From: Bacteroidota bacterium
Lineage (GTDB): Bacteria; Bacteroidota; Ignavibacteria; Kapaibacteriales; NICIL-2
Assembly (NCBI GenBank): GCA_019695345.1
Contig: JAIBAE010000003.1
Coordinates: 62,001-126,000, forward strand
Length of the DNA: 64,000 nt
Direction: 5' to 3'
Shown: piece by piece, positions 1-64,000 of the stretch
Layout: the number at the start of each line of letters is the position of its first letter
How positions within the stretch are numbered: the stretch's first letter is position 1
Made by a program: the position numbers and the translations under genes
The notes under the pieces: generated by a model
Database searches by the model: none
What the model saw: only the letters and a program-made list of their open reading frames with translations
What the model was told of the DNA's origin: nothing

Positions 1-407
1 CTACACGTGGTTGCATACACGCCGCATAACGGATGAAGTTGATTGTTGTGTTGCGGTATGGTTATTTGTGTTTGTTGTGCGTGGGAAAGAATATATTCAA
101 TTACCGATGTTGTTATAAACGGTGTATCGCAACTGATAATAAAATTTTGTTCTGCGCGTGAATGTTGTAACACCGTTGCTATGCCGCCCGCCGGACCAAG
201 ATTGGGAACGTTGTCCCTGAGTAACTCATACCCGAATTGTTTATACTCCGGATTTGTTGTTAGTATTGTGATAGATGGCACTATCGGGCGTACTGTTTCT
301 ATAACATAATTGACCATTGGTTTGTTGTGCAGAAGTAAGAGTCCTTTATCGGCTCCCATTCTGCTGCTTAACCCACCTGCAAGAATATACGCGTGCGTTG
401 AGTTCAT
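1..407 (-). CDS. mobA: Molybdenum cofactor guanylyltransferase MobA, 3' part outside the window
   Basis: Reads leftward from an ATG at 407 and is still open at base 1, so only about 135 N-terminal residues are visible. The start carries the nucleotidyltransferase loop LAGGLSSRMGADKG, followed by NLGPAGGIATVL and the metal-site region IISCDTPF, all typical of MobA. The enzyme attaches GMP to Mo-molybdopterin to make the guanine dinucleotide cofactor in the cytoplasm. Its ATG lies one base after the stop of the TSUP transporter, so it is the distal gene of the moaA-moeA-TSUP-mobA operon and is probably translationally coupled. The related MobA-like cytidylyltransferase MocA is the main alternative; the loop sequence and context favour MobA. 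Confidence 0.88.
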   Translation of the reverse strand, partial: MNSTHAYILAGGLSSRMGADKGLLLLHNKPMVNYVIETVRPIVPSITILTTNPEYKQFGYELLRDNVPNLGPAGGIATVLQHSRAEQNFIISCDTPFITTSVIEYILSHAQQTQITIPQHNNQLHPLCGVYATTC

Positions 408-408
408 T

Positions 409-1152
409 CTACACCGTAAGCAGTTTAATTGCTGCCACCAACAGTACCAATGCCAGCACACGTTGAAGTACAACGTTGTTAAACCTTTTTGTTCCGATGT
501 ACGCGCCAAGAATTCCACCAACAAATGCAACACCTAACATTTGCATCATAAAACTATCTATTGCAGTATTTTGTTGGAACTGCCCTACCAAGCCCGATAT
601 TGAGTTTACAAAAATGAAGAGTGCAGATATTCCGGCACTTTGTTTTGCATTTGCCCAATGCAGCAGCAAAAGCAATGGCGTTAGAATGATACCACCGCCA
701 ATTCCTATCATTCCCGATAGTAATCCAATTACCGCGCCAATGCCTAATGCTAATGGCAAAACAAATGGTTTAACGTCGGTTGATAGCGATGCAAATTTGA
801 ATCCTGAAAGTCGGACGATAGGAAGTAACAATAACACGCCAAGTATCTTCTTATAGATGCTTGCATCTACGTGAATTTTAGCACCAAGAAATGCAAACGG
901 TATGGATGCTAATGCTAACGGTATAAATAATTTCCAGTTAAAGTAACCGCCACGGTAGTACTGTATAAATGCAATAAGCGAAACTAGAATGTTCAACATT
1001 AACGCTGTTGGTTTCATAACCGCCGGAGTAAACGAAAACAAAGCCATAAGCACAAGGTAGCCGCTTGCTCCGCCATGCCCAACACTGGAATACAAAAACG
1101 CAACAACAAACAACGCAGCAAAGAATAACAAAAGTGGTACTTCCTGTGGCAT
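409..1152 (-). CDS. TSUP (TauE/SafE) family membrane transporter
   Basis: This 247-residue protein is almost entirely hydrophobic, with about eight predicted membrane segments and the paired glycine-rich motifs of the TSUP family: SSVGHGGASGYL near the N-terminus and LLSGMIGIGGGIILTPLLL in the middle. TSUP proteins export sulfite, sulfoacetate or other sulfur and organic anions. It lies 11 bases after moeA and one base before mobA on the same strand, so it is co-transcribed with cofactor synthesis. A link to sulfite is attractive because sulfite oxidases are molybdoenzymes, but no such enzyme is in this window. The substrate cannot be told from sequence. Confidence 0.85.
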   Translation of the reverse strand: MPQEVPLLLFFAALFVVAFLYSSVGHGGASGYLVLMALFSFTPAVMKPTALMLNILVSLIAFIQYYRGGYFNWKLFIPLALASIPFAFLGAKIHVDASIYKKILGVLLLLPIVRLSGFKFASLSTDVKPFVLPLALGIGAVIGLLSGMIGIGGGIILTPLLLLLHWANAKQSAGISALFIFVNSISGLVGQFQQNTAIDSFMMQMLGVAFVGGILGAYIGTKRFNNVVLQRVLALVLLVAAIKLLTV

Positions 1153-1163
1153 GGCTTAATGGG

Positions 1164-2360
1164 TTACATAAAAGATGTTGGTAAAAGATGCACGGTTACG
1201 ATATCCCCGTTTTGCATATGCTCTGTACCCTCGGGTATTACAGCCAAACAGTTTGCCTGTGCGTACGACCGCATGATGTACGATTCCTGTCCGCCCAAAA
1301 TGCTGACAGATGTAAAATCGGTCACTGCTTTTGTAAAGTGTGTTAAACCACTTTTTTTAGAATATGGCGTTACAAGTGGCAGTTGCATTATTGGTAGGAA
1401 AGGTACATCATGTCCCATTGAGATTCTCAACGCAGGGTACACGTATTCGTAAAAACAAGTGAGTACCGATGCAGGATTTCCCGGCAATCCAAACACAAGT
1501 TTCTTACCTTTAACACCAAAGAACAATGGTTTACCGGGTTTCTGTTTTACTTTGTAAAATACTTTGCGCACACGTTCTTGTTGCAAAGCAGTACCAACGT
1601 AATCGTAATCACCAACCGATATACCTCCGGTACACAAAACAATATCGGCAGATTCCAATGCCTTCTGCACGGCACGACGTGTAGCGGCAATATTATCCTT
1701 AACTCGCAATACCGTACACGTATCAACTCCGCATGCACGTAAAGCACCCTGCAAAGCAAGTGAGTTCGATTCAAATATCTTCCCGGGTTGGAGAGTTGTG
1801 CCGGGCTGTTGTAACTCCGAACCCGTTACAATGATAGTAACCGCAGGTTTTCGGAAAACATCAACATGGCTAACACCCATCGAACCAATAAATCCTGCAA
1901 CCGATTCCGTTATACGCGTGCCCTTACGTACAGCAAGCGACTTCTTGGCAATGTGCGATGCTTTGCTACGAATATTAGCTCCTTGCTGTATCGCATCACT
2001 ACCGATACTCAGCACACCAGCATTAACATCAACGTGTTCCTGCATAATAACGGTATCAGCACCCTGCGGAACTTCCGCACCGGTGAATATCCGCACTGCA
2101 TCGCCTTTAGCAACCTTCCCGTTAAACGATTTCCCCGCAACCGATTCCCCTATTACCCGCACCGGTACATCATTGCGTACATCGTTATAGCGCACAGCAT
2201 ATCCATCCATTGCCGACTGATGGAACGGCGGTAAATCAACAGGCGCAACAATGTTGTTGGCAAGCACACTGCCAAACGCCTTCCGTATCGGAATGCGCTC
2301 TTTCCCTACTGTGTGTGCGTGTTGGCAAACTGCCTGCTGTGCTTCCTGAAATGAAATCAT
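1164..2360 (-). CDS. moeA: Molybdopterin molybdenumtransferase MoeA
   Basis: At 398 residues this is the usual MoeA length. The N-terminal part has the conserved PPFHQSAMDGYAVR segment, the middle has the EVPQGADTVIMQEHV segment, and the MoCF-binding domain shows VTGSELQQPG and TGGISVGDYDYV, then FFGVKGKKLVFGLPGNPAS. MoeA inserts molybdate into adenylylated molybdopterin in the cytoplasm. It is the second gene of the leftward moco operon, 141 bases behind moaA; that gap contains a strong 23-bp dyad (2438-2460), so it may have its own promoter or operator. The ATG at 2360 directly precedes ISFQEAQQAV, the normal family start. Confidence 0.95.
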   Translation of the reverse strand: MISFQEAQQAVCQHAHTVGKERIPIRKAFGSVLANNIVAPVDLPPFHQSAMDGYAVRYNDVRNDVPVRVIGESVAGKSFNGKVAKGDAVRIFTGAEVPQGADTVIMQEHVDVNAGVLSIGSDAIQQGANIRSKASHIAKKSLAVRKGTRITESVAGFIGSMGVSHVDVFRKPAVTIIVTGSELQQPGTTLQPGKIFESNSLALQGALRACGVDTCTVLRVKDNIAATRRAVQKALESADIVLCTGGISVGDYDYVGTALQQERVRKVFYKVKQKPGKPLFFGVKGKKLVFGLPGNPASVLTCFYEYVYPALRISMGHDVPFLPIMQLPLVTPYSKKSGLTHFTKAVTDFTSVSILGGQESYIMRSYAQANCLAVIPEGTEHMQNGDIVTVHLLPTSFM

Positions 2361-2437
2361 AGATGTAGTATAGATGTTTATTTATGGAGTTCCCACAGAG
2401 TTCACAATGTTTTTCACAGAGTTTCACAGTCTTTGTC

Positions 2438-2460
2438 ATGTCAGGTATTATACCTGACAT
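2438..2460. promoter_or_regulatory. 23-bp palindrome between moaA and moeA
   Basis: Two 10-base arms, ATGTCAGGTA and TACCTGACAT, are exact reverse complements around a 3-base centre. The dyad lies about 78 bases before the moeA start and 42 bases after the moaA stop. No T-run follows on either side, so an operator for a dimeric regulator is a better reading than a terminator. The regulator is unknown. Confidence 0.55.
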
Positions 2461-2501
2461 CATGAATCGTGGAAACCTGAATACTCCGCGTCCAAACCGC
2501 A

Positions 2502-3479
2502 CTACCCACCAATCCCCATCATACTGCGCCTGTGTGATGTGGTTTCTTCAATTGCCCAGAACTGTGTGGTATTGCCGCCAAGCATTTCAAACTTATCATA
2601 AACACATTGTTTAATAAGCGGCAGAATATCCATGCCGTTGCGTAACGGTGTAAGTAAATCGGTTTCAGTTTTAGAGAACAAACAATTACGCATTTTCCCA
2701 TCGGTAGTAAGGCGCAATCTGTTGCAGGTACTGCAAAATGGTTCGGTCATGGTGCTGATAACTGCAAACGTTCCGTGGTGACCCGGCACATGGTATTTTT
2801 TAGAAGTGTCGTTTTTATCGTCGGGAAGTTTTTCAAACGAATACCGCTCTGCAATCGCGCCCAGAATCTGCACGTACGAAAAAACTTTCTCTTCATCCCA
2901 ACGGTTACCGGGGAACGGCATAAACTCAATAAAGCGGATATGCACAGGTGCGTCTTTTGTCCACTCAATAAAATCACAAATCTCATTAGTGTTCACGCCA
3001 TTCATCACCACCATATTCACTTTAACATGGAAGTTTTCCTGTAACAACAACCGGATGTTAGCATACACACGTTCAAATTCATTCCGTTTAGCAATGGCCA
3101 GGAATGTCTCTTTCTTCAGCGAGTCCAGACTCACATTAACCGAGCGCAATCCAACTTCTTTAAACGTATCAATATGCTCGTGTACAAACACACCGTTTGT
3201 AGTAAGTGCCAGCGTAACCGGATACTTTGCCAACCGTCGCACAATCTCCTTTGCATCTTTACGTATCAGTGGCTCGCCACCGGTAATTCTAATCTTCTTT
3301 ATCCCCTGTTGCACAAACAATCCGGCAATTGTATCAATCTCCTCTGCCGTCATTCTTGTTCTGGAAAAATGATGTTCCTCAAAATCGGCGGGGTCGCAAT
3401 AGGTACAGCGCAGGTTACACGTATCGGTAAGCGATATGCGCAGGTAATCATGAACTCGGTTAAAAGAATCTATCAGCAT
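2502..3479 (-). CDS. moaA: GTP 3',8-cyclase MoaA (radical SAM)
   Basis: This 325-residue protein has the radical-SAM cluster motif TDTCNLRCTYCDP near residue 20, the RITGGEPLIRKD segment, and the C-terminal second cluster CSTCNRLRLTTDGKMRNCL. It ends in Gly-Gly, as functional MoaA proteins do. It turns GTP into 3',8-cyclo-GTP, the first step of molybdopterin synthesis, in the cytoplasm. It is the first gene of the leftward operon moaA-moeA-TSUP-mobA. The left end of accessory islet 1 begins only 49 bases upstream of its start. Confidence 0.96.
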   Translation of the reverse strand: MLIDSFNRVHDYLRISLTDTCNLRCTYCDPADFEEHHFSRTRMTAEEIDTIAGLFVQQGIKKIRITGGEPLIRKDAKEIVRRLAKYPVTLALTTNGVFVHEHIDTFKEVGLRSVNVSLDSLKKETFLAIAKRNEFERVYANIRLLLQENFHVKVNMVVMNGVNTNEICDFIEWTKDAPVHIRFIEFMPFPGNRWDEEKVFSYVQILGAIAERYSFEKLPDDKNDTSKKYHVPGHHGTFAVISTMTEPFCSTCNRLRLTTDGKMRNCLFSKTETDLLTPLRNGMDILPLIKQCVYDKFEMLGGNTTQFWAIEETTSHRRSMMGIGG

Positions 3480-3603
3480 AGTGGTATTTGGTTAAGCGTT
3501 GATGCAATATACACAGAATTGTATTCAGCTATCGCCTGACCGCCCCAAACCGCCATTTCCAATCACCCACACCCTGCGGGAAAAGAACCACTACATCCTA
3601 ACA

Positions 3604-3687
3604 CATTGTTCGTGAGAGATGTGGTGTTATGTTTGTGGAAAATGAGATGGCTTAATGTATTCTGTATATTTAGACTATGTTAACAAG
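3604..3687 (+). repeat. Shared leader before the NADAR cargo (attI-like)
   Basis: It begins ATTGTTCGTGAGAGATGTGG and TGTTATGTTTGT, as do the leaders at 14172, 30806 (minus) and 53618 (minus), and it ends AACAAG just before TTAGGA at 3688. The first 35 bases and the last 8 match the other leaders; the middle is diverged. It may be the fixed side of a recombination junction. Confidence 0.4.
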
Positions 3688-3736
3688 TTAGGAAGAATAG
3701 GATTGTTTGAATACAAGTTATATCTGCAATTGTAAA

Positions 3737-4501
3737 ATGAGAACACACTACAATATTAATTGGCTGATAGAAAAATTTGAAAGTGGCGACAATTTGGAAT
3801 ACACTTTCTTTTGGGGACACACCAACAATCACAACGAAGAAGTTGGTAAACATTGTTTTAGCCAGTGGTTTAAATCCCCATTTACGGTCGATAACATAAC
3901 ATATAAAACAGCCGAACATTGGATGATGGCTCAAAAGGCATTACTATTTAACGATAAGATAATCTTCAACAAAATCATCAGCAGTGAAAATCCTGATGAG
4001 GCAAAAGAATTAGGACAGCAAGTTTTACGTTATGACGAACAAACTTGGAATGAGAAAAAATTTGATATTGTAAAGTTTGGAAACATTCATAAGTTTAACC
4101 AACACCCAAAATTAGCAGACTATCTTATAAATACAGGGAATAGAATTTTAGTTGAAGCAAGTCCTGTAGATACTGTTTGGGGTATTGGGCTATCACAAGA
4201 CAGTAATGTAATTGAAAACATCTATGCTTGGCGTGGTCAAAATCTGCTCGGATTTATTTTAATGGCTACAAGAGATTTTTTAAAAGAGTTTGGTCGGTTT
4301 GATATGCTTGACAACACATTTCAATCTCCGTGGAAAATGTTCCCAAATATTGAAGCAAGCGATATGTTTTGGCGTATGGGAAAGGGCGAAGATTATATAT
4401 CTAGGTTTAGTAATTACTATTATAAACTATCGGATAGAGAAAAGTTAATATATAAACTAACAAACCCTGAACCGTATGATTGGGCAGGATTTTATGGCTA
4501 A
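3737..4501 (+). CDS. NADAR/YbiA-like family protein
   Basis: The protein has the NADAR signatures FFWGH, CFSQWF, TAEHWMMAQKALLF and VWGIGLSQ, followed by a C-terminal extension of about 70 residues after RDFLKEFG. NADAR proteins are N-glycosidases acting on ADP-ribose-linked or riboflavin-intermediate substrates, and occur in phage-defence and detoxification settings. I start it at the ATG at 3737 because MRTHYNINWLIEKFESG matches how this subgroup usually begins; a TTG at 3707 would add ten residues that run from the leader. It is the first cargo gene of islet 1. The substrate and the role of the extension are unknown. Confidence 0.85.
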   Translation: MRTHYNINWLIEKFESGDNLEYTFFWGHTNNHNEEVGKHCFSQWFKSPFTVDNITYKTAEHWMMAQKALLFNDKIIFNKIISSENPDEAKELGQQVLRYDEQTWNEKKFDIVKFGNIHKFNQHPKLADYLINTGNRILVEASPVDTVWGIGLSQDSNVIENIYAWRGQNLLGFILMATRDFLKEFGRFDMLDNTFQSPWKMFPNIEASDMFWRMGKGEDYISRFSNYYYKLSDREKLIYKLTNPEPYDWAGFYG

Positions 4502-4592
4502 CAGAAGATGTATAGGAAAAGTAAATTATTACATATAGATTCCTTCATGCCTTCCATGCGGTTGTATCAGAAAGTTAAAAATGTATAACAAC

Positions 4593-4640
4593 AAGAATCC
4601 CCTCAACCGTCCTACTGACGCCTTGTCCCAATGGGAGAAG
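4593..4640. repeat. Partial copy of the CCTC-AACCGTCC / GGGAGAAGG dispersed repeat
   Basis: The stretch has CCCTCAACCGTCCTACTGA and CAATGGGAGAAGGAAGGGA, the inverse of the repeat seen at 38224-38476, 38892-38993, 43811-43911 and 62392-62573. It fills most of the gap between the NADAR and HAD genes. The rest of the gap (4502-4746) shows no gene. Confidence 0.55.
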
Positions 4641-4746
4641 GAAGGGATATGGGAATTAAGGATGTGTTGTTATGTTAGTATTAATTAGATAGTAGCATTC
4701 CACTATCCTAATATTTGGTAAAATTCACCTTACTTCTGAGGTTTTT

Positions 4747-5436
4747 TTGAACACATTAATAAGAATCGAAAAAAAGGCATATATATTTGATCTGTTTCAT
4801 ACACTAACGGATAGAGAATCTGTTTGGGCTAACTTGCCAACTACATCCGAGTATCTTGGTATTGATAGAGATATTTGGAATGAATTTTTGCAGTTTGGTT
4901 CATATGAAAGATTATGTGGTTTTGAAAGAGATGAGTTTAAAATAATCAGAGATATTGTAGATAAGATTGATAACAGTATATCAGATACTAAAGTACGCGA
5001 GGCGATTGAAATAAGAAAGAATCGTTTTGGTCAGGCTTTAGTAAAAATACCATCAAACACAATCGAAACCTTAGCAATATTAAAATCTAAGGGCATTAAG
5101 CTTGGGCTGTTAAGCAATGCAGACGTCATGGAAATAGCAATGTGGAATCAGTCACCGATAGCTAGTATATTTGATAGTACAATATTTTCGTGTAATGTAG
5201 GATATGCAAAACCTGATGCTGAGATTTATCGGCTATCAATGAATGAACTAAGTGTAAGTGCAAATGAAGCAATATTTATTGGTGATGGAGGTTCAGATGA
5301 ATTACGCGGAGCTAAACAAGTAGGGTTAAGTACAATAATGATCACCGGAGTTATCCAAGAACTATGGCCTGAAAAGATTGACCAAAGGCGAATCTGGGCT
5401 GATTATGAAATTGAAAGAATCGAACAGTTACAATAA
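4747..5436 (+). CDS. HAD-superfamily hydrolase
   Basis: A 229-residue protein with the four HAD motifs in order: the nucleophile motif FDLFHTLTD at residues 14-22, motif II LGLLSNAD, the lysine in YAKPDAEIY, and motif IV IFIGDGGSDELRGAK. The cap is the small helical insert of haloacid-dehalogenase-like phosphatases. The start must lie upstream of motif I, where the only choice is the TTG at 4747, preceded by GAGG at 4738-4741. It is a soluble phosphatase or dehalogenase-like enzyme of unknown substrate. It is the second gene of islet 1, about 245 bases behind NADAR. Confidence 0.85.
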   Translation: MNTLIRIEKKAYIFDLFHTLTDRESVWANLPTTSEYLGIDRDIWNEFLQFGSYERLCGFERDEFKIIRDIVDKIDNSISDTKVREAIEIRKNRFGQALVKIPSNTIETLAILKSKGIKLGLLSNADVMEIAMWNQSPIASIFDSTIFSCNVGYAKPDAEIYRLSMNELSVSANEAIFIGDGGSDELRGAKQVGLSTIMITGVIQELWPEKIDQRRIWADYEIERIEQLQ

Positions 5437-5612
5437 TTCTACAGTCGTGCAAAGTGCTAGACGAAGTACCTCCTAATACGCATTCATCGGCTGGACGGTG
5501 TTTTTAGAATCTCACTTCCATCTCCCTGCTGAAATTACAGCATAATACTCTATCTTTGATATGCGCCTAACAGCATAAACAAACAGAGTAATACTTAACG
5601 GAATAACAGAAT

Positions 5613-6161
5613 ATGAGAAAAGTAATTGCAGCAATTAACATGACCATTGATGGAGTGTGCGACCACACCGCAGGGATACCGGATGAAGAAATACATCAAC
5701 ATTATGCCGACCTACTACGCAGTGCCGATGTTATTTTGTATGGAAGAATTACATATCAACTGATGCAATACTGGCAAACACTTGTACAGCACCCATCGGG
5801 TGAAAAAACAGCAGACGATTTTGCTACAGTAATAGACAGCGTTCCTAAAATTGTGTTCACGCATACACTACAAAGCACCGGCTGGCATAATGCAACAATT
5901 GCTACACAACCTATCGAGGAAGTACTACAAGAACTGAAACAACAGCCGGGCAATAACATTTTTATAGGAAGCCGTAGTTTAATTATTCAATTGATGAATA
6001 TGAATCTGATTGACGAATATCAACTTTGTGTACATCCGGTTGTTGCTGGAAAAGGATTGCCCTTATTTGAAAATGTACATAACCGCACCATACTTACACT
6101 CACAAAAACCAAAACTTTTATAAACGGCTCGGTAATACTGTATTACCAGCCAACAATGTAG
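5613..6161 (+). CDS. Dihydrofolate reductase-like (RibD C-terminal domain) protein
   Basis: This 182-residue protein begins MRKVIAAINMTIDGVCDH and shows ADVILYGRITYQLMQYW, FTHTLQ, and IFIGSRSLIIQLMNMNLIDE, then HPVVAGKGLPLFE. That is the layout of stand-alone RibD_C/YwjB-YyaP proteins, which keep the DHFR-type fold and bind NADPH. The physiological substrate of these single-domain forms is generally unknown; a role in riboflavin synthesis should not be assumed. It is the last gene of islet 1, about 100 bases before the right terminal box. Confidence 0.88.
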   Translation: MRKVIAAINMTIDGVCDHTAGIPDEEIHQHYADLLRSADVILYGRITYQLMQYWQTLVQHPSGEKTADDFATVIDSVPKIVFTHTLQSTGWHNATIATQPIEEVLQELKQQPGNNIFIGSRSLIIQLMNMNLIDEYQLCVHPVVAGKGLPLFENVHNRTILTLTKTKTFINGSVILYYQPTM

Positions 6162-6304
6162 TAATACCTGAATAATATATCTAATGGTAGCATACTATCC
6201 ACGATACCCATTCTTGCTTGCAGAAGGTTCTGTTCCGCAAATAGTATGGTTTGTGTATGATAACATTTGGTGCGGTCGGGCGATAGCAAAGAAACAGGTT
6301 TATG

Positions 6305-7660
6305 TTATTGTTCGGACATCACTCTTGCATGATGCAACGGCGCAGAAACACCGCGAGATTGCACTACATGTTGAAAGGTAGTAAACAACAAAAACACCGG
6401 TTGCGAGTTACGAAGTAATAATGCACCAAACAACGAGAACAACACCCATGCTACAAGTTCGTTTGCCATGTTCATTGCATCTTTAAACAAAGAATACTGC
6501 GGGCTGATATGGAACGACATCCACAATAACAACACAATACAACTTAGTGCAATACTTGCAACATTGCTTTGGTGTTCAATCCAACGGAAGAGTTGAGGTA
6601 ACGAGAGTAATAAAAACACCAGACGGTAATCGAAGTTGTGCCCTAAAACAAACACCGTACAGAAAATAGTAGCCGATGCCATCCACAACCTTCCGCTAAA
6701 AGTAGTATAGTCAATAAGCGTTTGCTGTACGTTTAGGATATTCTTGCGCAAGGCAAACAACGGCGCAACACAGCATAACACTAAGGTTAGTACCTTTACA
6801 AACCCCTGCGGAATTACTACACCAAACTTTGCACATTTTATCAGAATGTAATCGGGAATTACCATAGCACCAAACGATGTGCTTATTGCCGCCGGCACTA
6901 CCTTACCAATCTGGCGAATATCCTCCAGTGTTACAAAACAATACACGGCAAACAACATTGTGCAGAAAAGAACTGCATACATGCTCCGTTTATCTTTAAA
7001 ATTCAGTAGCGATACAATTGCTACAAATGGATACAACTTCAATACTGCAGCACATAACAGCATGGCATATTGCAGAATAGTTTTTACTGCCGGATATACA
7101 CTCTTACTGCTTCCTATTGCTATTGCCGTAACAATCAACGATACTATTACAAGGTCGTTATTACCACGCTCTACTGCCAGTAACACCGGTGGCGAACACA
7201 CTGCAATAAGTGCTATTAACTTTTGCTGTATTGGTAAAGGATAGAGAACAAGAATCATTGCAACAACAAATAAAGCAATAAAGCCAAATGCAATAAGGTA
7301 ACTATGTTCCGGAGTTATGTTAAGGTTGCCAAGTAATAGCCACACTCGTGGGTAATTCATGGGGCGGGCAGTAACATCTACGGGGTTTTGCTGCAAGGGG
7401 TCAAACCCTTGCTTTGCACTTTGTATAGCCGTTGTAATGTTATACGTATCGGCAAATTCGGGCTCCATTCCCATAACACCAACGTACTTCATGGCGGCAA
7501 CAACCGGATTTCCGGTAATCAACGACACCGCAAACGGCAACAAGCAATACAAACACAATATACAGCCAATCAGGATTGCACGCCCACGCGACACATTGTG
7601 TGTAACAATCCGAAACACACCTGCAGAAATTGAATTTATATAGCTCATCAGTACATCCAT
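6305..7660 (-). CDS. Multi-pass membrane protein, GT-C (GT87/DUF2029-like) glycosyltransferase candidate
   Basis: The 451-residue protein has about ten hydrophobic segments. After MNYPRVWLLLG comes a loop with VERGNNDLVIV, like the conserved membrane-loop motif of DUF2029/GT87 polyprenyl-phosphate-dependent sugar transferases, and further on NFDYRLVFLLLSLPQL. Such enzymes add sugars from lipid carriers on the outer face of the inner membrane. The assignment rests on topology and this loop only. It stands alone on the minus strand between islet 1 (right box 18 bases from its stop) and islet 2. Confidence 0.55.
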   Translation of the reverse strand: MDVLMSYINSISAGVFRIVTHNVSRGRAILIGCILCLYCLLPFAVSLITGNPVVAAMKYVGVMGMEPEFADTYNITTAIQSAKQGFDPLQQNPVDVTARPMNYPRVWLLLGNLNITPEHSYLIAFGFIALFVVAMILVLYPLPIQQKLIALIAVCSPPVLLAVERGNNDLVIVSLIVTAIAIGSSKSVYPAVKTILQYAMLLCAAVLKLYPFVAIVSLLNFKDKRSMYAVLFCTMLFAVYCFVTLEDIRQIGKVVPAAISTSFGAMVIPDYILIKCAKFGVVIPQGFVKVLTLVLCCVAPLFALRKNILNVQQTLIDYTTFSGRLWMASATIFCTVFVLGHNFDYRLVFLLLSLPQLFRWIEHQSNVASIALSCIVLLLWMSFHISPQYSLFKDAMNMANELVAWVLFSLFGALLLRNSQPVFLLFTTFQHVVQSRGVSAPLHHARVMSEQ

Positions 7661-7791
7661 GAATTTTTACCGTTCACGGACAATAATGGTGCCAAGTGGT
7701 ATATATCACAGGATTTTGCTGTATTTGCTATCGCCTGACCGCGCCAAACAGCCATTTCCAAACACCCACAACCTGCGGGATAGAACTACAC

Positions 7792-8316
7792 TTACTTTGT
7801 AGTTGCACTTCCAAGTTGAATGCCCATTTTTTCATACTCAACGTCGTTGGGTTCCCATAGTTCTATGTTGTTTCCTTCGGGGTCCATGATATGGAGGAAC
7901 TTTCCGTAGTTATAGATTTGAATAGAATCTACAATAGTAACGTTATTCTTTTTTAGCTCGGTAACAAGGGCTTCCATGTTTGCCACGCGGTAGTTTATCA
8001 TATAGTCTTTGGCGGATGGCTGGAAGTACGTTGTAGTTTCTTTAAACGGACTCCATTGCGTAAACCCTTTCTTTGTGCTATCGGCACCCTGATACCACTC
8101 AAATACGCTTCCGTATTTATTGGTATTTAACCCAAGGTTAATCTGATACCATTCCTTGAGTTTCTTTGGGTCTTTACATTTAAAGAAGATTCCTCCAATT
8201 CCTGTTACCTTTTTTATTACAGGTTGCTGATTGGTTGGTTCCGATATATATGTTTTTGCTGCAAACCCAAAGCAAAACGATGCAATGAGTGCCAGCCATA
8301 CCAATGTATTTTTCAT
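7792..8316 (-). CDS. Exported VOC (glyoxalase/bleomycin-resistance-like) protein
   Basis: I start it at 8316, where MKNTLVWLALIASFCFGFAA forms a signal peptide; a longer frame to 8364 would only put residues in front of it. The mature part has VTGIGGIFFKCKDPKKLKEW, a WYQINLGLNT segment and FLHIMDPEGNNIELWEP with the C-terminal Glu metal ligand of the VOC fold. It looks like a periplasmic, possibly lipid-facing, VOC-superfamily protein. The reaction is unknown. It is the only gene of islet 2. Confidence 0.8.
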   Translation of the reverse strand: MKNTLVWLALIASFCFGFAAKTYISEPTNQQPVIKKVTGIGGIFFKCKDPKKLKEWYQINLGLNTNKYGSVFEWYQGADSTKKGFTQWSPFKETTTYFQPSAKDYMINYRVANMEALVTELKKNNVTIVDSIQIYNYGKFLHIMDPEGNNIELWEPNDVEYEKMGIQLGSATTK

Positions 8317-8442
8317 AAGTACTGTTTTGAAGTGTTGAGGCAATTTGTTGTGACATTTCCCCAAACTTACAACTCTTTTAGAACACTACTATCACGAACA
8401 ACGGTATGTGTTGCTGAACGTTCTCTCCGGCAGAAAAACGAC

Positions 8443-8470
8443 GTAGGGGGAATTCATGAATTCCCCCTAC
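8443..8470. repeat. Perfect 28-bp palindrome in the islet 2 right arm
   Basis: GTAGGGGGAATTCA is followed directly by its exact reverse complement. It sits where the right arms of islets 13 and 14 carry a different hairpin (GGCGGGCGTATGNAATACG). It would form a cruciform or RNA hairpin. Confidence 0.8.
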
Positions 8471-8582
8471 AGTTTTGTACCAGATGTTTGGTGCCGCAAT
8501 GCGATAGCAGAGTATTTGTTAATTCACATTCCGTATTGTTGTTCTCTTGTGTATCTTACGGATAATTGATATTGGTACATTT

Positions 8583-10193
8583 ATGATTCGCATTCTTCCG
8601 GTTTTGTTTTGTTTACTTCTTTGTGCGTCTTCTGCCAGCGCGCAGAGGTACGTGCGTTATGTGTACTTGGATAAACGCGATGTATTTGATTCAACACAAA
8701 GCGATTGGTTTTTTGGCGCCCGGCTTGTAAATGCCTTGCACGTTCTTACCCGCGATTATGTTATATATGATGAAGTGTTAGTTAAAGAAGGCGATGAGTT
8801 AAACGACGATGCCTTAGATGAAACCGAACGTAACTTACGCCGCACAGGACTGTTTACCCGCGTACGTGTGTATGTTGATAGCGTTGCCGAAGACAGCGTT
8901 GATGTTACAATTCTAACTCAGGATAAATGGTCAACCGCCGGGGCTGTGTTATTTGGCTCGGGCGGTGGAACGCAGAACTATGGTGGCTCGGTAGAAGAAC
9001 AAAACCTTGCCGGGATAGGCTTACAATTAGGTGGTGCTGCGTTATACAGAACCGAAAATGATATTGGTTGGCAAGGTATATTACAATTAAACCAGCGCAG
9101 GTTAGCCCGCAGCGAGTTTACCTTTGCAGCTCGTGTGTTGGCAAACCGAATCCGAACAGAACAAGGTGTATTATTTGAAGTTCCGTTCCGTACTCTCAAC
9201 ACACGAAGCTCGTATTTCCTTCAGCTTGTTAATACCTACGGCGACGACTTTTTGTATACGAGCGGAAACAAAACACCACAACTACTTCCCTTTCATGTTA
9301 AACGAGCACAAGCAATGTACTCACGTTCATCCGGCGGTAACGATAGATACTTTGGTTCAGCATTACTTAGTATTGAAGACGTACAACGTATTGCACCACA
9401 GTTCCGCCAGGCGTTTGATAACACCGGTAAAGTATTAGTATCTGTTAGCTCGTTACGGCAAAACTTTATACAGGTATCTGGGGTAAACGGATACGAAAAA
9501 GAAGATATTCCAATTGGTGCATGGGGTATGGCTGTACTTGGATATATGTTTCCAATGAATGGCAACGGAGAACGTGCCTATTACGTTGGTGGCATGGCAG
9601 AGCAATCGGGATTATTATGGAATGAGCGTATCTATCTGTACGGTCATGCACAGGGTGCTTCGGGCTTTTACGAAAGCCAAGCTAAATACACATACTTCGA
9701 GGCAGCAGGAATTGGTAATTGGAGAATTTCACCATTCTTTGTACTTGCGGCAAGGTTCCGTGGGCAAACAAGTTGGAATTGGAATGCATACCGCCAGTTG
9801 GTGTTAGATAACGATGCGGGGCTACGAGGTTATACTACAAATGGGTTAGCGGGCGATAATAGATTTATTGCTAATCTTGAACTGCGAGCATTCCCGGATG
9901 TAAACCTTTGGATATTTCGGTTAGGGGGTGCTGTATTTTATGATGTTGGGGCTGTATGGAATCAAGCGAACAAGCTTTCTGCCACCCGATTTCACAATGC
10001 ACTTGGAATAGGTGTGCGCATTATTAACACAAAGGCATCGGGTGGCTCGGCTATTTTACGTTTAGATGCTGCTTACAATTTTGATGAACAAAAGTTCGGG
10101 TTAGTGTTTAGCAGCGATCAGTTATTCTCTGCGTTTGGCAAACATATGTTCCGTGCACCACAATTACTCGGAACTACCATAGATAACGAATAG
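8583..10193 (+). CDS. Omp85/BamA-TamA-like outer membrane protein
   Basis: The ATG at 8583 gives a clean signal peptide, MIRILPVLFCLLLCASSASA. Residues of about 45-100 form a POTRA-like domain (VKEGDELNDDALDETERNLR, LFTRVRVYVD). The rest is a beta-rich barrel ending with LDAAYNFDEQKFGLVFSSDQ near the C-terminus, as in Omp85 surface antigens. With a single POTRA and about 536 residues it is shorter than BamA, so a TamA-like or lineage-specific assembly or secretion role is likelier than the essential BamA role. It lies alone on the plus strand, convergent with the next gene. Confidence 0.8.
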   Translation: MIRILPVLFCLLLCASSASAQRYVRYVYLDKRDVFDSTQSDWFFGARLVNALHVLTRDYVIYDEVLVKEGDELNDDALDETERNLRRTGLFTRVRVYVDSVAEDSVDVTILTQDKWSTAGAVLFGSGGGTQNYGGSVEEQNLAGIGLQLGGAALYRTENDIGWQGILQLNQRRLARSEFTFAARVLANRIRTEQGVLFEVPFRTLNTRSSYFLQLVNTYGDDFLYTSGNKTPQLLPFHVKRAQAMYSRSSGGNDRYFGSALLSIEDVQRIAPQFRQAFDNTGKVLVSVSSLRQNFIQVSGVNGYEKEDIPIGAWGMAVLGYMFPMNGNGERAYYVGGMAEQSGLLWNERIYLYGHAQGASGFYESQAKYTYFEAAGIGNWRISPFFVLAARFRGQTSWNWNAYRQLVLDNDAGLRGYTTNGLAGDNRFIANLELRAFPDVNLWIFRLGGAVFYDVGAVWNQANKLSATRFHNALGIGVRIINTKASGGSAILRLDAAYNFDEQKFGLVFSSDQLFSAFGKHMFRAPQLLGTTIDNE

Positions 10194-10197
10194 GAAC

Positions 10198-10689
10198 TTA
10201 CGGGTAGAAACGAACACCCAAAGCAGACTCCAACGAAGTTGCAGTAAAAGGTGATAAGCTTTCTACAACACCTAATTCAACAAAAATTTCTAATGGTACG
10301 GTTCTGGGTAAAATGTTTATACCAATGGCTCCACGTGCGCCAATAGCAGCTTTGCCATCGCGTGTGCGGTAGTAGTCGTGCTTATACCAAAAGCCATCAC
10401 GGTAGTCGCCTAAGCCCACAACACCACCGGCCGATACAAACAGATTTACAACGTTGGAGTTAAAAGCATTATAATGCCAATAGTAATCAACATCAATACG
10501 TGGTGAACCATAGTACGAACTACCAATAGTACCACCAATCGCATTGGTTTTTCCCGTCCAGTACTTTAGTGTAATTCCCGAGGGTTCGCCAAGTTCCAAC
10601 CCAAAACCAAAATTTCCACCTCTTGGCATTTGTGCAAAGCAACTTGTGGTAATTGCAAGGCACACCAACATATATATAGTGTATTTCAT
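10198..10689 (-). CDS. Small outer-membrane beta-barrel protein, unknown function
   Basis: The protein has 163 residues with a signal peptide ending at CFAQ. Alternating hydrophobic and polar strands follow, rich in Gly and aromatics (FGFGLELGEPSGITLKYW, YYWHYNAF), and the chain ends GVRFYP. It could form an 8-stranded barrel. It ends 5 bases from the stop of the convergent Omp85 gene. No family name is recognised. Confidence 0.65.
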   Translation of the reverse strand: MKYTIYMLVCLAITTSCFAQMPRGGNFGFGLELGEPSGITLKYWTGKTNAIGGTIGSSYYGSPRIDVDYYWHYNAFNSNVVNLFVSAGGVVGLGDYRDGFWYKHDYYRTRDGKAAIGARGAIGINILPRTVPLEIFVELGVVESLSPFTATSLESALGVRFYP

Positions 10690-10707
10690 AAAAGCACTCC
10701 CTATAAA

Positions 10708-10741
10708 TAAAAAAGCCGTAAAGAGAATCTCACTTTACGGC
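10708..10741 (-). terminator. Rho-independent terminator of pstS
   Basis: GCCGTAAAG and CTTTACGGC form a 9-bp stem at 10715-10741. On the minus strand the stem is followed by a T-run (10708-10714). It sits 26 bases after the pstS stop. Confidence 0.85.
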
Positions 10742-10766
10742 ATGCAATATCGAAAACTAAATCGAA

Positions 10767-11825
10767 TTATTTTCCACTAAGAATAGGTTTGCCGCCAAAA
10801 CTGATTGTCTTAATTTTTTTCTCGCACATTTCAATTACCTTTTTGGGTAATGGTGCATAGTATAAATCTTTACAGAACGACTGACCATCTTTAATAGCCC
10901 ACATTAAAAAGTCTGCAATTGCTTTTCCTTTGGCTTGGTCTTTTTGGTCTTTATATACTAATATCCACGTCATACCTGCAATTGGGTATCCGCCTTTATC
11001 GGGGTCGGTAATAGAAGCACGTAAATCGGCAGGAATATTTACTAACGATCCATTAGCTGCTTCGGTAACTGTCTCTAACGATGGCACCACATACTTACCA
11101 GCTTTATTCTGAACCTGAGCATACGCTATTTTATTTTGGATAGCATACGCAAGTTCAACATAGCCAATCGAGCCGCGTGTTTGCTTAACTTGCCCTGCAA
11201 CACCTTCGTTTCCTTTGGCACCAACTGTACCTTCTGCCCATGTAACAGCGGTACCTTTACCAACTTTTTCTTTCCAGTAATTACTTACTTTACACATGTA
11301 ATCGGTAAAGATTGCAGTAGTACCACTACCATCGCTACGGTGAACCACTACAATAGGAAGATTAGGAAGTTTAACACCGGGATTTGTTGCAGCAATACGT
11401 GGGTCGTTCCATTTTTTAATAAGCCCCAAAAAGATGTCGGGTATAACCGACGGAGCAAACTTCAATTGTTGGCTAACGCCTTCTACGTTGTACGTTAACA
11501 CAACTGCTCCCATCGTCATCGGGATATGAAGAATATCGCTTCCTTGTTTTGTTTTAGCGTCAGCTAATTGCTCATCTTTCATTGGCCCATCTGTTGCGCC
11601 AAAATCAACAGTACCTTCTGTAATTTGCTTAATTCCTCCGCCCGAACCGATAGATTGATAATTAAATAAAATTCCCGTTTTGTTTTTGTACACATCAAAC
11701 CATTTGGAATACAATACATAGGGGAAAGTAGCGCCGGCTCCGTTAATAGTTGTTTGTGCTGCTGCGTGCATACCTGCAAACACACTAACAAGTACAAAAA
11801 CCGAAACAATGCGTAATACGTTCAT
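10767..11825 (-). CDS. pstS: Phosphate ABC transporter substrate-binding protein PstS
   Basis: The 352-residue protein has a signal peptide (cleavage after AAAQ) and the PstS signatures INGAGATFPYVLYSKWF, SIGSGGGIKQI, FGATDGPM, VVHRSDGSGTTAIFTDYM, GNEGVAG and RGSIGYVELAYA. It binds phosphate in the periplasm for the PstCAB importer. No pstCAB or phoU gene adjoins it here, so it is a separate transcription unit closed by its own terminator. No Pho-box was recognised upstream. Confidence 0.96.
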   Translation of the reverse strand: MNVLRIVSVFVLVSVFAGMHAAAQTTINGAGATFPYVLYSKWFDVYKNKTGILFNYQSIGSGGGIKQITEGTVDFGATDGPMKDEQLADAKTKQGSDILHIPMTMGAVVLTYNVEGVSQQLKFAPSVIPDIFLGLIKKWNDPRIAATNPGVKLPNLPIVVVHRSDGSGTTAIFTDYMCKVSNYWKEKVGKGTAVTWAEGTVGAKGNEGVAGQVKQTRGSIGYVELAYAIQNKIAYAQVQNKAGKYVVPSLETVTEAANGSLVNIPADLRASITDPDKGGYPIAGMTWILVYKDQKDQAKGKAIADFLMWAIKDGQSFCKDLYYAPLPKKVIEMCEKKIKTISFGGKPILSGK

Positions 11826-12434
11826 AAGTAAAAGAGTTAGTTAATAAATTGCATGTAAACGGTTTCGCCTACACACACAACGCGTTGCAAAATTACGAAC
11901 TCCGACACGCTTATGAATAGAACGGCATGTTACGATTTGATAATATTGAAAAATAGAATACCGTTATGTGTTCCCCGCCTCTACCGAAACGCGCCTTGTG
12001 CGCCGTCACCCGGGCGGAGCCAACCGATGCAGCAGCGCAGTATTGATGACGAATTACGAATGACGAATTACGGTTGAACAAGTAATGAAGTTCGTAAGGG
12101 CGAATAGATTTCGCCTTTGTGTTGAGTGACTCTGAATTTCAGTTTTCATACCTAACAACTAAAGATTCTTCGGATTGCTCAGAATGACAATAGAGTCTGA
12201 GTGAGCAAGACGAGCGTGTAATACGTCATTCGTAATTATCTGCGAAGCAGGTCGTTCGGTTCGCACTGGGTTGGCGCGCTTGTGGGTTATTGCGGCAGTT
12301 GCGGGAACCACACCTCTGTACAAAGAATCTATCCACATTTTGCAAAAGATGTGTAATATGGTTGGGTTATTCGCTGTTACTTGCTATTTTGCCGAACCAA
12401 ATCGTGTATTTGTACATTTCTACGTTTACCTACT
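11826..12434. other. Gene-free 609-bp stretch with a second inverted-repeat pair
   Basis: No coding frame is convincing. From 12010 the sequence reads GGCGGAGCCAACCGATGC and at 12257-12280 it reads CGGTTCGCACTGGGTTGGCG, which is roughly its inverse. Related copies occur at 35510-35555 and 48316-48345. Between them is the tandem word GACGAATTACGAAT/GACGAATTACGG. This resembles another small dispersed element. The pntAA promoter probably lies in the last 100 bases. Confidence 0.4.
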
Positions 12435-13526
12435 ATGAATATCGGTGTTATTACAGAATCTCAATCGGACGAGTACCGCGTTGCTCTTACCCCCGATGCC
12501 GCTAAGGCGCTAATTGGAAAAGGTTTTTCGGTTCAGGTGCAATCGGGTGCCGGCCAAACTGCATCGTTTGCCGATGACGCTTACACTGCCGTTGGTTGTA
12601 CCATTGGTGCTACTGCTAAGGATGTACTTGGCGCAGCAGATATTGTGTGCAAGGTGCAGACACCAAATGCCGACGAAGTTGCCATGATGAAAGCAAACAG
12701 CGCACTTTGTTGCTCGTTGAATGCATGGAAAAACGAAGACATTGTTGCTGCATTAAAAGCAAAAGGCATTAAGGCGTTTGCGTTAGAGCGAATTCCGCGT
12801 ATAAGCCGTGCCCAAAGTATGGATATTTTATCTTCTATGGCAACGGTTGCCGGTTACAAAGCTGTATTACTTGCAGCAGCACAAAGCGGAAAGTTCTTCC
12901 CGATGTTTGTTACCGCCGCAGGAACAATTCCGCCAACCAAGTGTTTTATTATTGGTGCCGGTGTTGCCGGACTTCAGGCAATTTCATCTGCGCGCCGTTT
13001 GGGTGCAATTGTAGAAGCGTTCGACGTTCGCCCTGCTGTTAAAGAACAGGTAGAGAGTTTGGGCGCAAAGTTTATTGAAATTGACCTTGGCGAAAAAGAC
13101 ACCGAAACAAGTGGCGGTTATGCTAAAGAGTTAAGCGAAGAAGCTAAAAAACGTCAGCAAGAAGGAATGGCAAAACACATCGAACTAAGCGATGTTGTTA
13201 TTACTACAGCAGCAATTCCGGGTAAGCCAGCCCCCAAAATTATTACCGACGATATGATTGCACGCATGAAACGCGGTTCGATTATTGTTGACCTTGCAGC
13301 CGAAACCGGCGGTAATACCAACCAAACAGTTGCAGGGCAAAATACCGTTACGGCAAATGGCGTTACTATTATAGCTCCGGTAAACTTAGCTGCTTCCATG
13401 CCTATTCACGCATCGCAGATGTACGCAAAGAACCTTGTAAACTTACTAATGCTGTTAGTAACAAAAGAAGGTATCAGCGTTCACCTGAACGATGAAATTC
13501 TTAGTGCGTGCTGCGTTACGGCGTAA
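12435..13526 (+). CDS. NAD(P) transhydrogenase alpha-1 subunit (PntAA type, NAD-binding domain)
   Basis: From the ATG at 12435 the protein has 363 residues: MNIGVITESQSDEYRVALTP, RIPRISRAQSMDILSS, the nucleotide-binding IIGAGVAGLQAISSARRLGA, and VITTAAIPGKPAPKIIT. These match the soluble domain-I subunit that binds NAD(H) in three-subunit proton-translocating transhydrogenases. The partners PntAB (short membrane subunit) and PntB normally follow at once; here the next gene is DUF1801. Either the other subunits lie elsewhere or the protein works as an alanine-dehydrogenase-like orphan. The family call is firm, the role less so. Confidence 0.9.
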   Translation: MNIGVITESQSDEYRVALTPDAAKALIGKGFSVQVQSGAGQTASFADDAYTAVGCTIGATAKDVLGAADIVCKVQTPNADEVAMMKANSALCCSLNAWKNEDIVAALKAKGIKAFALERIPRISRAQSMDILSSMATVAGYKAVLLAAAQSGKFFPMFVTAAGTIPPTKCFIIGAGVAGLQAISSARRLGAIVEAFDVRPAVKEQVESLGAKFIEIDLGEKDTETSGGYAKELSEEAKKRQQEGMAKHIELSDVVITTAAIPGKPAPKIITDDMIARMKRGSIIVDLAAETGGNTNQTVAGQNTVTANGVTIIAPVNLAASMPIHASQMYAKNLVNLLMLLVTKEGISVHLNDEILSACCVTA

Positions 13527-13614
13527 CTTGTTTTTATGTTGAATAAAATTCTATAATGGCAATTCCAAAACACGGAGTTGCCATTCTTGTTTACCATCTG
13601 TAAAGGTATGTGAA

Positions 13615-14070
13615 ATGAAATCTGATGCAACAACACCCGATGAATACATAGAAACTCTCCCCGATGACCGCAAGCAGGCAATAAGCAAACTGCGTAAGGT
13701 AATTAAAAAGAACCTACCCAAAGGCTTTAAGGAAGTTATGGGATACGGAATGATTGGCTATGTTATTCCGCATACGTTGTATCCTAAAGGATACCACTGC
13801 GACCCCAAACAACCGTTGCCATTTATCAACCTTGCATCGCAAAAGAATCACATAGCGGTGTACCACATGGGGCTGTATGCAGGTGCGCATCTTGAATGGT
13901 TTAAAACGGAATGGAGCAACCACTCCACCAAAAAATTAGATATGGGCAAAAGTTGTATCAAGTTCAAAAAACCCGAGGACATTCCGTACGATTTAATAGG
14001 CGAGCTTGTAAGTAAAATCACACCGCAGGAATGGATTGAAATGTACGAAAGTGCTTTCCTGAAAAAATAG
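13615..14070 (+). CDS. DUF1801 family protein
   Basis: The 151-residue soluble protein starts with TPDEYIETLPDDRKQAISKL and contains KEVMGYGMIGYVIP, PFINLASQKNHIAVYHMGL and KLDMGKSCIKFKKPEDIPYD, the standard DUF1801 pattern. The B. subtilis relative YdhG (Fra/frataxin-like) has been linked to iron handling, but this cannot be carried over with confidence. It ends 5 bases before the left box of islet 3. Confidence 0.85.
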   Translation: MKSDATTPDEYIETLPDDRKQAISKLRKVIKKNLPKGFKEVMGYGMIGYVIPHTLYPKGYHCDPKQPLPFINLASQKNHIAVYHMGLYAGAHLEWFKTEWSNHSTKKLDMGKSCIKFKKPEDIPYDLIGELVSKITPQEWIEMYESAFLKK

Positions 14071-14171
14071 AATTTGCTATCGCATTGCCGCACCGCACCA
14101 ACAATATACGTAAGGGCGTATTGCATACGCCCGCCGTACTCTGCGGAACAGAACCGCACCAACCAAACAGC

Positions 14172-14262
14172 ATTGTTCGTGATGGAAGTGTTGTTATGTT
14201 TGTAGATAGAAGCAAAGAATAAAAGGAAATGAGTAATCAAAAAAACTTCCTCTATAAACAAG
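14172..14262 (+). repeat. Shared leader before the 14286 cassette (attI-like)
   Basis: It runs ATTGTTCGTGATGGAAGTG, TTGTTATGTTTGTAGATAG, AATAAAAGGAAATGAGTAAT, then AACTTCCTCTATAAACAAG, ending at G14262 of GTTGGCA. The same series, with small changes, precedes the 30633 and 53498 genes on the minus strand. Identity is too long for chance. The spurious reading frame from 14229 crosses this junction. Confidence 0.55.
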
Positions 14263-14285
14263 TTGGCAGTAATCACAATAAGACT

Positions 14286-15020
14286 ATGATAATGAAAACG
14301 ACAATGAATCATCTATTAATACTTAGAAAATTACTTTTGATAATTGGAATTCTATATTCCACTTTATTATATGGACACACCAGTTATCCTAAAAATGTAA
14401 AATGTCCAATTGACGGAAAGGAGTTTACAATTTACGTTACAGGCAGCTATACTACTTTTAATACATTAAAGGACTTTCAAAAACAAGGTGCTATAGGTGA
14501 CCTTTATGAAAGTTATGTAAATTCTTGCCCAAAGTGCCATTACAGTGGTTATCAAAGTGACTTTGACACGACATTTTCTGAAACAACTAAACAAGATGTT
14601 TTGAAAATTCTTGAGCCCTTTGATAAATCGAAGATGACTGATGTTATAGAAAATGAAATTGCTATCAAAATCCATCAATATTTTAAACGCGACAATGATG
14701 ACATTGCAAATTTATATTTAGTAGCATCTTATTTTTTGAGGGGAGACAGCTTACAAATAACCAAAAGAAAGGAGTTGCAACTTAATTGCGCAACTTATCT
14801 TACAAAAGCTATTGATGCCAAGGAGTATAAGAAAGCGGAAACATATGCGACAATAAATTACTTAATCGGTGAACTGTATAGAAGAATAGGTGAATTTGAA
14901 ACTGCAATTAAATACTATGACTTTGCAATAAATGACCAAAACAAGAAGGAATGGCTTCTCAAAGTGGCAACAAAACAAAAGGAACTTGCAATAAAAAAAG
15001 ATGATGACAACAGCATATAA
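14286..15020 (+). CDS. Exported protein with two CPxx/CPxC zinc-type motifs and TPR-like helices
   Basis: The reading frame extends back to 14229, but those codons lie in the shared leader; the gene proper starts at the ATG at 14286 or 14292, giving a signal sequence (LRKLLLIIGILYSTLLYG). The mature part has VKCPIDGKEF and NSCPKCHYSGY, a DUF2225-like metal-binding pair, then TPR-like helices such as LIGELYRRIGEFETAIKYYD. It may be a periplasmic zinc-binding scaffold; function is unknown. It is followed by an attC-like hairpin. Confidence 0.7.
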   Translation: MIMKTTMNHLLILRKLLLIIGILYSTLLYGHTSYPKNVKCPIDGKEFTIYVTGSYTTFNTLKDFQKQGAIGDLYESYVNSCPKCHYSGYQSDFDTTFSETTKQDVLKILEPFDKSKMTDVIENEIAIKIHQYFKRDNDDIANLYLVASYFLRGDSLQITKRKELQLNCATYLTKAIDAKEYKKAETYATINYLIGELYRRIGEFETAIKYYDFAINDQNKKEWLLKVATKQKELAIKKDDDNSI

Positions 15021-15035
15021 TGATAAAATGCCTAC

Positions 15036-15167
15036 TGCTAACAGCACCTACCCAAAAGTGGCGACTCAGTGGTTCAATCAAGCTTTGTGCTTCTGTAAAA
15101 GCTTGTGCTTGGGTGAAAGTGCTGTGCTTCGAAATCGCCACCTTCGGGTAGTTGCAAACCGTTAGCT
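15036..15167 (+). other. attC-like recombination hairpin behind the 14286 gene
   Basis: Left arm TGCTAAC (15036), CACCTACCC and GTGGCGA pair in order with right arm TCGCCAC, GGGTAG and GTTAG (15161), giving a 132-base imperfect hairpin. TGCTAAC can also pair with the cassette's first bases GTTGGCA (14262-14268) with one G-T wobble, as expected if the attC was formed in a circular cassette. The right core GTTAGCT departs from the GTTRRRY consensus at one base. Confidence 0.45.
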
Positions 15168-15254
15168 ACCATTTTAACCTAACCGTGCTAAACATTCAGC
15201 GATTTGTGTTAATGAACCTCAGAGCGACTGAATAAGTTTGTGAGAAGAAATAGT

Positions 15255-16163
15255 ATGAGTAATCCGATTATACATTCAAAATCAATAACTGAAATCAGAG
15301 CTGTCTTTGGTTTGGATAAGCCGACACACCCTTTAATTACAATACTTGACACTCAAAAATTGGCTTATGGAAATGAAACAGTAGGGAAGAGATTTTCCTC
15401 TGAATTGTACTGCATTGCTCTAAAGGATTCGAGTTGCGGAATTGATTACGGACGAAACTCCTATGACTTTGCTGATGGGGTTTTAATTTTCACTGCACCT
15501 AAGCAGGTAATTACCGTCAAAAAACCACAAGAACTTAATCAAGTAAAAGGTTGGATGCTCTATTTTCATCCAGACTTAATAAGAAACTCCTCATTAGGTT
15601 CAAAAATTGATTCTTTCAACTTCTTTAACTACGAAGTTCACGAAGCGTTACACCTTTCTGAAAATGAACAAAACACCCTAAATCAAATTGTTCAGCTCAT
15701 TCAAGATGAAATTAGGGAGCGAATTGACAATCATAGTCAGCATGTATTAGTTTCCAATATTGAATTATTACTTAATTACAGTAAAAGATTTTACGAAAGA
15801 CAATTCAATACTCGCTCCGCAAGCCACACAGATATTGTTGCCAAAGTTGAATTGCTACTTAAAGACTATTATACAGCAAACCAACTCGTAGAAAAAGGAC
15901 AACCAACAATCCAATATTTGGCGGACCATTGCCATTTATCAGCTAGTTATTTGAGTGATCTTTTGACCAAAGAAACAGGACGTTCTGCCAAAGACCACAT
16001 TAACGATTTTCTAATAGAAAAAGCCAAACATTTGCTACTCGGCTCTACCGATTCGGTTAGCGGAATTGCCTATACACTCGGCTTCAATTATCCCCATTAT
16101 TTCGGAAGATTATTCAAACAAAAAACAGGCAAAACACCTCAAGAATTTAGACAATTGAATTAA
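15255..16163 (+). CDS. AraC-family transcriptional regulator
   Basis: About 302 residues from the ATG at 15255. The N-terminal 190 residues form a cupin-like sensing domain; the C-terminal 100 are two helix-turn-helix units: IQYLADHCHLSASYLSDLL with TGRSAKDHINDFLIEKAKHL, and VSGIAYTLGFNYPHYFGRLF with TGKTPQEFRQLN. It directly precedes two short-chain dehydrogenase genes on the same strand (129-base gap), a common arrangement in Bacteroidota where the regulator controls the SDRs. The effector is unknown. Confidence 0.93.
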   Translation: MSNPIIHSKSITEIRAVFGLDKPTHPLITILDTQKLAYGNETVGKRFSSELYCIALKDSSCGIDYGRNSYDFADGVLIFTAPKQVITVKKPQELNQVKGWMLYFHPDLIRNSSLGSKIDSFNFFNYEVHEALHLSENEQNTLNQIVQLIQDEIRERIDNHSQHVLVSNIELLLNYSKRFYERQFNTRSASHTDIVAKVELLLKDYYTANQLVEKGQPTIQYLADHCHLSASYLSDLLTKETGRSAKDHINDFLIEKAKHLLLGSTDSVSGIAYTLGFNYPHYFGRLFKQKTGKTPQEFRQLN

Positions 16164-16292
16164 CATTAAGGAAGCAGAATTGCTTTCTTTTTTCTTTTCT
16201 GCGATTTGTGTTTAATCTTCTGCTTTTCGTGTTAATCTGCCCATTTTATCTTATAGATATTTGTTTCATCAAATCATAAAATAATTTAAAAG

Positions 16293-17168
16293 ATGAAACA
16301 TAAAATTTTAGTTACAGGAGCAAGTGGAGCTTTTGGTAGTTTAGCTTGTATTCAGCTAGCCGAAAACGGGCATCAAGTTGTAGGAACATTGCGTTCATTA
16401 AAAGGAAAAAACGAAGCTATCGCAAATGAGTTAAAAGCCAAAGGCGTTGCATTGGTTGAAATGGATGTAACCAATGAAAACAGTGTAAATACAGGCGTAA
16501 AATCAGCCATTGAGCAGATGGGCGGCTTGGATACTGTTTTTAACAATGCAGGCATCGGAGCAAATGGAATTCTTGAATGCTTTACAGCAGACGATATCCA
16601 AAAAATGTTTGACGTAAATGTTTTTGGAGTTCAACGGGTAATGAGAGCGGTTTTACCATTTTTGCGACAACAAGGGAAAGGAACAATCATTCATACCTCA
16701 AGTTGTATCGGTAGAGTAACAACACCATTTTTAGCTTCCTACTCAGCATCAAAGTATGCATTGGAATCTTTGGCAGAAGGTTACAGAGCAGAACTTTCAG
16801 GCTTTGGAATAGAATCTTGCATAGTAGAACCTGGAGGTTTTCCAACTGGCTTTATGAGTGGAATGATAAGCCCAAGCGATTCTGACAGAATGAAGCAATA
16901 TGGCGAAATGGCAAGTCTTCCTGAAACTTCTATTAATGGCTATGTAGCCTATGTAGAATCAATTCCTGAACAACGTCCCGAGAGAGTTGCAGAAGCTCTA
17001 GTCAATTTAGTAAACACCCCGTTTGGTGAGAAACCTTTCAGAATCGTTGTAGATTTTTCAGGTTTAAAACAACCTATTGAAAATTATAATAAACTACTGA
17101 ATGAAACCACCAAAGCAATTTACACAGCTAATGGAGTGGCTAATTTATTAACGCTAAACAAAGACTAG
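16293..17168 (+). CDS. Short-chain dehydrogenase/reductase
   Basis: The 291-residue protein has the Rossmann motif TGASGAFGSLACIQ, VFNNAGIGANG, the catalytic Ser in HTSSCIGR and YSASKYALESLAEGY with the Tyr/Lys pair. Classical SDR using NAD(P)H, cytoplasmic. It follows the AraC gene and ends two bases before the next SDR, so the two are co-transcribed. The substrate is unknown. Confidence 0.93.
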   Translation: MKHKILVTGASGAFGSLACIQLAENGHQVVGTLRSLKGKNEAIANELKAKGVALVEMDVTNENSVNTGVKSAIEQMGGLDTVFNNAGIGANGILECFTADDIQKMFDVNVFGVQRVMRAVLPFLRQQGKGTIIHTSSCIGRVTTPFLASYSASKYALESLAEGYRAELSGFGIESCIVEPGGFPTGFMSGMISPSDSDRMKQYGEMASLPETSINGYVAYVESIPEQRPERVAEALVNLVNTPFGEKPFRIVVDFSGLKQPIENYNKLLNETTKAIYTANGVANLLTLNKD

Positions 17169-17170
17169 TA

Positions 17171-17983
17171 ATGAACAAAACGATATTAATCACAGGAGCA
17201 AGTAGTGGCATTGGAAAAGCAACGGCTATCCATTTTCAACAACAAGGCTGGAATGTAATTGCGACAATGCGTTCCCCTGAAAAGGAAACAGAATTGAACA
17301 AGTTCGAAAACGTACATCTTGAAAAATTAGATGTGCTTGATATATCAAGCATTGAACAATCGATAAAAAACGGCATTACAAAATTTGGTAAAATTGATGC
17401 TTTGGTAAATAATGCAGGATATGGAGCTTACGGTCCTTTGGAAACGTTCCCACGAGAAAACATTGTTCGACAGTTCAATACAAATGTTATTGGCTTGGTG
17501 GACGTTACCAAAGCAATTATCCCACATTTCAGACAAAATAAAGACGGTGTTATTGTCAATATTTCTTCCATCGGTGGTCAGATGACTTTTGCATTGGGTT
17601 CGCTTTATCACGGAACTAAGTTTGCAGTTGAAGGAATTTCGGAATCTTTACACTATGAAATGAAAGAAATAGGTGTGAAAGTTAAAATTGTAGAACCAGG
17701 ATTCATTGCGACTGACTTTGGTAGTCGTTCTTTCGACTTTCAAGCTGGAAATATTGAAGATTACCAACCACTGATACGAGCATTAATGAAACAATGGCAA
17801 AATCCGAATAACACAGTCTCACCATCGAGTTTAGTAGCTGAGGTTATTTTTAATGCCGTAACAGATGGAACTAATCAGTTAAGATACCGTGCAGGAGATG
17901 ACTCAAATTTCTTACTTGACACCAGAAAAAAAATGACCGACACGGAGTTTTTTGAAATGATGAATGATCAATTGGGTAAATAA
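17171..17983 (+). CDS. Short-chain dehydrogenase/reductase
   Basis: The 270-residue classical SDR has TGASSGIGKATAIHFQQQG, LVNNAGYGAYGPLETF, NISSIGGQMTF and YHGTKFAVEGISESLHYEM, so the Ser-Tyr-Lys triad is intact. It starts two bases after its paralogue and belongs to the same AraC-linked unit. Oxidoreductase of unknown substrate. Past its stop (17984-18191) there is a GC-rich stretch and the islet right arm but no gene. Confidence 0.93.
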   Translation: MNKTILITGASSGIGKATAIHFQQQGWNVIATMRSPEKETELNKFENVHLEKLDVLDISSIEQSIKNGITKFGKIDALVNNAGYGAYGPLETFPRENIVRQFNTNVIGLVDVTKAIIPHFRQNKDGVIVNISSIGGQMTFALGSLYHGTKFAVEGISESLHYEMKEIGVKVKIVEPGFIATDFGSRSFDFQAGNIEDYQPLIRALMKQWQNPNNTVSPSSLVAEVIFNAVTDGTNQLRYRAGDDSNFLLDTRKKMTDTEFFEMMNDQLGK

Positions 17984-18159
17984 AATAGGCGGGGTTCAGT
18001 GCTTCGTCTGACGGTTTTGAATATATTTGAGTACGGTTCTTCGTATCGAGTGCAGTGGTAATAATCCCGCCCGAACGCCAAGCCACAAACCGTTACACAT
18101 TCCTTCACGATAAACGGTGTTACGCGTTGAACATTCTGCTCCGCAAGGTGAGACTGTTG

Positions 18160-18179
18160 GGGCAGAAAATTTTCTGCCC
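18160..18179. repeat. Perfect 20-bp palindrome in the islet 3 right arm
   Basis: GGGCAGAAAA is followed by its exact complement TTTTCTGCCC. The same hairpin, inverted and with one change, occurs in the left arm of islet 6 near 29955-29974. Confidence 0.8.
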
Positions 18180-18216
18180 GTACACAAAACGTTTGGTGCG
18201 GACTGCGTTAGCAAAA

Positions 18217-19383
18217 TCACCGAACTTCGAATACAAAAAACTTTAGGTATTGGGTTTCGGGCATGGGAACGTAAATAGGATGACACGGCGATTGCATGCC
18301 ACGCTGTATTAGTTTGAGTTTACGGTTTATGCGTTTTGCTTCGGCTTCTATGATTTCCAGAAACATGGGCTCGGCAATGTGATGCGAGCAACTGGAGCTT
18401 ACTAAAAATCCACCATTGGTAATAAGCTTTAGTGCTTGGCGGTTAATTTCTGCATAGCCGCGTTTTGCTTGCGGTATGTTGGCTTTGCTTTTGGTAAATG
18501 CAGGCGGGTCCAGAATCACCATATCCCATTTTGCTTCTTGTTGTGCTTGTTGTTTCAGGTAATCAAACACGTCGTCTTTAAGCCACTCGCAATTTTCAAA
18601 TCCGTTAAGTTCTGCATTACGTTTGCAACGCTCTATAGCACTTGCCGATATATCTACACCAACTGCGCGGCTTGCCCCACCTTTTGCGGCGTTTAGTGCA
18701 AAGCCGCCTTGGTTTGTAAAGCAATCCAACACACTAAGCCCGTTGCTTAGTTCTGCTACCGTTGCACGGTTACGGCGTTGGTCTAAAAAGTATCCTGTTT
18801 TTTGTCCGTGCGTTAGTGAGATGGATAACGTTATTCCGTTTTCGGTAACGGTAATTTCGTCGGGGATTTCTCCGTACACAACTTCTTCTTCGGTGCGTAA
18901 CCCTTCCTTAACCCGAAGTTGGGAATCGTTTTTTGCAATGATACCTTTTGTGTTCGGGAACACCGTTCGTATTGCATTTATAATTTCATTCTTTCGTACA
19001 TCCATTCCGGCGGAAAGAAGTTGCATGGCAAAGTAATCGCCGTAGCGGTCTATAATTAATCCGGGCAGAAAATCCGATTCGCCAAATACTAAACGGTACG
19101 TTGGCTCGGTTGGAAATAACCGAGCGCGTAATTGTAATGCTTCGGTAATACGTTGCTCAAAAAATCCATCCAGAGATTCGTTCTGCCAGCGTAATAACCG
19201 CACGGCAATTTGGCTTGTGGGGTGATACACACCTACGCCAAGGTCGTAGCCGTAATCTGTATGCAAGCGGATAAGAGTTCCGGCTTGTAGTGGTTCGTGC
19301 GGTGCAAGTTCATCGCGGAAAATCCAAAGATGTCCGTTGCGAACGCGGTTATGCGATTTAGGTTTTAATGTTAGTAAAGTCAT
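18217..19383 (-). CDS. rlmI: 23S rRNA cytosine methyltransferase RlmI-like
   Basis: A 388-residue SAM-dependent methyltransferase with an N-terminal PUA domain (LKPKSHNRVRNGHLWIFRDE), the linker KTGYFLDQRRNR, the SAM motif VLDCFTNQGGFALNAAKGGA and the catalytic DPPAFTKSK, then SSCSHH. This is the RlmI/YccW layout; the E. coli enzyme makes m5C1962 in 23S rRNA. It runs leftward, with its stop only 5 bases from the right box of islet 3. Confidence 0.92.
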   Translation of the reverse strand: MTLLTLKPKSHNRVRNGHLWIFRDELAPHEPLQAGTLIRLHTDYGYDLGVGVYHPTSQIAVRLLRWQNESLDGFFEQRITEALQLRARLFPTEPTYRLVFGESDFLPGLIIDRYGDYFAMQLLSAGMDVRKNEIINAIRTVFPNTKGIIAKNDSQLRVKEGLRTEEEVVYGEIPDEITVTENGITLSISLTHGQKTGYFLDQRRNRATVAELSNGLSVLDCFTNQGGFALNAAKGGASRAVGVDISASAIERCKRNAELNGFENCEWLKDDVFDYLKQQAQQEAKWDMVILDPPAFTKSKANIPQAKRGYAEINRQALKLITNGGFLVSSSCSHHIAEPMFLEIIEAEAKRINRKLKLIQRGMQSPCHPIYVPMPETQYLKFFVFEVR

Positions 19384-19408
19384 TACTCAATGGGTTGTGA
19401 TTACAATG

Positions 19409-20176
19409 TTATAATTCAAAATTACCCAGCACCATTTTTTGCGTTCTGTACACAAAGCGCCGTTCTAAATGGAAGCTAAAGTAATTGGTAAAGAAGTGGT
19501 GAATCTCGTTGCGAAGTTGCTCGGATACGGGAATGTTGCGCACATCATCTAAACCGGTTTGGGCAATTGTTTGCAGCAACGCCAAGGCAACTCCAGTTAA
19601 GCGGTAACCACTTTGTACCGTGGAATCGCTTTGGGAATATGGCGAGCCATCGGCAAACGAGAAATAATACTCCGGCGTAGGTTCGGCTACAATGGGAAGC
19701 TGGGTTTCTGCGCAATGGTGTAAGTCTATCATAAATCCCGTTACCTCGGCAAGCCGAAGCGTAAACCACACAAAATAGGCGTAGGTATTTTGTCCGGCGG
19801 TGTTTAAGGCAACAAGCGATTGTTTTAGTAAATCGTACAGTTCGGCATTTTGTTCATCGGGGTGAGTTGTAGAGTTAACCGATTCGGCAATGGCTAATCC
19901 GGTTGTTAAATGCTCAAACGATTCCCCTATTACCCGTAGCGGAACAACCGTCTCGGCATTTGACAGAGTTTGTAAATCGCGCCCGGGTTTGAAATAATAT
20001 GTTACCGAGATAATTCCAAGCGGCATTACCGCCGCACCAAACTTACTTTTAGGTTTCCGCGAGCCCTTGGCAATAACGCTTACCTTGCCGCGGTCGGGCG
20101 TGTATAATGTAAGGATGTTACTGCTATCGCTGTACTTACGCGAATGTAACACAATGGCTTCGGAGGTGATAATCAT
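19409..20176 (-). CDS. recO: DNA repair protein RecO
   Basis: I start at the ATG at 20176 (MIITSEAIVLHSRKYSDSSN), which is the standard RecO beginning; the frame extends to 20245 but that part is not conserved. The OB-fold region continues as ILTLYTPDRGKVSVIAKGSR, followed by the helical part with a reduced zinc site. RecO helps load RecA onto SSB-covered gaps with RecF and RecR. About 255 residues, a normal length. It ends 25 bases before rlmI starts. Confidence 0.92.
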   Translation of the reverse strand: MIITSEAIVLHSRKYSDSSNILTLYTPDRGKVSVIAKGSRKPKSKFGAAVMPLGIISVTYYFKPGRDLQTLSNAETVVPLRVIGESFEHLTTGLAIAESVNSTTHPDEQNAELYDLLKQSLVALNTAGQNTYAYFVWFTLRLAEVTGFMIDLHHCAETQLPIVAEPTPEYYFSFADGSPYSQSDSTVQSGYRLTGVALALLQTIAQTGLDDVRNIPVSEQLRNEIHHFFTNYFSFHLERRFVYRTQKMVLGNFEL

Positions 20177-20272
20177 GACTGTTTTGCTGTTAAGGAAGCA
20201 AAAGTATTGAACTCGCCGCAGGCGGCCAATTATTACCCGTACCAACGAAAAAATAACACATTAAAAAAATAA

Positions 20273-20304
20273 TTTGCCCAAAAACAGAACGTACCCTATT
20301 TTTG
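20273..20304 (+). promoter_or_regulatory. Bacteroidota-type promoter of tRNA-Asn
   Basis: TTTG at 20273-20276 and TATTTTTG at 20297-20304 are separated by 20 bases, matching the TTTG/TAnnTTTG housekeeping promoter of Bacteroidota, 24 bases before the tRNA. Confidence 0.7.
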
Positions 20305-20328
20305 CGCCCCGTTCAAAGCGGACAGGAT

Positions 20329-20402
20329 TCCGACTTAGCTCAGCTGGTTAGAGCATCTGACTGTTAATCAGAGGGTCCACAGTTCAAGTCTGTGAGTCGG
20401 AG
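20329..20402 (+). tRNA. tRNA-Asn (GTT)
   Basis: A 74-nt cloverleaf: acceptor TCCGACT with AGTCGGA, D-arm GCTC...GAGC, anticodon stem TCTGA/TCAGA around CTGTTAA (anticodon GTT), T-arm CACAG-TTCAAGT-CTGTG, discriminator G. CCA is not encoded. It has its own promoter and terminator. Confidence 0.98.
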
Positions 20403-20413
20403 CACTACAACAA

Positions 20414-20447
20414 AACCCGTACAGTAATGTGCGGGTTTTTTGTTTTT
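20414..20447 (+). terminator. Terminator of tRNA-Asn
   Basis: ACCCGTACA pairs with TGTGCGGGT (one G-T wobble) and is followed by a T-run, 12 bases after the tRNA. Confidence 0.85.
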
Positions 20448-20456
20448 AAATATTCT

Positions 20457-20797
20457 GCTATCGCCGGACGGCACCCAACCTTATATATAACACCACAATG
20501 CCTTGCCGGAGAGAAGGTTATTTATTTCTAATACTAAAATTTCTAATACTAAAATGATTTAAGATTGCCCAACTTCAAGTGTGCTCGCTCCTTGTTGAAA
20601 TTCTGAGAATCGTGCTTTTTACCTGTTTCGACGCGAGGCATCGCGTCGCTACGATAAAATGGACATTCAAAATTGATCATTTCTAAATCATATCTATATA
20701 ATACTCATCACGAACAACGATGTTGAGAGGAACGAGGTTCTATCGCCGCAGGAGAAAGGTGTTTAGAAAACAACATTGGGAGCGGTCAGGCGATAGC
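20457..20797. mobile_element. Islet 4: gene-free element between inverted terminal boxes
   Basis: The left box starts at 20457 (GCTATCGCCGGACGGCACC); the right box ends at 20797 (AGCGGTCAGGCGATAGC). The 341 bp hold no gene. Inside are a tandem word (ATTTCTAATACTAAA twice at 20524-20553), the hairpin GACGCGAGGCATCGCGTC, and a right arm with CACGAACAACGATGTTG. It matches islet 5 in size and arm layout. The right box overlaps the end of the next minus-strand gene. Confidence 0.6.
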
Positions 20798-21301
20798 AGA
20801 AGAATTGCTAAGTGAGTTTTTGAGATTTGTTAAGCACTCTACCAAAGCATGCTCGTTATTAAATGAACTTGTTCGGATGCGGAGTAAACGGCGGCGTGTG
20901 TTCAGGCGGATTTTTACCAGTTTGTATGCACCGCGTACTTTTATGATTTTCTCGCGGCCAATCTGAATGCGATCTATGCTTGATAGCGGAATGGTGCGCT
21001 CGCGGAAACGATTCTTGAATATGATGGCGTTATCGGTAACAATGATTTCGCGACGCATATACCAGTTTACAAGCAACGCAAGCGACGACCCAGCAACAAA
21101 AGCAAACAGCAGGATAAGAACGGGGTCGAGCAGGACAATCTTGATAGTTGCATCGGGCAGACCGCCCATTACACCACGAACCAGCCCATATAGTATAAGT
21201 GCTACGGCGTACATGGAAATTGCTCTCCAATAAATATCTAAACGGTATGTAAACTGATTGTTCACGTGTTGTTGTTTTGCTTCAAATACATTCGGGTGCA
21301 A
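20786..21301 (-). CDS. Membrane protein with bacterial PH-like domain
   Basis: The 171-residue protein has two hydrophobic segments (about 30-48 and 58-80), then WYMRREIIVTDNAIIFKNRF, RTIPLSSIDRIQIGREK and a basic tail region, the usual arrangement of bPH2/YdbS-like proteins: a membrane hairpin followed by a PH-like beta barrel. Function is unknown. Its last three codons and stop (Ala-Ile-Ala-stop) are encoded by the islet 4 right box, read backwards. Confidence 0.65.
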   Translation of the reverse strand: MHPNVFEAKQQHVNNQFTYRLDIYWRAISMYAVALILYGLVRGVMGGLPDATIKIVLLDPVLILLFAFVAGSSLALLVNWYMRREIIVTDNAIIFKNRFRERTIPLSSIDRIQIGREKIIKVRGAYKLVKIRLNTRRRLLRIRTSSFNNEHALVECLTNLKNSLSNSSAIA

Positions 21302-21341
21302 ATCTACAACATTGGCTTTGAGAATTGAGCATAGAATCGCT

Positions 21342-21387
21342 CAAAAAATAAAACACCGCCGTAGGAATGTAGTTCCATACGGCGGTG
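21342..21387 (-). terminator. Terminator of the TonB-receptor gene
   Basis: CACCGCCGTA (21354) and TACGGCGGTG (to 21387) form a 10-bp stem; on the minus strand a T-rich run follows (21342-21353). It sits 20 bases after the stop at 21408. Confidence 0.9.
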
Positions 21388-21407
21388 CATAAGATTAGCT
21401 ATGCGGT

Positions 21408-23933
21408 TTAGAACTGGTAGCTAAGTGTAGCAGTAGTATAGCGATACAAGTATGTACCACCAAAAATTTCGTAGTGTTTACGGTTTAGTGCATTAAACAC
21501 ATTAACCCCAAGGCGTGCACCCTTTACCCAGCGACTCATATCGAGCGAAGCGTTAATATCCAATACAGCATACGAGGGAACAGTTCCTTCAAACAAACCT
21601 GCAATCCATTTAAACTGATCTACGTACCGAAGATTAAACCCGGCATCCCAAAAACCATTTTCTGTGTATTGAGCTCCGATATTATAACGGCGGGGCGATG
21701 TATTGGGCACAATATTCTGAGCAGGTACTTTGTTGTCTTGCACTTTTGTACTAAGCCACGTTGCATTTGCTGTTATAAGCAGGTTATCGGTTGCATAGTA
21801 GTTAATTCCAATCTCTGCACCTTGTTCATCTACGGTACCAATATTAGTGGGTGTAATAATAAGTGCCGGCTTACCTGTAATGGGGTCAATTGCAAGGCGT
21901 GAGAAGTTTGTTGCACCAAGAGTTGCTTTTAATTCGGCATTAGCACTATCGGCATTTGCACCTGTATAACCAATTTGTTTGTAAATATCCGGCGCTAACC
22001 CACCTAACGGAACAGAAACAAAATTTGTTCTTCTGTTTGAATAGATATCTACGGTAACATAGAGTTGATTTGAAATAATGCCTTTGTAACCAAACTCATA
22101 GGACATAGCAGTTTCTACATCAAGGTTAGGATTACCTAAATTCCACACAGAAAGAGTATTGAGCCCAAGAGGAGTAACACCCCATTTGTTTGCGATTGCT
22201 GTATCTTTTGCACCCATTGCCACCGGTGCCCCCCCGGGCGAGCGGCGCCAGAAATCTCCGTAACTTGGGCGCATAAATGAACGGTTTAACGTAACACGGA
22301 AATTATGGTTGTGCATGAGAGAATATGTGATACCAACCTTTGGAGAGAATTGTGTTTTGAACAGCGTAGAGCGATCAACACGGGCTGCACCCACAATATG
22401 AAGTTCATCCAAAACTGCATAATCAACTTGACCATAAACGCCGGTAAAGTTATGATTAGCAGTATCCGGTTTAAGTAATGGTAGGGCATTAACAACCGAT
22501 GTATTTACGTTCTGAATTTCGTGCGATGCGCCAACAATTACTTTTAGTTTGTCATCTATGAAAGAGTCATTCCATTGTGCTTCAACAGAACCAACATTGG
22601 AACGCTCGGCTGAAGATGCAGACGCATTTAATACTAACTGTGCTTCGGGTGTATTACGATTATAGTACTGCGCCTGTGCAGTAAATCTTGGAGAATAATA
22701 TGCTAACCTTGCAAAAGGTTTTTCTACATTCGGAATAAGAATTCGTCCGGTTTGGTTAACAAAATACTCGTTACCATATTTTGAAAAACCAATTTCGCCA
22801 ATAATCTTAGAAGTGTGATTGAGTTCATAATCTGCACGGAGAGTTCCAAAGTAATTAAAGGCAACTTTGTGTTCATCAAGTAAAGAATCAACTGCAAACT
22901 GTTGAGCACCGTTTGCAAACGTTTTACCCGCAACATCACGTGCTAAACCGGCATACCACTGATCACCTGAGTTCCGACCACCGGTTGTATCACGAGAAAA
23001 TATCCATGTTTGTTCTTGCTGTGAGTATCCTGCGTTAATCTTAATGCTTAAATCCCCAAATTCCTGTGCATGCCGGATGTCCGCACGGAAAGTGTTAAAT
23101 ACCTCACCGTCGTTTGTGCGTAGTCTTGTGTTTGATGCAGGATTACCAAAATTTGAAGTGTCTAAAGGCGAATATGCCATACCTCCTGTAACACTTACGC
23201 GTGTACCTAACACTTCTTTAGGTGAATAAGACGTTATGCTAACAACACCATTATATGCATTCTGACCAAACAATGCAGAGCCTGGCCCGCGTACAACCTC
23301 AATACTCTTAATATCTGCAACATTTACTGCAAAAGAATTCCACTCCACAAGGTTCAACAAAGGAGTTGAAGGATCGCGTCCGTCTATCAGAACAAGTGTT
23401 CTACGATTAATAGAGTTGTTAAATCCTCGTGTGTTTACATTAAAGTCGTTCATACCAGACTGAACAACATCAACACCTTGCAGATTAGCCATCGTTTTTG
23501 CTGCCTGTCCATGTGATGTTGCGCGGGTTAATTCTTCCGGTAATACAACCGAGATAGCCGACGGCGCTTCTGTGATTTTCTGCTCTCTGCGCGAAGCACC
23601 ATATACCGTTACTTCGTTCATGGATTTCACATCAGTTTCCACTGCGTCTTCTACCAATGTTATTTCGTTTGCTTTTACAACAACCTGACGTGACGATTTT
23701 TTATACCCAACACCCCCAAATTCCATTGTATATGTACCAACAGGAATTTTAGTCATAACAAAAATTCCAAGCGAGTTTGATAACGTACCTGTTCGTAACG
23801 AAGCAATCTTAATAACTACTCCGTTAGCAGGCGAGCCATCTTTTGTTTTAACTTTGCCATTGATTGTACCTGTTTGTGCCTCTGCAGCTACAACAGTAAC
23901 CATTAAACATACTATTACATAGAACCATCTCAT
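21408..23933 (-). CDS. TonB-dependent outer membrane receptor
   Basis: The 841-residue protein has a signal peptide (to AEAQ), a carboxypeptidase-regulatory-like beta-sandwich at about 22-100 (INGKVKTKDGSPANGVV), a plug domain at about 118-235 (SAISVVLPEELTRATSHGQA, RGFNNSINRRTLVLIDGRD, IEVVRGPGSALFGQNAYNGV) and a 22-stranded barrel ending in an aromatic residue (YRYTTATLSYQF). It imports a siderophore, cobalamin or other large nutrient using TonB energy. It lies 57 bases behind a TetR gene on the same strand, so the two are probably one unit. The ligand is unknown. Confidence 0.93.
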   Translation of the reverse strand: MRWFYVIVCLMVTVVAAEAQTGTINGKVKTKDGSPANGVVIKIASLRTGTLSNSLGIFVMTKIPVGTYTMEFGGVGYKKSSRQVVVKANEITLVEDAVETDVKSMNEVTVYGASRREQKITEAPSAISVVLPEELTRATSHGQAAKTMANLQGVDVVQSGMNDFNVNTRGFNNSINRRTLVLIDGRDPSTPLLNLVEWNSFAVNVADIKSIEVVRGPGSALFGQNAYNGVVSITSYSPKEVLGTRVSVTGGMAYSPLDTSNFGNPASNTRLRTNDGEVFNTFRADIRHAQEFGDLSIKINAGYSQQEQTWIFSRDTTGGRNSGDQWYAGLARDVAGKTFANGAQQFAVDSLLDEHKVAFNYFGTLRADYELNHTSKIIGEIGFSKYGNEYFVNQTGRILIPNVEKPFARLAYYSPRFTAQAQYYNRNTPEAQLVLNASASSAERSNVGSVEAQWNDSFIDDKLKVIVGASHEIQNVNTSVVNALPLLKPDTANHNFTGVYGQVDYAVLDELHIVGAARVDRSTLFKTQFSPKVGITYSLMHNHNFRVTLNRSFMRPSYGDFWRRSPGGAPVAMGAKDTAIANKWGVTPLGLNTLSVWNLGNPNLDVETAMSYEFGYKGIISNQLYVTVDIYSNRRTNFVSVPLGGLAPDIYKQIGYTGANADSANAELKATLGATNFSRLAIDPITGKPALIITPTNIGTVDEQGAEIGINYYATDNLLITANATWLSTKVQDNKVPAQNIVPNTSPRRYNIGAQYTENGFWDAGFNLRYVDQFKWIAGLFEGTVPSYAVLDINASLDMSRWVKGARLGVNVFNALNRKHYEIFGGTYLYRYTTATLSYQF

Positions 23934-23990
23934 AATTATAACCTTGTAATATGAAACACGTAATAGTAATGCACTACAATTTGTAGTACA

Positions 23991-24677
23991 TTACTTCTTT
24001 TTCTTTTTTATAAAACCTTCTTTAAGGCGTTTGTTTGTTTTTACCGACATTACTTTTCTGAAGCCGGTAGTCATAAGTCCGGCGCCAATAACCGATTGCC
24101 TGAACTTATACGCATCGCGCAACGGATAGGATTTGCCGTCTAATATCCATTGCAGAAATATCCCATCGCTTATACCAAGTTCAAGTCGAGCAAACGACTC
24201 CACATCAACCTCGGTAAATGCTTTAAGTTTAATGAGCTTTTTGGTAATTGAACTTCCTATTTCGGCAAGTTTGGATTTCATTTGGCAGATGCGTTCAAGG
24301 AAGTGAGTGTCATCCGAACGTAGTGCGTGTGCCCAAAATTCAAGTAGTATTGCCGCGTGCTCTGCGTGCGTTTCGTAGAATTCAATGGCGGTATCTATAA
24401 TGGCGTCGGCCGTGGTTATGGGGTTAGAGTGAGATTCCACCGCTTTATTCATTGCAGCTTCGTAGTCATCCATCCATTTATCGTACACGGCAAGAAATAA
24501 CTCGTCTTTTGTTTTAAAGTACTCGTAAATCGTACCTTTACCAATTCCTGCCTCATCGGCAATATCTTGCATCTTAGAGGCATGGAACCCTTTACGGGCA
24601 AATACCTTAACTGCAACGGAAATCAGTAATTCCCTTTTGGCATCTTTACGTTCTTTGTTTTCACCCTTACGTGGCAT
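23991..24677 (-). CDS. TetR/AcrR-family regulator
   Basis: I start at 24677 (MPRKGENKERKDAKRELLIS); the longer frame to 24740 would translate the operator. The N-terminal helix-turn-helix is FHASKMQDIADEAGIGKGTI followed by YEYFKTKDELFLAVYDKW, a classic TetR pattern. About 228 residues with a lysine-rich tail. A strong palindrome (24722-24737) lies 45 bases upstream, suggesting self-repression and control of the TonB receptor behind it, perhaps also of the divergent glycosyltransferase. The ligand is unknown. Confidence 0.93.
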   Translation of the reverse strand: MPRKGENKERKDAKRELLISVAVKVFARKGFHASKMQDIADEAGIGKGTIYEYFKTKDELFLAVYDKWMDDYEAAMNKAVESHSNPITTADAIIDTAIEFYETHAEHAAILLEFWAHALRSDDTHFLERICQMKSKLAEIGSSITKKLIKLKAFTEVDVESFARLELGISDGIFLQWILDGKSYPLRDAYKFRQSVIGAGLMTTGFRKVMSVKTNKRLKEGFIKKKKK

Positions 24678-24721
24678 AATAGTACCTTTTCCCCCACAGA
24701 TAAAACTCCAGTTGTTATTGA

Positions 24722-24737
24722 CCGACCCGTCGGTCGG
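24722..24737. promoter_or_regulatory. TetR operator palindrome
   Basis: CCGACC, CGTC, GGTCGG: two exact half-sites around a 4-base spacer, in the 170-bp gap between the TetR gene and the divergent GT4 gene. It resembles the ACCGACC/GGTCGGT operators of many TetR proteins. Confidence 0.75.
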
Positions 24738-24847
24738 CACAAAACTACGGACAACATCTTACTGCAACCAAAAGAATTTTATACCCGAACTACCAAAATG
24801 AATCCTTACTCCTGATATATTTGCCATTATTCAATCGGTAAAATGGA

Positions 24848-26074
24848 ATGCCGGAGAAACCTTTACATATACTTAATATTTGCAACCGGGTGGTGTACCC
24901 GCCTACCGATGGCGGTACCATTAGTGCATTAGCCGCAGCCAATGGCTTGGCAGAACAAGGATGCGAAGTAACAATCTTTGCATTAAACCCCGATAAACAC
25001 TATGTAGATGTACATTCATTACCCCAAGAGTTTACGCAACGCTTTCACCTGAAAACATATAACGTTAATACCGATGTAACTACACTTGGTGCTGTAGCTA
25101 ATCTATTTTCGCCTCAATCATATCATACAATACGGTTTAATATAGATGAGTATCGCGCGCAACTGATTCAACTTCTACAGGAGCAACACTTTGATATTGT
25201 TCACATAGAAGGTGTACACATGGCGTGGTATATCCCCGAAATACGCAAATACAGCACAGCGCGCATAATTCTCCGTGCACCAAATGTAGAACATCAATTA
25301 TGGGAATCAACAGCAAACTCGCAAACCAACATTCTCAAAAAATGGTATCTCTCTATTCAGGTAGAGCGGTATAAAAAGTTTGAAATACATGCACTGCAAC
25401 ATGTTGATGCTGTTGTTGGGCTCTCGCCCGAAGATGTGCAATTTTTTGCACAGTATGTTCCCAAAGAACGTTGCCATTGCGCACCAACACCGGTAGATAC
25501 CTCGGCGTATCAAGAACAACATATTCATCGGAACGCGAATACGGTGTTTCACCTTGGAGATTTGGGGTGGCAACAAAACCTGCTTGCTGTGGAATGGTTT
25601 CTACAACACGTATGGCCGCTTGTACACAAGCACACTCCGCAGCTACGCTTCAGTATTGCCGGAAGAAATATTCCGCAAACCATTAATGCCCATAACGTAC
25701 CCAATGTAGATGTAATTGGCGATGTGCCAAGTGCAGCACAGTTTATGCTTGCAAACAACATAATGGTTGTTCCTTTATTTGCCGGCGGAGGAATTCGCAT
25801 TAAGATAATAGAAGGTATGGCTGCGGGAAACTGCATTGTAACAACACCATTAGGTGCGCAAGGATTAGGCGTTACACACAAGCAACAGCTACTCATTGCA
25901 CAAACGCCTCAGGAATTTGCCGAAGCAATTGTACACTATGCAAACAATCCGGAATCTGCCCGCCACATAACAGAGAACGCACGCAAGTTTACTCAAGATA
26001 ACTTCGAGGCAAACACTATTGCCAAAGCGTACACCGAATTTTACAGGCACATAGCATCCATGCCACCACGATAG
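24848..26074 (+). CDS. GT4-family glycosyltransferase
   Basis: A 408-residue GT-B protein. The N-terminal domain opens PLHILNICNRVVYPPTDGGT and has HIEGVHMAWYIPEI; the C-terminal domain has FHLGDLGWQQNLLAVEWFLQ, DVIGDVPSAAQFMLANNIMV and PLFAGGGIRIKIIEGMAAGN with the Glu of the GT4 EX7E motif. It is likely to add sugars to cell-surface polysaccharide or a glycolipid. It is divergent from the TetR gene. Confidence 0.92.
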   Translation: MPEKPLHILNICNRVVYPPTDGGTISALAAANGLAEQGCEVTIFALNPDKHYVDVHSLPQEFTQRFHLKTYNVNTDVTTLGAVANLFSPQSYHTIRFNIDEYRAQLIQLLQEQHFDIVHIEGVHMAWYIPEIRKYSTARIILRAPNVEHQLWESTANSQTNILKKWYLSIQVERYKKFEIHALQHVDAVVGLSPEDVQFFAQYVPKERCHCAPTPVDTSAYQEQHIHRNANTVFHLGDLGWQQNLLAVEWFLQHVWPLVHKHTPQLRFSIAGRNIPQTINAHNVPNVDVIGDVPSAAQFMLANNIMVVPLFAGGGIRIKIIEGMAAGNCIVTTPLGAQGLGVTHKQQLLIAQTPQEFAEAIVHYANNPESARHITENARKFTQDNFEANTIAKAYTEFYRHIASMPPR

Positions 26075-26093
26075 TTGTAGGGTATTATACTTT

Positions 26094-26432
26094 GCTATCG
26101 CCTGACCGCACCGCACAGTGCAACAACACACACCGTTTGTTTTGCGGGAGAGTTCCACATACTTACTATCACAACACAAAAGAGACAAAAGAATACACAT
26201 AAGAACACTATTTGAAATCCTTTTAACGTGCTTCAACGCGAGGCATCCCGCCGCTACGAGAACATATGTAACTACCATTCTCTTCAATTAAAAACTCTGT
26301 GAAAATTACTCTGTGCCTCTGATTCTCCATGTTCAATTACTCTGTTACGATAAAGGGTGTGTAGTGCAGGTGGTTCTATCCCGCAAGAGGAGCTACGTAG
26401 TAACATACCATTTGGCGCGGCAATGCGCAAGC
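26094..26432. mobile_element. Islet 5: gene-free element between inverted terminal boxes
   Basis: The left box starts at 26094 (GCTATCGCCTGACCGCACC), the right box ends at 26432 (GGCGCGGCAATGCGCAAGC). The 339 bp contain no gene. Shared arm words are TTTTGCGGGAGAGTTCC on the left and GGTTCTATCCCGCAAG on the right; the centre has AACGCGAGGCATCCCGCC, kin to the hairpin in islet 4. Confidence 0.6.
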
Positions 26433-26475
26433 AGAAGAAAATACGCCAAAACCTCGTTTCTAATGCCGATAGCCG

Positions 26476-26483
26476 TATATTTG
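26476..26483 (+). promoter_or_regulatory. TAnnTTTG promoter element of scpAB
   Basis: TATATTTG lies 36 bases before the scpA start. A -33 element is less clear (CGTTTC near 26454). Confidence 0.5.
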
Positions 26484-26518
26484 CAGCCCCGTGATGGCTT
26501 TGCAATTTCAAGGATGAC

Positions 26519-27301
26519 ATGTACACGATAAAACTTCCGAATTTTGAAGGACCGTTTGACCTGCTTTTGTTTTTTATAAAGCGGGACGAATTGGATATTT
26601 ACGATATACCCATTGCACGTATTACCAAAGAGTTTTTGGAGTACATACGGTTGATGCAATTGTTTGACCTTGAACTTGCAGGTGAGTTTTTGGTGATGGC
26701 TTCTACGCTGATGCAGATTAAAGCCCACATGCTGTTGCCAAAAGAAGTAAACGAACAAGGCGAGGAAATTCCGGGCGGTGACCCACGTACCGAATTAGTT
26801 GAGCAGTTGTTGCAGTACTCGCTGTACAAAGATGTATCGCGCGAGTTTGGTGAGAAAGCAGAACAACAGCGTTATACCTATTACCGTAAACTGTTCTCGG
26901 CTGATGCAAAAGCAACCGACACCGAGCCATATAAAAATGCAACATTGTTCGATTTACTCCGTGCGTTTAAAAAAGCATTAGAGCGCACGCCCGAAACAGT
27001 AATTACTCACACGGTACAGTTGTATTCCATTAGCATTGAAGAACAAACCGAAAACATCCGCGGCTGGTTGATGAGCGCTCGCAAACTAAGCTTTAGCGAG
27101 TTGATTATTAGCAAGCCCCGTATTTACGTTGTGGTTACGTTCCTTGCTATTTTGGAAATGAGTAAGAACCAGATTGTAACAATAAACCAGAACGAAAATT
27201 TCGACGATATTGAGATACGTCCGTTTGAGGAAATCATTGAGAACAAAACGTTGGATGAACTCATGGAAACACCATCCACCGAACAGGAAGAAACAATTTA
27301 G
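26519..27301 (+). CDS. scpA: Segregation and condensation protein ScpA
   Basis: The 260-residue kleisin starts YTIKLPNFEGPFDLLLFFIK, has IPIARITKEFLEYIRLM and FLVMASTLMQIKAHMLLP in the N-terminal helical domain, and the C-terminal winged helix FLAILEMSKNQIVTINQNEN. It bridges the SMC head and neck with ScpB in chromosome condensation. It is followed by scpB after 26 bases. Confidence 0.95.
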   Translation: MYTIKLPNFEGPFDLLLFFIKRDELDIYDIPIARITKEFLEYIRLMQLFDLELAGEFLVMASTLMQIKAHMLLPKEVNEQGEEIPGGDPRTELVEQLLQYSLYKDVSREFGEKAEQQRYTYYRKLFSADAKATDTEPYKNATLFDLLRAFKKALERTPETVITHTVQLYSISIEEQTENIRGWLMSARKLSFSELIISKPRIYVVVTFLAILEMSKNQIVTINQNENFDDIEIRPFEEIIENKTLDELMETPSTEQEETI

Positions 27302-27327
27302 GAATAACACACACACGATTTATACTT

Positions 27328-28317
27328 ATGGCAATACCATTCTTTTTTACATTATCGCGCGAACGCCAACGGAAAACATTAGAAGCACTCATCTTTGCAA
27401 GCGATGAACCGCTTACCAATAAAATCTTATACAAAGTTCTTGTGTTAGAGGAAGGGCTAAATGCAATTCCGGAACAAGCCCAACATGCAGAAGGTACCGA
27501 CACACCCGAGGCAACAGAAACCGAAGCACAAGCTAAACCTAATGCTGATGCACCTGCACAGGTTACCATTGACGGCACCGTAGAAACACTTCCTGTAAAA
27601 AAGAATTTGCCCGACGTAAAACAACTTGCACAACTTGCCGATGAATTAGTTGAAGAAATAAACGACGAGTTGTATACTACCGAACGTCCGTACAAAGTAG
27701 TGCGTATTGCCGGCGGCTATCAGTTTGCAACAACCAGCGATTACGGCGAGTTTGTAGCACGGTTAATGAAGTCGCGCACTAAACGGCGTTTATCGCAAGC
27801 AGCATTAGAAGTGCTTTCCATAGTTGCATATAAACAACCAATTACCAAGCCGGAGATTGAAGCAATTCGTGGTGTTAATTCCAACGAGGTTATTAATGCT
27901 CTGGTAGAAAAAGATTTGGTAACAATATCCGGCAGAAGTGAAGCAGTTGGCAAACCGTTGCTGTATGGCACAACCGATGAATTCTTACGTACATTTGGCT
28001 TGCACTCCTTAAACGATTTACCAAAACTGCGCGAGCTTGACGACCTATTTAAAAACAAAGCACGCGAATTAGCAGGCGAGTTAGATATATCAGTAAAAAC
28101 AACATCGGAAGAGATAATCGAAAAAGTGCAGTCTATGGTAGAAAACGAAGCACGCTTAGAAGAAGCACACCACCATGCCGAAGAAGAACAACCCGAACCA
28201 GTAGAACAAGAAGTAGCTACAGAACTAATGGGCGATGTTATACAAACCGAACCCAATGTTGAACCAACAACCGATGAGCAAACTAATGATGTGGAGCGGT
28301 TAGCGGATGCGGAGTAA
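27328..28317 (+). CDS. scpB: Segregation and condensation protein ScpB with acidic insert and tail
   Basis: The core winged helices are present: RQRKTLEALIFASDEPLTNK, VRIAGGYQFATTSDYGEFVA, RLSQAALEVLSIVAYKQPIT and LVTISGRSEAVGKPLLYGTT. At 329 residues it is over 100 longer than typical ScpB. The extra length is an acidic, Ala/Glu/Thr-rich insert at about residues 50-90 and a Glu-rich tail after residue 265. The second partner of the SMC-ScpAB complex, co-transcribed with scpA. Confidence 0.93.
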   Translation: MAIPFFFTLSRERQRKTLEALIFASDEPLTNKILYKVLVLEEGLNAIPEQAQHAEGTDTPEATETEAQAKPNADAPAQVTIDGTVETLPVKKNLPDVKQLAQLADELVEEINDELYTTERPYKVVRIAGGYQFATTSDYGEFVARLMKSRTKRRLSQAALEVLSIVAYKQPITKPEIEAIRGVNSNEVINALVEKDLVTISGRSEAVGKPLLYGTTDEFLRTFGLHSLNDLPKLRELDDLFKNKARELAGELDISVKTTSEEIIEKVQSMVENEARLEEAHHHAEEEQPEPVEQEVATELMGDVIQTEPNVEPTTDEQTNDVERLADAE

Positions 28318-28330
28318 TTTTTATTGATTA

Positions 28331-29374
28331 TTGAATAAGTACAGTGTAGATAAATATAGTTTGAGTAATACCCTTAAACATAATGAGTATCAAAATTTAC
28401 TTCAGCTCATATCTGCAAGGTATGAGGAAGGGAGAAGAAATGCAACCATTACCGTTAATTCTGTTTTAGTTGCTACATACTGGGCTATTGGCAGATACAT
28501 TGTTGAGTTTGAACAAAATGGAAAAACTCGTGCTGAGTATGGAACACGACTAATACCTTCGCTTTCAAAAGATTTAACAGTAATACACGGTAAAGGATTT
28601 AGCGTCAGTAATCTCAAACGAATGCGACAATTTTATTCGGTCTATCCAAATAGTGCGGAACTTCCGCACCAATTATCGTGGTCGCATTGGGTGGAAATTC
28701 TGAAAATAGACGATGTGCTGGAACGCTCGTTTTATGTACAACAAAGCATACTGGAAAACTGGAGTACTACAGAACTCATACGCCAGAAATCATCTTCTCT
28801 TTATTTGCGTCTTGCAGTGTCCAGAGATAAAGAAGGCATCCTGCAATTAGCAAAAGAGGGACAGATTACAGAAAAACCTGAAGATATACTACGCGAACCG
28901 TATGTGTTAGAGTTTCTGAAAATTCCCGAAGCACACTACATTACCGAAACCGACTTAGAAGAACGATTAATTACTCACTTGGAAAAATTCCTTTTAGAGT
29001 TAGGTAAAGGGTTTGCATTTATAGGCAGACAATACAGAATCTCTTTAGGGAACAGGCACTACTATGTTGATTTAGTATTTTACCATAGAATACTGAAATG
29101 CTTTGTACTGATAGATTTGAAAAGAGAAGAAGCAAGCTACGATGCAGTTGGACAGATGAATATGTATTTAGGGTATTTTGAAAACGAAGAAAACACCGAT
29201 GGCGACAATGCACCAATAGGTATTGTGTTAGCAAAAGAGAAAGATGATGTTTTAATTCAATACGCAATGCACAATATCACATCACAACTATTTGTAAGTA
29301 AATACCAACTCTATTTACCCGATAGAGAAGAATTAAAACAGTTACTACAAAAACAGTTAACTTTAAAACAGTAA
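28331..29374 (+). CDS. YhcG-type DUF1016 protein with PD-(D/E)XK nuclease domain
   Basis: The 347-residue protein has the N-terminal DUF1016 helical domain (LVATYWAIGRYIVEFEQNGK, LKRMRQFYSVYP) and a C-terminal nuclease domain with FIGRQYRISLGNRHYYVDLV and CFVLIDLKREEASYDAVGQM, giving the D-(x)n-DLK core. No ATG is in range, so the TTG at 28331 is the likely start, 13 bases behind scpB. The family is common in defence islands and near restriction systems; its role in cells is not settled. It is lower in GC than scpB. Confidence 0.88.
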   Translation: MNKYSVDKYSLSNTLKHNEYQNLLQLISARYEEGRRNATITVNSVLVATYWAIGRYIVEFEQNGKTRAEYGTRLIPSLSKDLTVIHGKGFSVSNLKRMRQFYSVYPNSAELPHQLSWSHWVEILKIDDVLERSFYVQQSILENWSTTELIRQKSSSLYLRLAVSRDKEGILQLAKEGQITEKPEDILREPYVLEFLKIPEAHYITETDLEERLITHLEKFLLELGKGFAFIGRQYRISLGNRHYYVDLVFYHRILKCFVLIDLKREEASYDAVGQMNMYLGYFENEENTDGDNAPIGIVLAKEKDDVLIQYAMHNITSQLFVSKYQLYLPDREELKQLLQKQLTLKQ

Positions 29375-29377
29375 ACT

Positions 29378-29896
29378 CTACTTCATTGTATCCATCCAGT
29401 CATCGTCTAAATCTTTAGTAAACAAATCCGAAAACTCATGTACATGCCTCTTGGAAACACCAAGGGGCTTTTCTTTTTTTGTGGAAGTTCGTGCTGATGT
29501 TTGTGTTCGCTGTGCTTGAGTAATCTCGGTAATAAACTCTTCCGAGCGGAGTGCAGTAATGGCGTGAATACGTGCATACTTGTACACTTCGGTATCGCTC
29601 GATACCACAACACACGTACGTGGCGAACCTTCCTTGCGGATAAACTCTTTTATTACAGCATCGGCATTTGTGTGGTTGTGTGCAGTTACAACCAAAATAT
29701 TGCGGGCGGTAGCTTGCAACGATGTTTCCACTGCATCCAGAACAACGGTAAATCTATACGCAGGATACCGTGTTGCATAGGCGTGTAATGCTATTAGCAA
29801 CCTGCTTGTTGCCTCGTTAACATCACGTTGCGCGGTATGTTTCCACTCACGGTGTTTGTGAATAATATTATTTGCGTCTAAGATGTAGTGTTTCAT
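29378..29896 (-). CDS. NYN (YacP/Rae1-like) ribonuclease domain protein
   Basis: The ATG at 29896 gives MKHYILDANNIIHKHREWKH, the usual start, with the first catalytic Asp; the frame further upstream runs through the islet 6 left arm and is not coding. Other acidic positions are in FTVVLDAVE, NADAVIKEFIRK and VVVSSDTEV. About 172 residues with a basic tail. The B. subtilis relative Rae1 cuts mRNA on the ribosome. Convergent with YhcG, 3 bases apart. Confidence 0.82.
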   Translation of the reverse strand: MKHYILDANNIIHKHREWKHTAQRDVNEATSRLLIALHAYATRYPAYRFTVVLDAVETSLQATARNILVVTAHNHTNADAVIKEFIRKEGSPRTCVVVSSDTEVYKYARIHAITALRSEEFITEITQAQRTQTSARTSTKKEKPLGVSKRHVHEFSDLFTKDLDDDWMDTMK

Positions 29897-30049
29897 GTAC
29901 AAAAATAGCATATCTACTCTTCTGCTATCGCAGTCCGCACCAAGCGTTGTGTACGGGTAGAAAATTTTCTGCCCCAACAGTCTTACCTTGCGGAGCAGAA
30001 CGTCCGGCGCATAATACCGTTTATCGTAAAGGAGTATGTAACGTTTTGC

Positions 30050-30182
30050 GGTTGGGTGAAATGTGCCTTGATGCCAATAAACAACACTTATACTACCGTA
30101 CATGCACCGTTTTTTACTTTTGTACGTGTGCCATAACACACTACAGAAAAACTATAATGCAACAGGGCACTATACAGCCAAC
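30050..30182 (-). repeat. Shared cassette-exit flank (copy in islet 6)
   Basis: On the minus strand it starts GTTGGCTGTATAGTGC right at the attC core and continues with AACGGTGCATGTAC and GGCATCAAGGCACA. A diverged copy lies at 58572-58712 in islet 14, and the first 35 bases recur at 56947-56981. It may be the distal half of the insertion target. Confidence 0.55.
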
Positions 30183-30224
30183 GTAAAACTGTAGGTAGTT
30201 GTGCAACAGCTACCCCTGTTATAG
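30176..30224 (-). other. attC-like site behind the 30253-30633 gene
   Basis: Minus strand: CTATAAC (30224-30218), GGGGTAGCTGTTG, CACAACTACC, then CGTTGGCT (to 30176). The inner arms GGTAG-TGTTG and CAAC-CTACC pair. The outer box CTATAAC is an exact 7/7 complement of the first bases of its own cassette, GTTATAG at 30662-30656, which is the integron cassette rule. Confidence 0.5.
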
Positions 30225-30252
30225 AGCGTTTTACTGTCCGTTTTAAACTTTC

Positions 30253-30633
30253 TTAGAATTGCCACCATTTCTTTTTTGTCTTTGGTTGTATCTTAAAGAT
30301 AGTCGGAATGATAGTGTACATTGAATGAATTGAGTCTTCAAGTCCGTTGTCAAATTGTTTACCGACTTTAGAAAATGGATATACTTTATTCTTGTCGTCA
30401 AATGCAATTGCAACGTGTCCACTATCTTCTTTCGTCCATTGTCCACCGTAGTTTTCAATAATACATTGTCCGAGAAATGCACCACATGAATTAATAAGTC
30501 CAGTCCATTCTTCTTTGGCAATTTGCACCTTATTACGCTCTATAAACCCTTCAACGAATTTTACTCCGTCACTGTCATACTTTATTTTAAGCGTAGCCTT
30601 TAATTTGTCTGCTAAGTCTGTTAATTCTTGCAT
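30253..30633 (-). CDS. Small soluble protein of unknown function (cassette cargo)
   Basis: The protein has 126 residues with no signal or membrane segment. Notable segments are LINSCGAFLGQCIIENYGGQ, GHVAIAFDDKNKVYPFSKVG and NGLEDSIHSMYTIIPTIF, then a basic-aromatic tail KTKKKWWQF. It looks like a DUF3806-type or SUKH-like small domain, but I cannot name it securely. It is bounded by a leader on one side and an attC-like site on the other, about 480 bp in total, the usual size of an integron cassette. Confidence 0.6.
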   Translation of the reverse strand: MQELTDLADKLKATLKIKYDSDGVKFVEGFIERNKVQIAKEEWTGLINSCGAFLGQCIIENYGGQWTKEDSGHVAIAFDDKNKVYPFSKVGKQFDNGLEDSIHSMYTIIPTIFKIQPKTKKKWWQF

Positions 30634-30661
30634 AGATGTTCTTTTTTTTAATGCCCTATAA

Positions 30662-30806
30662 CTTGTTTACAGAGGAGCTTTTTCTCTCAGAAACTTCCTC
30701 CTATCTGCTGTTTTCCGGAAATAGGAGGAAGTTTTTTGATTGCTCATTTCCTTTTATTCTCTGCTTCTATCTGCAAACATAACAACATATTTTTCATGAA
30801 CAACGG
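30662..30806 (-). repeat. Shared leader before the 30633 gene (attI-like)
   Basis: Minus strand: CCGTTGTTCATGAAA, TTGTTATGTTTGCAGATAG, AATAAAAGGAAATGAGCAAT, AACTTCCTCCTAT, then CTGTAAACAAG at the cassette border. It matches the leader at 14172-14262 through most of its length but has an extra inverted copy of CCTCCTAT, giving a hairpin (30684-30736). Confidence 0.55.
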
Positions 30807-30951
30807 TGTTCGGTGCTTGTAGTTCTCTCCGGCAGAGATGTAACACAGCAGCACTTCGTATGGTGCCGTCCGGCGTTAGCAAAAAACTTATACCCGTACA
30901 TTGCGGCTGTTTAATAGTTTTGCGCCCTTACAATAATGCATACCATTTATT

Positions 30952-32148
30952 ATGAATACAAATACAAACCGCTTACTGGCTATCTATGCCGTAACGCTTA
31001 TGACGGCCGTGGGAACATCGGCAATGCCGCCCGCACTGCGCGCCGTGGAAGGATATTTTGGTATTACTGCCGATGTATCGGGCGGACTGCTTGCCATTTT
31101 TACCTTGCCGGGGATTTTCCTTACAACGTTGCTGGGCATTATGTCGGACTCGGTTGGGCGGCGCAAGATTTTAGTGCCGTCGCTTGCCATTTTTGCTGTT
31201 GGTGGCGTGTGGGCATTTTTTGCAAACTCGTTTGGCGATTTATTACTTATCCGGTTGGTGCAGGGCGTTGGCGCGGCATCGCTTGGGGCGTTAAATGTTA
31301 CCTTAATTGGCGATTACTACTCCGGCACCGAGCGCACAAAAATTATGGGCTACAACAACAGCGTGCTCTCGGTTGGTACGGCGGCGTTTCCGGTTATTAG
31401 TGGCGCGCTTGCAGGTATCTCGTGGAAGTTGCCGTTTGCATTACCTGTGCTTGCCGCGCTTGTTATGGTGTTGGTACTGATGTTTATCCGCGATACCGAT
31501 TCCCCGCGCCGAACAACATCGTTTTGGTTGTATATGCAAGGTGCGCTTTCGGCATTACGCATTAAAACCATTGTGGTGTTACTGCTTGTTAGCGTTGTTA
31601 CGTTTGCATTATTGTTTGGGCCTTTCCTTAATTACGTGCAATCGTACATGAAGAATATTCTTGCCCCTAACGACCCCAACATACTTCCTAAGATTGGCGC
31701 AATTACTTCTATTATGTCGGTAAGTACGGCAATTGGTGCAAGCTTTCTGGGGAAGTTAACCCAACGGTATTCGCATAAATTGTTGTTGGTTGTTTCGTGT
31801 GTGTTGTATGCCGTAGCACTATCGCTGTTTTGGATAATGCCTACGTTTGGGTTGTTGTTTATCCCATCTATTATTTTTGGTGTGGCGCAGGCGTTTAATC
31901 AGCCCAATGTGCAATCGCTAATTGCGGCGTATGCCCCAACGGAACAACGCGGCGTGTTTATGTCGTTAAACAGAACGGTATCTCTGCTTGGGCAAACGTT
32001 GGGTCCGGTTGTGTTTGGCAAACTAGTGTACTACCAACTTAGCGGACACGACGAGATATTCCGCTTGGGTGCTGTGTTTATGTGCGGAGCCATGTGCGCG
32101 CTTGTGCTTGCTTTTATTGTTAAAATGCAAAAGCAATTAGTGCAGTAA
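30952..32148 (+). CDS. Major facilitator superfamily transporter
   Basis: The 398-residue protein has twelve predicted membrane segments. MSDSVGRRKILVPSLAIFAV is the MFS motif A loop, and VQGVGAASLGALNVTLIGDY is a motif C-like helix of drug/H+ antiporters. Probably an efflux pump, substrate unknown. A TAGTTTTG promoter element lies at 30915-30922, after the islet 6 right box. No neighbours share its transcript. Confidence 0.93.
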   Translation: MNTNTNRLLAIYAVTLMTAVGTSAMPPALRAVEGYFGITADVSGGLLAIFTLPGIFLTTLLGIMSDSVGRRKILVPSLAIFAVGGVWAFFANSFGDLLLIRLVQGVGAASLGALNVTLIGDYYSGTERTKIMGYNNSVLSVGTAAFPVISGALAGISWKLPFALPVLAALVMVLVLMFIRDTDSPRRTTSFWLYMQGALSALRIKTIVVLLLVSVVTFALLFGPFLNYVQSYMKNILAPNDPNILPKIGAITSIMSVSTAIGASFLGKLTQRYSHKLLLVVSCVLYAVALSLFWIMPTFGLLFIPSIIFGVAQAFNQPNVQSLIAAYAPTEQRGVFMSLNRTVSLLGQTLGPVVFGKLVYYQLSGHDEIFRLGAVFMCGAMCALVLAFIVKMQKQLVQ

Positions 32149-32165
32149 CAGAAGTATTGTTTTTT

Positions 32166-33358
32166 GCTAACGCATAACCGCACCGCACGTTGTGCATAGT
32201 ACAGCGTTACTATGCGGACAGAACAATCACCCCCACGAACAACGGTTACCGTTTAACAAAGGGTTTGCTCTGCCGCTGAAGTTTTGTGCAATAGTTTTGG
32301 CTTGGAGCAGTCATGCGGTAGCATATAACTTATACGGTTTTATAAAACCGCTTTGTTGTATTTTAGATACATAACGTTCACCAACTTGGTTATACTATAA
32401 TGAAATATATTCTACTATTTGTTGTAGCTGTTAGTTGTGCTTTTGCACAGCCACGTGTTTTGGTTGTAAATGCTCACCCCGACGACGAAAGTGGTTGTGC
32501 AGCTACCATTTATAAAATCACACACGATTTACACGGCATTGTTGATTTGTGTTTAATTACCAACGGCGAGGCCGGATTTAAGTACTCTACCCTTGCCGAA
32601 AGTTGGTACGGTTTAGAGTTAACCGATGAAAAAGTTGGGCGCACACACTTGCCGCGCATCCGCAAACAGGAAATGATGAACGCGGGAAAGATTATCGGTT
32701 TGCGGAATATCTTTTTTCTGGAGCATCAGGACCAACGCTTTACACTAGATGTAAACGAAGTGTTTACGCAAGCGTGGGTTCCGGCTACCATTAAAGCACA
32801 AATTGCAGACATACTTCGTAAAGGTAATTACGATTATGTATTCTGTTTACTGCCAACACCCGATACCCACGGTGGCCACAAAGGTGCATCAATCCTGGCG
32901 TTGCAGGCAGTTAGCGAAATGAAAGGCAAACGTCCGGTTATTCTTGGTGTTGGGTTGCAACGGAAAGATTCCGTAGCAAAGCAACCTGCTACGTTGGATT
33001 CCTTACCTATTACCAAACTAAAACCTAATGTTGCCCCTTTTACGTTTGACCGTTCTACAAAGTTTGGTTTTAACGACCGTCTGAATTACAAAATCATTAC
33101 CAACTGGTTAGTAGCCGAGCATAAATCGCAAGGAACTGTTCAACTTGGAATGAATGAAATTGACTTAGAAACATTCTGGTATTTTGATATTAACTCTGCC
33201 GATGATATTGAACGCACACGTACGTTCTTTGCCGATATAGCGGTGGTTCCGTTTAAAAAGAAAACATACTAAACGATTACGGTAATACACTTGCCGTCAG
33301 TTCTTTCCCGCACTGTAACGTGCATAGTAGTAGGCGGTTTGGCGCGTCCTGCGTTAGC
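32166..33358. mobile_element. Islet 7: PIG-L deacetylase gene between inverted terminal boxes
   Basis: The left box starts at 32166 (GCTAACGCATAACCGCACC) and the right box ends at 33358 (GGCGCGTCCTGCGTTAGC). Both carry GCTAACG/CGTTAGC in place of GCTATCG. A CACGAACAACGGTTACCG arm word is at 32234. One plus-strand gene is inside; no attC-like site was found. Confidence 0.55.
32400..33272 (+). CDS. Exported PIG-L/LmbE-family deacetylase
   Basis: The 290-residue protein has a signal peptide (MKYILLFVVAVSCAFA). VLVVNAHPDDESGC holds the zinc ligands His-Asp, and PTPDTHGGHKGAS gives the third zinc His; YKITHDLHGIVDLCLITNGE is the typical strand after the active site. PIG-L enzymes remove acetyl groups from N-acetylglucosamine-linked compounds. 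The export signal suggests a periplasmic or secreted substrate. It is the sole cargo of islet 7. Confidence 0.9.
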   Translation: MKYILLFVVAVSCAFAQPRVLVVNAHPDDESGCAATIYKITHDLHGIVDLCLITNGEAGFKYSTLAESWYGLELTDEKVGRTHLPRIRKQEMMNAGKIIGLRNIFFLEHQDQRFTLDVNEVFTQAWVPATIKAQIADILRKGNYDYVFCLLPTPDTHGGHKGASILALQAVSEMKGKRPVILGVGLQRKDSVAKQPATLDSLPITKLKPNVAPFTFDRSTKFGFNDRLNYKIITNWLVAEHKSQGTVQLGMNEIDLETFWYFDINSADDIERTRTFFADIAVVPFKKKTY

Positions 33359-33385
33359 AACATAACATAGAAATAGACAAGCATT

Positions 33386-34954
33386 ATGAGTTCATCTAAA
33401 ACACCTTTATTTAGCAGACTTCGGAATTTAGTTGCGTTGGCATCAAGCACAGAGCGCGTTCCGGTTGACGAACGCATTGAGCAACACCACCAGGCAGAAC
33501 TAACACGCAGACAGTTTCTGGCAGGCACAGGGCTTGTTGCAGGTGCATCATTGTTTGGCGCGCTACCTGCTACAGCATTAGCACCATTGCGTAAAGAAAA
33601 AGAGGCACCGCATATTGCTATTATTGGTGCGGGCATTGCAGGGCTAACTGCCGCATGGACGTTACGCAAACGCGGTGTGTATGCAGAAGTGTACGAAGCA
33701 ACTACACGTATTGGCGGACGCATGTTTACAGGCAGAAATGTTGTGGGCGATAATGTGTATTCCGAACTTGGTGGTGAGTTTGTAGATACAACGCATACCG
33801 AAATTCTCGCGCTTGCAAAGGAACTTGGTATTAGCTTGAACGACCTGCAAAGCGAAACAGAAAAACCATACACCGATTTATTTGTGTTTAAGGGTCAGCA
33901 GTATTCGGAAAAAGATATTGTAACGTCATTGCAAGCATATGTGCCTGCACTTACCGCGGTAAAAGAAAAAGTACGCACACAACCCGAAGCACGTAAACAG
34001 TACGATTCAATTTCTGCCGCAAAGTTTTTAGAGCAACTTGGTGTATCGGGTTGGCTGTACGCATTGTTTGATACTGCCTACACAACCGAAATGGGTTTGG
34101 ATATTGGCGAGTTATCGTCGCTACAAATACTTGATTTACTGCCAACCGCTCAGTCGGCAGAAGACCTGCGCTTTTTTAACGATAGCGATGAACGTCTAAA
34201 AATTCAGGGAGGTAGCGATGCCCTTACAACAGCTTTGGCAGAGAAGCTTGGTAATGCGATAAAGGTACATCACCTGTGGTACGATGTTCAGCCATTTAGC
34301 AACAGATACAAGCTAACATTTGATACTGCGCAAGCAAGCAAAGAAATTCTTGCCGACTTTGTTATCTGTACAACACCGTTTACCGTATTACGCCAAATGC
34401 GTACTATTAAACTTCTGCAAGAAATCCCGCCCATGCAACAAAAGGCAATCAACGAACTTTCGTACGGAACAAACTCTAAGTTGATACTCGGGATGAAAAG
34501 TGCCTTCTGGCGTAAATTGGGTCTTTCCGGAACGTGCTACACCGACCCCGATTTACAACTTGTGTGGGATAGTAGCCGTATGCAAAACACAACCGAAGCC
34601 GCACTTACAATGTTGTACGGTGGCGAGCAAGGAAGATTATTAAACAACGATTACGATGAATATCATGCTAAGGCAGCATTACCAAAATTAGATATGTTGT
34701 TTAAAGGCGCACAAGAACACTACAACGGACGTGCAAAGCAGTTTACATGGCCATCGTATCGGTATTCGTTTGGTTCGTATTCCTGTTATTCGGTTGGGCA
34801 GCAAACAACAATTGGTGGCTACGAGGGCGCACCGGTTGGCAACTTCTATTTTGCCGGCGAGCATTGCAGTAAAAAGTATCAGGGCTTTATGAATGGCGCT
34901 GCCGAAACAGGACGTTTAGCTGCATTGGACATCTTACGTAAAATGGGTAAGTAG
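33386..34954 (+). CDS. Tat-exported flavin amine oxidoreductase
   Basis: A 522-residue protein with a twin-arginine signal (LTRRQFLAGTGLVAGASLFG, about 40-60), the FAD dinucleotide motif IAIIGAGIAGLTAAWTLRKR and the amine-oxidase segment EATTRIGGRMFTGR, then PVGNFYFAGEHCSKKYQGFM near the end. It oxidises amines or amino acids in the periplasm as a folded, FAD-loaded enzyme. Substrate unknown. It starts 27 bases after islet 7. Confidence 0.93.
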   Translation: MSSSKTPLFSRLRNLVALASSTERVPVDERIEQHHQAELTRRQFLAGTGLVAGASLFGALPATALAPLRKEKEAPHIAIIGAGIAGLTAAWTLRKRGVYAEVYEATTRIGGRMFTGRNVVGDNVYSELGGEFVDTTHTEILALAKELGISLNDLQSETEKPYTDLFVFKGQQYSEKDIVTSLQAYVPALTAVKEKVRTQPEARKQYDSISAAKFLEQLGVSGWLYALFDTAYTTEMGLDIGELSSLQILDLLPTAQSAEDLRFFNDSDERLKIQGGSDALTTALAEKLGNAIKVHHLWYDVQPFSNRYKLTFDTAQASKEILADFVICTTPFTVLRQMRTIKLLQEIPPMQQKAINELSYGTNSKLILGMKSAFWRKLGLSGTCYTDPDLQLVWDSSRMQNTTEAALTMLYGGEQGRLLNNDYDEYHAKAALPKLDMLFKGAQEHYNGRAKQFTWPSYRYSFGSYSCYSVGQQTTIGGYEGAPVGNFYFAGEHCSKKYQGFMNGAAETGRLAALDILRKMGK

Positions 34955-35055
34955 AATATCTGTGTTCGTTTAACTATTGTGTAAGTTTGCACCATAACTG
35001 CAACCAAATGGAATCCGATATATAGATATATACCAAACACCGTAGGGGAAACACG

Positions 35056-35478
35056 ATGAGAAAAGCATTTTGGATAGCAGCCACACTTAGTGCAGTTGTT
35101 AGTTTTTTAATTGGTGGAATATTACATGGCGTTGTGTTGGAATCGTACCTGCAAGGCTACGCCTTTGTACACTATAAAGGATTAATGAAAGATACCCCCG
35201 ATTACATCCTGATATTTCTGGGCAATGCCGGAATTGCCTGCATGATGACCTACGTATTTAACCAATGGGCGCATGTTCGCTCGGCAATGCAAGGCATAAA
35301 AACAGCCATCATCATCTCCGCACCAATGTCAATCGGTGCCGATATTACATTCTACGGCATCATGAACATTTACAACGGGCCATTACCATTGTTTATTAAC
35401 GTGATTGCAAGTATTGTAATATCTGCCGGGGCAGGTGCCGCCGCGGGCTGGGCACTGGGGAAATTCTCTAACAACTAA
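35056..35478 (+). CDS. Small four-helix membrane protein, unknown function
   Basis: The 140-residue protein has four hydrophobic segments (about 7-30, 50-68, 80-102 and 108-132). Motifs such as FLIGGILHGVVLESYLQGY resemble DUF1761-like small membrane proteins, but no family is certain. A TAAGTTTGC promoter-like element lies at 34983-34991. It is a single-gene unit. Confidence 0.7.
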   Translation: MRKAFWIAATLSAVVSFLIGGILHGVVLESYLQGYAFVHYKGLMKDTPDYILIFLGNAGIACMMTYVFNQWAHVRSAMQGIKTAIIISAPMSIGADITFYGIMNIYNGPLPLFINVIASIVISAGAGAAAGWALGKFSNN

Positions 35479-35573
35479 CAAGTGTTGCTTCCCACATCTG
35501 CCGAGGCAATCCTTCAGCGCGCCAACCCGGTGCGAACCGCACCTTCTGCGCCGCAGGTAGAAGTATTAAAAAA

Positions 35574-35617
35574 GCAAAAGTCCTTATTAAGTACCGTAAG
35601 GGCCAATACTCATAAGG
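35574..35617 (-). terminator. Terminator behind the 35641-36327 lipoprotein gene
   Basis: AGTCCTTAT and ATAAGGACT form a perfect 9-bp stem; on the minus strand it is followed by TTTGCTTTTTTAAT. It sits 24 bases past the stop codon. Confidence 0.75.
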
Positions 35618-35640
35618 ACTCTTGCAAATAATGTCCATCT

Positions 35641-36327
35641 CTATTTTACCGACTCAAGTTCCATAGTGTAGTCTTCATAGGTTGTGTATTTGCCGTTATC
35701 AACTATAGTATGTAGTGAATGTGCCTTGGCTTGTAAAGCAGACTGCGTATAAAACAAGTCAGTAGTTCGTGTTTCTGTTAAAGTACCAGATGTACTCGCT
35801 TTATCATACCGCAGATGCATTGCATTAATTGTTCCGTACGGCACTGTTACTTGTTCATCAACAGCAACAACTGTATGCGTGTTCCCTAATACATCTGATA
35901 TTGACACTGAATCACCTTTTTGTACCGAGCCAATCAACACTTTGCCGGTATAATACGTTGTATTGCCGTAGTCGCGTGAATATTGATACAGAACATTATC
36001 TTTAGCGTAATAGTATAATGTATCAATAGCATACGAATCGGAATATGCGAAGGGTGTCTTTCGTTCTATTTTTATGGCTTGAATACCCGATGGCAGAACT
36101 TCGCTCGTAGAAAGTATGGTAAGGTAAAGTCTTTTTTTGATGGTATCGTAACTACTGCCTTTATAGATGTAGGTTGTGTTGTACGTATACACTGTTCCGG
36201 CTTTACCCGAAGGAAGATAATTAGCTGCGGGTTGAGATTGAGTAACAGTTGCCTGTGTTGTATCTCCGCAACTGAATAGTAGTGCTGTACCAAGTACAGC
36301 AAAAGAATAGACAATGAGTTTTACCAT
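35641..36327 (-). CDS. Lipoprotein of unknown function
   Basis: The 228-residue protein has a lipobox signal (VLGTALLFSCGD). The mature part is beta-rich with many Thr/Tyr residues (TVYTYNTTYIYKGSSYDTIK) and no recognised domain. It is probably anchored in the outer membrane. It runs alone on the minus strand between two plus-strand units. Confidence 0.7.
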   Translation of the reverse strand: MVKLIVYSFAVLGTALLFSCGDTTQATVTQSQPAANYLPSGKAGTVYTYNTTYIYKGSSYDTIKKRLYLTILSTSEVLPSGIQAIKIERKTPFAYSDSYAIDTLYYYAKDNVLYQYSRDYGNTTYYTGKVLIGSVQKGDSVSISDVLGNTHTVVAVDEQVTVPYGTINAMHLRYDKASTSGTLTETRTTDLFYTQSALQAKAHSLHTIVDNGKYTTYEDYTMELESVK

Positions 36328-36569
36328 AAACTACCCCTGAAAAGGTTAACTAAATTATACCATGAACTATGGTATGTGGTTAAATGGTAGAGATATGGTA
36401 TAATGAATAGATTGGTGGTATAAAACAGATTGTACACCCACGACGTTAATCCCAATTATTCTATTGTTCGTGCTATAATTATTTTTTCTCCTTACAGTTA
36501 CATTGCGATAACCGGTGTTACTTAGGCATTGTTCTTTCCCGCATAACAAACGTTGTGTTTACGTGCAAG

Positions 36570-36591
36570 GCACGGTGCGGATTGCGATAGC
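36570..36591. repeat. Unpaired right terminal box beside rtcR
   Basis: CGGTGCGGATTGCGATAGC, with GTTCTTTCCCGCATAAC upstream as in other right arms. No matching left box was found before 36570. It touches the rtcR stop codon (36593). Confidence 0.6.
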
Positions 36592-36592
36592 A

Positions 36593-38197
36593 TCACTTGA
36601 TAGTGTGTAGTGAATTCCATGTTAATCCAAATCGGCGAAGGAATTTTGAAAGGCGATCGGTATCGTTGGTGTTTGCTTTTTTCTCGCGTGTTACACCAAA
36701 AAGTTTTCTTCCTGCTTCGGCGAGTGTTTTGGATTGCAGGCACACGTTTATTACTGACTCCAATTGCATTCTATCGAACAGGTCTAGGTCTTCGATTTGT
36801 TGTTCGGTTAAGTATAGTTCTATAGTGTTGCCTGATGGAGATGATGGATTTTTCCAGCTCTTTTTTAGTCTGATAATTTCTTCCCGCACAATTTCTTCGG
36901 TGATTCTTCCACCAACCGAGAGTGTTGCCATGCGTGTTACGGATGCGTTGAGGTCGCGGAAATTTGCGTTCCATTCTGCTTGTGCAGATTTAGCATATTT
37001 AAGATAGATGTTCTTTGCTTCCGCGTTGAACCGAGCACGCAGATTGTTCTTTTCTGCAAATCGTTCTAATTCATACTCAAGATTAGGTTCAATATCTTCG
37101 GTACGTTGTTTTAAGCCGGGCAAATCAAACGACCACAGATTAATACGTGCAAACAGGTCATCGCGGAAACGTTGCTGAAGAACATCGTTGCGTAAATCGC
37201 GGTTTGTACCAGCAATTAGTTGGAAATCACTATACACTTCTTTATCCGAGCCAACAGGATAGAAACATTTTTCTTCGAGTGCGCGAAGCAACATAGCTTG
37301 TTCATCGCTACCAAGCTCGCCAATTTCATCTAAGAACAGTACGCCACCATCGGCACTGCGAAGAAGTCCTTCGCGGTCGTTCATCGCACCAGTAAACGCT
37401 CCCTTCTTGTGACCAAACAGCGTACTCATTGCCGCATCGCCACGAAGGGTAGCACAGTTAACTTCTACAAATGCACCTTGTACACGGCGCTGCTCTCGCT
37501 TTAGTTGATAAATGCGTTTTGCAAGTTGTGATTTACCCGCCCCTGTTGGACCCATAAGTAACATTGGAGCTGATGAAGCAATGGCAACCTTCTCAATGTG
37601 TTCAATCAATAAGTTAAAAGATTTGTTCTTTGTGTTGATACCGCTTTTAAGAAAAGTAAGACTCTCTTGTGTTTGAAGGGCAAAGCGTTGAGCAATTACA
37701 TCGTAGCGAGATAAATCCAAATCAATGATGGAAAATGTTCCAGCATCTTTACCACGGTCTTCCATCTTTGGTGGAGATAATTGTAACAACCTACCAGGAA
37801 CAAAGTGGGCTTCGGTTAAGAGGAATGAACATATCTGTTGTACGTGGGTGCCGGTTGTGATATTCATGTAGTACTCTTCAGTATCCGGCTTAAAGGAATA
37901 TTCCTTTACAACATCAAACATGGTAGAATACACTTCTTCAAAGTCCCATGGGTCGCGGAAGTCGATACAATGAAGATTGACTTTTGTTTTTGGAGACTCT
38001 TCTTCGATATCCGTCTTTATCTGTTCTGCAAGTTGAGTAAAGCGTTCCTGATGCAGTAATTCTAACCTATCAACACGAAATGCTTTGTGTTGAACCATCG
38101 CAATTGTTGGTCTCCATCTGTCCCAACGTTTATTTGAAATTCCGGCATCAAGTGTTGTACCGAGAAATGATAGAACTACTTTTTTCTTTGTTGGCAT
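36593..38197 (-). CDS. rtcR: RtcR, sigma-54-dependent activator of RNA repair
   Basis: A 534-residue protein, the same size as E. coli RtcR. Residues 1-180 form the CARF-like sensor (VVLSFLGTTLDAG, MNITTGTHVQQICSFLL). The AAA+ domain has Walker A GPTGAGKS at 216-223, the sigma-54 contact loop GAFTGA at 266-271 and Walker B VLFLDE at 286-291. The C-terminal region carries a DNA-binding helix-turn-helix (SKTLAEAGRKLFGVTREKKA). RtcR proteins sense ends of cleaved RNA and switch on rtc genes. It is divergent from the Ro60 gene, whose promoter has a -24/-12 match. A DUF559 gene with repeats lies in the gap. Confidence 0.95.
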   Translation of the reverse strand: MPTKKKVVLSFLGTTLDAGISNKRWDRWRPTIAMVQHKAFRVDRLELLHQERFTQLAEQIKTDIEEESPKTKVNLHCIDFRDPWDFEEVYSTMFDVVKEYSFKPDTEEYYMNITTGTHVQQICSFLLTEAHFVPGRLLQLSPPKMEDRGKDAGTFSIIDLDLSRYDVIAQRFALQTQESLTFLKSGINTKNKSFNLLIEHIEKVAIASSAPMLLMGPTGAGKSQLAKRIYQLKREQRRVQGAFVEVNCATLRGDAAMSTLFGHKKGAFTGAMNDREGLLRSADGGVLFLDEIGELGSDEQAMLLRALEEKCFYPVGSDKEVYSDFQLIAGTNRDLRNDVLQQRFRDDLFARINLWSFDLPGLKQRTEDIEPNLEYELERFAEKNNLRARFNAEAKNIYLKYAKSAQAEWNANFRDLNASVTRMATLSVGGRITEEIVREEIIRLKKSWKNPSSPSGNTIELYLTEQQIEDLDLFDRMQLESVINVCLQSKTLAEAGRKLFGVTREKKANTNDTDRLSKFLRRFGLTWNSLHTIK

Positions 38198-38223
38198 GGT
38201 AGTATAGTATTGATTGTTAGAAT

Positions 38224-38476
38224 TCCCTCACCCGCTTGTTACCACAAGCGACCTCTCCCAAAAGGAGAGGTGAAATGCAATTCCTTCTCCTGTTGGGAGT
38301 AGGAATCCGAAGGAAGGGCGATATAAGTATATTGTAACGGATATTGCTTTTAGTGTTATCCAAGTTTTAGTGACCCTCACCCGCTTGTTACCACAAGTGA
38401 CCTCTCCCAAAAGGAGAGGTGAAATGTAATTCCTTCTCCTCTTGGGAGAAGGTGTCCGAAGGACGGATGAGGGCTA
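38224..38476. repeat. Two copies of a 100-bp palindromic dispersed repeat
   Basis: Each copy reads CCCTCACCCGCTTGTTACCA, GCGACCTCTCCCAAAAGGAG, AATTCCTTCTCC, then GGGAGAAGGTGTCCGAAGGA. The first (38224-38316) is diverged at its end; the second (38374-38476) is complete and ends at the DUF559 stop. It contains the hairpin CCTCTCCC-AAAA-GGAGAGG. Confidence 0.85.
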
Positions 38477-38869
38477 TCGTAGCCTGCGTTGTAGTTCAGA
38501 TCCAATTTGTTCAAGTACGGAATCAATATTATTTAGTACTTCACTATTCCAGAATCTCATTTCATATATGCCAATTGAGTTCAGATACTCTGTTCTCTGT
38601 TTATCATGTTGTTTTTGTTCTACTGAAAGATGTGTGCTTCCATCTAACTCAATTGATAATTCTGCATCATGACAATAGAAATCTAGAATAAATCTATCAA
38701 TTGGATGCTGTCTCCTAAATTTTGCATGTAAAATCTGCCTATTACGAAGAAGCTTCCAAAGCAAATGCTCCGCGTTTGTTTCTCTTTCCCTCAGCGAACG
38801 TGCATTTTCCAATAGATACTCAGGCACCTTATAAGTATTACCATGATATGGGACTAATGGTTCTTTCAT
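38474..38869 (-). CDS. DUF559 endonuclease-like protein
   Basis: Starting at 38869 gives 131 residues; the longer frame to 38929 translates the flanking repeat. The DUF559 pattern is clear: NARSLRERETNAEHLLWKLL, AKFRRQHPIDRFILDFYCHD, LSIELDGSTH, FWNSEVL. It is a Vsr/PD-(D/E)XK-related fold with the Asp and Glu-Leu-Asp-Gly core; biochemical role unknown. It is enclosed by direct copies of the 100-bp repeat (38374-38476 and 38892-38993) and separates rtcR from the Ro60 operon. Confidence 0.88.
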   Translation of the reverse strand: MKEPLVPYHGNTYKVPEYLLENARSLRERETNAEHLLWKLLRNRQILHAKFRRQHPIDRFILDFYCHDAELSIELDGSTHLSVEQKQHDKQRTEYLNSIGIYEMRFWNSEVLNNIDSVLEQIGSELQRRLR

Positions 38870-38891
38870 GGATGTAATATGTTTATTGAAT

Positions 38892-38993
38892 TCCCTCACC
38901 CGCTTGTTACCACAAGCGACCTCTCCCAAAAGGAGAGGTGAAATGCAATTCCTTCTCCGGTTGGGAGAAGATGTCCGAAGGACGGATGAGGGC
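38892..38993. repeat. Third copy of the 100-bp palindromic repeat
   Basis: Near identical to 38374-38476 and in the same orientation, so the DUF559 gene lies between direct repeats. The stretch 38994-39168 after it shows no gene. Confidence 0.85.
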
Positions 38994-39168
38994 TATGAAT
39001 AAGAAAACAAAAGATTTAATTCTTGTGTATTCTATTTTATTCTTATACATGCAAAACTACAAAAATCACTTTTCAACTGTCAGAATAAAATCACAGGTAA
39101 CCTGTAAGCAAGTATTCATGCGGCTTTCAAGGTTGTTAGCACTTTTCAACGGAAAGGCAAAATAAAAG

Positions 39169-39185
39169 TTGGCACGCCCTTTCTA
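39169..39185 (+). promoter_or_regulatory. Sigma-54 (-24/-12) promoter of the Ro60-Y RNA-RtcB operon
   Basis: TTGGCACG at 39169-39176 is a perfect -24 element; after CCCT the -12 element reads TTCT instead of TTGC. Spacing is right. It lies 77 bases before the Ro60 gene and faces away from rtcR, whose protein is a sigma-54 activator. Confidence 0.7.
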
Positions 39186-39261
39186 AATAGCACTCTCAGA
39201 AACGCACATAAAAAAGTGAATTTCTACAAATTGTTTTTACACGTTTACACAGGAGGATGCA

Positions 39262-40827
39262 ATGCCAAACAAAACATTGTTCCAGACACTAAAAGGAAAG
39301 TTGTTACCAAAGACAACTACCCGCAATAACGAAAATGCTCCGGCTTATGAGTTTACTCCTAAGCATCAGTTAGCACAACTTGCTGCTACGGGTTGCATTA
39401 GCAATACATTCTACGTTCAGGCAGAAAACCAGTTGGAGAATGTATTGGCATTGGGTGCACAACTTGATGCCGAGTTTGTTGCAAAAACTGCTGTGTATGC
39501 TCGTGAAAAAGGTTACATGAAAGATATGCCTGCATTGTTACTTGCAATGCTAACTGTTAAAGATGTTGAACTTTTGAAACGTACATTCCCACGTGTTGCA
39601 AACAACGGGAAGATGTTGCGCAACTACGTGCAGATTATTCGTTCGGGTGCGGTTGGGCGAAAGTCGTTTGGTTCTGCACCAAAGAGATTGTTGCAAGATT
39701 GGTTTGAAAGCAGAACCGATCGCCAAGTGTTTACGGCGTCCATTGGGCAAACGCCATCAATGGCAGATGTAATCAAAATGGTACGTCCAAAGCCACTAAG
39801 CAAATCGCGTGAGGCGTTGTACGGTTACTTGATTGGAAAAGAGTACAACCAGGAGTTGTTGCCGGAGATTGTTCAACAATTCGAAGCATTTAAACGCGAT
39901 AGAACTTCGCCTGTTCCTGATGTTCCATTTGAGATGTTAACAGCATTGAATCTTGGAACTGCGGAGTGGGTTGAAATTGCAAAGAATGCTTCGTGGCAAA
40001 CAACCAGAATGAACGTAAACACCTTTGCACGACATGGTGTGTTTAACACTACCGGCATGACAGAGGTAGTAGCACAACGATTGCGCAACGAACAGGAAAT
40101 CAGAAAGGCACGTGTATTTCCATACCAGTTATTGGTGGCATACATTAATGCTGATTCTTCAATTCCGTATGAGATACGTGAAGCGTTACAAGATGCGTTA
40201 GAGATTGCAACTTCAAATATTCCGGCTATGGAAGGAAAGGTTGTTGTCGCAACTGATGTTTCGGGTTCAATGCAATCGCCTGTTACTGGATACAGACAAG
40301 GTGCAACCACTAAAGTTCGTTGCATTGATGTTGCGGCTTTGGTTTCTGCATCTATCATGCGAGTAAACAAACAAGCACGTATTATTCCGTTTGAGAATGA
40401 TGTGGTGAATGTTCAGCTAAACTCCAGAGATTCTGTAATCACCAATGCGCAAAAGTTAGCGGCGGTTGGCGGAGGTGGAACAAACTGCTCTGCACCGTTA
40501 GCCAAGCTAAACAAAGAACGCGCAACAGTTGATGTTGTAATCTACGTTTCGGATAATGAATCGTGGGTTGATGCAAACAGAACATGGGGCTATAGCAACG
40601 GAACGGCTGTATTGCGTGAATGGGAAACATTAAAACAACGTAACCCACAGGCAAAGCTGATTAACATTGATATTACGCCTAACTCTACAACGCAGGCAAA
40701 AGATCGTAATGATATACTGAACATTGGTGGTTTCTCGGATAACGTGTTTACAACCATTGCGCAGTTTATTAGCAAAGGAAATGATGCCGAGTTGTGGGTA
40801 AAAGAGATTGAAGCGATTGAGTTATAG
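39262..40827 (+). CDS. rsr: Ro60/Rsr TROVE-domain RNA-binding protein
   Basis: A 521-residue protein with an excellent ribosome-binding site (AGGAGG at 39251). Residues of about 25-320 are the ring of TROVE helical repeats (FVAKTAVYAREKGYMKDMPA, HGVFNTTGMTEVVAQRLRNE). The C-terminal von Willebrand A domain starts VVVATDVSGSMQ with the MIDAS motif D332-x-S-x-S336. Bacterial Rsr binds Y RNAs on its outer surface and works with exonucleases in RNA quality control and stress survival. The Y RNA genes follow at once, and rtcB lies in the same direction. Confidence 0.95.
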   Translation: MPNKTLFQTLKGKLLPKTTTRNNENAPAYEFTPKHQLAQLAATGCISNTFYVQAENQLENVLALGAQLDAEFVAKTAVYAREKGYMKDMPALLLAMLTVKDVELLKRTFPRVANNGKMLRNYVQIIRSGAVGRKSFGSAPKRLLQDWFESRTDRQVFTASIGQTPSMADVIKMVRPKPLSKSREALYGYLIGKEYNQELLPEIVQQFEAFKRDRTSPVPDVPFEMLTALNLGTAEWVEIAKNASWQTTRMNVNTFARHGVFNTTGMTEVVAQRLRNEQEIRKARVFPYQLLVAYINADSSIPYEIREALQDALEIATSNIPAMEGKVVVATDVSGSMQSPVTGYRQGATTKVRCIDVAALVSASIMRVNKQARIIPFENDVVNVQLNSRDSVITNAQKLAAVGGGGTNCSAPLAKLNKERATVDVVIYVSDNESWVDANRTWGYSNGTAVLREWETLKQRNPQAKLINIDITPNSTTQAKDRNDILNIGGFSDNVFTTIAQFISKGNDAELWVKEIEAIEL

Positions 40828-40843
40828 CGGCTCCCCTTCTCAT

Positions 40844-40880
40844 CATGTTTGCCCTTTCTGTAACAAGAAAGGGCGGCATG
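40844..40880 (+). other. Hairpin after the Ro60 stop codon
   Basis: GCCCTTTCT (40851) pairs with AGAAAGGGC (to 40874), with flanking CATG on both sides adding an outer stem. No T-run follows, so it is more likely an mRNA 3'-end or processing hairpin than a terminator. Confidence 0.6.
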
Positions 40881-40908
40881 TTGTAAACGAATACACAACA
40901 ATAACTAC

Positions 40909-41015
40909 GCAGTGAATGCTTGCGGAACTACATGGTTGGATTTTGCGAGTTCGAATCTCGTTGCAGGTATGGTGATACCCTATCTGTAGAATGTTTCGCA
41001 CAACTTTGTCACTGC
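40909..41015 (+). ncRNA. Y RNA-like gene 1
   Basis: The ends GCAGTGA (40909) and TCACTGC (to 41015) pair perfectly. After an internal loop, TGCGGAAC pairs with GTTTCGCA, followed by the conserved TACATG. This is the Ro-binding stem. Inside is a T-arm, GCGAG-TTCGAAT-CTCGT, then a small hairpin GGTATGGTGATACC in the D-arm position. Directly follows the Ro60 gene. Confidence 0.75.
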
Positions 41016-41097
41016 TTTGCTTTTTGATATATCACGATATATGTTGTTTGTACATTGGGGTTTTTATCGGTATGATAAGACGCTATTGTGCTTATGG

Positions 41098-41118
41098 CTT
41101 GGTGCCGTCAGCGATAGC
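41098..41118. repeat. Unpaired right terminal box between Y RNAs 1 and 2
   Basis: CTTGGTGCCGTCAGCGATAGC. No left partner was recognised between the Ro60 stop and this point. It could be the scar of an islet. Confidence 0.5.
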
Positions 41119-41153
41119 AACAATGTACCTAAACAACGAGAGAAGCACATACG

Positions 41154-41293
41154 CCCGAATGCCGATGGAACTACATGCACTACGGATGCCCAGGTCGCAG
41201 GTTCGAGTCCTGCCGGTTGCCCAACTATCGTATATGGCAGCCGTAGCTCAGTTGGTTAGAGCAGGAAAAAACGTTTCATCAATCTTTGTCGGG
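41154..41293 (+). ncRNA. Y RNA-like gene 2 with permuted tRNA mimic
   Basis: End stem CCCGA/TCGGG, then GATGGAAC with GTTTCATC and the conserved ACTACATG. The insert has a T-arm GCAGG-TTCGAGT-CCTGC (41197-41213), then CGGTTGCC, a 14-base loop, GGCAGCCG (8-bp acceptor-like stem) and the D-arm GTAGCTCAGTTGGTTAGAGC. So the 3' half of a tRNA comes before the 5' half, as known for YrlA-type Y RNAs that mimic tRNA. Confidence 0.85.
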
Positions 41294-41410
41294 AAGTGTG
41301 TGTGTTTGAAAACAAAACAGATTAAAACCGAATGCCTGTAGGAGTACATTCATTTTGGCTGAACATCAAAACACATCTCTTACACAAACTTGTCGGTTAC
41401 TTATTAGTAT

Positions 41411-41540
41411 TCATTGCGAATGCAGATCGGAACTACATGCACTGTTAATGCCCGTGTCGCAGGTTCGAGTCCTGCCGGCGAAAGCCGTAGCTCAGTTGGT
41501 AGAGCAGGTTAAAACGTTTCATCAATCTTTGTCGCAATGA
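41411..41540 (+). ncRNA. Y RNA-like gene 3 with permuted tRNA mimic
   Basis: TCATTGCGA pairs with TCGCAATGA at the ends; GATCGGAAC pairs with GTTTCATC with a bulged C, then ACTACATG. The insert has the T-arm GCAGGTTCGAGTCCTGC, a short acceptor-like stem CGGC-GAAA-GCCG closed by a GNRA tetraloop, and the D-arm GTAGCTCAGTTGGTAGAGC. It ends 22 bases before the AAA gene. Confidence 0.85.
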
Positions 41541-41562
41541 TTTTTAAAACAAAACATTATTT

Positions 41563-42675
41563 ATGGAAACACTTTTTACAATAAACAAAAGCGTACAAGC
41601 GGGTGATTTTGATTACGCCGAAATGCTCTTGCTTGCACCACTCATGAAGAAAATGAGGAAAATGGTGATGCCATATTTCTGGACCTTTGAGAGTATTATC
41701 AAAAACGAAATTGATACGAATGATATTCGTGAAGCATTAACCAAGATTGGCTACACCACAACATTTAACGGCAACTGGACGTACATGCTTACTAAGAACT
41801 GCTTGGTAACTTTAGTTGCCGGACGTATTAACGAAACCACACAGTTTTGTAAGTACACCTTTAGCATATTTGCTACATCACGTCCGCATTTGTATGCAAT
41901 GCGCGATACTCTTCGGAACATTGTAACAAATGTTCAGCCGGAGTTGATTTGCGAAACACGTTGGTACTATGGAACTGGCAGTTACGACTACGAAAGTATT
42001 TTTGAAACAATGGAAGATACCATTGTGCCACAAGCATATCCGTTTATTGCCAACTTGGAATCAACCATACAAGAGTACGCACGAAGTAACGAATCTATTT
42101 TGCTCTTGATTGGCGAGCCAGGCACGGGTAAATCCCGATTGATACGATACATCATACGGCAGATGGCAAAGGTTCAGCAAACGCAACATATTAAAGTGTA
42201 TTATACATCGAATGCGACATTGTTGAATGGCGATAGCATTTACAGCGATTTCCGTACAAGCGATGCAAGTGCGTTTATTCTGGAAGATGCCGATTTACAT
42301 TTAAGCTCGCGCGCCGATGGCAACGATGTTATGACGAAACTGCTTTCCAGTTCCGATTCATTCATCTCAGCATCAACGAACAAAAAGATTATTCTTACAA
42401 CTAACTTGGCATCGCTTAACGGCACCGACGACGCTCTCTTGCGTCCCGGACGTTGCTTTGGCGTAATAGAAACACGCAAGTTCACACGCAACGAAGCACA
42501 ACGATTCTTCGAGGCAATTGCCCCCGGCAGAAACATTGTGTTAGAGAACGAACTCTACACACTTGCCGAACTCTACCGGCTTCTATCGCCCCACGCCGAT
42601 TCTGTGCGACAGTTAAGCGATAGCGCACGCTATAAACTAGCAAGCAAACGCAGTATGGGTTTTGCTGCAGTATAA
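41563..42675 (+). CDS. AAA ATPase encoded inside the Y RNA cluster
   Basis: A 370-residue protein. Residues 1-170 are a domain with no recognised family; residues 175-345 are an AAA module: Walker A GEPGTGKS at 184-191, Walker B FILEDAD at 238-244, sensor IILTTNLASLNG and the arginine-finger region LLRPGRCFG at about 292-300, as in BCS1/FtsH-type ATPases. It lies between Y RNA 3 and the islet with Y RNAs 4-6, in the direction of rsr and rtcB, so it is probably under the same promoter. A remodelling factor for Ro60, Y RNA or damaged RNPs is a fair guess, not shown. Confidence 0.85.
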   Translation: METLFTINKSVQAGDFDYAEMLLLAPLMKKMRKMVMPYFWTFESIIKNEIDTNDIREALTKIGYTTTFNGNWTYMLTKNCLVTLVAGRINETTQFCKYTFSIFATSRPHLYAMRDTLRNIVTNVQPELICETRWYYGTGSYDYESIFETMEDTIVPQAYPFIANLESTIQEYARSNESILLLIGEPGTGKSRLIRYIIRQMAKVQQTQHIKVYYTSNATLLNGDSIYSDFRTSDASAFILEDADLHLSSRADGNDVMTKLLSSSDSFISASTNKKIILTTNLASLNGTDDALLRPGRCFGVIETRKFTRNEAQRFFEAIAPGRNIVLENELYTLAELYRLLSPHADSVRQLSDSARYKLASKRSMGFAAV

Positions 42676-42809
42676 CAAATGGGTACTTTGCTACCGCAGA
42701 CCGCACCACACCTTGCATTTCATCTGGTGCGGTCGCCCGCGGGAGAGAAGCTAGGCAATGGGAATTAACAAAATCAAATACATGTTTTACAAACTCATGC
42801 AGTATAAAT

Positions 42810-43664
42810 ATGATTAATATTGAAACTCTATCACGTGTTGAGCAAATATTAAAGAGGACTCTTGAAGGACTATATGGTGGTGAGGTAAAGGAATTTGCAT
42901 CAAGAATGAAGAATAGTAAGGATGCAGACAAGCAAAAAGAGTTTTATATTGAAATGGTACATATTCTTTATTCTAAAAGTCAAGATGAGTCAAATCAACA
43001 ATTATTGAATATTGGCATGGATTTGTGCGATGATTTTATTCAATTCTACAAAAGAGCAAAATTGGAGGGTAATACAAATGCTGATAGTTTACTCCTAAGT
43101 CCATTTATTGACTTTCCCAATATAGAAGGGTCAAAACTACTAAGCAAGTACATGTCATTGATAGAAGCTTCTATTGCATACAAAAGTGCTTTGAATAGCC
43201 TTGATTATATGCTGGTATTCGAATCCTCAAAAAATGTTTTACTTAGTGGTTATGAGTTCATAGATGGTATAATACCATTTATTATAGCTTGCAGAAGCGA
43301 AGATAGTATTACAAATAACAAGGTCGAATCTATTTTTAGATACTCCTTTAAAAGCAAGATTGAGGATCTTAATAATAAAACTTATGATGGAGAATTTCAA
43401 TTATTCAAGAAAATATCTAATAACAATTTTCGAAATGCTCTTGCACACCGAACACTTTTTCATGATAGAGATAATAACATAATCATCTACAATGATAGGG
43501 ATAAGGAATTCAAAATTGACATTGTTACATATACAGCTTATGCGACCGTTTGTTCATACATTCCTTTTAGTTATATGTTGTTTGTTATCATACATTGTTT
43601 CATTATTCAGTATCCTAACGATATTTACCTTTTACCAGAAAGAATACAGAAAGTAATTAAGTAA
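42810..43664 (+). CDS. HEPN-motif protein of unknown function in the RNA-repair locus
   Basis: A 284-residue, AT-rich gene, mostly helical. At residues 207-213 it has FRNALAH, an exact RX4H motif as in HEPN ribonucleases, followed by RTLFHDRDNNIIIYND; the last 50 residues are hydrophobic. HEPN proteins are often RNA-cleaving toxins or antiphage effectors. It is bracketed with three Y RNAs inside islet 10, upstream of rtcB. The HEPN reading rests on one motif and predicted helices; a non-catalytic helical protein is possible. Confidence 0.6.
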   Translation: MINIETLSRVEQILKRTLEGLYGGEVKEFASRMKNSKDADKQKEFYIEMVHILYSKSQDESNQQLLNIGMDLCDDFIQFYKRAKLEGNTNADSLLLSPFIDFPNIEGSKLLSKYMSLIEASIAYKSALNSLDYMLVFESSKNVLLSGYEFIDGIIPFIIACRSEDSITNNKVESIFRYSFKSKIEDLNNKTYDGEFQLFKKISNNNFRNALAHRTLFHDRDNNIIIYNDRDKEFKIDIVTYTAYATVCSYIPFSYMLFVIIHCFIIQYPNDIYLLPERIQKVIK

Positions 43665-43674
43665 ACAAACATCA

Positions 43675-43796
43675 TCCCCGAATGCAATTGGAACTACATG
43701 GTAGAGCGCCAGAACGGAGGTCGTAAGTTCAAATCTTACCTACTGTATTTTTAAGGTAGTAGCTCAGTAAACTGTTTCAGTGAAACTTGTCGGGGA
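43675..43796 (+). ncRNA. Y RNA-like gene 4
   Basis: TCCCCGA and TCGGGGA close the molecule; ATTGGAAC pairs with GTTTCAGT, then ACTACATG. Inside: T-arm GTAAG-TTCAAAT-CTTAC, stem CTACT/AGTAG and a reduced D-like word TAGCTCAGTAAACTG. It starts 11 bases after the HEPN-motif gene. Confidence 0.75.
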
Positions 43797-43810
43797 AATT
43801 TAGAATACGC

Positions 43811-43911
43811 CCCTCACCCGCTTGATGCCTCAAGCGACCTCTCCCAAAAGGAGAGGTAAAATGCAAATCCTTCTCCCGCTGGGAGAAGGTGTCCAAAGGA
43901 CGGATGAGGGA
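43811..43911. repeat. Copy of the 100-bp palindromic repeat between Y RNAs 4 and 5
   Basis: CCCTCACCCGCTTGATGCC, CCTCTCCCAAAAGGAGAGG and GGGAGAAGGTGTCCAAAGGA, as at 38374 and 38892. No gene is attached here. Confidence 0.8.
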
Positions 43912-43928
43912 TATTGAAAATAGAATCA

Positions 43929-44053
43929 TCCCCGAATGCAATTGGAACTACACGGAATAATATACACAGGTTCGATTCCTGTTGTTGTTGCAAAAGTAAC
44001 AGCATGGCTGAGTTGGTTAAGCAATTATCTGTTTCATTAAATCTTGTCGGGGA
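43929..44053 (+). ncRNA. Y RNA-like gene 5
   Basis: The same closing stem as Y RNA 4 (TCCCCGA/TCGGGGA) and the same ATTGGAAC/GTTTCATT helix with ACTACA. The insert has the T-arm ACAGG-TTCGATT-CCTGT, a stem GTTGC-AAAA-GTAAC and a good D-arm GCATGGCTGAGTTGGTTAAGC. The close match to Y RNA 4 suggests duplication. Confidence 0.8.
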
Positions 44054-44065
44054 AAAATTTGCAAC

Positions 44066-44189
44066 ACAACCACATCACGAATGCCGATGGAACTACATGC
44101 ACCTTTTCCGGTTATGCTTGGGGCACCAAGCAGCGGGTTCGAATCCCGTAAGGAAACGTTTCATCAATTGTTGTCGTGATGGTGGTTGT
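44066..44189 (+). ncRNA. Y RNA-like gene 6
   Basis: The closing stem is long: ACAACCACATCACGA with TCGTGATGGTGGTTGT, one bulge. GATGGAAC pairs with GTTTCATC, then ACTACATG. The insert has the T-arm GCGGG-TTCGAAT-CCCGT preceded by a hairpin TGCTTGG-GGCA-CCAAGCA; no D-arm follows. So the effector module differs from copies 2, 3 and 5. Confidence 0.75.
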
Positions 44190-44294
44190 ATATACAGACA
44201 ACATTCTCTCCCGCACAGGAATGTTTGTAATGCAGAAGAGGCGCGGTGCGGTCTGCGATAGCAGAAAACAATTACAAAACATAAAACACAAACA

Positions 44295-45791
44295 ATGAAT
44301 ACAACATTTACAACAACCGAAAATTTAGCTATCTCGCACATGCACGTGGGCGATGGCATTGAACCTATTACCGTAATTGGTACGGAAAGAATCCGTAATG
44401 GATTTGACCCCACGTGTTTAGAGCAAGCAATGAACTCGCGTTTGGCACCGGGCGTTACTAACCTTGTGCTGAACCCCGATGCACATGGCGGTTACGGCGC
44501 ACCTGTTGGGTGTGTGCTTGCATCGCCAACACATATTTATCCCGGACCTGTGGGCGTGGATATTAAATGTTCGATGTCGCTGTTGCAAATGGATATTCCC
44601 GAAGAAGAAATGCGCGATAAGAAAATTCGTAGAGCAATCATCAACGCCATTTGCGAACGCACTCCAACAGGTGCAGGTAAGGGGCAACGCTCGGTACGAA
44701 AATCGCGTAGAGTGTCGTCGGCGCTTGGTAAACAGGTTGCAACCGAAGGCGCATCGTTTGGTGTGTGCGAGCAACTTGGCATTCCATACGAATGGGCAAG
44801 CAAATGCGAGGACTCGTTTCATGTTGGGCACAACGGAACTACCGATGCGTTGGCAGAACGTTTAAACGTATTACTCTCAGCCGGACTTTTTGCAAAGTTT
44901 GACGACAAAGTTGAACAGCTTGGTTCGTACGGCGGGGGAAATCACTTTGGCGAATGTGAGATTGTGCGTATTGCCGAGGGCGCACGCGAACGTGCCGTTG
45001 CCGATACCTTTGGTTTAATGGATAAACGTGTTGCGTTTCTATCGCACTGCGGTTCGCGTGGGTTTGGTTACCAACTTGCACAACACCAATTCCAAAAACT
45101 GCAAACACACTTTGCGCAAAACGGATGGGCGTTCCCCGGTAATGATAAAGAGCTTGTTCATGCAGAGCTTGGCACAACGCAGGCAGATGATTATATCAAT
45201 GATATGTCGCTTGGGGCAAACTTTGCAACGGTAAATCACTTGCTTATCAACGCGCTTGTGCTTGAGGCATTCGAGGAAATTCTTCCCGGAACCAAAGGAC
45301 ACTTGGTCTATTTTATCAGCCACAACATTGCGCGTAAGGAACACATCAACAACACCGAAATGTGGGTTCACCGTAAGGGTGCAACACGCGCATTTCCTGC
45401 GCATCATGAAGGGCTACACAATACACCATTTTATGAAACTGGACATCCCATTTTACTTCCGGGAAATCCGCAGGATGGCTCGGCAGTGATGGTTGCAAAC
45501 CCGGGCGCAGTGGAATCGCTGTATAGTGTTAACCACGGTGCGGGCAGAGCAATGGGTCGCCGTGCCGCCGCACGAACGTTGAATCAACAAGAGGTAGATG
45601 CATCGTTCGAGGATAAGGATATTCTTACCAACTGCCGTGCGTACCCCATTGATGAAGCACCCGCGGCATACAAAGATTTTAACGAGGTACTCCGCTCGGT
45701 TGAAGAAGCCGGACTTGCCACACAGGTAGCAAAACTTAAAGCACGTTTTGTTATCAAAGATTCCGATAAAAGCTTACGCGGAGCAGCATAG
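44295..45791 (+). CDS. rtcB: RtcB-family RNA ligase
   Basis: A 498-residue protein with the RtcB metal and guanylate site motifs in order: GPVGVDIKCSM (Asp and Cys), YGGGNHFGECE (His), HCGSRGFGYQ, ISHNIARKEH, HRKGATRAFPAHHEG, and SLYSVNHGAGRAMGRRAA with the His that becomes GMP-linked. It joins 2',3'-cyclic phosphate or 3'-phosphate ends to 5'-OH ends with GTP and Mn2+. It follows the Y RNA cluster and is the last gene of the rsr-type locus. No RtcA cyclase gene is seen. Longer than E. coli RtcB (about 408), closer to archaeal-type lengths. Confidence 0.95.
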   Translation: MNTTFTTTENLAISHMHVGDGIEPITVIGTERIRNGFDPTCLEQAMNSRLAPGVTNLVLNPDAHGGYGAPVGCVLASPTHIYPGPVGVDIKCSMSLLQMDIPEEEMRDKKIRRAIINAICERTPTGAGKGQRSVRKSRRVSSALGKQVATEGASFGVCEQLGIPYEWASKCEDSFHVGHNGTTDALAERLNVLLSAGLFAKFDDKVEQLGSYGGGNHFGECEIVRIAEGARERAVADTFGLMDKRVAFLSHCGSRGFGYQLAQHQFQKLQTHFAQNGWAFPGNDKELVHAELGTTQADDYINDMSLGANFATVNHLLINALVLEAFEEILPGTKGHLVYFISHNIARKEHINNTEMWVHRKGATRAFPAHHEGLHNTPFYETGHPILLPGNPQDGSAVMVANPGAVESLYSVNHGAGRAMGRRAAARTLNQQEVDASFEDKDILTNCRAYPIDEAPAAYKDFNEVLRSVEEAGLATQVAKLKARFVIKDSDKSLRGAA

Positions 45792-45802
45792 TATACGTTC
45801 TT

Positions 45803-45964
45803 GCTCCCGCAGACCGCTCCACGCCTTGCTTACAAGCAGGGCGTTTTTGTTTGCGGGAAATATCCGGCTTCATTCTATACAACGGTTACCGTTTAGCTGT
45901 GGTTCTATCCTGCAAAGCAACGGATTCCTTAAAAACACACCGTTTGGTGCAGTCCGGCGACAGC
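45803..45964. mobile_element. Islet 11: minimal gene-free element
   Basis: The left box starts at 45803 (GCTCCCGCAGACCGCTCC), the right box ends at 45964 (GGTGCAGTCCGGCGACAGC). At 162 bp it is the smallest pair. ATACGTTCTT occurs just outside on both sides (45793-45802 and 45971-45980), possibly a target-site duplication. Confidence 0.6.
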
Positions 45965-46062
45965 AAAAAAATACGTTCTTTGTATCCACACTGCCGTTTA
46001 GTATGTTTGCGGTAGGAAACGCCTTGTTTCCACCCAAAGCAGAAATAAAGAGAATATATATT

Positions 46063-46974
46063 ATGAATCGCACCGTAACGATTATTGGTTTTCCGATGGA
46101 TTTAGGTGCCGGACGGCGTGGCGTTGATATGGGACCGAGTGCCTTACGGATTGCTGATATTGGTGATAAACTAACCCAACTTGGTTATACTGTTGTAGAC
46201 GAAGGCGATGTGCCCGTACGTACACAAGAAGTTCAAACCATTCACGACGCCAAGCTAAAGTATCTGCCCGAAATTACTGTTTCGTGCGCGCGTTTGGCTA
46301 TAGCCACAAAAGCAGCGTTGGATAACGGCTCGTTTCCGTTAATCCTTGGTGGCGATCACTCCATGAGCATTGGCTCGATTGCCGGAGTTGCCGCCCATTG
46401 CCGCGAAAAAGGCAAACGCCTGGGTGTGATGTGGATTGATGCCCATGCCGATATGAACACACCGCAAACAACACCATCGGGGAATATTCACGGAATGCCG
46501 CTATCGGTTTCCATGGGAATTGGCGACGAACATTTGGTAAACCTTATGGACTTTGCGCCAAAGGTAGAACCCAAAAACGTTGCCCTTATTGCCATCCGCT
46601 CGGTTGACCCCGGCGAGAAAGTATTAATAAAAGAACTTGGCGTTATGGCATTCCCTATGCCGGAGATAGATAAACTTGGTGTATATAGCATTATGGAAAA
46701 CGTACTGCATACACTAAAAAATAATGTAGACCATTTACACGTTAGCTTTGACCTTGATAGCGTAGACCCAACCGTTGCCGAGGGCGTTGGAACTCCCGTT
46801 CCCGGCGGGTTATCGTACCGCGAAACGCATCTTATTATGGAGATGATTGCCGAAGCAGGTATTATGGGTTCGCTGGAGGTAGCTGAAGTTAATCCGATTT
46901 TGGACGATAAAAACAGTAGCGCCCGATTTGCCGCCGAAGTAGTGGCTTCAACTATGGGCAAACATATATTATGA
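46063..46974 (+). CDS. Arginase
   Basis: About 303 residues from the ATG at 46063. The ureohydrolase metal motifs are intact: LILGGDHSMSIGS, WIDAHADMNTPQTTPSGNIH, and VSFDLDSVDPTVAEGVGTPV, followed by EVAEVNPILDDKNSSA. The pattern NTPQTTPSGNIHGMPL fits arginase (rocF type) rather than agmatinase. It cleaves arginine to ornithine and urea using two Mn2+. A longer frame starting at 45748 runs through islet 11 and is not real. The next gene overlaps its stop. Confidence 0.93.
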   Translation: MNRTVTIIGFPMDLGAGRRGVDMGPSALRIADIGDKLTQLGYTVVDEGDVPVRTQEVQTIHDAKLKYLPEITVSCARLAIATKAALDNGSFPLILGGDHSMSIGSIAGVAAHCREKGKRLGVMWIDAHADMNTPQTTPSGNIHGMPLSVSMGIGDEHLVNLMDFAPKVEPKNVALIAIRSVDPGEKVLIKELGVMAFPMPEIDKLGVYSIMENVLHTLKNNVDHLHVSFDLDSVDPTVAEGVGTPVPGGLSYRETHLIMEMIAEAGIMGSLEVAEVNPILDDKNSSARFAAEVVASTMGKHIL

Positions 46975-47816
46975 TAGCACTTGCTCGATATTTACCAGGG
47001 AAGAACACGCACACAGTACGGAGATTGAGTTTACACATTTGTATTATGGTAATGCACATTGTAGTATATACCTATTGCAGTGCGCAAGACACCACCAAAA
47101 AAGTAACTACAGTAACCAATGGCAGCGAGTTTGTAATGAATGCACGGCTTGGATTACAACTTGGTATCAGTGCCCCTGATTTTTTTACTACGTATCGAAA
47201 TGTTTTGCGGATTCCTACGTCGCAGTTTACGGTTCCGCTTACATTTGGGGCTGCTGCTAAATTTGCCAAAGGGGATTGGAGCATAGGCATTGACGGGGAA
47301 TACTTTTCTGCCGACGTTAATGATAATGCAACCGTTACCATAAATCCTTTAGATTCCTCTAAAGGGTCTCGCAAGTTTTTAGAGAATATTTCGCTTACGG
47401 CAGTACCTATTATGCTATGTGCAGAGATTGCTCCGGTTAACGCGCAATTTCATACATACATAGGTGCCGCTGCCGGAATAGGATTAGTCTCGTTACAATG
47501 GAAAGAAGAAGTAAGCAGCTCTCTGCAAGGCGATACACGTATAGGCGGAACATTAATAAATGAATCGAAAGTTGTTCCTGCGTTTCGTATATACAGTGGA
47601 ATAGAACTTGGGTACGACAGAGCTAAACGCGGAGTTGACCATTTTGGAAGTTTGATTATTGAAGTACGGTACACATACATGCCATACAACACTACACCCT
47701 TCCAAAAACTTGCGGCACAACAGCCCGGGTTATCCGCATCGCAAGAATTGACAATAGGAGCTAGCGCAGTAAGTGTTCAGATAGGCGTACAGTTTAATCT
47801 TTCTCGGCTGCGCTAA
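46971..47816 (+). CDS. Outer-membrane beta-barrel protein, unknown function
   Basis: The ATG overlaps the arginase stop (ATGA), so translation may be coupled. About 281 residues; a signal-like segment HICIMVMHIVVYTYCSAQ precedes beta-rich repeats (FAKGDWSIGIDGEYFSADVN, FGSLIIEVRYTYMPYN) and a barrel end SVQIGVQFNLSRLR. It resembles PorT-like/OMP_b-brl proteins, but no firm family. A start at 47052 or 47058 is possible. Confidence 0.65.
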   Translation: MIALARYLPGKNTHTVRRLSLHICIMVMHIVVYTYCSAQDTTKKVTTVTNGSEFVMNARLGLQLGISAPDFFTTYRNVLRIPTSQFTVPLTFGAAAKFAKGDWSIGIDGEYFSADVNDNATVTINPLDSSKGSRKFLENISLTAVPIMLCAEIAPVNAQFHTYIGAAAGIGLVSLQWKEEVSSSLQGDTRIGGTLINESKVVPAFRIYSGIELGYDRAKRGVDHFGSLIIEVRYTYMPYNTTPFQKLAAQQPGLSASQELTIGASAVSVQIGVQFNLSRLR

Positions 47817-47862
47817 GAGATATAAATCACTATAGTATTTGTACTATTTAAAGGACACACGT

Positions 47863-48150
47863 ATGAAAACCAACATTACCGCTCGCCATTTTAAGGCACG
47901 TCCGGAACTCACCGAAGCAGTGGAAAACGCCGTGCAACATCTTACACAATACCACGATGGTATTATCAGTACCGATGTTATTCTGGAGAACGGCGATATA
48001 GAACCAACAGTTGAATTTATTGTGCATGTAGGTGGCAAAACTCTGGTAGCAAAAGAATCGTCCGACGATTTCTTTAAATCGTTACACGGCGCAAGCGATA
48101 ACATGATTCGCCAGATTCGTAAACTCAAAACCAAAACCGAAAATCACTAA
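47863..48150 (+). CDS. hpf: Ribosome hibernation promoting factor (short HPF/RaiA family)
   Basis: From the ATG at 47863, behind AAGGAC, the protein has 95 residues: MKTNITARHFKARPELTEAV, ENAVQHLTQYHDGIISTDVI, VEFIVHVGGKTLVAKESSDD, and MIRQIRKLKTK. This is the short-form HPF fold, which binds the decoding site of the small ribosomal subunit in stationary phase. Confidence 0.92.
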   Translation: MKTNITARHFKARPELTEAVENAVQHLTQYHDGIISTDVILENGDIEPTVEFIVHVGGKTLVAKESSDDFFKSLHGASDNMIRQIRKLKTKTENH

Positions 48151-48212
48151 CACCATTAACGTAGTGTATAACGGCTGCTTTGCATATAACAAGGCAGCCG
48201 TTTGTATTTTCT

Positions 48213-48345
48213 GCTATCGCGTGACCGCACCTATCCACAGTTTTATCAACATTTCCACACCGTTGCGGGAAAGTTCAATCTACTAACAGTACTACCCTTT
48301 TAACTGCGAAGCTGTAACGGCCGGAGCCGACCGGGTTGCGGCGCA
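48213..48345. repeat. Left terminal box without clear partner, plus second repeat family
   Basis: GCTATCGCGTGACCGCACC at 48213, then GTTGCGGGAAAGTTCAA as in other left arms. No convincing right box follows before the 48493 gene. At 48316-48345 is CGGAGCCGACCGGGTTGCG, like 12014 and 35515. The 340-bp gap between hpf and the giant gene holds no gene. Confidence 0.5.
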
Positions 48346-48492
48346 GTACAGTTGCTGCGGCAAAGGCGGTTTTACCATTCTATTTTCTTGCGGTTCCGGC
48401 AAAACATGACTTTTATCATAGTATTCTTTTGGCATCGAACCGAAGTTCGTACGCGAGTAATCTTGTTGCACTTCCGGCAGAGGAGAAAACCT

Positions 48493-51400
48493 ATGAAAAC
48501 CCTTCGATTTGTAATAGCAGTATTGTGTATGGTGTATATGCCTGAACAGAGTATTGCTTCAGACCAAACCCCAACAAAAAAGAACATTCAACTTAACCCG
48601 GAGGTATCGCTGTGGAGTAAAAACCTTAGCGGCGCAATGACGGGAAAGCGTGCGTATAACCCGCAGATAATTCAGTCGGGCTCTACAATTCATGTTACGT
48701 GGGTTGCCGATAGCACGTATATCAAACGGTACATAGTGTATATCAGGTCGGTTGATAACGGAGCTACATGGGAACAACCACGGTACGTATATACATATCC
48801 ATCGTACGCAAACGGCGGCTGGAATGATGGCGGAGCAAATTATTACAAGATGGTTGTTCAGGGAACAAGCGTTCACTTTTTTGTAAGCGACTACAACCAA
48901 CGTGGAACGTGGTACGGACGCTTGATGTATATCCGTTCGGTGAATAACGGACTGTCGTTTGAAGCACCGCGCTCGTTGTTCGAGGGGAACGATGCATTCC
49001 ATATTTACAATGTTATGTCGCGCCCTATACCTAACGGTGTGGCGGTAGTATTTCTACATAAATGTAACTGGACAACTGCCGACACGTGTTATTACATGAA
49101 GAGTACAGATAACGGCACTACATTCCAACGCGATACGGTGTACACCACCCCGGCATTTAGTGGCTCGCCCGATGACGTTAAGATTGAAGGAGCATCGGTA
49201 TATGTTCCATTTAGTTGGTCGTACTTTTATTATGGGTTTAACTACGGCGAGCAATGGATTGCAGTTGCGGCAAATGGCGGGAAGTTTATTAAAACAAAAC
49301 TCTCTGTACCGCGCAGTTATAACAACAACAGAGATATGTCGTTAATTACCCTTGCGGAGAATATGCCTTCGCGTGTTGCAGTTGCCGGGCAAAATGTGTA
49401 TGTGCTTGGGTACGATTATCCCGAAAAAGGTGTTGGACGGATGTATATCTCACGCTCGGTAAATGGCGGCACAACGTTCTTACCACCACAAACTGTTACT
49501 ATGGATACAGGTGGTATCGGGATAGACTTTAAGTATGCAACCATTGCCGCCAAAGGGAACTACTTGTATGTGGTGTTTACCGGTGCAGGCAATGCAATGT
49601 ATATGGTTCGTTCTACCGATGGCGGTACTACAATGTTGCCAAAACAAAAACTCACTTCGAGTAACGTGTATTTTACAAGCTTGTTTTCATCGGCTATGTA
49701 CCCACGCTGTATTCCCGACCCAAATGTGGCCGAAGGTTCGAAGGTTCATGTTGTGGGATTCTATGGTTTATATACGTACAGCACCAATGGTGGTGCAACG
49801 TTTAATGGTAATGTACAGTTGTTTCCGTTCTCTTTCCGCGAAGTTGGTTTTGTTGATGCCGTTGTTGATAATCAGTCGGCTATTCATGTTGTAACCAATG
49901 GTGGAGCATTTTACACAACATCAGTAAAAACAGATATTGATATATTCTACCGTAAATACTCTCCAACAGAAACATATCAACAACAAAGCGGTAGTGGAAA
50001 CAGATGTATAACATTAACAAACGACCCCAACCAACAAAAAGCAACTGGCGACCACCAGTATGATTTACTCCAGATACCGTCGTCGGAGTTTAACAACCCC
50101 AATGGTAGCTTTACAGTAGAAGCCCGCTTTAAGCCAACAAGTAAAGATATGTCGTTTCTTGTTGTCATGAAATCTGCTTCATCTACCTGGTGGGAATATG
50201 GTACATATTACATACGCGTTTTAGATGGATGGCTCTATGCAAATGTGGCTACCGATAGCAATGCGCAGTATCATCTTACAAGTAATGCCAAACTGCAACA
50301 AGACAATTGGTATCATGTTGCATTAACCTATAATCAAAAACAAAAAAGCAACAACGTACAACTATATATCAACGGAACGCTACAACAAACAACCACTGTT
50401 AAAGGTAATGTATTGCGTAGTGCCGACCCAATTTTAATGGGTTATATCCTTGATTACAATTACAACGCGCATAGTGTAAATATTGATGAGTTCCGAATTT
50501 GGAACAGAGCTTTAACCGAACAAGAAATACGCGCAGGCATGGAAGGGAATATCAGTACAACAGCCCTTGGATTAACTTCATATTATAAGTTCGACGGCAA
50601 TTTAGCCGATGCAACGGGAAAAGGTTTTCCGGCAATGCCTATGTACAGAGAAGCATTTTCATCAACGAGTGACTCGGTGTTATTTATCTCGCGCATAACC
50701 CCAACCGAAGCAGGAAATACAGGCGATGTAACGGTAACTGTTTTAGGCAGTGGGTTCAGTTCAGCAACAAAGTTTAAACTTCAGAAGTCCGGACAACAAG
50801 ATATAACCGCAAGCGAAGTATATGTTCAGAACTCAAAAGAAGTAAAAGCTGTATTCGACATTCGTGGTACTGTTGTGGGTGATTGGGATATTGTGGCAAG
50901 TAACTCAAAAGAAACAGCAACCCTACAAAAAGCATTAGCAATAAAACAAGGCGAATTACCCGACCCGTGGGTGTATGTTAGCGGACGCAGAATGATATTA
51001 TTAAACAGATGGAACAGTTACACCATTTATCTTGGAAACAAGAGTAACGTTGATGCAACAGGAGTTCCATTCTGGCTTGCCATTACCAACGACCCGCGTA
51101 TTGAAATTGAGTTTGTTGACTTTACTGTAGGTTGGTCCGATGAATCGGTTAAAAACGGATACGATAAACAATTAGCATCGCTCCCTATTTATGTTACTGC
51201 AAACAAAATACAAGGCGAGTCCTTTAATGCAAAAGTGTATCCATTGTATATCTCGCGGATTCCTGCCAATACTACCATTGCTTTACATGTACGTATTAAA
51301 GCAGGAATGAACTTCCGCTTTAAGGCATGGATTAACGAGCCGTATTATCAATCACCGTTTAATGTTGAGTTAGCGCAGTGTTTGATTTCATCGGTTACAG

Positions 51401-52827
51401 AACGATTGGTAGATAACACCGTATCAGCTATCCCTGCTGTAGGTTGTATCTACGAAGCAGGTAAACTTGTGCATAATCCGTTTGATGATTACAAAGGCAA
51501 GAAAGAACGCACTATACTAAGCACTATTCGCGAGTGGAGTGGGGCAGCATTAAAATGCGGAACGTCGTTAACAGGTGCAGGAACTATCGCTACTTTTTTT
51601 GTATCGTTTGTTTCCGACTTGGATAACTACGTAAACGATATTCGCGATTGCCAAAAACGATTCCCACGCAAAAGTAGATTCGATGGCGATGTGGTTGCAG
51701 TTTCCTCGTTCGACCCCAACTCAATTAGCGGGCCGCACGGATACGGAACAGATAACTATACGGCAAAACAAACACCGCATTCTTATACAGTATTCTTCGA
51801 GAACAAAAGTTCTGCTACCGCACCTGCACACGAAGTATTTATTACCGATACACTCGATAAAAACAAATACGACCTTACATCCTTCATGTTTAGCAGTATT
51901 GATATTGGTGATACAACACTCAGCATCATGCCTTCATCTACGTTATCAACCATTGCAGACTTACGCCCAAAACGCAATGTAATGGTAAGGATTCAAGGTT
52001 CTGTTGATAAATCCACAGGCATAATTCGTTGGGTATTCGAGTCGCTCGACCCCGCATCAATGTTACCATCGGAAGACCCAAGCGGCGGGTTTTTGCCACC
52101 AAACATCACGCCACCACAAGGCGAAGGTTCGGTATCATACATAGTAAACGTACGCTCTTCGGTTGCACATAAAGCACAACTTACCAACAGCGCGCAAATT
52201 GTATTCGATGCCAATGCTCCGTTACAAACAAACACGTACTCTACGGTTATAGATGACCGCGCACCAACAAGCCGCGTAAACAATATGGTTATAGTAAACG
52301 ACTCCACTATAATACTTGGTATCACATCATCCGACGACGCATCAGGAATTGTAGATGTAGTAACATACATGTCGGTAAACGATAGCGCATTTGTACCAAT
52401 TACAACTACAACAACAAGTAATGCAGTGTTTACATTTTTCGAGGGCGGTAAAGGAAAGCGATACGAGTTCTTCTCGGTAGCGCGCGATAGCGTAGGCAAC
52501 AAAGAGTCGGTAAAAAACTACGCCGAGCTAACCGATGTGCCTAACCCAACGTACGATGCAACAACAAGTGCAGTTACATCCATTGCACCGAATCCGTGGT
52601 CAAGCGAAACAGTAATAGAATTCACCATAGCCAAACGCGAGCACATCCGTTTAGAATTATACGACCCCCTTGGCAAAGTAGTAAAACAATTAGCAGAAGG
52701 TATGTTTGAAGTTGGTACATACCAGATACATCTACGCGATGAATATCTTCCGCAAGGTGTGTATCAGTGCATCATAAATACACCAACCACCAGAAACGCA
52801 TTAGCAACAATCCGTATTGGCAGGTAA
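48493..52827 (+). CDS. Giant secreted surface protein with BNR-like repeats, LamG domain and T9SS sorting signal
   Basis: The ATG at 48493, with AGGAGA upstream, gives a 1444-residue protein with a signal peptide (LRFVIAVLCMVYMPEQSIAS). Residues of about 50-480 hold several sialidase-like repeats (IRSVDNGATW, IRSVNNGLSF, SRSVNGGTTF, VRSTDGGTT). About 500-700 is a LamG/concanavalin fold (SFTVEARFKP, YINGTLQQTT, IDEFRIWNRALTEQEIRAGM). A TIG-like module (VTVTVLGSGFSSATKF) and DUF11-like repeats follow. The C-terminus SIAPNPWSSETVIEFTIAKR and LPQGVYQCIINT is a type IX sorting domain. No catalytic sialidase residues are evident, so adhesion or glycan binding is likelier. Confidence 0.88.
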   Translation: MKTLRFVIAVLCMVYMPEQSIASDQTPTKKNIQLNPEVSLWSKNLSGAMTGKRAYNPQIIQSGSTIHVTWVADSTYIKRYIVYIRSVDNGATWEQPRYVYTYPSYANGGWNDGGANYYKMVVQGTSVHFFVSDYNQRGTWYGRLMYIRSVNNGLSFEAPRSLFEGNDAFHIYNVMSRPIPNGVAVVFLHKCNWTTADTCYYMKSTDNGTTFQRDTVYTTPAFSGSPDDVKIEGASVYVPFSWSYFYYGFNYGEQWIAVAANGGKFIKTKLSVPRSYNNNRDMSLITLAENMPSRVAVAGQNVYVLGYDYPEKGVGRMYISRSVNGGTTFLPPQTVTMDTGGIGIDFKYATIAAKGNYLYVVFTGAGNAMYMVRSTDGGTTMLPKQKLTSSNVYFTSLFSSAMYPRCIPDPNVAEGSKVHVVGFYGLYTYSTNGGATFNGNVQLFPFSFREVGFVDAVVDNQSAIHVVTNGGAFYTTSVKTDIDIFYRKYSPTETYQQQSGSGNRCITLTNDPNQQKATGDHQYDLLQIPSSEFNNPNGSFTVEARFKPTSKDMSFLVVMKSASSTWWEYGTYYIRVLDGWLYANVATDSNAQYHLTSNAKLQQDNWYHVALTYNQKQKSNNVQLYINGTLQQTTTVKGNVLRSADPILMGYILDYNYNAHSVNIDEFRIWNRALTEQEIRAGMEGNISTTALGLTSYYKFDGNLADATGKGFPAMPMYREAFSSTSDSVLFISRITPTEAGNTGDVTVTVLGSGFSSATKFKLQKSGQQDITASEVYVQNSKEVKAVFDIRGTVVGDWDIVASNSKETATLQKALAIKQGELPDPWVYVSGRRMILLNRWNSYTIYLGNKSNVDATGVPFWLAITNDPRIEIEFVDFTVGWSDESVKNGYDKQLASLPIYVTANKIQGESFNAKVYPLYISRIPANTTIALHVRIKAGMNFRFKAWINEPYYQSPFNVELAQCLISSVTERLVDNTVSAIPAVGCIYEAGKLVHNPFDDYKGKKERTILSTIREWSGAALKCGTSLTGAGTIATFFVSFVSDLDNYVNDIRDCQKRFPRKSRFDGDVVAVSSFDPNSISGPHGYGTDNYTAKQTPHSYTVFFENKSSATAPAHEVFITDTLDKNKYDLTSFMFSSIDIGDTTLSIMPSSTLSTIADLRPKRNVMVRIQGSVDKSTGIIRWVFESLDPASMLPSEDPSGGFLPPNITPPQGEGSVSYIVNVRSSVAHKAQLTNSAQIVFDANAPLQTNTYSTVIDDRAPTSRVNNMVIVNDSTIILGITSSDDASGIVDVVTYMSVNDSAFVPITTTTTSNAVFTFFEGGKGKRYEFFSVARDSVGNKESVKNYAELTDVPNPTYDATTSAVTSIAPNPWSSETVIEFTIAKREHIRLELYDPLGKVVKQLAEGMFEVGTYQIHLRDEYLPQGVYQCIINTPTTRNALATIRIGR

Positions 52828-53084
52828 TATTACATTAACTTGGTTAAGTACACTATCAGCAATGGTAGTGTACTTTTTTATTCTGCTATCGCAAGACCGC
52901 ACCAAATGTTGCACACTAACTTACCCGCACTCTGCGGAGCAGAACGTTTTGCGCGTAACACTCTTTATCGTGAAGGAGTATATAACGTTTTGTAGCTTGG
53001 TGCCGTGCGCTCTTCTCTTTTAATAAATTATACGTGAAAAGCGTGTGGAGTCAATGCGCTGTTAGAAGAAGTTTAAATTGTTCT

Positions 53085-53498
53085 TTATCGGAATATTATC
53101 ACCCCAACTAATATCGCAAGAATGATAAAAACTAAAAGTCCTATGGAAAAAACAATGTCTAACGGACGAACGTGAGGATTCTTTGCTCCAAAGGAAGTGT
53201 CAATCTCATCCGAATGACTTAGCCAAAGAATAAAGTCTCTCTTTTGAATACTGAAGCTTATTGATCGAAATAGTCTATCAACGGAGTAATATAAAAACGG
53301 AACACATAGTTCCCAACAAAGAATGCGATTATCGGGAGATGAGTCTTCCCGCAGTAACATATTTAAAATTCCAGCAAGAAAAAGCGCCACAGAAATTGAC
53401 CACCTTAGTATCGGCTTACTCCATTTCTTTTTTCGCGTATATAGGAAAAAGAAACTTGTCCCAAGGGCTATACAAATTCCTATTGTGCTACTATTCAT
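53085..53498 (-). CDS. Small membrane protein, unknown function (cassette cargo)
   Basis: A 137-residue, AT-rich gene with about three membrane segments (6-20, 32-50 and 112-134) and a soluble stretch between, CVPFLYYSVDRLFRSISFSI. No family recognised. The cassette border GTTAGCA (53522-53516) is 18 bases before its ATG. Low GC and islet position suggest recent acquisition. Confidence 0.6.
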   Translation of the reverse strand: MNSSTIGICIALGTSFFFLYTRKKKWSKPILRWSISVALFLAGILNMLLREDSSPDNRILCWELCVPFLYYSVDRLFRSISFSIQKRDFILWLSHSDEIDTSFGAKNPHVRPLDIVFSIGLLVFIILAILVGVIIFR

Positions 53499-53521
53499 TT
53501 GGTCCTTGAAATGTCTGCTAA

Positions 53522-53618
53522 CTTGTATATAGAAGGAAGTTATTTTTTTGATTACACGTTGCCTTTTATTCTATACTTCTATTTACAAACATAACAACAC
53601 ATCTCTCACGAACAATGG
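53522..53618 (-). repeat. Shared leader before the 53498 gene (attI-like)
   Basis: Minus strand: CCATTGTTCGTGAGAG, TTGTTATGTTTGTAAATAG, AATAAAAGGCAACGTGTAAT, then AACTTCCTTCTATATACAAG at the border. It aligns base for base with the leaders of islets 3 and 6 over most of its length. Confidence 0.55.
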
Positions 53619-53718
53619 TGTTTAGTTGTTGTGGTTCTGTTCCGCAGTGTACGGCGGGCGTATGTAATACGTCCCTACACAAGTGTGGTTTGGTGCGGTC
53701 TGGCGATAGCAACAAAAA

Positions 53719-54633
53719 TTACATTTCTCGTTGTTTCCAGCCGCGTAGTATGCGATTCATAACGCAGTAATGTAATGCCCGTACGGCAAGTGCAGTTGGG
53801 AGAATGGGTAACATACGCTCTGCTACTCGGGCAATGGTATTACGGATTGCCAAGCGTACAAGCCAATGTTTAAAGGTTGTTGCCTGTAATGTTCGTAATC
53901 CAAATATCTCATCTACATCAGGGTGTTTTGTATGGATGTACGGTAAGTTCGTTTTACCAAATTCTTCCATTTGTTGTAGTGCCTGCGCTGCTGTTTTATT
54001 CATTGCCGATGTACCGAAGGCACGCTGTGTAAACACTACCGGCACGCCTGTATGTTTATGCAAACGGATAGCATATTCGGTATCGCCAGCGCCATATTTT
54101 GTTATGTGCGGGTCTTGTCCGCCAAGTGCTATAAAGTGTTCCGTGTTGTGTGCGCAGTTTCCGGTTGCCATGTAGTAATACGGTATTATATCGCCTTGGT
54201 GGTATTTATTCTTGCCGCGTGTTTGTGCATACGCCGCCCATACATTTGTTTGTGTGTTTATGTAGCGTACATCGCCAACGGATATACACTGTTGCTTTGT
54301 TACCTGTGCATGGTGTTCCGCAAGCAGGTTTGTATCGGGGATGATATCGGAATCGAAAAAGCAAATGTATTGTGCTGTGCAAAAAGGCAGCGCAAGGTTG
54401 CGTGTTGGGTTCCGACCGTGGTTTTGTTTATCGGCATGTTGCAATACAACAACCGGAAATGGAAATGTAGTTTGTTCAAGGTATTGGATAGTACCATCGG
54501 TTGAGCCATCCACACACACCAACACGCGGAAGTTGGTTAACGTTTGTGTGGCAAATCCCTGTAAACATTCTTGCAGCTCGGCAAGATTGTTATACGTGGG
54601 AATGATAACATCAAATAGTGGTGTGGTACTCAC
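53719..54633 (-). CDS. GT2-family glycosyltransferase
   Basis: A 304-residue GT-A enzyme: FDVIIPTYNNLAELQECLQG, VLVCVDGSTDGTIQYLEQ, the metal-binding YICFFDSDIIPD, and GGQDPHITKYGAGDTEYAIR in place of the usual acceptor ED motif. It transfers a sugar from a nucleotide donor, likely in surface-polysaccharide synthesis. It lies 24 bases behind dapB and 9 bases from the islet 13 right box. Confidence 0.9.
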   Translation of the reverse strand: MSTTPLFDVIIPTYNNLAELQECLQGFATQTLTNFRVLVCVDGSTDGTIQYLEQTTFPFPVVVLQHADKQNHGRNPTRNLALPFCTAQYICFFDSDIIPDTNLLAEHHAQVTKQQCISVGDVRYINTQTNVWAAYAQTRGKNKYHQGDIIPYYYMATGNCAHNTEHFIALGGQDPHITKYGAGDTEYAIRLHKHTGVPVVFTQRAFGTSAMNKTAAQALQQMEEFGKTNLPYIHTKHPDVDEIFGLRTLQATTFKHWLVRLAIRNTIARVAERMLPILPTALAVRALHYCVMNRILRGWKQREM

Positions 54634-54657
54634 AATGGTTTGAACGGTAAAGAAATA

Positions 54658-55389
54658 CTATGAAGCCGATACGATACTTTCAAATATATCGGTAAAGTCG
54701 TGGAATCCTTTTTTATCTGCAACCCATTCGGCTGCTATCACCGCACCAAGGGCAAAGCCACTTCTGTTTTTTGCGCGGTGTGTAAGTTCAATGGTATCGG
54801 CAAGCGAATCCAGATATACCGTATGCGTTCCGGCTATTTCGCCACCACGGGTAGAGCTAACATGTAACGCGTTCTCGTTGATGCGTCCGTGTTGTGTTTC
54901 GGGTTGCACGTGCTCCTTGCGTGTAACATGTTGTAGTATAATATCGGCAAGTGATAATGCAGTTCCGCTTGGGCTATCGGCTTTCCGTTTGTGGTGAAGC
55001 TCGTGCATCAGAATATCATAATCGGGAGTGCCGTTTACCAAGTGTGCCGCTTTGCCAACAATCCGGAAGAACAGTTGCATCCCAACGGAAAAATTAGAAC
55101 CATACACAACGCCAATTCCGGCTTTTGTTGCAACCTTCTCTACTTCTTCTTTTTGTGCATTCCAGCCTGTGGTACCAATAACCAGATTAACCCCAGACTC
55201 CGCGCAGATTGTAGCATTCTCTACAACAGCACCGGCAGCTGAAAAATCAATAGCAACATCGGCCACTATTGTTTGTGGCGTTGCCGGAGCGGTAATATTA
55301 AACCTGCCGGTTATGGTATGCCCGCGTTCCAAGGCAATACGCTCAATCTCTTTACCCATTGCCCCATATCCAAGAAGCGCAATATTCAT
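54658..55389 (-). CDS. dapB: 4-hydroxy-tetrahydrodipicolinate reductase DapB
   Basis: A 243-residue enzyme with the N-terminal NAD(P) motif MNIALLGYGAMGKEIERIAL, VIGTTGWNAQKEEVE, GSNFSVGMQLFF and the substrate motif ELHHKRKADSPSGTALSLAD. It reduces HTPA in lysine and diaminopimelate synthesis. First gene of a leftward pair with the GT2 gene. Confidence 0.95.
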   Translation of the reverse strand: MNIALLGYGAMGKEIERIALERGHTITGRFNITAPATPQTIVADVAIDFSAAGAVVENATICAESGVNLVIGTTGWNAQKEEVEKVATKAGIGVVYGSNFSVGMQLFFRIVGKAAHLVNGTPDYDILMHELHHKRKADSPSGTALSLADIILQHVTRKEHVQPETQHGRINENALHVSSTRGGEIAGTHTVYLDSLADTIELTHRAKNRSGFALGAVIAAEWVADKKGFHDFTDIFESIVSAS

Positions 55390-55420
55390 AAGGTTTTTTA
55401 TACAGTATTATGTTTCTGCG

Positions 55421-55428
55421 CAAATATA
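55421..55428 (-). promoter_or_regulatory. TAnnTTTG promoter element of dapB
   Basis: On the minus strand TATATTTG lies 31 bases before the dapB ATG. The -33 element is weak. Confidence 0.5.
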
Positions 55429-55574
55429 CAAGCAACAGTAATCATGTATGGTATATCCGCAGTAAATGCCAAATTTTCTATTATTATTAATAGCAGTATT
55501 GTTTTTGCAGGGAGTATGCCTTATTTTGTGTCCCGACATTGTTATTATGTATTTTTCCATACTTGGAGTGTATC

Positions 55575-56297
55575 ATGGTTCGTTCGAATAAATGGAAGCT
55601 ATTTGTATCAACAGGTATTCTGATTGCCGCAGGGTTATTACAATCGTGCTCATCGGCAAAGGTAGAAGAAAAACCTGCCGAGCCACCTAAATTTTACACA
55701 TCACCCGAAACCAATGTCCCATTTACTGTTGATAGAATTACCAATCCCGTTGACCCCATTATTAAAGGCGAAGCACCGGCACCCGATGTTGTTCAAAATG
55801 AATCGTTCAACAAGCGTGTTGAGCGGTTATTTGCTATCGATTCCGTTGCAGCGGCTAAGCTATTAGATAAAATCAGTGCTAATATCAATGAAATTACCCA
55901 AGCATTTACAGCGTTAACAAATCGTAATCCTGCACCCGGAGAAATCGAAAAACTTATCCAAACATACTTCGAGAGTCCTAACACAATTATAGAAGTGTGG
56001 CCAATAAACGAAGACGCTCCACAACTTATCTCCATTAAAGATTATCTTTCTACTTTAAAAGGCAAAAAATTAACGTGGGAAATGCAGCATAATCTGGAAG
56101 ATGTTAGCCGTGATGTATTTACCGATTCCGTTAACTCTACTACTGTAAAAGTTCAGCAGTTTATTGCACCAAACCCGGCACTAAGCGACCGCACAACCAA
56201 AGTATTTAACATGGCCGTTGATATGACTCCCGATGGTAAACCCATTGTAAAAGTACGCCGCATTAAAGCACGGAAACCGGTAGCATATAAACCGTAA
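55575..56297 (+). CDS. Lipoprotein of unknown function
   Basis: From the ATG at 55575 the protein has 240 residues with a lipobox (GILIAAGLLQSCSS), a Pro-rich linker (EEKPAEPPK) and a helical-plus-beta mature domain (SVAAAKLLDKISANINEITQ, LEDVSRDVFTDSVNSTTVKV). It ends in a basic tail IKARKPVAYKP. No family is recognised. A strong terminator follows. Confidence 0.7.
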   Translation: MVRSNKWKLFVSTGILIAAGLLQSCSSAKVEEKPAEPPKFYTSPETNVPFTVDRITNPVDPIIKGEAPAPDVVQNESFNKRVERLFAIDSVAAAKLLDKISANINEITQAFTALTNRNPAPGEIEKLIQTYFESPNTIIEVWPINEDAPQLISIKDYLSTLKGKKLTWEMQHNLEDVSRDVFTDSVNSTTVKVQQFIAPNPALSDRTTKVFNMAVDMTPDGKPIVKVRRIKARKPVAYKP

Positions 56298-56323
56298 TTC
56301 TGTAGTATTCTTTATAACAACGT

Positions 56324-56364
56324 AAGACTTCTTTACCATAGTAGAGAAGTCTTTTTTTTTTTTT
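56324..56364 (+). terminator. Terminator of the 55575-56297 gene
   Basis: AAGACTTCT (56324) pairs with AGAAGTCTT (to 56353), followed by a run of about 12 T. The islet 14 left box starts at the next base. Confidence 0.92.
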
Positions 56365-56389
56365 GCTATCGTCCAACGGCACCACGTGG

Positions 56390-56974
56390 TGTGTATATCA
56401 TAACCACATCTTGCCGGAGAGAGAACCTTGTGCTACAAAGAATGGTTATCGTGGATAGGAAGTAATACCGAAATGATGTAAGAATGAGCAATATTGGATT
56501 TCTTAATTGTTCGTAGAGATGCTATGCCTATTGTTGGCTGTAGCGATATGCCTCATGTTTCACTTGACTTAATTGTACTTCTGTTTGGTAGTGCATTGGA
56601 GTATTGCTCGCAAAGTGCGCAAGGGTTCGGACAAAGGTTCGCAATGAACTACCTTTTACGGGACACTCCTACGGAGCTACGAGAGCTGTGTTTTATCATC
56701 AATATTACAAGCAGTACACTCCTACGGAGTTAAGGCAGAACGTTGTAGTTCCGAAGGAACGACCTGTTTGTAACAGTGAAGAGTCAACAAGAAGAAGCTC
56801 CGTAGGTGCGCCCTGTTGGGGCATAGCTATTATATTGCACATGCAGGGGCATACCTCTACACTTGGTGACATGCCTCGCATCTTAACACGTAAAAAAGGA
56901 AATCTCCAGCGGGTTTTCAGCAGTTTGCTAATCTTAAAAGTTGTGTAATCTTATAACAACAGCGCGCTATACAC
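56390..56974. other. Gene-free stretch with CTCCTACGGAG direct repeats
   Basis: ACTCCTACGGAGCTACGAG (56664) and ACTCCTACGGAGTTAAGG (56719) are repeats, with GTAGTTCCGAAGGAACGACC and the inverse GCTCCGTAGGTGCG nearby. The translated words look protein-like but frames are broken and no start is convincing. It may be a decayed repeat element or structured RNA. Confidence 0.4.
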
Positions 56975-57023
56975 AACCAACGTAAAACCTTAGGCAGTTG
57001 TGCAACAGCTACCGCTGTTGGCG
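56975..57023 (-). other. attC-like site C behind the SnoaL-like gene
   Basis: Minus strand: CGCCAAC (57023), AGCGGTAGCTGTTG, CACAACTGCC, ACGTTGGTT (to 56975). It shares GTAGCTGTTGCACAAC with sites B and E. Its outer box does not match its own cassette start (GTTATGT), so this cassette may have exchanged ends. Confidence 0.35.
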
Positions 57024-57060
57024 GTGTGTGCTTTTCTGTCTGTCAATGCCATTGTCATTT

Positions 57061-57486
57061 CTATTCAAGTTGCATTTTCAGTCCTAGTAAGTCCACCTCG
57101 TTCCAAGATTTTGCAAATCGTCCGTTTTCAACTTTATGAATTACAATACCCGTCACCGTTACTCTTTTCCCTGTCGCTGGAATACCCATTAGTGTCCCTT
57201 TATGTGTCGCAGTTGCTTCAAAGCGAAATGTTACATATTCGGTGTCCGCAATAAGATGAGTAATGTTGAAATGAATGTCGGGTAAAGCGCTGCGGTATTG
57301 GTCAACAAAATACATTGCCCCTTCAATTCCTTTTGGTTGGTCTGGAAAAGTCGGGTTGCCGTCCACCCAGTCCTGAGCAAAAACCTTGTCCACCACTTCT
57401 TTATTTCGGTTGTTGTTCCATCCATCCAAAATCCAAAGTCGGACGAGTTCTTTATTGGCTTCAATTTTTAGATTTACGATGTCCAT
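57061..57486 (-). CDS. SnoaL-like ester cyclase family protein
   Basis: The ATG at 57486 gives 141 residues: ANKELVRLWILDGWNNNRNK, VFAQDWVDGNPTFPDQPKGI, YRSALPDIHFNITHLIADTE, FRFEATATHKGTLMGIPATG and NGRFAKSWNEVDLLGLKMQL. This is the NTF2-like fold of SnoaL/ester cyclases, with the usual Asp/His/Trp positions. Small soluble protein; substrate unknown. The extra codons up to 57534 are not needed. It is the last cassette of the array in reading order. Confidence 0.88.
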   Translation of the reverse strand: MDIVNLKIEANKELVRLWILDGWNNNRNKEVVDKVFAQDWVDGNPTFPDQPKGIEGAMYFVDQYRSALPDIHFNITHLIADTEYVTFRFEATATHKGTLMGIPATGKRVTVTGIVIHKVENGRFAKSWNEVDLLGLKMQLE

Positions 57487-57563
57487 AGTTGTTTGATTAT
57501 TTGTTGTAGTAATTTCTGATTTTTTTGAATTCAAGTCCCGTCACGATGTGTTCAGCAAAGCGC

Positions 57564-57643
57564 ACATAACACAGTAGCATCACAACGCCGCTCGCAGACT
57601 CAGGAAGTTGTGCCGGAACTAAAAACAACTACCCGTGTTACCA
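57564..57643 (-). other. attC-like site D behind the beta-lactamase gene
   Basis: Minus strand: TGGTAAC (57643), CACGGGTAG pair with CTACTGTG and GTTATGT (to 57564), an 80-base hairpin. TGGTAAC matches the cassette start GTTAACA (58499-58493) at 6 of 7 positions. Confidence 0.45.
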
Positions 57644-57653
57644 GTAGCAATTC

Positions 57654-58484
57654 TTATTTCTTTGTCAGTTTGAGTTCTTCAAATATTTTATAAACAATCT
57701 CTGTTCTTGAATTGTCAAAACTAATTGCACGATTAACATCATTTAATTTCTCACCTTCTATTTGAACACAATTAGTGAAGTAATAAACATTGTCGTTTGT
57801 CTCAAGATAACCAACATACCAACCAACATCTTTTTTGCCGTGTCCACCCCAACCAGTTTTTGCCCTTATTACATAGTCTAATGTGTCCTTTGTAATCATT
57901 ATGTCTTTTACAATATCTACTGAACGTTTGGAAAAAGGAAGTTGATTGTCGTGAAGTCGTTTTAGAAAGTCAATTTGTTGTTGTGGCGAGATACGAAGTC
58001 CGCCTGTTAACCAAAACTGGTCAATGCCACCTGAAGTGTCTGCATTGCCATAGTTAGTTTTGTCAAGCCAGTATTTCATTCTTTGTTCACCTACACGCCT
58101 TGAAAGCTCTTGATAATACCAAACGGTAGAATTAGTGAATGCAGTCTGCAAATCGTGGTCTTTATCCCATACTGGATTTCTTACTACGCTGTCCCATTGA
58201 ATTACAAAGTGCTTGTCCTTTATTACTCCTGTCTCTAGTCCGATAAGTGAATTACAAATCTTAAATGTTGAAGCAGGTGAAAATGTTTGTTTGTATAGGT
58301 CTTGGTTGTAAAATACATACTTGTCTGCTTGCGTGTCGTAAAGCACGAAAGAGCCCTCAACGTTGAATTGGTCGTAATACCTTCTAAAGTCATTACGAAT
58401 TTCAGTCGTCTGTTTATGCTTACAGGCTGTCAGTCCGTAAACTAATAAAGCCAATACTAATATAGTCTGTTTTACTGTCGTCAT
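57654..58484 (-). CDS. Class D (OXA-type) beta-lactamase, lipoprotein
   Basis: From the ATG at 58484 the protein has 276 residues with a lipobox (LALLVYGLTACKHK). All class D motifs are present: S72-T-F-K75 in SPASTFKICN, S119-T-V121, Y145-G-N147 and K209-T-G211, plus QWDSVVRN. It should be an active serine hydrolase of penicillins, with Lys75 carboxylated; the spectrum cannot be read from sequence. The longer frame to 58538 crosses the cassette border GTTAACAG. Beta-lactamases are classic integron cargo, which fits the site. Confidence 0.93.
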   Translation of the reverse strand: MTTVKQTILVLALLVYGLTACKHKQTTEIRNDFRRYYDQFNVEGSFVLYDTQADKYVFYNQDLYKQTFSPASTFKICNSLIGLETGVIKDKHFVIQWDSVVRNPVWDKDHDLQTAFTNSTVWYYQELSRRVGEQRMKYWLDKTNYGNADTSGGIDQFWLTGGLRISPQQQIDFLKRLHDNQLPFSKRSVDIVKDIMITKDTLDYVIRAKTGWGGHGKKDVGWYVGYLETNDNVYYFTNCVQIEGEKLNDVNRAISFDNSRTEIVYKIFEELKLTKK

Positions 58485-58549
58485 ATTATTGCTGTTAACT
58501 TTTTCGGGCTTTGCGTTTGGGCGTGTTTTGTGGTGCACATTAATAGATA

Positions 58550-58712
58550 AAGTTTACACCAAAGAAAGCAGTACTTGTGGTGAAGTGTGCCTTGATACCA
58601 ACAAACAACACATCTACTGTGGTACATGCACCGTTTCATACTCTTTTACGTGTACTGCGCACCATATCAAACTACATAAAAATATAATACTACAGCGCAC
58701 TAAACAGCCAAC
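58550..58712 (-). repeat. Shared cassette-exit flank (copy in islet 14)
   Basis: Minus strand: GTTGGCTGTTTAGTGCGC at the attC E core, then ACGGTGCATGTACC and GGTATCAAGGCACACTTCA. It is a diverged copy of 30050-30182. It separates the ABC-3C unit from the beta-lactamase cassette, so the array has at least two separate insertion events. Confidence 0.55.
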
Positions 58713-58754
58713 GTAAAAACTTGGGTTGTTGTGCAACAGCTACATGTGTTGGTA
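58706..58754 (-). other. attC-like site E behind the ABC-3C operon
   Basis: Minus strand: TACCAAC (58754), ATGTAGCTGTTG, CACAACAACCC, ACGTTGGCT (to 58706). The core matches site B closely. The outer box pairs with the start GTTGGCC (62000-61994) at 5 of 7 positions. Confidence 0.4.
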
Positions 58755-58780
58755 GTAGTGCTTCTTTAATTCAGTCGAAG

Positions 58781-60697
58781 TCAATTGTATACCTTTAATG
58801 TTTTGTTGTCCTGATTGTAGTCGTCACCCACGCAATGAGGTGTGTTGTTTAATTCGTCTGCAATCATTGATGTACTGAATATTATTTGGTGTTCTTCTTT
58901 GTCTTTAAGTGATTCGGAAATCCTTACTACCAACTTTTGTAGATTTTGAATTCGTTCTTTTTCCATTCCTTTATCCTCCATATTATCACAAAGTATAAAC
59001 TTCGGATACCGCATAAATGATACTCTCAGACTGGCAATGAATATTGCATAACGAATAGCATTTTTTAAATATGTGTTCGAGCTTGCAGAGAAATTAAAAT
59101 CACCATCTAATGAAAAGGAATCACCATAAAAGTCAATTTCAATTTTTTTGGCTTTTTGAAACTCTTTCTGTCTGTCCAAATCATTTTGTAATATGTAAAT
59201 AGCAAATTTTTCTATTACTGCCATTACCCTATCTCGATTTGTTTTTTGTGATAATTCAAGTTGCTCAATGGTTGAGGTCAACTCTGAAATCAAGGCAGAT
59301 AAATCTGAAAGTTCTTTTTTTAACTGCTCTAAAAGGTCAATGCCTTTAAGTTGTTGTGTCAAAAATTCAAGTTGTTTTTCTTGACGTCCCTTAAGGACAA
59401 ATAGTTCATCAATCTTATCATCCCTTGTTGACTGACTTTCAGAAATTGCAATATCAAGCTCCTTTTGCAGTAGATTTATTTTTTCTTTTAGTGCCGGTAT
59501 GTCACTTATTAAGCCGTTTAATTTTCTTTCTTTTCTCACTAAAAGGATTTCAGATTCTTTTATTTGAAGTTCAATCTCTTGTTTCAGTCTTTTTGCGTGT
59601 GTTCTTTCTTCGTCATCAGACAAAGGTTGCTTACATAAAAAGCAATGACCATCTGGAACGTGATTACCAAGTGGGTTAAGACATTGTGGGCAGTTAGTGA
59701 GAGTTAATTCTCCAAGTATTTTTTTTGTTAGAATTGAATTATTAAGGTCAATTACTCTTTTCTTTAGCGTGTCTATAAAATATTTCGAATCAACAATGTC
59801 TAAATCTCTATGATATAAATCAGTAGTCAACCGCCTTAAACTTTGTCTTAGGCGCATTAATTCTTTGTGGAGTATTTCAACTTTTGGTGCTGTTTTTTTT
59901 GTAATTCTTAGTCTTGCAACTTCTCTAATTTTTGCAATCTCAGTTAAGTTTTTTTCAATATCTGATTTTAGTTTTTCAACTTCCTTATTTAAAGCCACTA
60001 TTGTGGTAGCATTACCTGATTGTAAATAGAGTTTGTTTAGGTTGCCAAATTCACGTTTTTTGTCATCGTAATCTTTTTTAGCTTTTCTTAACGCCAATCT
60101 ATTATTATAGAGTGTGTCGTCATATATTCCGAGAAGCATTTCTGAAATTGCAAGTCTAATATTTGGCAAATCAAAATTCTCTCGTCTAAATAAGCATTGT
60201 GTCGGTGAATCTTGGTCAATGTATATTAGTCTTAATAATTGATGAAGAGTAATATTGTTGTCAGTTTCGCTTCTAATCTCAGGATATGAAAGAGCACTGA
60301 ATATAACATTGGTAAAACTCATTCTATCATCATTCTGTGAATATGAAAATGTCTTCCAATTTAATGTGTCAGTTTTTGCTTCCTCAAAATTCCCCCAATA
60401 AATACTCATAGGTTGTTTTAAAGATGCGGTCACGTTTCTTCTTAAAGTATAGGTTGCATTGTTAATAGACACTTCTGCAAAAACCTCACGACATTTTAGG
60501 GATTCGGCATTCCAATTATTGTAGTCGCCACCAAGTGCGTAAAATATAAAATTTAAAACAGTTGATTTTCCAGAGCTATTCTTTCCCCGAATAATATTCA
60601 CTCCTTTATGAAAAAATTCATCATAGGCGATTGTCCCTTGATGTGTAATAACTACAAGGCGATTTAAAAATAGATAGGATTTATTATTTTGGGTCAT
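58781..60697 (-). CDS. ABC-3C system ATPase (Rad50/SMC-like)
   Basis: From the ATG at 60697, overlapping the previous stop, the protein has 638 residues. Walker A is GKNSSGKST at 38-46. Long coiled coils enclose a zinc-hook-like pair, CPQC and CFLC, 12 residues apart. Near the C-terminus FILCDNMEDKG is the Walker B region, unusual in having Asn-Met in place of the common Glu, and ends QIIFSTSMIADELNN. ABC three-component systems are predicted conflict or defence modules built from such an ATPase, a middle component and a CTD protein, all present here. Confidence 0.82.
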   Translation of the reverse strand: MTQNNKSYLFLNRLVVITHQGTIAYDEFFHKGVNIIRGKNSSGKSTVLNFIFYALGGDYNNWNAESLKCREVFAEVSINNATYTLRRNVTASLKQPMSIYWGNFEEAKTDTLNWKTFSYSQNDDRMSFTNVIFSALSYPEIRSETDNNITLHQLLRLIYIDQDSPTQCLFRRENFDLPNIRLAISEMLLGIYDDTLYNNRLALRKAKKDYDDKKREFGNLNKLYLQSGNATTIVALNKEVEKLKSDIEKNLTEIAKIREVARLRITKKTAPKVEILHKELMRLRQSLRRLTTDLYHRDLDIVDSKYFIDTLKKRVIDLNNSILTKKILGELTLTNCPQCLNPLGNHVPDGHCFLCKQPLSDDEERTHAKRLKQEIELQIKESEILLVRKERKLNGLISDIPALKEKINLLQKELDIAISESQSTRDDKIDELFVLKGRQEKQLEFLTQQLKGIDLLEQLKKELSDLSALISELTSTIEQLELSQKTNRDRVMAVIEKFAIYILQNDLDRQKEFQKAKKIEIDFYGDSFSLDGDFNFSASSNTYLKNAIRYAIFIASLRVSFMRYPKFILCDNMEDKGMEKERIQNLQKLVVRISESLKDKEEHQIIFSTSMIADELNNTPHCVGDDYNQDNKTLKVYN

Positions 60698-61193
60698 ACA
60701 TGAATTCCAATAGACCTGTTCTTGCTTTCCATCCTTTATCACCAAATAATGGCAACTCAGCCAAGTCACTTGTTACTAACTTAATCACATCTCCTTTTTG
60801 GTTATTCAACTCATTTATTTTAATCAACAACTCTTCTGGCAGTTGTTTTCCGGTTTTTCTAATTCTATTTTTAGAAAGAGATTTCGAGTCAACAAATCCG
60901 TATGATGCCAGACATTTAATTGCAGACATTTGAAACGTTTTCATTCGTTCAAAAATTTGTTTTGCATCAGCAATTTCCTCATAAGGGTTACTCTTGTCTT
61001 TAATAATCTTCTCTTTTAAGTGTCTTAATTCATTTGGGAAGGACATTTCTCTGATTAGGCTTGGAAATGTTGTGTAAAAATCCCATATCCTTAATTTGTC
61101 AACGTGAATTTCATCTTCTTTGGAATATGAAAGAAGTTGAAGCATTCTAAAAATGCAATTATATAAATCGAAGGCTGGGTGATAAACAAGCAT
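60684..61193 (-). CDS. ABC-3C middle component
   Basis: The 169-residue protein is helical: HPAFDLYNCIFRMLQLL, LRIWDFYTTFPSLIREMSF, FERMKTFQMSAIKCLASYGF and DLAELPLFGDKGWKARTGLL. This is the usual middle-component pattern, probably a winged-helix protein linking the ATPase and the CTD protein. It starts 4 bases after the CTD gene and overlaps the ATPase gene by 14 bases, indicating tight co-expression. Confidence 0.75.
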   Translation of the reverse strand: MLVYHPAFDLYNCIFRMLQLLSYSKEDEIHVDKLRIWDFYTTFPSLIREMSFPNELRHLKEKIIKDKSNPYEEIADAKQIFERMKTFQMSAIKCLASYGFVDSKSLSKNRIRKTGKQLPEELLIKINELNNQKGDVIKLVTSDLAELPLFGDKGWKARTGLLEFMYDPK

Positions 61194-61197
61194 ATTT

Positions 61198-61767
61198 TCA
61201 AGTCCAATTAATATGACAGTTCCCCGTTAAGAAATGTAGCATTCCATTGATGTCGTGTGCTGTAAATCCCAAACAATTTTCATCGAGTTCATTTAATAAT
61301 GGGGTTACAAGTCTCTCAGTTATCATTGAGTTTATTAGTTGTTCATCTTCACCTTTTTCTAACAATGGATGAATCTCATTTTCAAAATATGAAACAACTA
61401 AGCCCAAAAGATGAAGATTGATTTTTTGGGCTGCTTCTGAAAACTGATAACGATAAAGTTTCCTGTGATAATGCTCTTTAGCTTCAACTGCAAAATCAAT
61501 AAATCCTTTTTTTCTATTTGCAGCTTTTAATTTTTCTTCTAATCCTATTACGTCATTTTTCTTTTTGTTGAAGTAATAGTCTAAGTCTTCTATAAACTCT
61601 ATTAGTTGTGCATTACTTTCTTGATCTTGCTTAAATTTCTCTAGCAAAAACCTCATGTACGAGGATTTTGAACCCGAAAAGTTATAATATTTCGATTTGT
61701 CAATATTTCCGACTGCAACATCTCCACCAACATCGCTATTGTCTATTGATATTTTTTCGTATGCCAT
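61198..61767 (-). CDS. ABC-3C C-terminal-domain protein
   Basis: The 189-residue protein starts EKISIDNSDVGGDVAVGNID, then a helical domain: FLLEKFKQDQESNAQLIEFI, VEAKEHYHRKLYRYQFSEAA, LLNELDENCLGFTAHDING, MLHFLTGNCHINW. This matches the ABC-3C CTD. The N-terminal GGDVAVGNI motif recurs in the small membrane protein encoded just upstream, suggesting a shared interaction module. No effector domain is fused to it here. Confidence 0.78.
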   Translation of the reverse strand: MAYEKISIDNSDVGGDVAVGNIDKSKYYNFSGSKSSYMRFLLEKFKQDQESNAQLIEFIEDLDYYFNKKKNDVIGLEEKLKAANRKKGFIDFAVEAKEHYHRKLYRYQFSEAAQKINLHLLGLVVSYFENEIHPLLEKGEDEQLINSMITERLVTPLLNELDENCLGFTAHDINGMLHFLTGNCHINWT

Positions 61768-61773
61768 TGATTA

Positions 61774-61950
61774 TTATTTTTTGATGTCACGTCCTGCAAC
61801 ATCACCACCTATTTTGCTGTCTTTGATGTTAACAGAACCCGAGTTTTTTGTTTTATTTTTATTCACAACAAGCCTAATAACTATCCCTGTTGCAGCAATT
61901 GCCGCAATCACTGCTAAGATGATTTGTCTTGTATTATCTGAAAAATCCAT
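61774..61950 (-). CDS. 58-residue membrane protein of the ABC-3C operon
   Basis: Short gene from the ATG at 61950 to TAA at 61774. A single membrane helix (ILAVIAAIAATGIVIRLVV) is followed by a short basic linker and SKIGGDVAGRDIKK, the same GGDVA motif as in the next protein. It lies 6 bases upstream of the CTD gene, so it is the first gene of the operon. I infer it is a membrane anchor or pore-type effector of the system. Confidence 0.7.
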   Translation of the reverse strand: MDFSDNTRQIILAVIAAIAATGIVIRLVVNKNKTKNSGSVNIKDSKIGGDVAGRDIKK

Positions 61951-62293
61951 ATATCTTTTGTTTAATTGTTGTCGACTGTATTTTTTGCATTATGGCCAAC
62001 ATTAGCATTGCCGCATGGCGGCAATATTACCAATAGCCGATTAAGACTTGTCGTAACTCATATGCCGGTTGTTACCATGCCGTTACCAACAGCAAACCCC
62101 GCTTTATTATGTACATGCAAATAACGCAAATATATTTTTAACAGGTGGTACTCATTTTCTACGGTGGTTGGTACTTGTTTGGTACTCTGTTGATAGAGTA
62201 CCACGCATATTTTAAAAATATGGGCGGTTTTAGGGCATTGATGAAAATATTTTTCCACACATTTTTTTCTTCCAATTGAGAAAAAGTGTATGC
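61951..62293. other. Gene-free stretch upstream of the ABC-3C operon
   Basis: It contains the probable cassette border GTTGGCC (minus, 62000-61994), a GC-rich hairpin TTGCCGC-AT-GCGGCAA (62008-62023), the inverted pair GGTACTCT/AGAGTACC (62174-62202) and the operon promoter, which I could not fix. No gene is seen. Confidence 0.4.
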
Positions 62294-62559
62294 AGGTGAT
62301 ACCATGAGCTTGCCGAAAGGACGGTTGAGGGGGTTTTGTTATCTACGTTTATTACTAACTATCTTAAGTTTACATAGCGTGATATTCCCTCATCCCTTCC
62401 TTCTCCCAGTGGGAGAAGGCGTCCGAAGGTGATACCGTGAGTTTACCGAAAGAACGGTTGAGGGGTTTTATTATCTACGTTTATTACTAACTATCTTAAG
62501 TTTACATAGCGTGATATTCCCTCATCCCTTCCTTCTCCCAGTGGGAGAAGGTGTCCGAA
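62294..62559. repeat. 133-bp tandem duplication
   Basis: AGGTGATACC starts at 62294 and again at 62427; each unit runs through GACGGTTGAGG, ATCTACGTTTATTACTAACT, CCCTCATCCCTTCCTTCTCC to GTCCGAA. The units differ at about ten positions. Each contains a copy of the GGGAGAAGG dispersed repeat. Confidence 0.85.
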
Positions 62560-62773
62560 GGACGGTTGAGGGTTACGAACTTCACGAACAACGTTGTTTT
62601 GTTGTGGCGGTTCTGTTCCGCAGAGTAAGGCGGGCGTATGCAATACGCCCCTACATTGTTGTAAGGCGTGGTGCGGTTTGCGATAGCATTAATCCCAAAT
62701 GCACAAATAAACGTCGGAGTATTTCCGGTTGGTTTGTAATTTATTGCTGTTCGTTTATCCGTAACCAATTGAT

Positions 62774-63469
62774 ATGATGCTACTACGCGTACTTTTTTGT
62801 GTTGTGTTTTGCACATCGGCGGTGTTGGCGCAAAGCCCGCAGGAGTTTATGTTCCTGCCCGAACCTATGGAGTCCGGCGATGTGCGGTTTATGCTTGGCT
62901 CTACAATTACGTTTGTGCCACGCCCCATTGCCGAAGAAGAAATACGGCAAATTCCTGCTATTGATATCCGCACAAGGTTTGGCTTGCCACTTGGGCTATC
63001 GCTCTTTGCCAATGTGAACTCTAATTATATTACCAATGTTGGCACTCTTGGCGCGCAATGGAGTGTGGATGTGCTTGGGGTATCGCTTGCCGTTGGCGAT
63101 AAACATTCCATTTGGTATGGCATTGCTACGTTAGATGGCTTTGATGTTGATGCCATTGGTTGGTTTAACTCGCCACATGTTAGCGTAGGCACATCGTTTG
63201 GCGAGATTCATACATCGTTAACGGGCGAGTTGTTATACTTAACATCGCGCTCTACCCGTGCAGGCGATGTAGAAGTTGGTGCCGATGCAAACAGAGTTCT
63301 TGGCGGCTCGGTTGCGTTGTATGTAGAGCAACCGTTTGTAAAACGAACACACTTAGTATTAGGATTAAAAATTAACTCGCTTACCAGTGCATATCAATCG
63401 TGGCTTGCGTTTGCTACCTTTGGCGACCGCTTGTTTTACCCCGAGTTTACCGTAGGAGTGTTGTTATGA
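62774..63469 (+). CDS. Exported beta-rich envelope protein, unknown function
   Basis: The 231-residue protein has a signal peptide (LRVLFCVVFCTSAVLAQ). Beta-strand repeats such as FGLPLGLSLFANVNSNYI, AQWSVDVLGVSLAVGD and TSLTGELLYLTSRS suggest a small outer-membrane barrel, ending FYPEFTVGVLL. No family recognised. Its stop overlaps the ATG of the next gene (ATGA), so the two are coupled. Confidence 0.65.
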   Translation: MMLLRVLFCVVFCTSAVLAQSPQEFMFLPEPMESGDVRFMLGSTITFVPRPIAEEEIRQIPAIDIRTRFGLPLGLSLFANVNSNYITNVGTLGAQWSVDVLGVSLAVGDKHSIWYGIATLDGFDVDAIGWFNSPHVSVGTSFGEIHTSLTGELLYLTSRSTRAGDVEVGADANRVLGGSVALYVEQPFVKRTHLVLGLKINSLTSAYQSWLAFATFGDRLFYPEFTVGVLL

Positions 63470-64000
63470 AATCTCTATTTCTTATTCTACTTAGTATAGG
63501 CAGTATAACATTTTACTCGTGTTCTGTTGAGTTGAATATTACAGTACCTGATGTTGCTTCGCTTACTACCTTACAAGGCACACAACCTATCCCTACCGAA
63601 GCATTACGCGCAATGGAAGGCGTATATATAGTAACCACAGGTAACCAACGCTTTGGCGATACGGTTGTGCTGAAACACACAGGCAAAGGTTTATCGTTGT
63701 TTTCGGAACGCAATGTAACGTATATGATTTTTGATTGCGGTATGAAAGACTCCACGCTGTACTTTGCCGGTTACTGGCGTTTTGCACAAACAGCACAAAG
63801 TGGGTTGTGTACGTTAGAAGTCCGTACCAACGAAGGCGCGCGTACGTTACTAACAGGCACAACACCACCCACAGTTATTGTTCACGGTGCATTTGGTAAT
63901 ACAGAATCTATTGGCAATACGAATAACGGAAAAGGAAATCAGAACGAACGTCCGCAACAAGGGCTTGTTATGAAATATCTGCGCCCGGTGTTTGCGCGCC
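63466..64000 (+). CDS. Lipoprotein, cut by the window end
   Basis: The gene opens at the ATG at 63466, overlapping the previous stop by four bases, and stays open to base 64000 (178 codons). It has a lipobox (ILLSIGSITFYSCS), then ITVPDVASLTTLQGTQPIPT, ALRAMEGVYIVTTGNQRFGD and a beta-rich region with MIFDCGMKDSTLYFAGYWRF. After an Asn/Gly-rich linker a second domain seems to begin (QGLVMKYLRPVFAR). The function is not recognisable from this part. Confidence 0.75.
   Translation, partial: MKSLFLILLSIGSITFYSCSVELNITVPDVASLTTLQGTQPIPTEALRAMEGVYIVTTGNQRFGDTVVLKHTGKGLSLFSERNVTYMIFDCGMKDSTLYFAGYWRFAQTAQSGLCTLEVRTNEGARTLLTGTTPPTVIVHGAFGNTESIGNTNNGKGNQNERPQQGLVMKYLRPVFAR

What the first reader, a model, noticed from the sequence alone, without database searches (positions are those of the whole stretch)
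41154..41540. Permuted tRNA halves inside Y RNAs 2 and 3
In both, the T-arm (TTCGAGT loop) comes before an acceptor-like stem and then the D-arm (GTAGCTCAGTTGG). The joining loop is 14 bases in copy 2 and a GAAA tetraloop in copy 3. The closing Ro stem stands where the anticodon stem would be. This is tRNA mimicry in circularly permuted order, as shown for YrlA-type RNAs, and copy 2 versus copy 3 shows how the acceptor loop can vary.
Basis: partly seen in the sequence, partly recalled or inferred. Interest (0 to 1): 0.68.

Follow-up and report, generated by a model that had tools for sequence, protein, structure and literature searches.

The report
Y RNAs hiding complete permuted tRNAs
Seven small Ro-binding "Y RNAs" sit in a bacterial RNA-repair gene cluster, and two of them carry an entire transfer RNA in scrambled order, anticodon included, which points to decoys or docking handles for enzymes that act on tRNAs.

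Summary
Reader copies 2 and 3 have T-arm, closed acceptor stem and D-arm in permuted order inside a Ro-binding stem (Rfam YrlA, E 5e-12 and 5e-13, below the gathering score). Permuted tRNA mimicry by YrlA is known (PDB 6CU1).

The reading needs correcting. The anticodon arm is not replaced by the Ro stem. The Ro stem is inserted into its 5' strand, and the anticodon hairpin survives: copy 2 carries the loop of host tRNA-Arg(ACG), copy 3 that of tRNA-Asn(GUU). In 52 distinct relatives the 5-bp anticodon stem is split and covaries. Rotated into tRNA order, 50 of 52 are called tRNAs by ARAGORN (natural order 0, shuffles 0), as are 14 of 14 held-out cases. Anticodons vary widely on a near-constant body.

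The window holds seven Y RNAs, not three. One is a second permutation class, opened in the D loop (37 parsed; no YrlA/YrlB hit at gathering in the loci scanned).

Most likely these are tRNA-shaped arms of Rsr particles in an RtcR/RtcB repair island. Bait for anticodon nucleases is my preferred but unproven mechanism. The primary YrlA papers were not readable here, so novelty is provisional.

The parts
36593..38197 (-). RtcR, sigma-54 activator with CARF-type sensor domain
   Evidence: NF038308 791 bits (cut-off 650), PF06956 E 1e-76
39262..40827 (+). Rsr (bacterial Ro60): TROVE + vWA_Ro60
   Evidence: PF25045 1.4e-21, PF05731 6e-9; 80 relatives at 55-75% identity
40909..41015 (+). Y1: Ro stem, T-arm (40945-40961) plus acceptor-like hairpin, no D-arm
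   Evidence: YrlA 41.3 bits; finder score 20
41154..41293 (+). Y2 (reader copy 2): complete permuted tRNA inside the Ro stem
   Evidence: YrlA 59.4 bits; rotated form called tRNA-Arg(acg) by ARAGORN
41177..41191 (+). Y2 anticodon hairpin, positions 29-43: GCA | CTACGGA (41180-41186, anticodon ACG 41182-41184) | TGC + CC; CC pairs with GG 41264-41265 (27-28)
   Evidence: 9-mer ACTACGGAT also in host tRNA-Arg(acg); pair statistics
41214..41243 (+). Y2 acceptor stem 7 bp (66-72 / 1-7) closed by a 16-nt loop (8 bp + 14 nt if the next C-G pair is counted)
   Evidence: sequence; RNAfold MFE contains it
41326..41398 (+).
   Evidence: finder score 19; RNAfold gives both Ro helices
41412..41539 (+). 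Y4 (reader copy 3): complete permuted tRNA with shortened acceptor (CGGC-GAAA-GCCG)
   Evidence: YrlA 62.8 bits; in the rotated set, Asn loop
41439..41453 (+). Y4 anticodon hairpin: GCA | CTGTTAA (41442-41448, anticodon GTT 41444-41446) | TGC + CC; CC pairs with GG 41507-41508
   Evidence: 9-mer ACTGTTAAT also in host tRNA-Asn(gtt)
41563..42675 (+). AAA ATPase, so far only in Kapabacterial loci
   Evidence: PF00004 3e-8; ortholog at 75% identity in L076, none in the other 79 loci
43675..43796 (+). Y5: D-loop-permuted tRNA mimic: D-arm 3' half 43700-43707, 2-bp remnant anticodon arm, T-arm 43723-43739, closed acceptor, D-arm 5' half 43760-43767
   Evidence: YrlA only 32 bits; 37 type-B RNAs with covarying split D stem
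43929..44053 (+). Y6: classical arrangement: 5-bp anticodon stem ATTAT/ATAAT with the Ro stem in place of the anticodon loop; 7-bp acceptor
   Evidence: YrlA 49.6 bits; ortholog L076 4550
44073..44181 (+). Y7: 7-bp hairpin with GGCA loop plus T-arm, closed by a short stem, no D-arm
   Evidence: YrlA 32 bits; fold z -3.34; compensatory changes in the hairpin against L076 5191
44295..45791 (+). RtcB RNA ligase
   Evidence: PF01139 8e-101

Best explanation
Shown by sequence: reader copies 2 and 3 are YrlA-type Y RNAs whose effector module is a complete tRNA (all four arms, anticodon loop included). Its acceptor ends are joined by a loop and its 5' anticodon-stem strand is interrupted by the Ro-binding stem. 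They belong to a seven-member Y RNA array in an Rsr/RtcR/RtcB RNA-repair island, in which the tRNA is opened at different points (anticodon stem, anticodon loop, D loop). Inferred: each Y RNA holds an Rsr ring on its stem and offers the tRNA-shaped arm to proteins that grip tRNAs. Preferred mechanism, inferred: the anticodon-bearing arms are bait for anticodon nucleases during stress. A nick in the bait loop stays held by the rest of the fold and can be resealed by RtcB. The anticodon-less (D-loop-permuted) arms occupy tRNA-body binders without being cut.
For: Rfam YrlA matches. In 52 distinct relatives the anticodon stem totals 5 bp, split 2+3 or 3+2. Pairs 27-43, 28-42, 30-40 and 31-39 are 100% paired with several pair types; 27-43 shuffles to 53% and 31-39 to 45%. 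U33 in 44/52, A37 in 46/52, loop end to T stem 10 nt in 53 of 61 parses. ARAGORN rotated RNAs tRNA with the predicted anticodon in 49; natural order 0/52; shuffles 0. Held-out genomes 14/14. U33/R37 hairpins in 42/58 segments against a shuffle mean of 6.2, maximum 14. RtcR CARF homologues in 44/50 and RtcB in 33/50 full-length Rsr loci. RtcR senses 5' tRNA fragments with cyclic phosphate in Salmonella, and the authors suggest YrlA could competitively inhibit the anticodon nuclease (PMC7790460).
Against: No expression, probing or binding data. No anticodon nuclease was identified in this genome. Salmonella YrlA itself lacks a canonical 7-nt anticodon loop and is not cut by the nuclease tested (PMC7790460), so bait cannot be the role of all YrlA. 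High variability of 34-36 could be neutral: the acceptor loop is as variable. RNAfold alone does not favour the full fold of copies 2 and 3 (z -0.5 and -1.1). RtcA was not found in this genome.
Confidence: 0.6

Rival explanations
1. Ordinary YrlA adaptors: the tRNA-like module only tethers Rsr to PNPase or another tRNA-binding effector; the anticodon hairpin is a structural relic of tRNA ancestry without its own role.
For: Known role of Y RNA in tethering Rsr to PNPase in Deinococcus and the known tRNA-like fold of YrlA (PMC8394870, PMC7790460). About a fifth of type A RNAs have segments too short for the hairpin (18 of 88), so it is dispensable. A34 anticodons, which bacterial tRNAs scarcely use, occur.
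Against: A relic should decay, yet the split 5-bp stem, U33 and R37 are kept across several phyla while the triplet changes. Type B keeps an anticodon arm but caps it with short loops, so loop form looks selected.
Confidence: 0.35
2. Permuted tRNA genes: the Ro stem is excised, RtcB joins positions 28 and 29, RNase P and 3' processing open the acceptor loop, and a functional tRNA results, as for algal permuted tRNA genes.
For: All arms canonical after rotation; adjacent RtcB; encoded CCA after position 73 in 12/52, in loci of Rhizobium and related groups.
Against: The host already has tRNA-Arg(acg) and tRNA-Asn(gtt) genes. Copy 3 has only 4 acceptor bp with a GAAA loop. Ser and Tyr anticodons sit on short-variable-arm bodies, A34 triplets occur, and one body carries unrelated anticodons: L083 and L098 are identical outside a loop that differs at 6 of 7 positions. 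The Ro-binding sequence is conserved.
Confidence: 0.05
3. The array is decaying repeat debris of tRNA genes next to rsr with no Y RNA function.
For: Diverse, partly degenerate modules (Y1, Y5, Y7).
Against: Ro stem present in all seven; 305 such elements in about 90 Rsr loci against 2-3 in controls; stems covary.
Confidence: 0.02

Closest known systems
YrlA (Rfam RF02553; Salmonella YrlA, PDB 6CU1)
   Same: Ro-binding stem with GAATGC..GGAACTAC / CTTGTCG motifs; T-arm, closed acceptor and D-arm in permuted order; gene beside rsr in an RtcR/RtcB operon; lower anticodon-stem pairs.
   Different: Copies 2 and 3 add the upper anticodon stem and a 7-nt anticodon loop, an insertion relative to the Rfam consensus. 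In a Salmonella-derived fragment the same spot reads CCTTGTATGG and lacks a canonical 7-nt loop. Copy 2 has a full 7-bp acceptor.
YrlB (Rfam RF02565)
   Same: Short Y RNA, Ro stem plus small loop; like window Y3.
   Different: No RF02565 hit in the window; similarity is of size and stem only.
Circularly permuted tRNA genes (algae, archaea; PMC3978253)
   Same: 3' tRNA half precedes 5' half, joined by an intervening loop.
   Different: Ends lie in a conserved Ro-binding stem instead of a processing motif; identity elements inconsistent; no evidence of mature tRNA.
tmRNA
   Same: Bacterial RNA with a partial tRNA mimic.
   Different: No relation by family search beyond the shared T-arm (about 9 bits).

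Membership tests
YrlA (RF02553) | Ro-binding stem with conserved bulge motifs | tested here: met
YrlA (RF02553) | T-arm, closed acceptor stem, D-arm in this order | tested here: met
YrlA (RF02553) | Score at or above Rfam's gathering cut-off of 69 bits | tested here: not met
   59.4 and 62.8 bits; the anticodon-bearing relative L083 9924-10054 passes with 75.1. Filed as a YrlA-like variant, not as a curated member
YrlA (RF02553) | Encoded next to rsr | tested here: met
   Rsr 39262-40827
YrlA (RF02553) | Bound by Rsr; modified by TruB and a Dus enzyme | not testable with these tools
   needs biochemistry
YrlA (RF02553) | No canonical 7-nt anticodon loop (as in the Rfam consensus) | tested here: not met
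   7-nt loop with U33 and R37 in copies 2 and 3
Permuted tRNA gene | 3' half before 5' half with intact cloverleaf after rotation | tested here: met
Permuted tRNA gene | Consistent amino-acid identity of body and anticodon | tested here: not met
Permuted tRNA gene | Maturation into a charged tRNA | not testable with these tools
   needs RNA-seq and acylation assays
YrlA (RF02553), applied to the D-loop-permuted type B | Same arm order as YrlA | tested here: not met
   order is D3', anticodon arm, T, acceptor, D5'; no YrlA/YrlB hit at gathering over type-B elements in the eight loci scanned

The most novel reading that the evidence does not exclude
Bacterial RNA-repair islands encode panels of Ro-bound RNAs that display complete tRNAs opened at different points, with fast-changing anticodons on a constant body, as resealable decoys in an arms race with anticodon nucleases.
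Probability: 0.25. Interest if true: 0.87.

Novelty: new variant of a known kind. Interest (0 to 1): 0.66.

Why it matters
The cellular role of tRNA mimicry by bacterial Y RNAs is open. If many Y RNAs carry a full anticodon loop while others keep a tRNA body with a capped anticodon arm, their partners can be predicted by class and tested. It would tie Ro/Y particles to the tRNA-damage pathway sensed by RtcR and repaired by RtcB. It also gives a natural series of the same tRNA fold opened at three different places.

Tried and rejected
Chance or tandem tRNA genes: rejected. YrlA models do fire on neighbouring tRNA genes, but those lack the Ro stem. Random tRNA-like hairpins: rejected by shuffles. 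Functional permuted tRNA: unlikely (see rivals). Host-tRNA capture: copies 2 and 3 share 9-mers with host tRNA loops, but given a C-U-N-N-N-R-A frame this is only mildly surprising, so it is not claimed. Restriction of triplets to real anticodons: not supported (A34 triplets occur). A specially fast anticodon: only partly supported, as acceptor-loop columns vary as much. Sigma-54 promoter at 39170-39185 (TGGCACGCCCTTTCTA): the motif scan gives no more hits than chance. The 284-aa ORF as part of the system: not conserved in relatives and its fold prediction is useless (pLDDT 35.6). PADLOC gave nothing useful. Chen 2014, Wang 2018 and Sim & Wolin 2018 were not held, so prior mention of the anticodon or D-loop classes could not be checked.

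Full report
What was checked. At score >=17 the finder gives 305 forward hits in the window plus about 90 Rsr loci, against 3 on reverse strands and 2 in shuffled sequence. All seven sit between or beside rsr (39262-40827), an AAA ATPase, an accessory ORF and rtcB (44295-45791), with RtcR divergent at 36593-38197. The nearest named relative is a Candidatus Kapaibacterium MAG (L076).

Correction of the anatomy. In copies 2 and 3 the stretch between the Ro 5' strand and the T-arm is not a spacer. Copy 2 reads GCA-CTACGGA-TGC-CC-AGGTC and copy 3 GCA-CTGTTAA-TGC-CC-GTGTC. In tRNA numbering this is 29-31, the anticodon loop 32-38, 39-43 and 44-48. The missing positions 27-28 (GG) follow the D-arm (GAGC-A-GG) and pair with CC 42-43. 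The Ro stem is therefore inserted between 28 and 29. The loops equal those of host tRNA-Arg(acg) and tRNA-Asn(gtt). In the Rfam alignment this segment is an insertion; in a Salmonella-derived fragment (L188) the equivalent segment is CCTTGTATGG, without a canonical loop.

Tests. Among 58 distinct type A segments of at least 15 nt, 42 hold a hairpin with a 7-nt loop, U33 and R37, against a shuffle mean of 6.2 and a maximum of 14 in 1000; 15 hold a loop identical to a tRNA loop of the window's host, against 0.1. The parser takes RNAs with at least two upper pairs, so 31-39 and 30-40 are partly selected; the lower pairs and spacing are more independent. In 52 distinct RNAs 27-43 is paired in all (CG 32, GC 20; shuffled 53%) and 28-42 in all; the stem totals 5 bp as 2+3 or 3+2. 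Rotated to tRNA order, with CCA appended, 50/52 are called tRNA by ARAGORN with the expected anticodon in 49; natural order gives 0 and shuffles 0. Genomes drawn from the family of a Pelomonas carrier, not used before, give 14/14 with the expected anticodon.

Other permutation classes. 37 parsed RNAs (window Y5 among them) begin with the 3' half of the D-arm, continue through an anticodon arm, variable region, T-arm and closed acceptor, and end with the 5' half of the D-arm, so the tRNA is opened in the D loop. Their anticodon arms mostly end in very short loops and none parsed with a 7-nt loop; some are Leu-like with a long variable arm, some Pro-like. D12-23 covaries (TA 25, GC 11; shuffled 56%). 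The eight loci scanned at gathering gave no YrlA/YrlB hit over these elements; one scores as a tRNA at 31.7 bits. Rotated into tRNA order, 20 of 37 are still called tRNA by ARAGORN, mostly with an abnormal anticodon. Many loci also carry short Y RNAs and T-arm-only ones. At least 27 loci hold both the anticodon-bearing and the D-loop class.

Variation. Entropy is 2.00, 1.45 and 1.54 bits at 34-36 against 0.74 at 33 and 0.62 at 37. In 24 Burkholderiales-type RNAs diversity at 34-36 is 0.59-0.69 against a mean of 0.17, with two acceptor-loop columns as variable. Two Pelomonas RNAs identical outside the loop differ at 6 of 7 loop positions. The anticodon is thus not tied to a body, which with A34 triplets and Ser or Tyr triplets on short-variable-arm bodies argues against functional tRNAs. 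The host also has its own tRNA-Arg(acg) and tRNA-Asn(gtt) genes.

Mechanism. Shown elsewhere: YrlA folds like a permuted tRNA (6CU1) and is modified by tRNA enzymes; Y RNA tethers Rsr to PNPase in Deinococcus; RtcR is switched on by tRNA fragments with cyclic phosphate; the authors suggest YrlA may competitively inhibit the anticodon nuclease (PMC8394870, PMC11472068, PMC7790460). Inferred here: anticodon-bearing Y RNAs could be cut by anticodon nucleases, the nick held by the fold and the Ro stem, and resealed by RtcB. RtcA was not found in this genome although the control search finds it in E. coli, so the ends would have to be left by the nuclease in a form RtcB accepts. About one in three for this bait model; a plain adaptor role is about equally likely. 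The confidence of 0.6 given for the best explanation covers identity and architecture (near certain) together with the inferred function (weak).

Novelty. The anticodon-bearing and D-loop-permuted classes and their co-occurrence in arrays are not described in any text I could read, but the primary papers were not available, so I rate this as a new variant of a known kind, provisionally.

Noticed in passing
42810-43664 (+): 284-aa ORF inside the Y RNA array with the motif RNALAH (Rx4H, HEPN-nuclease-like). No Pfam, NCBIfam or PADLOC hit, found in only two other genomes of the order at about 30% identity, not in other Rsr loci; fold prediction useless.
   Followed up: partly
38225-38339, 38374-38488, 38893-39007, 43811-43925: Four copies of a 115-nt palindromic repeat (82-100% alike) beside a DUF559 gene (38474-38929) and inside the Y array; one copy gives a weak whalefall-1 RNA hit.
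   Followed up: no
41096-41119, 44240-44263; similar sequence inverted near 42690-42712: Short repeated element (GGTGCSGTC-GCGATAGCA) between Y RNAs and before rtcB.
   Followed up: no
L188:924-1037: A third Y RNA-like element between yrlA and rtcB in a Salmonella-derived fragment deposited as a phage record (probably host DNA); literature names only yrlB and yrlA in this operon (rsr-yrlBA-rtcBA).
   Followed up: partly
L113, L117, L118, L127, L130, L131, L134, L135, L140, L143, L145, L146: CCA encoded directly after position 73 inside the acceptor loop of anticodon-bearing Y RNAs, in 12 of 52 (loci of Rhizobium and related groups).
   Followed up: partly
L083 9928 and L098 9930: Two Pelomonas Y RNAs identical outside the anticodon loop, which differs at 6 of 7 positions (CTCTTAA vs TAACGAC).
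   Followed up: partly
whole genome G000: No RtcA (PF01137) in a 99.9% complete genome although RtcB, RtcR and Rsr are present.
   Followed up: partly
L187 (Myxococcus phage Mx1, OR576727.2 52915-62561): Phage Rsr at 48% identity to the window's, near a tRNA-Gly and a peptidyl-tRNA hydrolase gene; no Y RNA found with the present finder.
   Followed up: partly
genomes: Rfam YrlA model fires on adjacent tRNA genes (T-arm of one, D-arm of the next): a source of false positives.
   Followed up: yes
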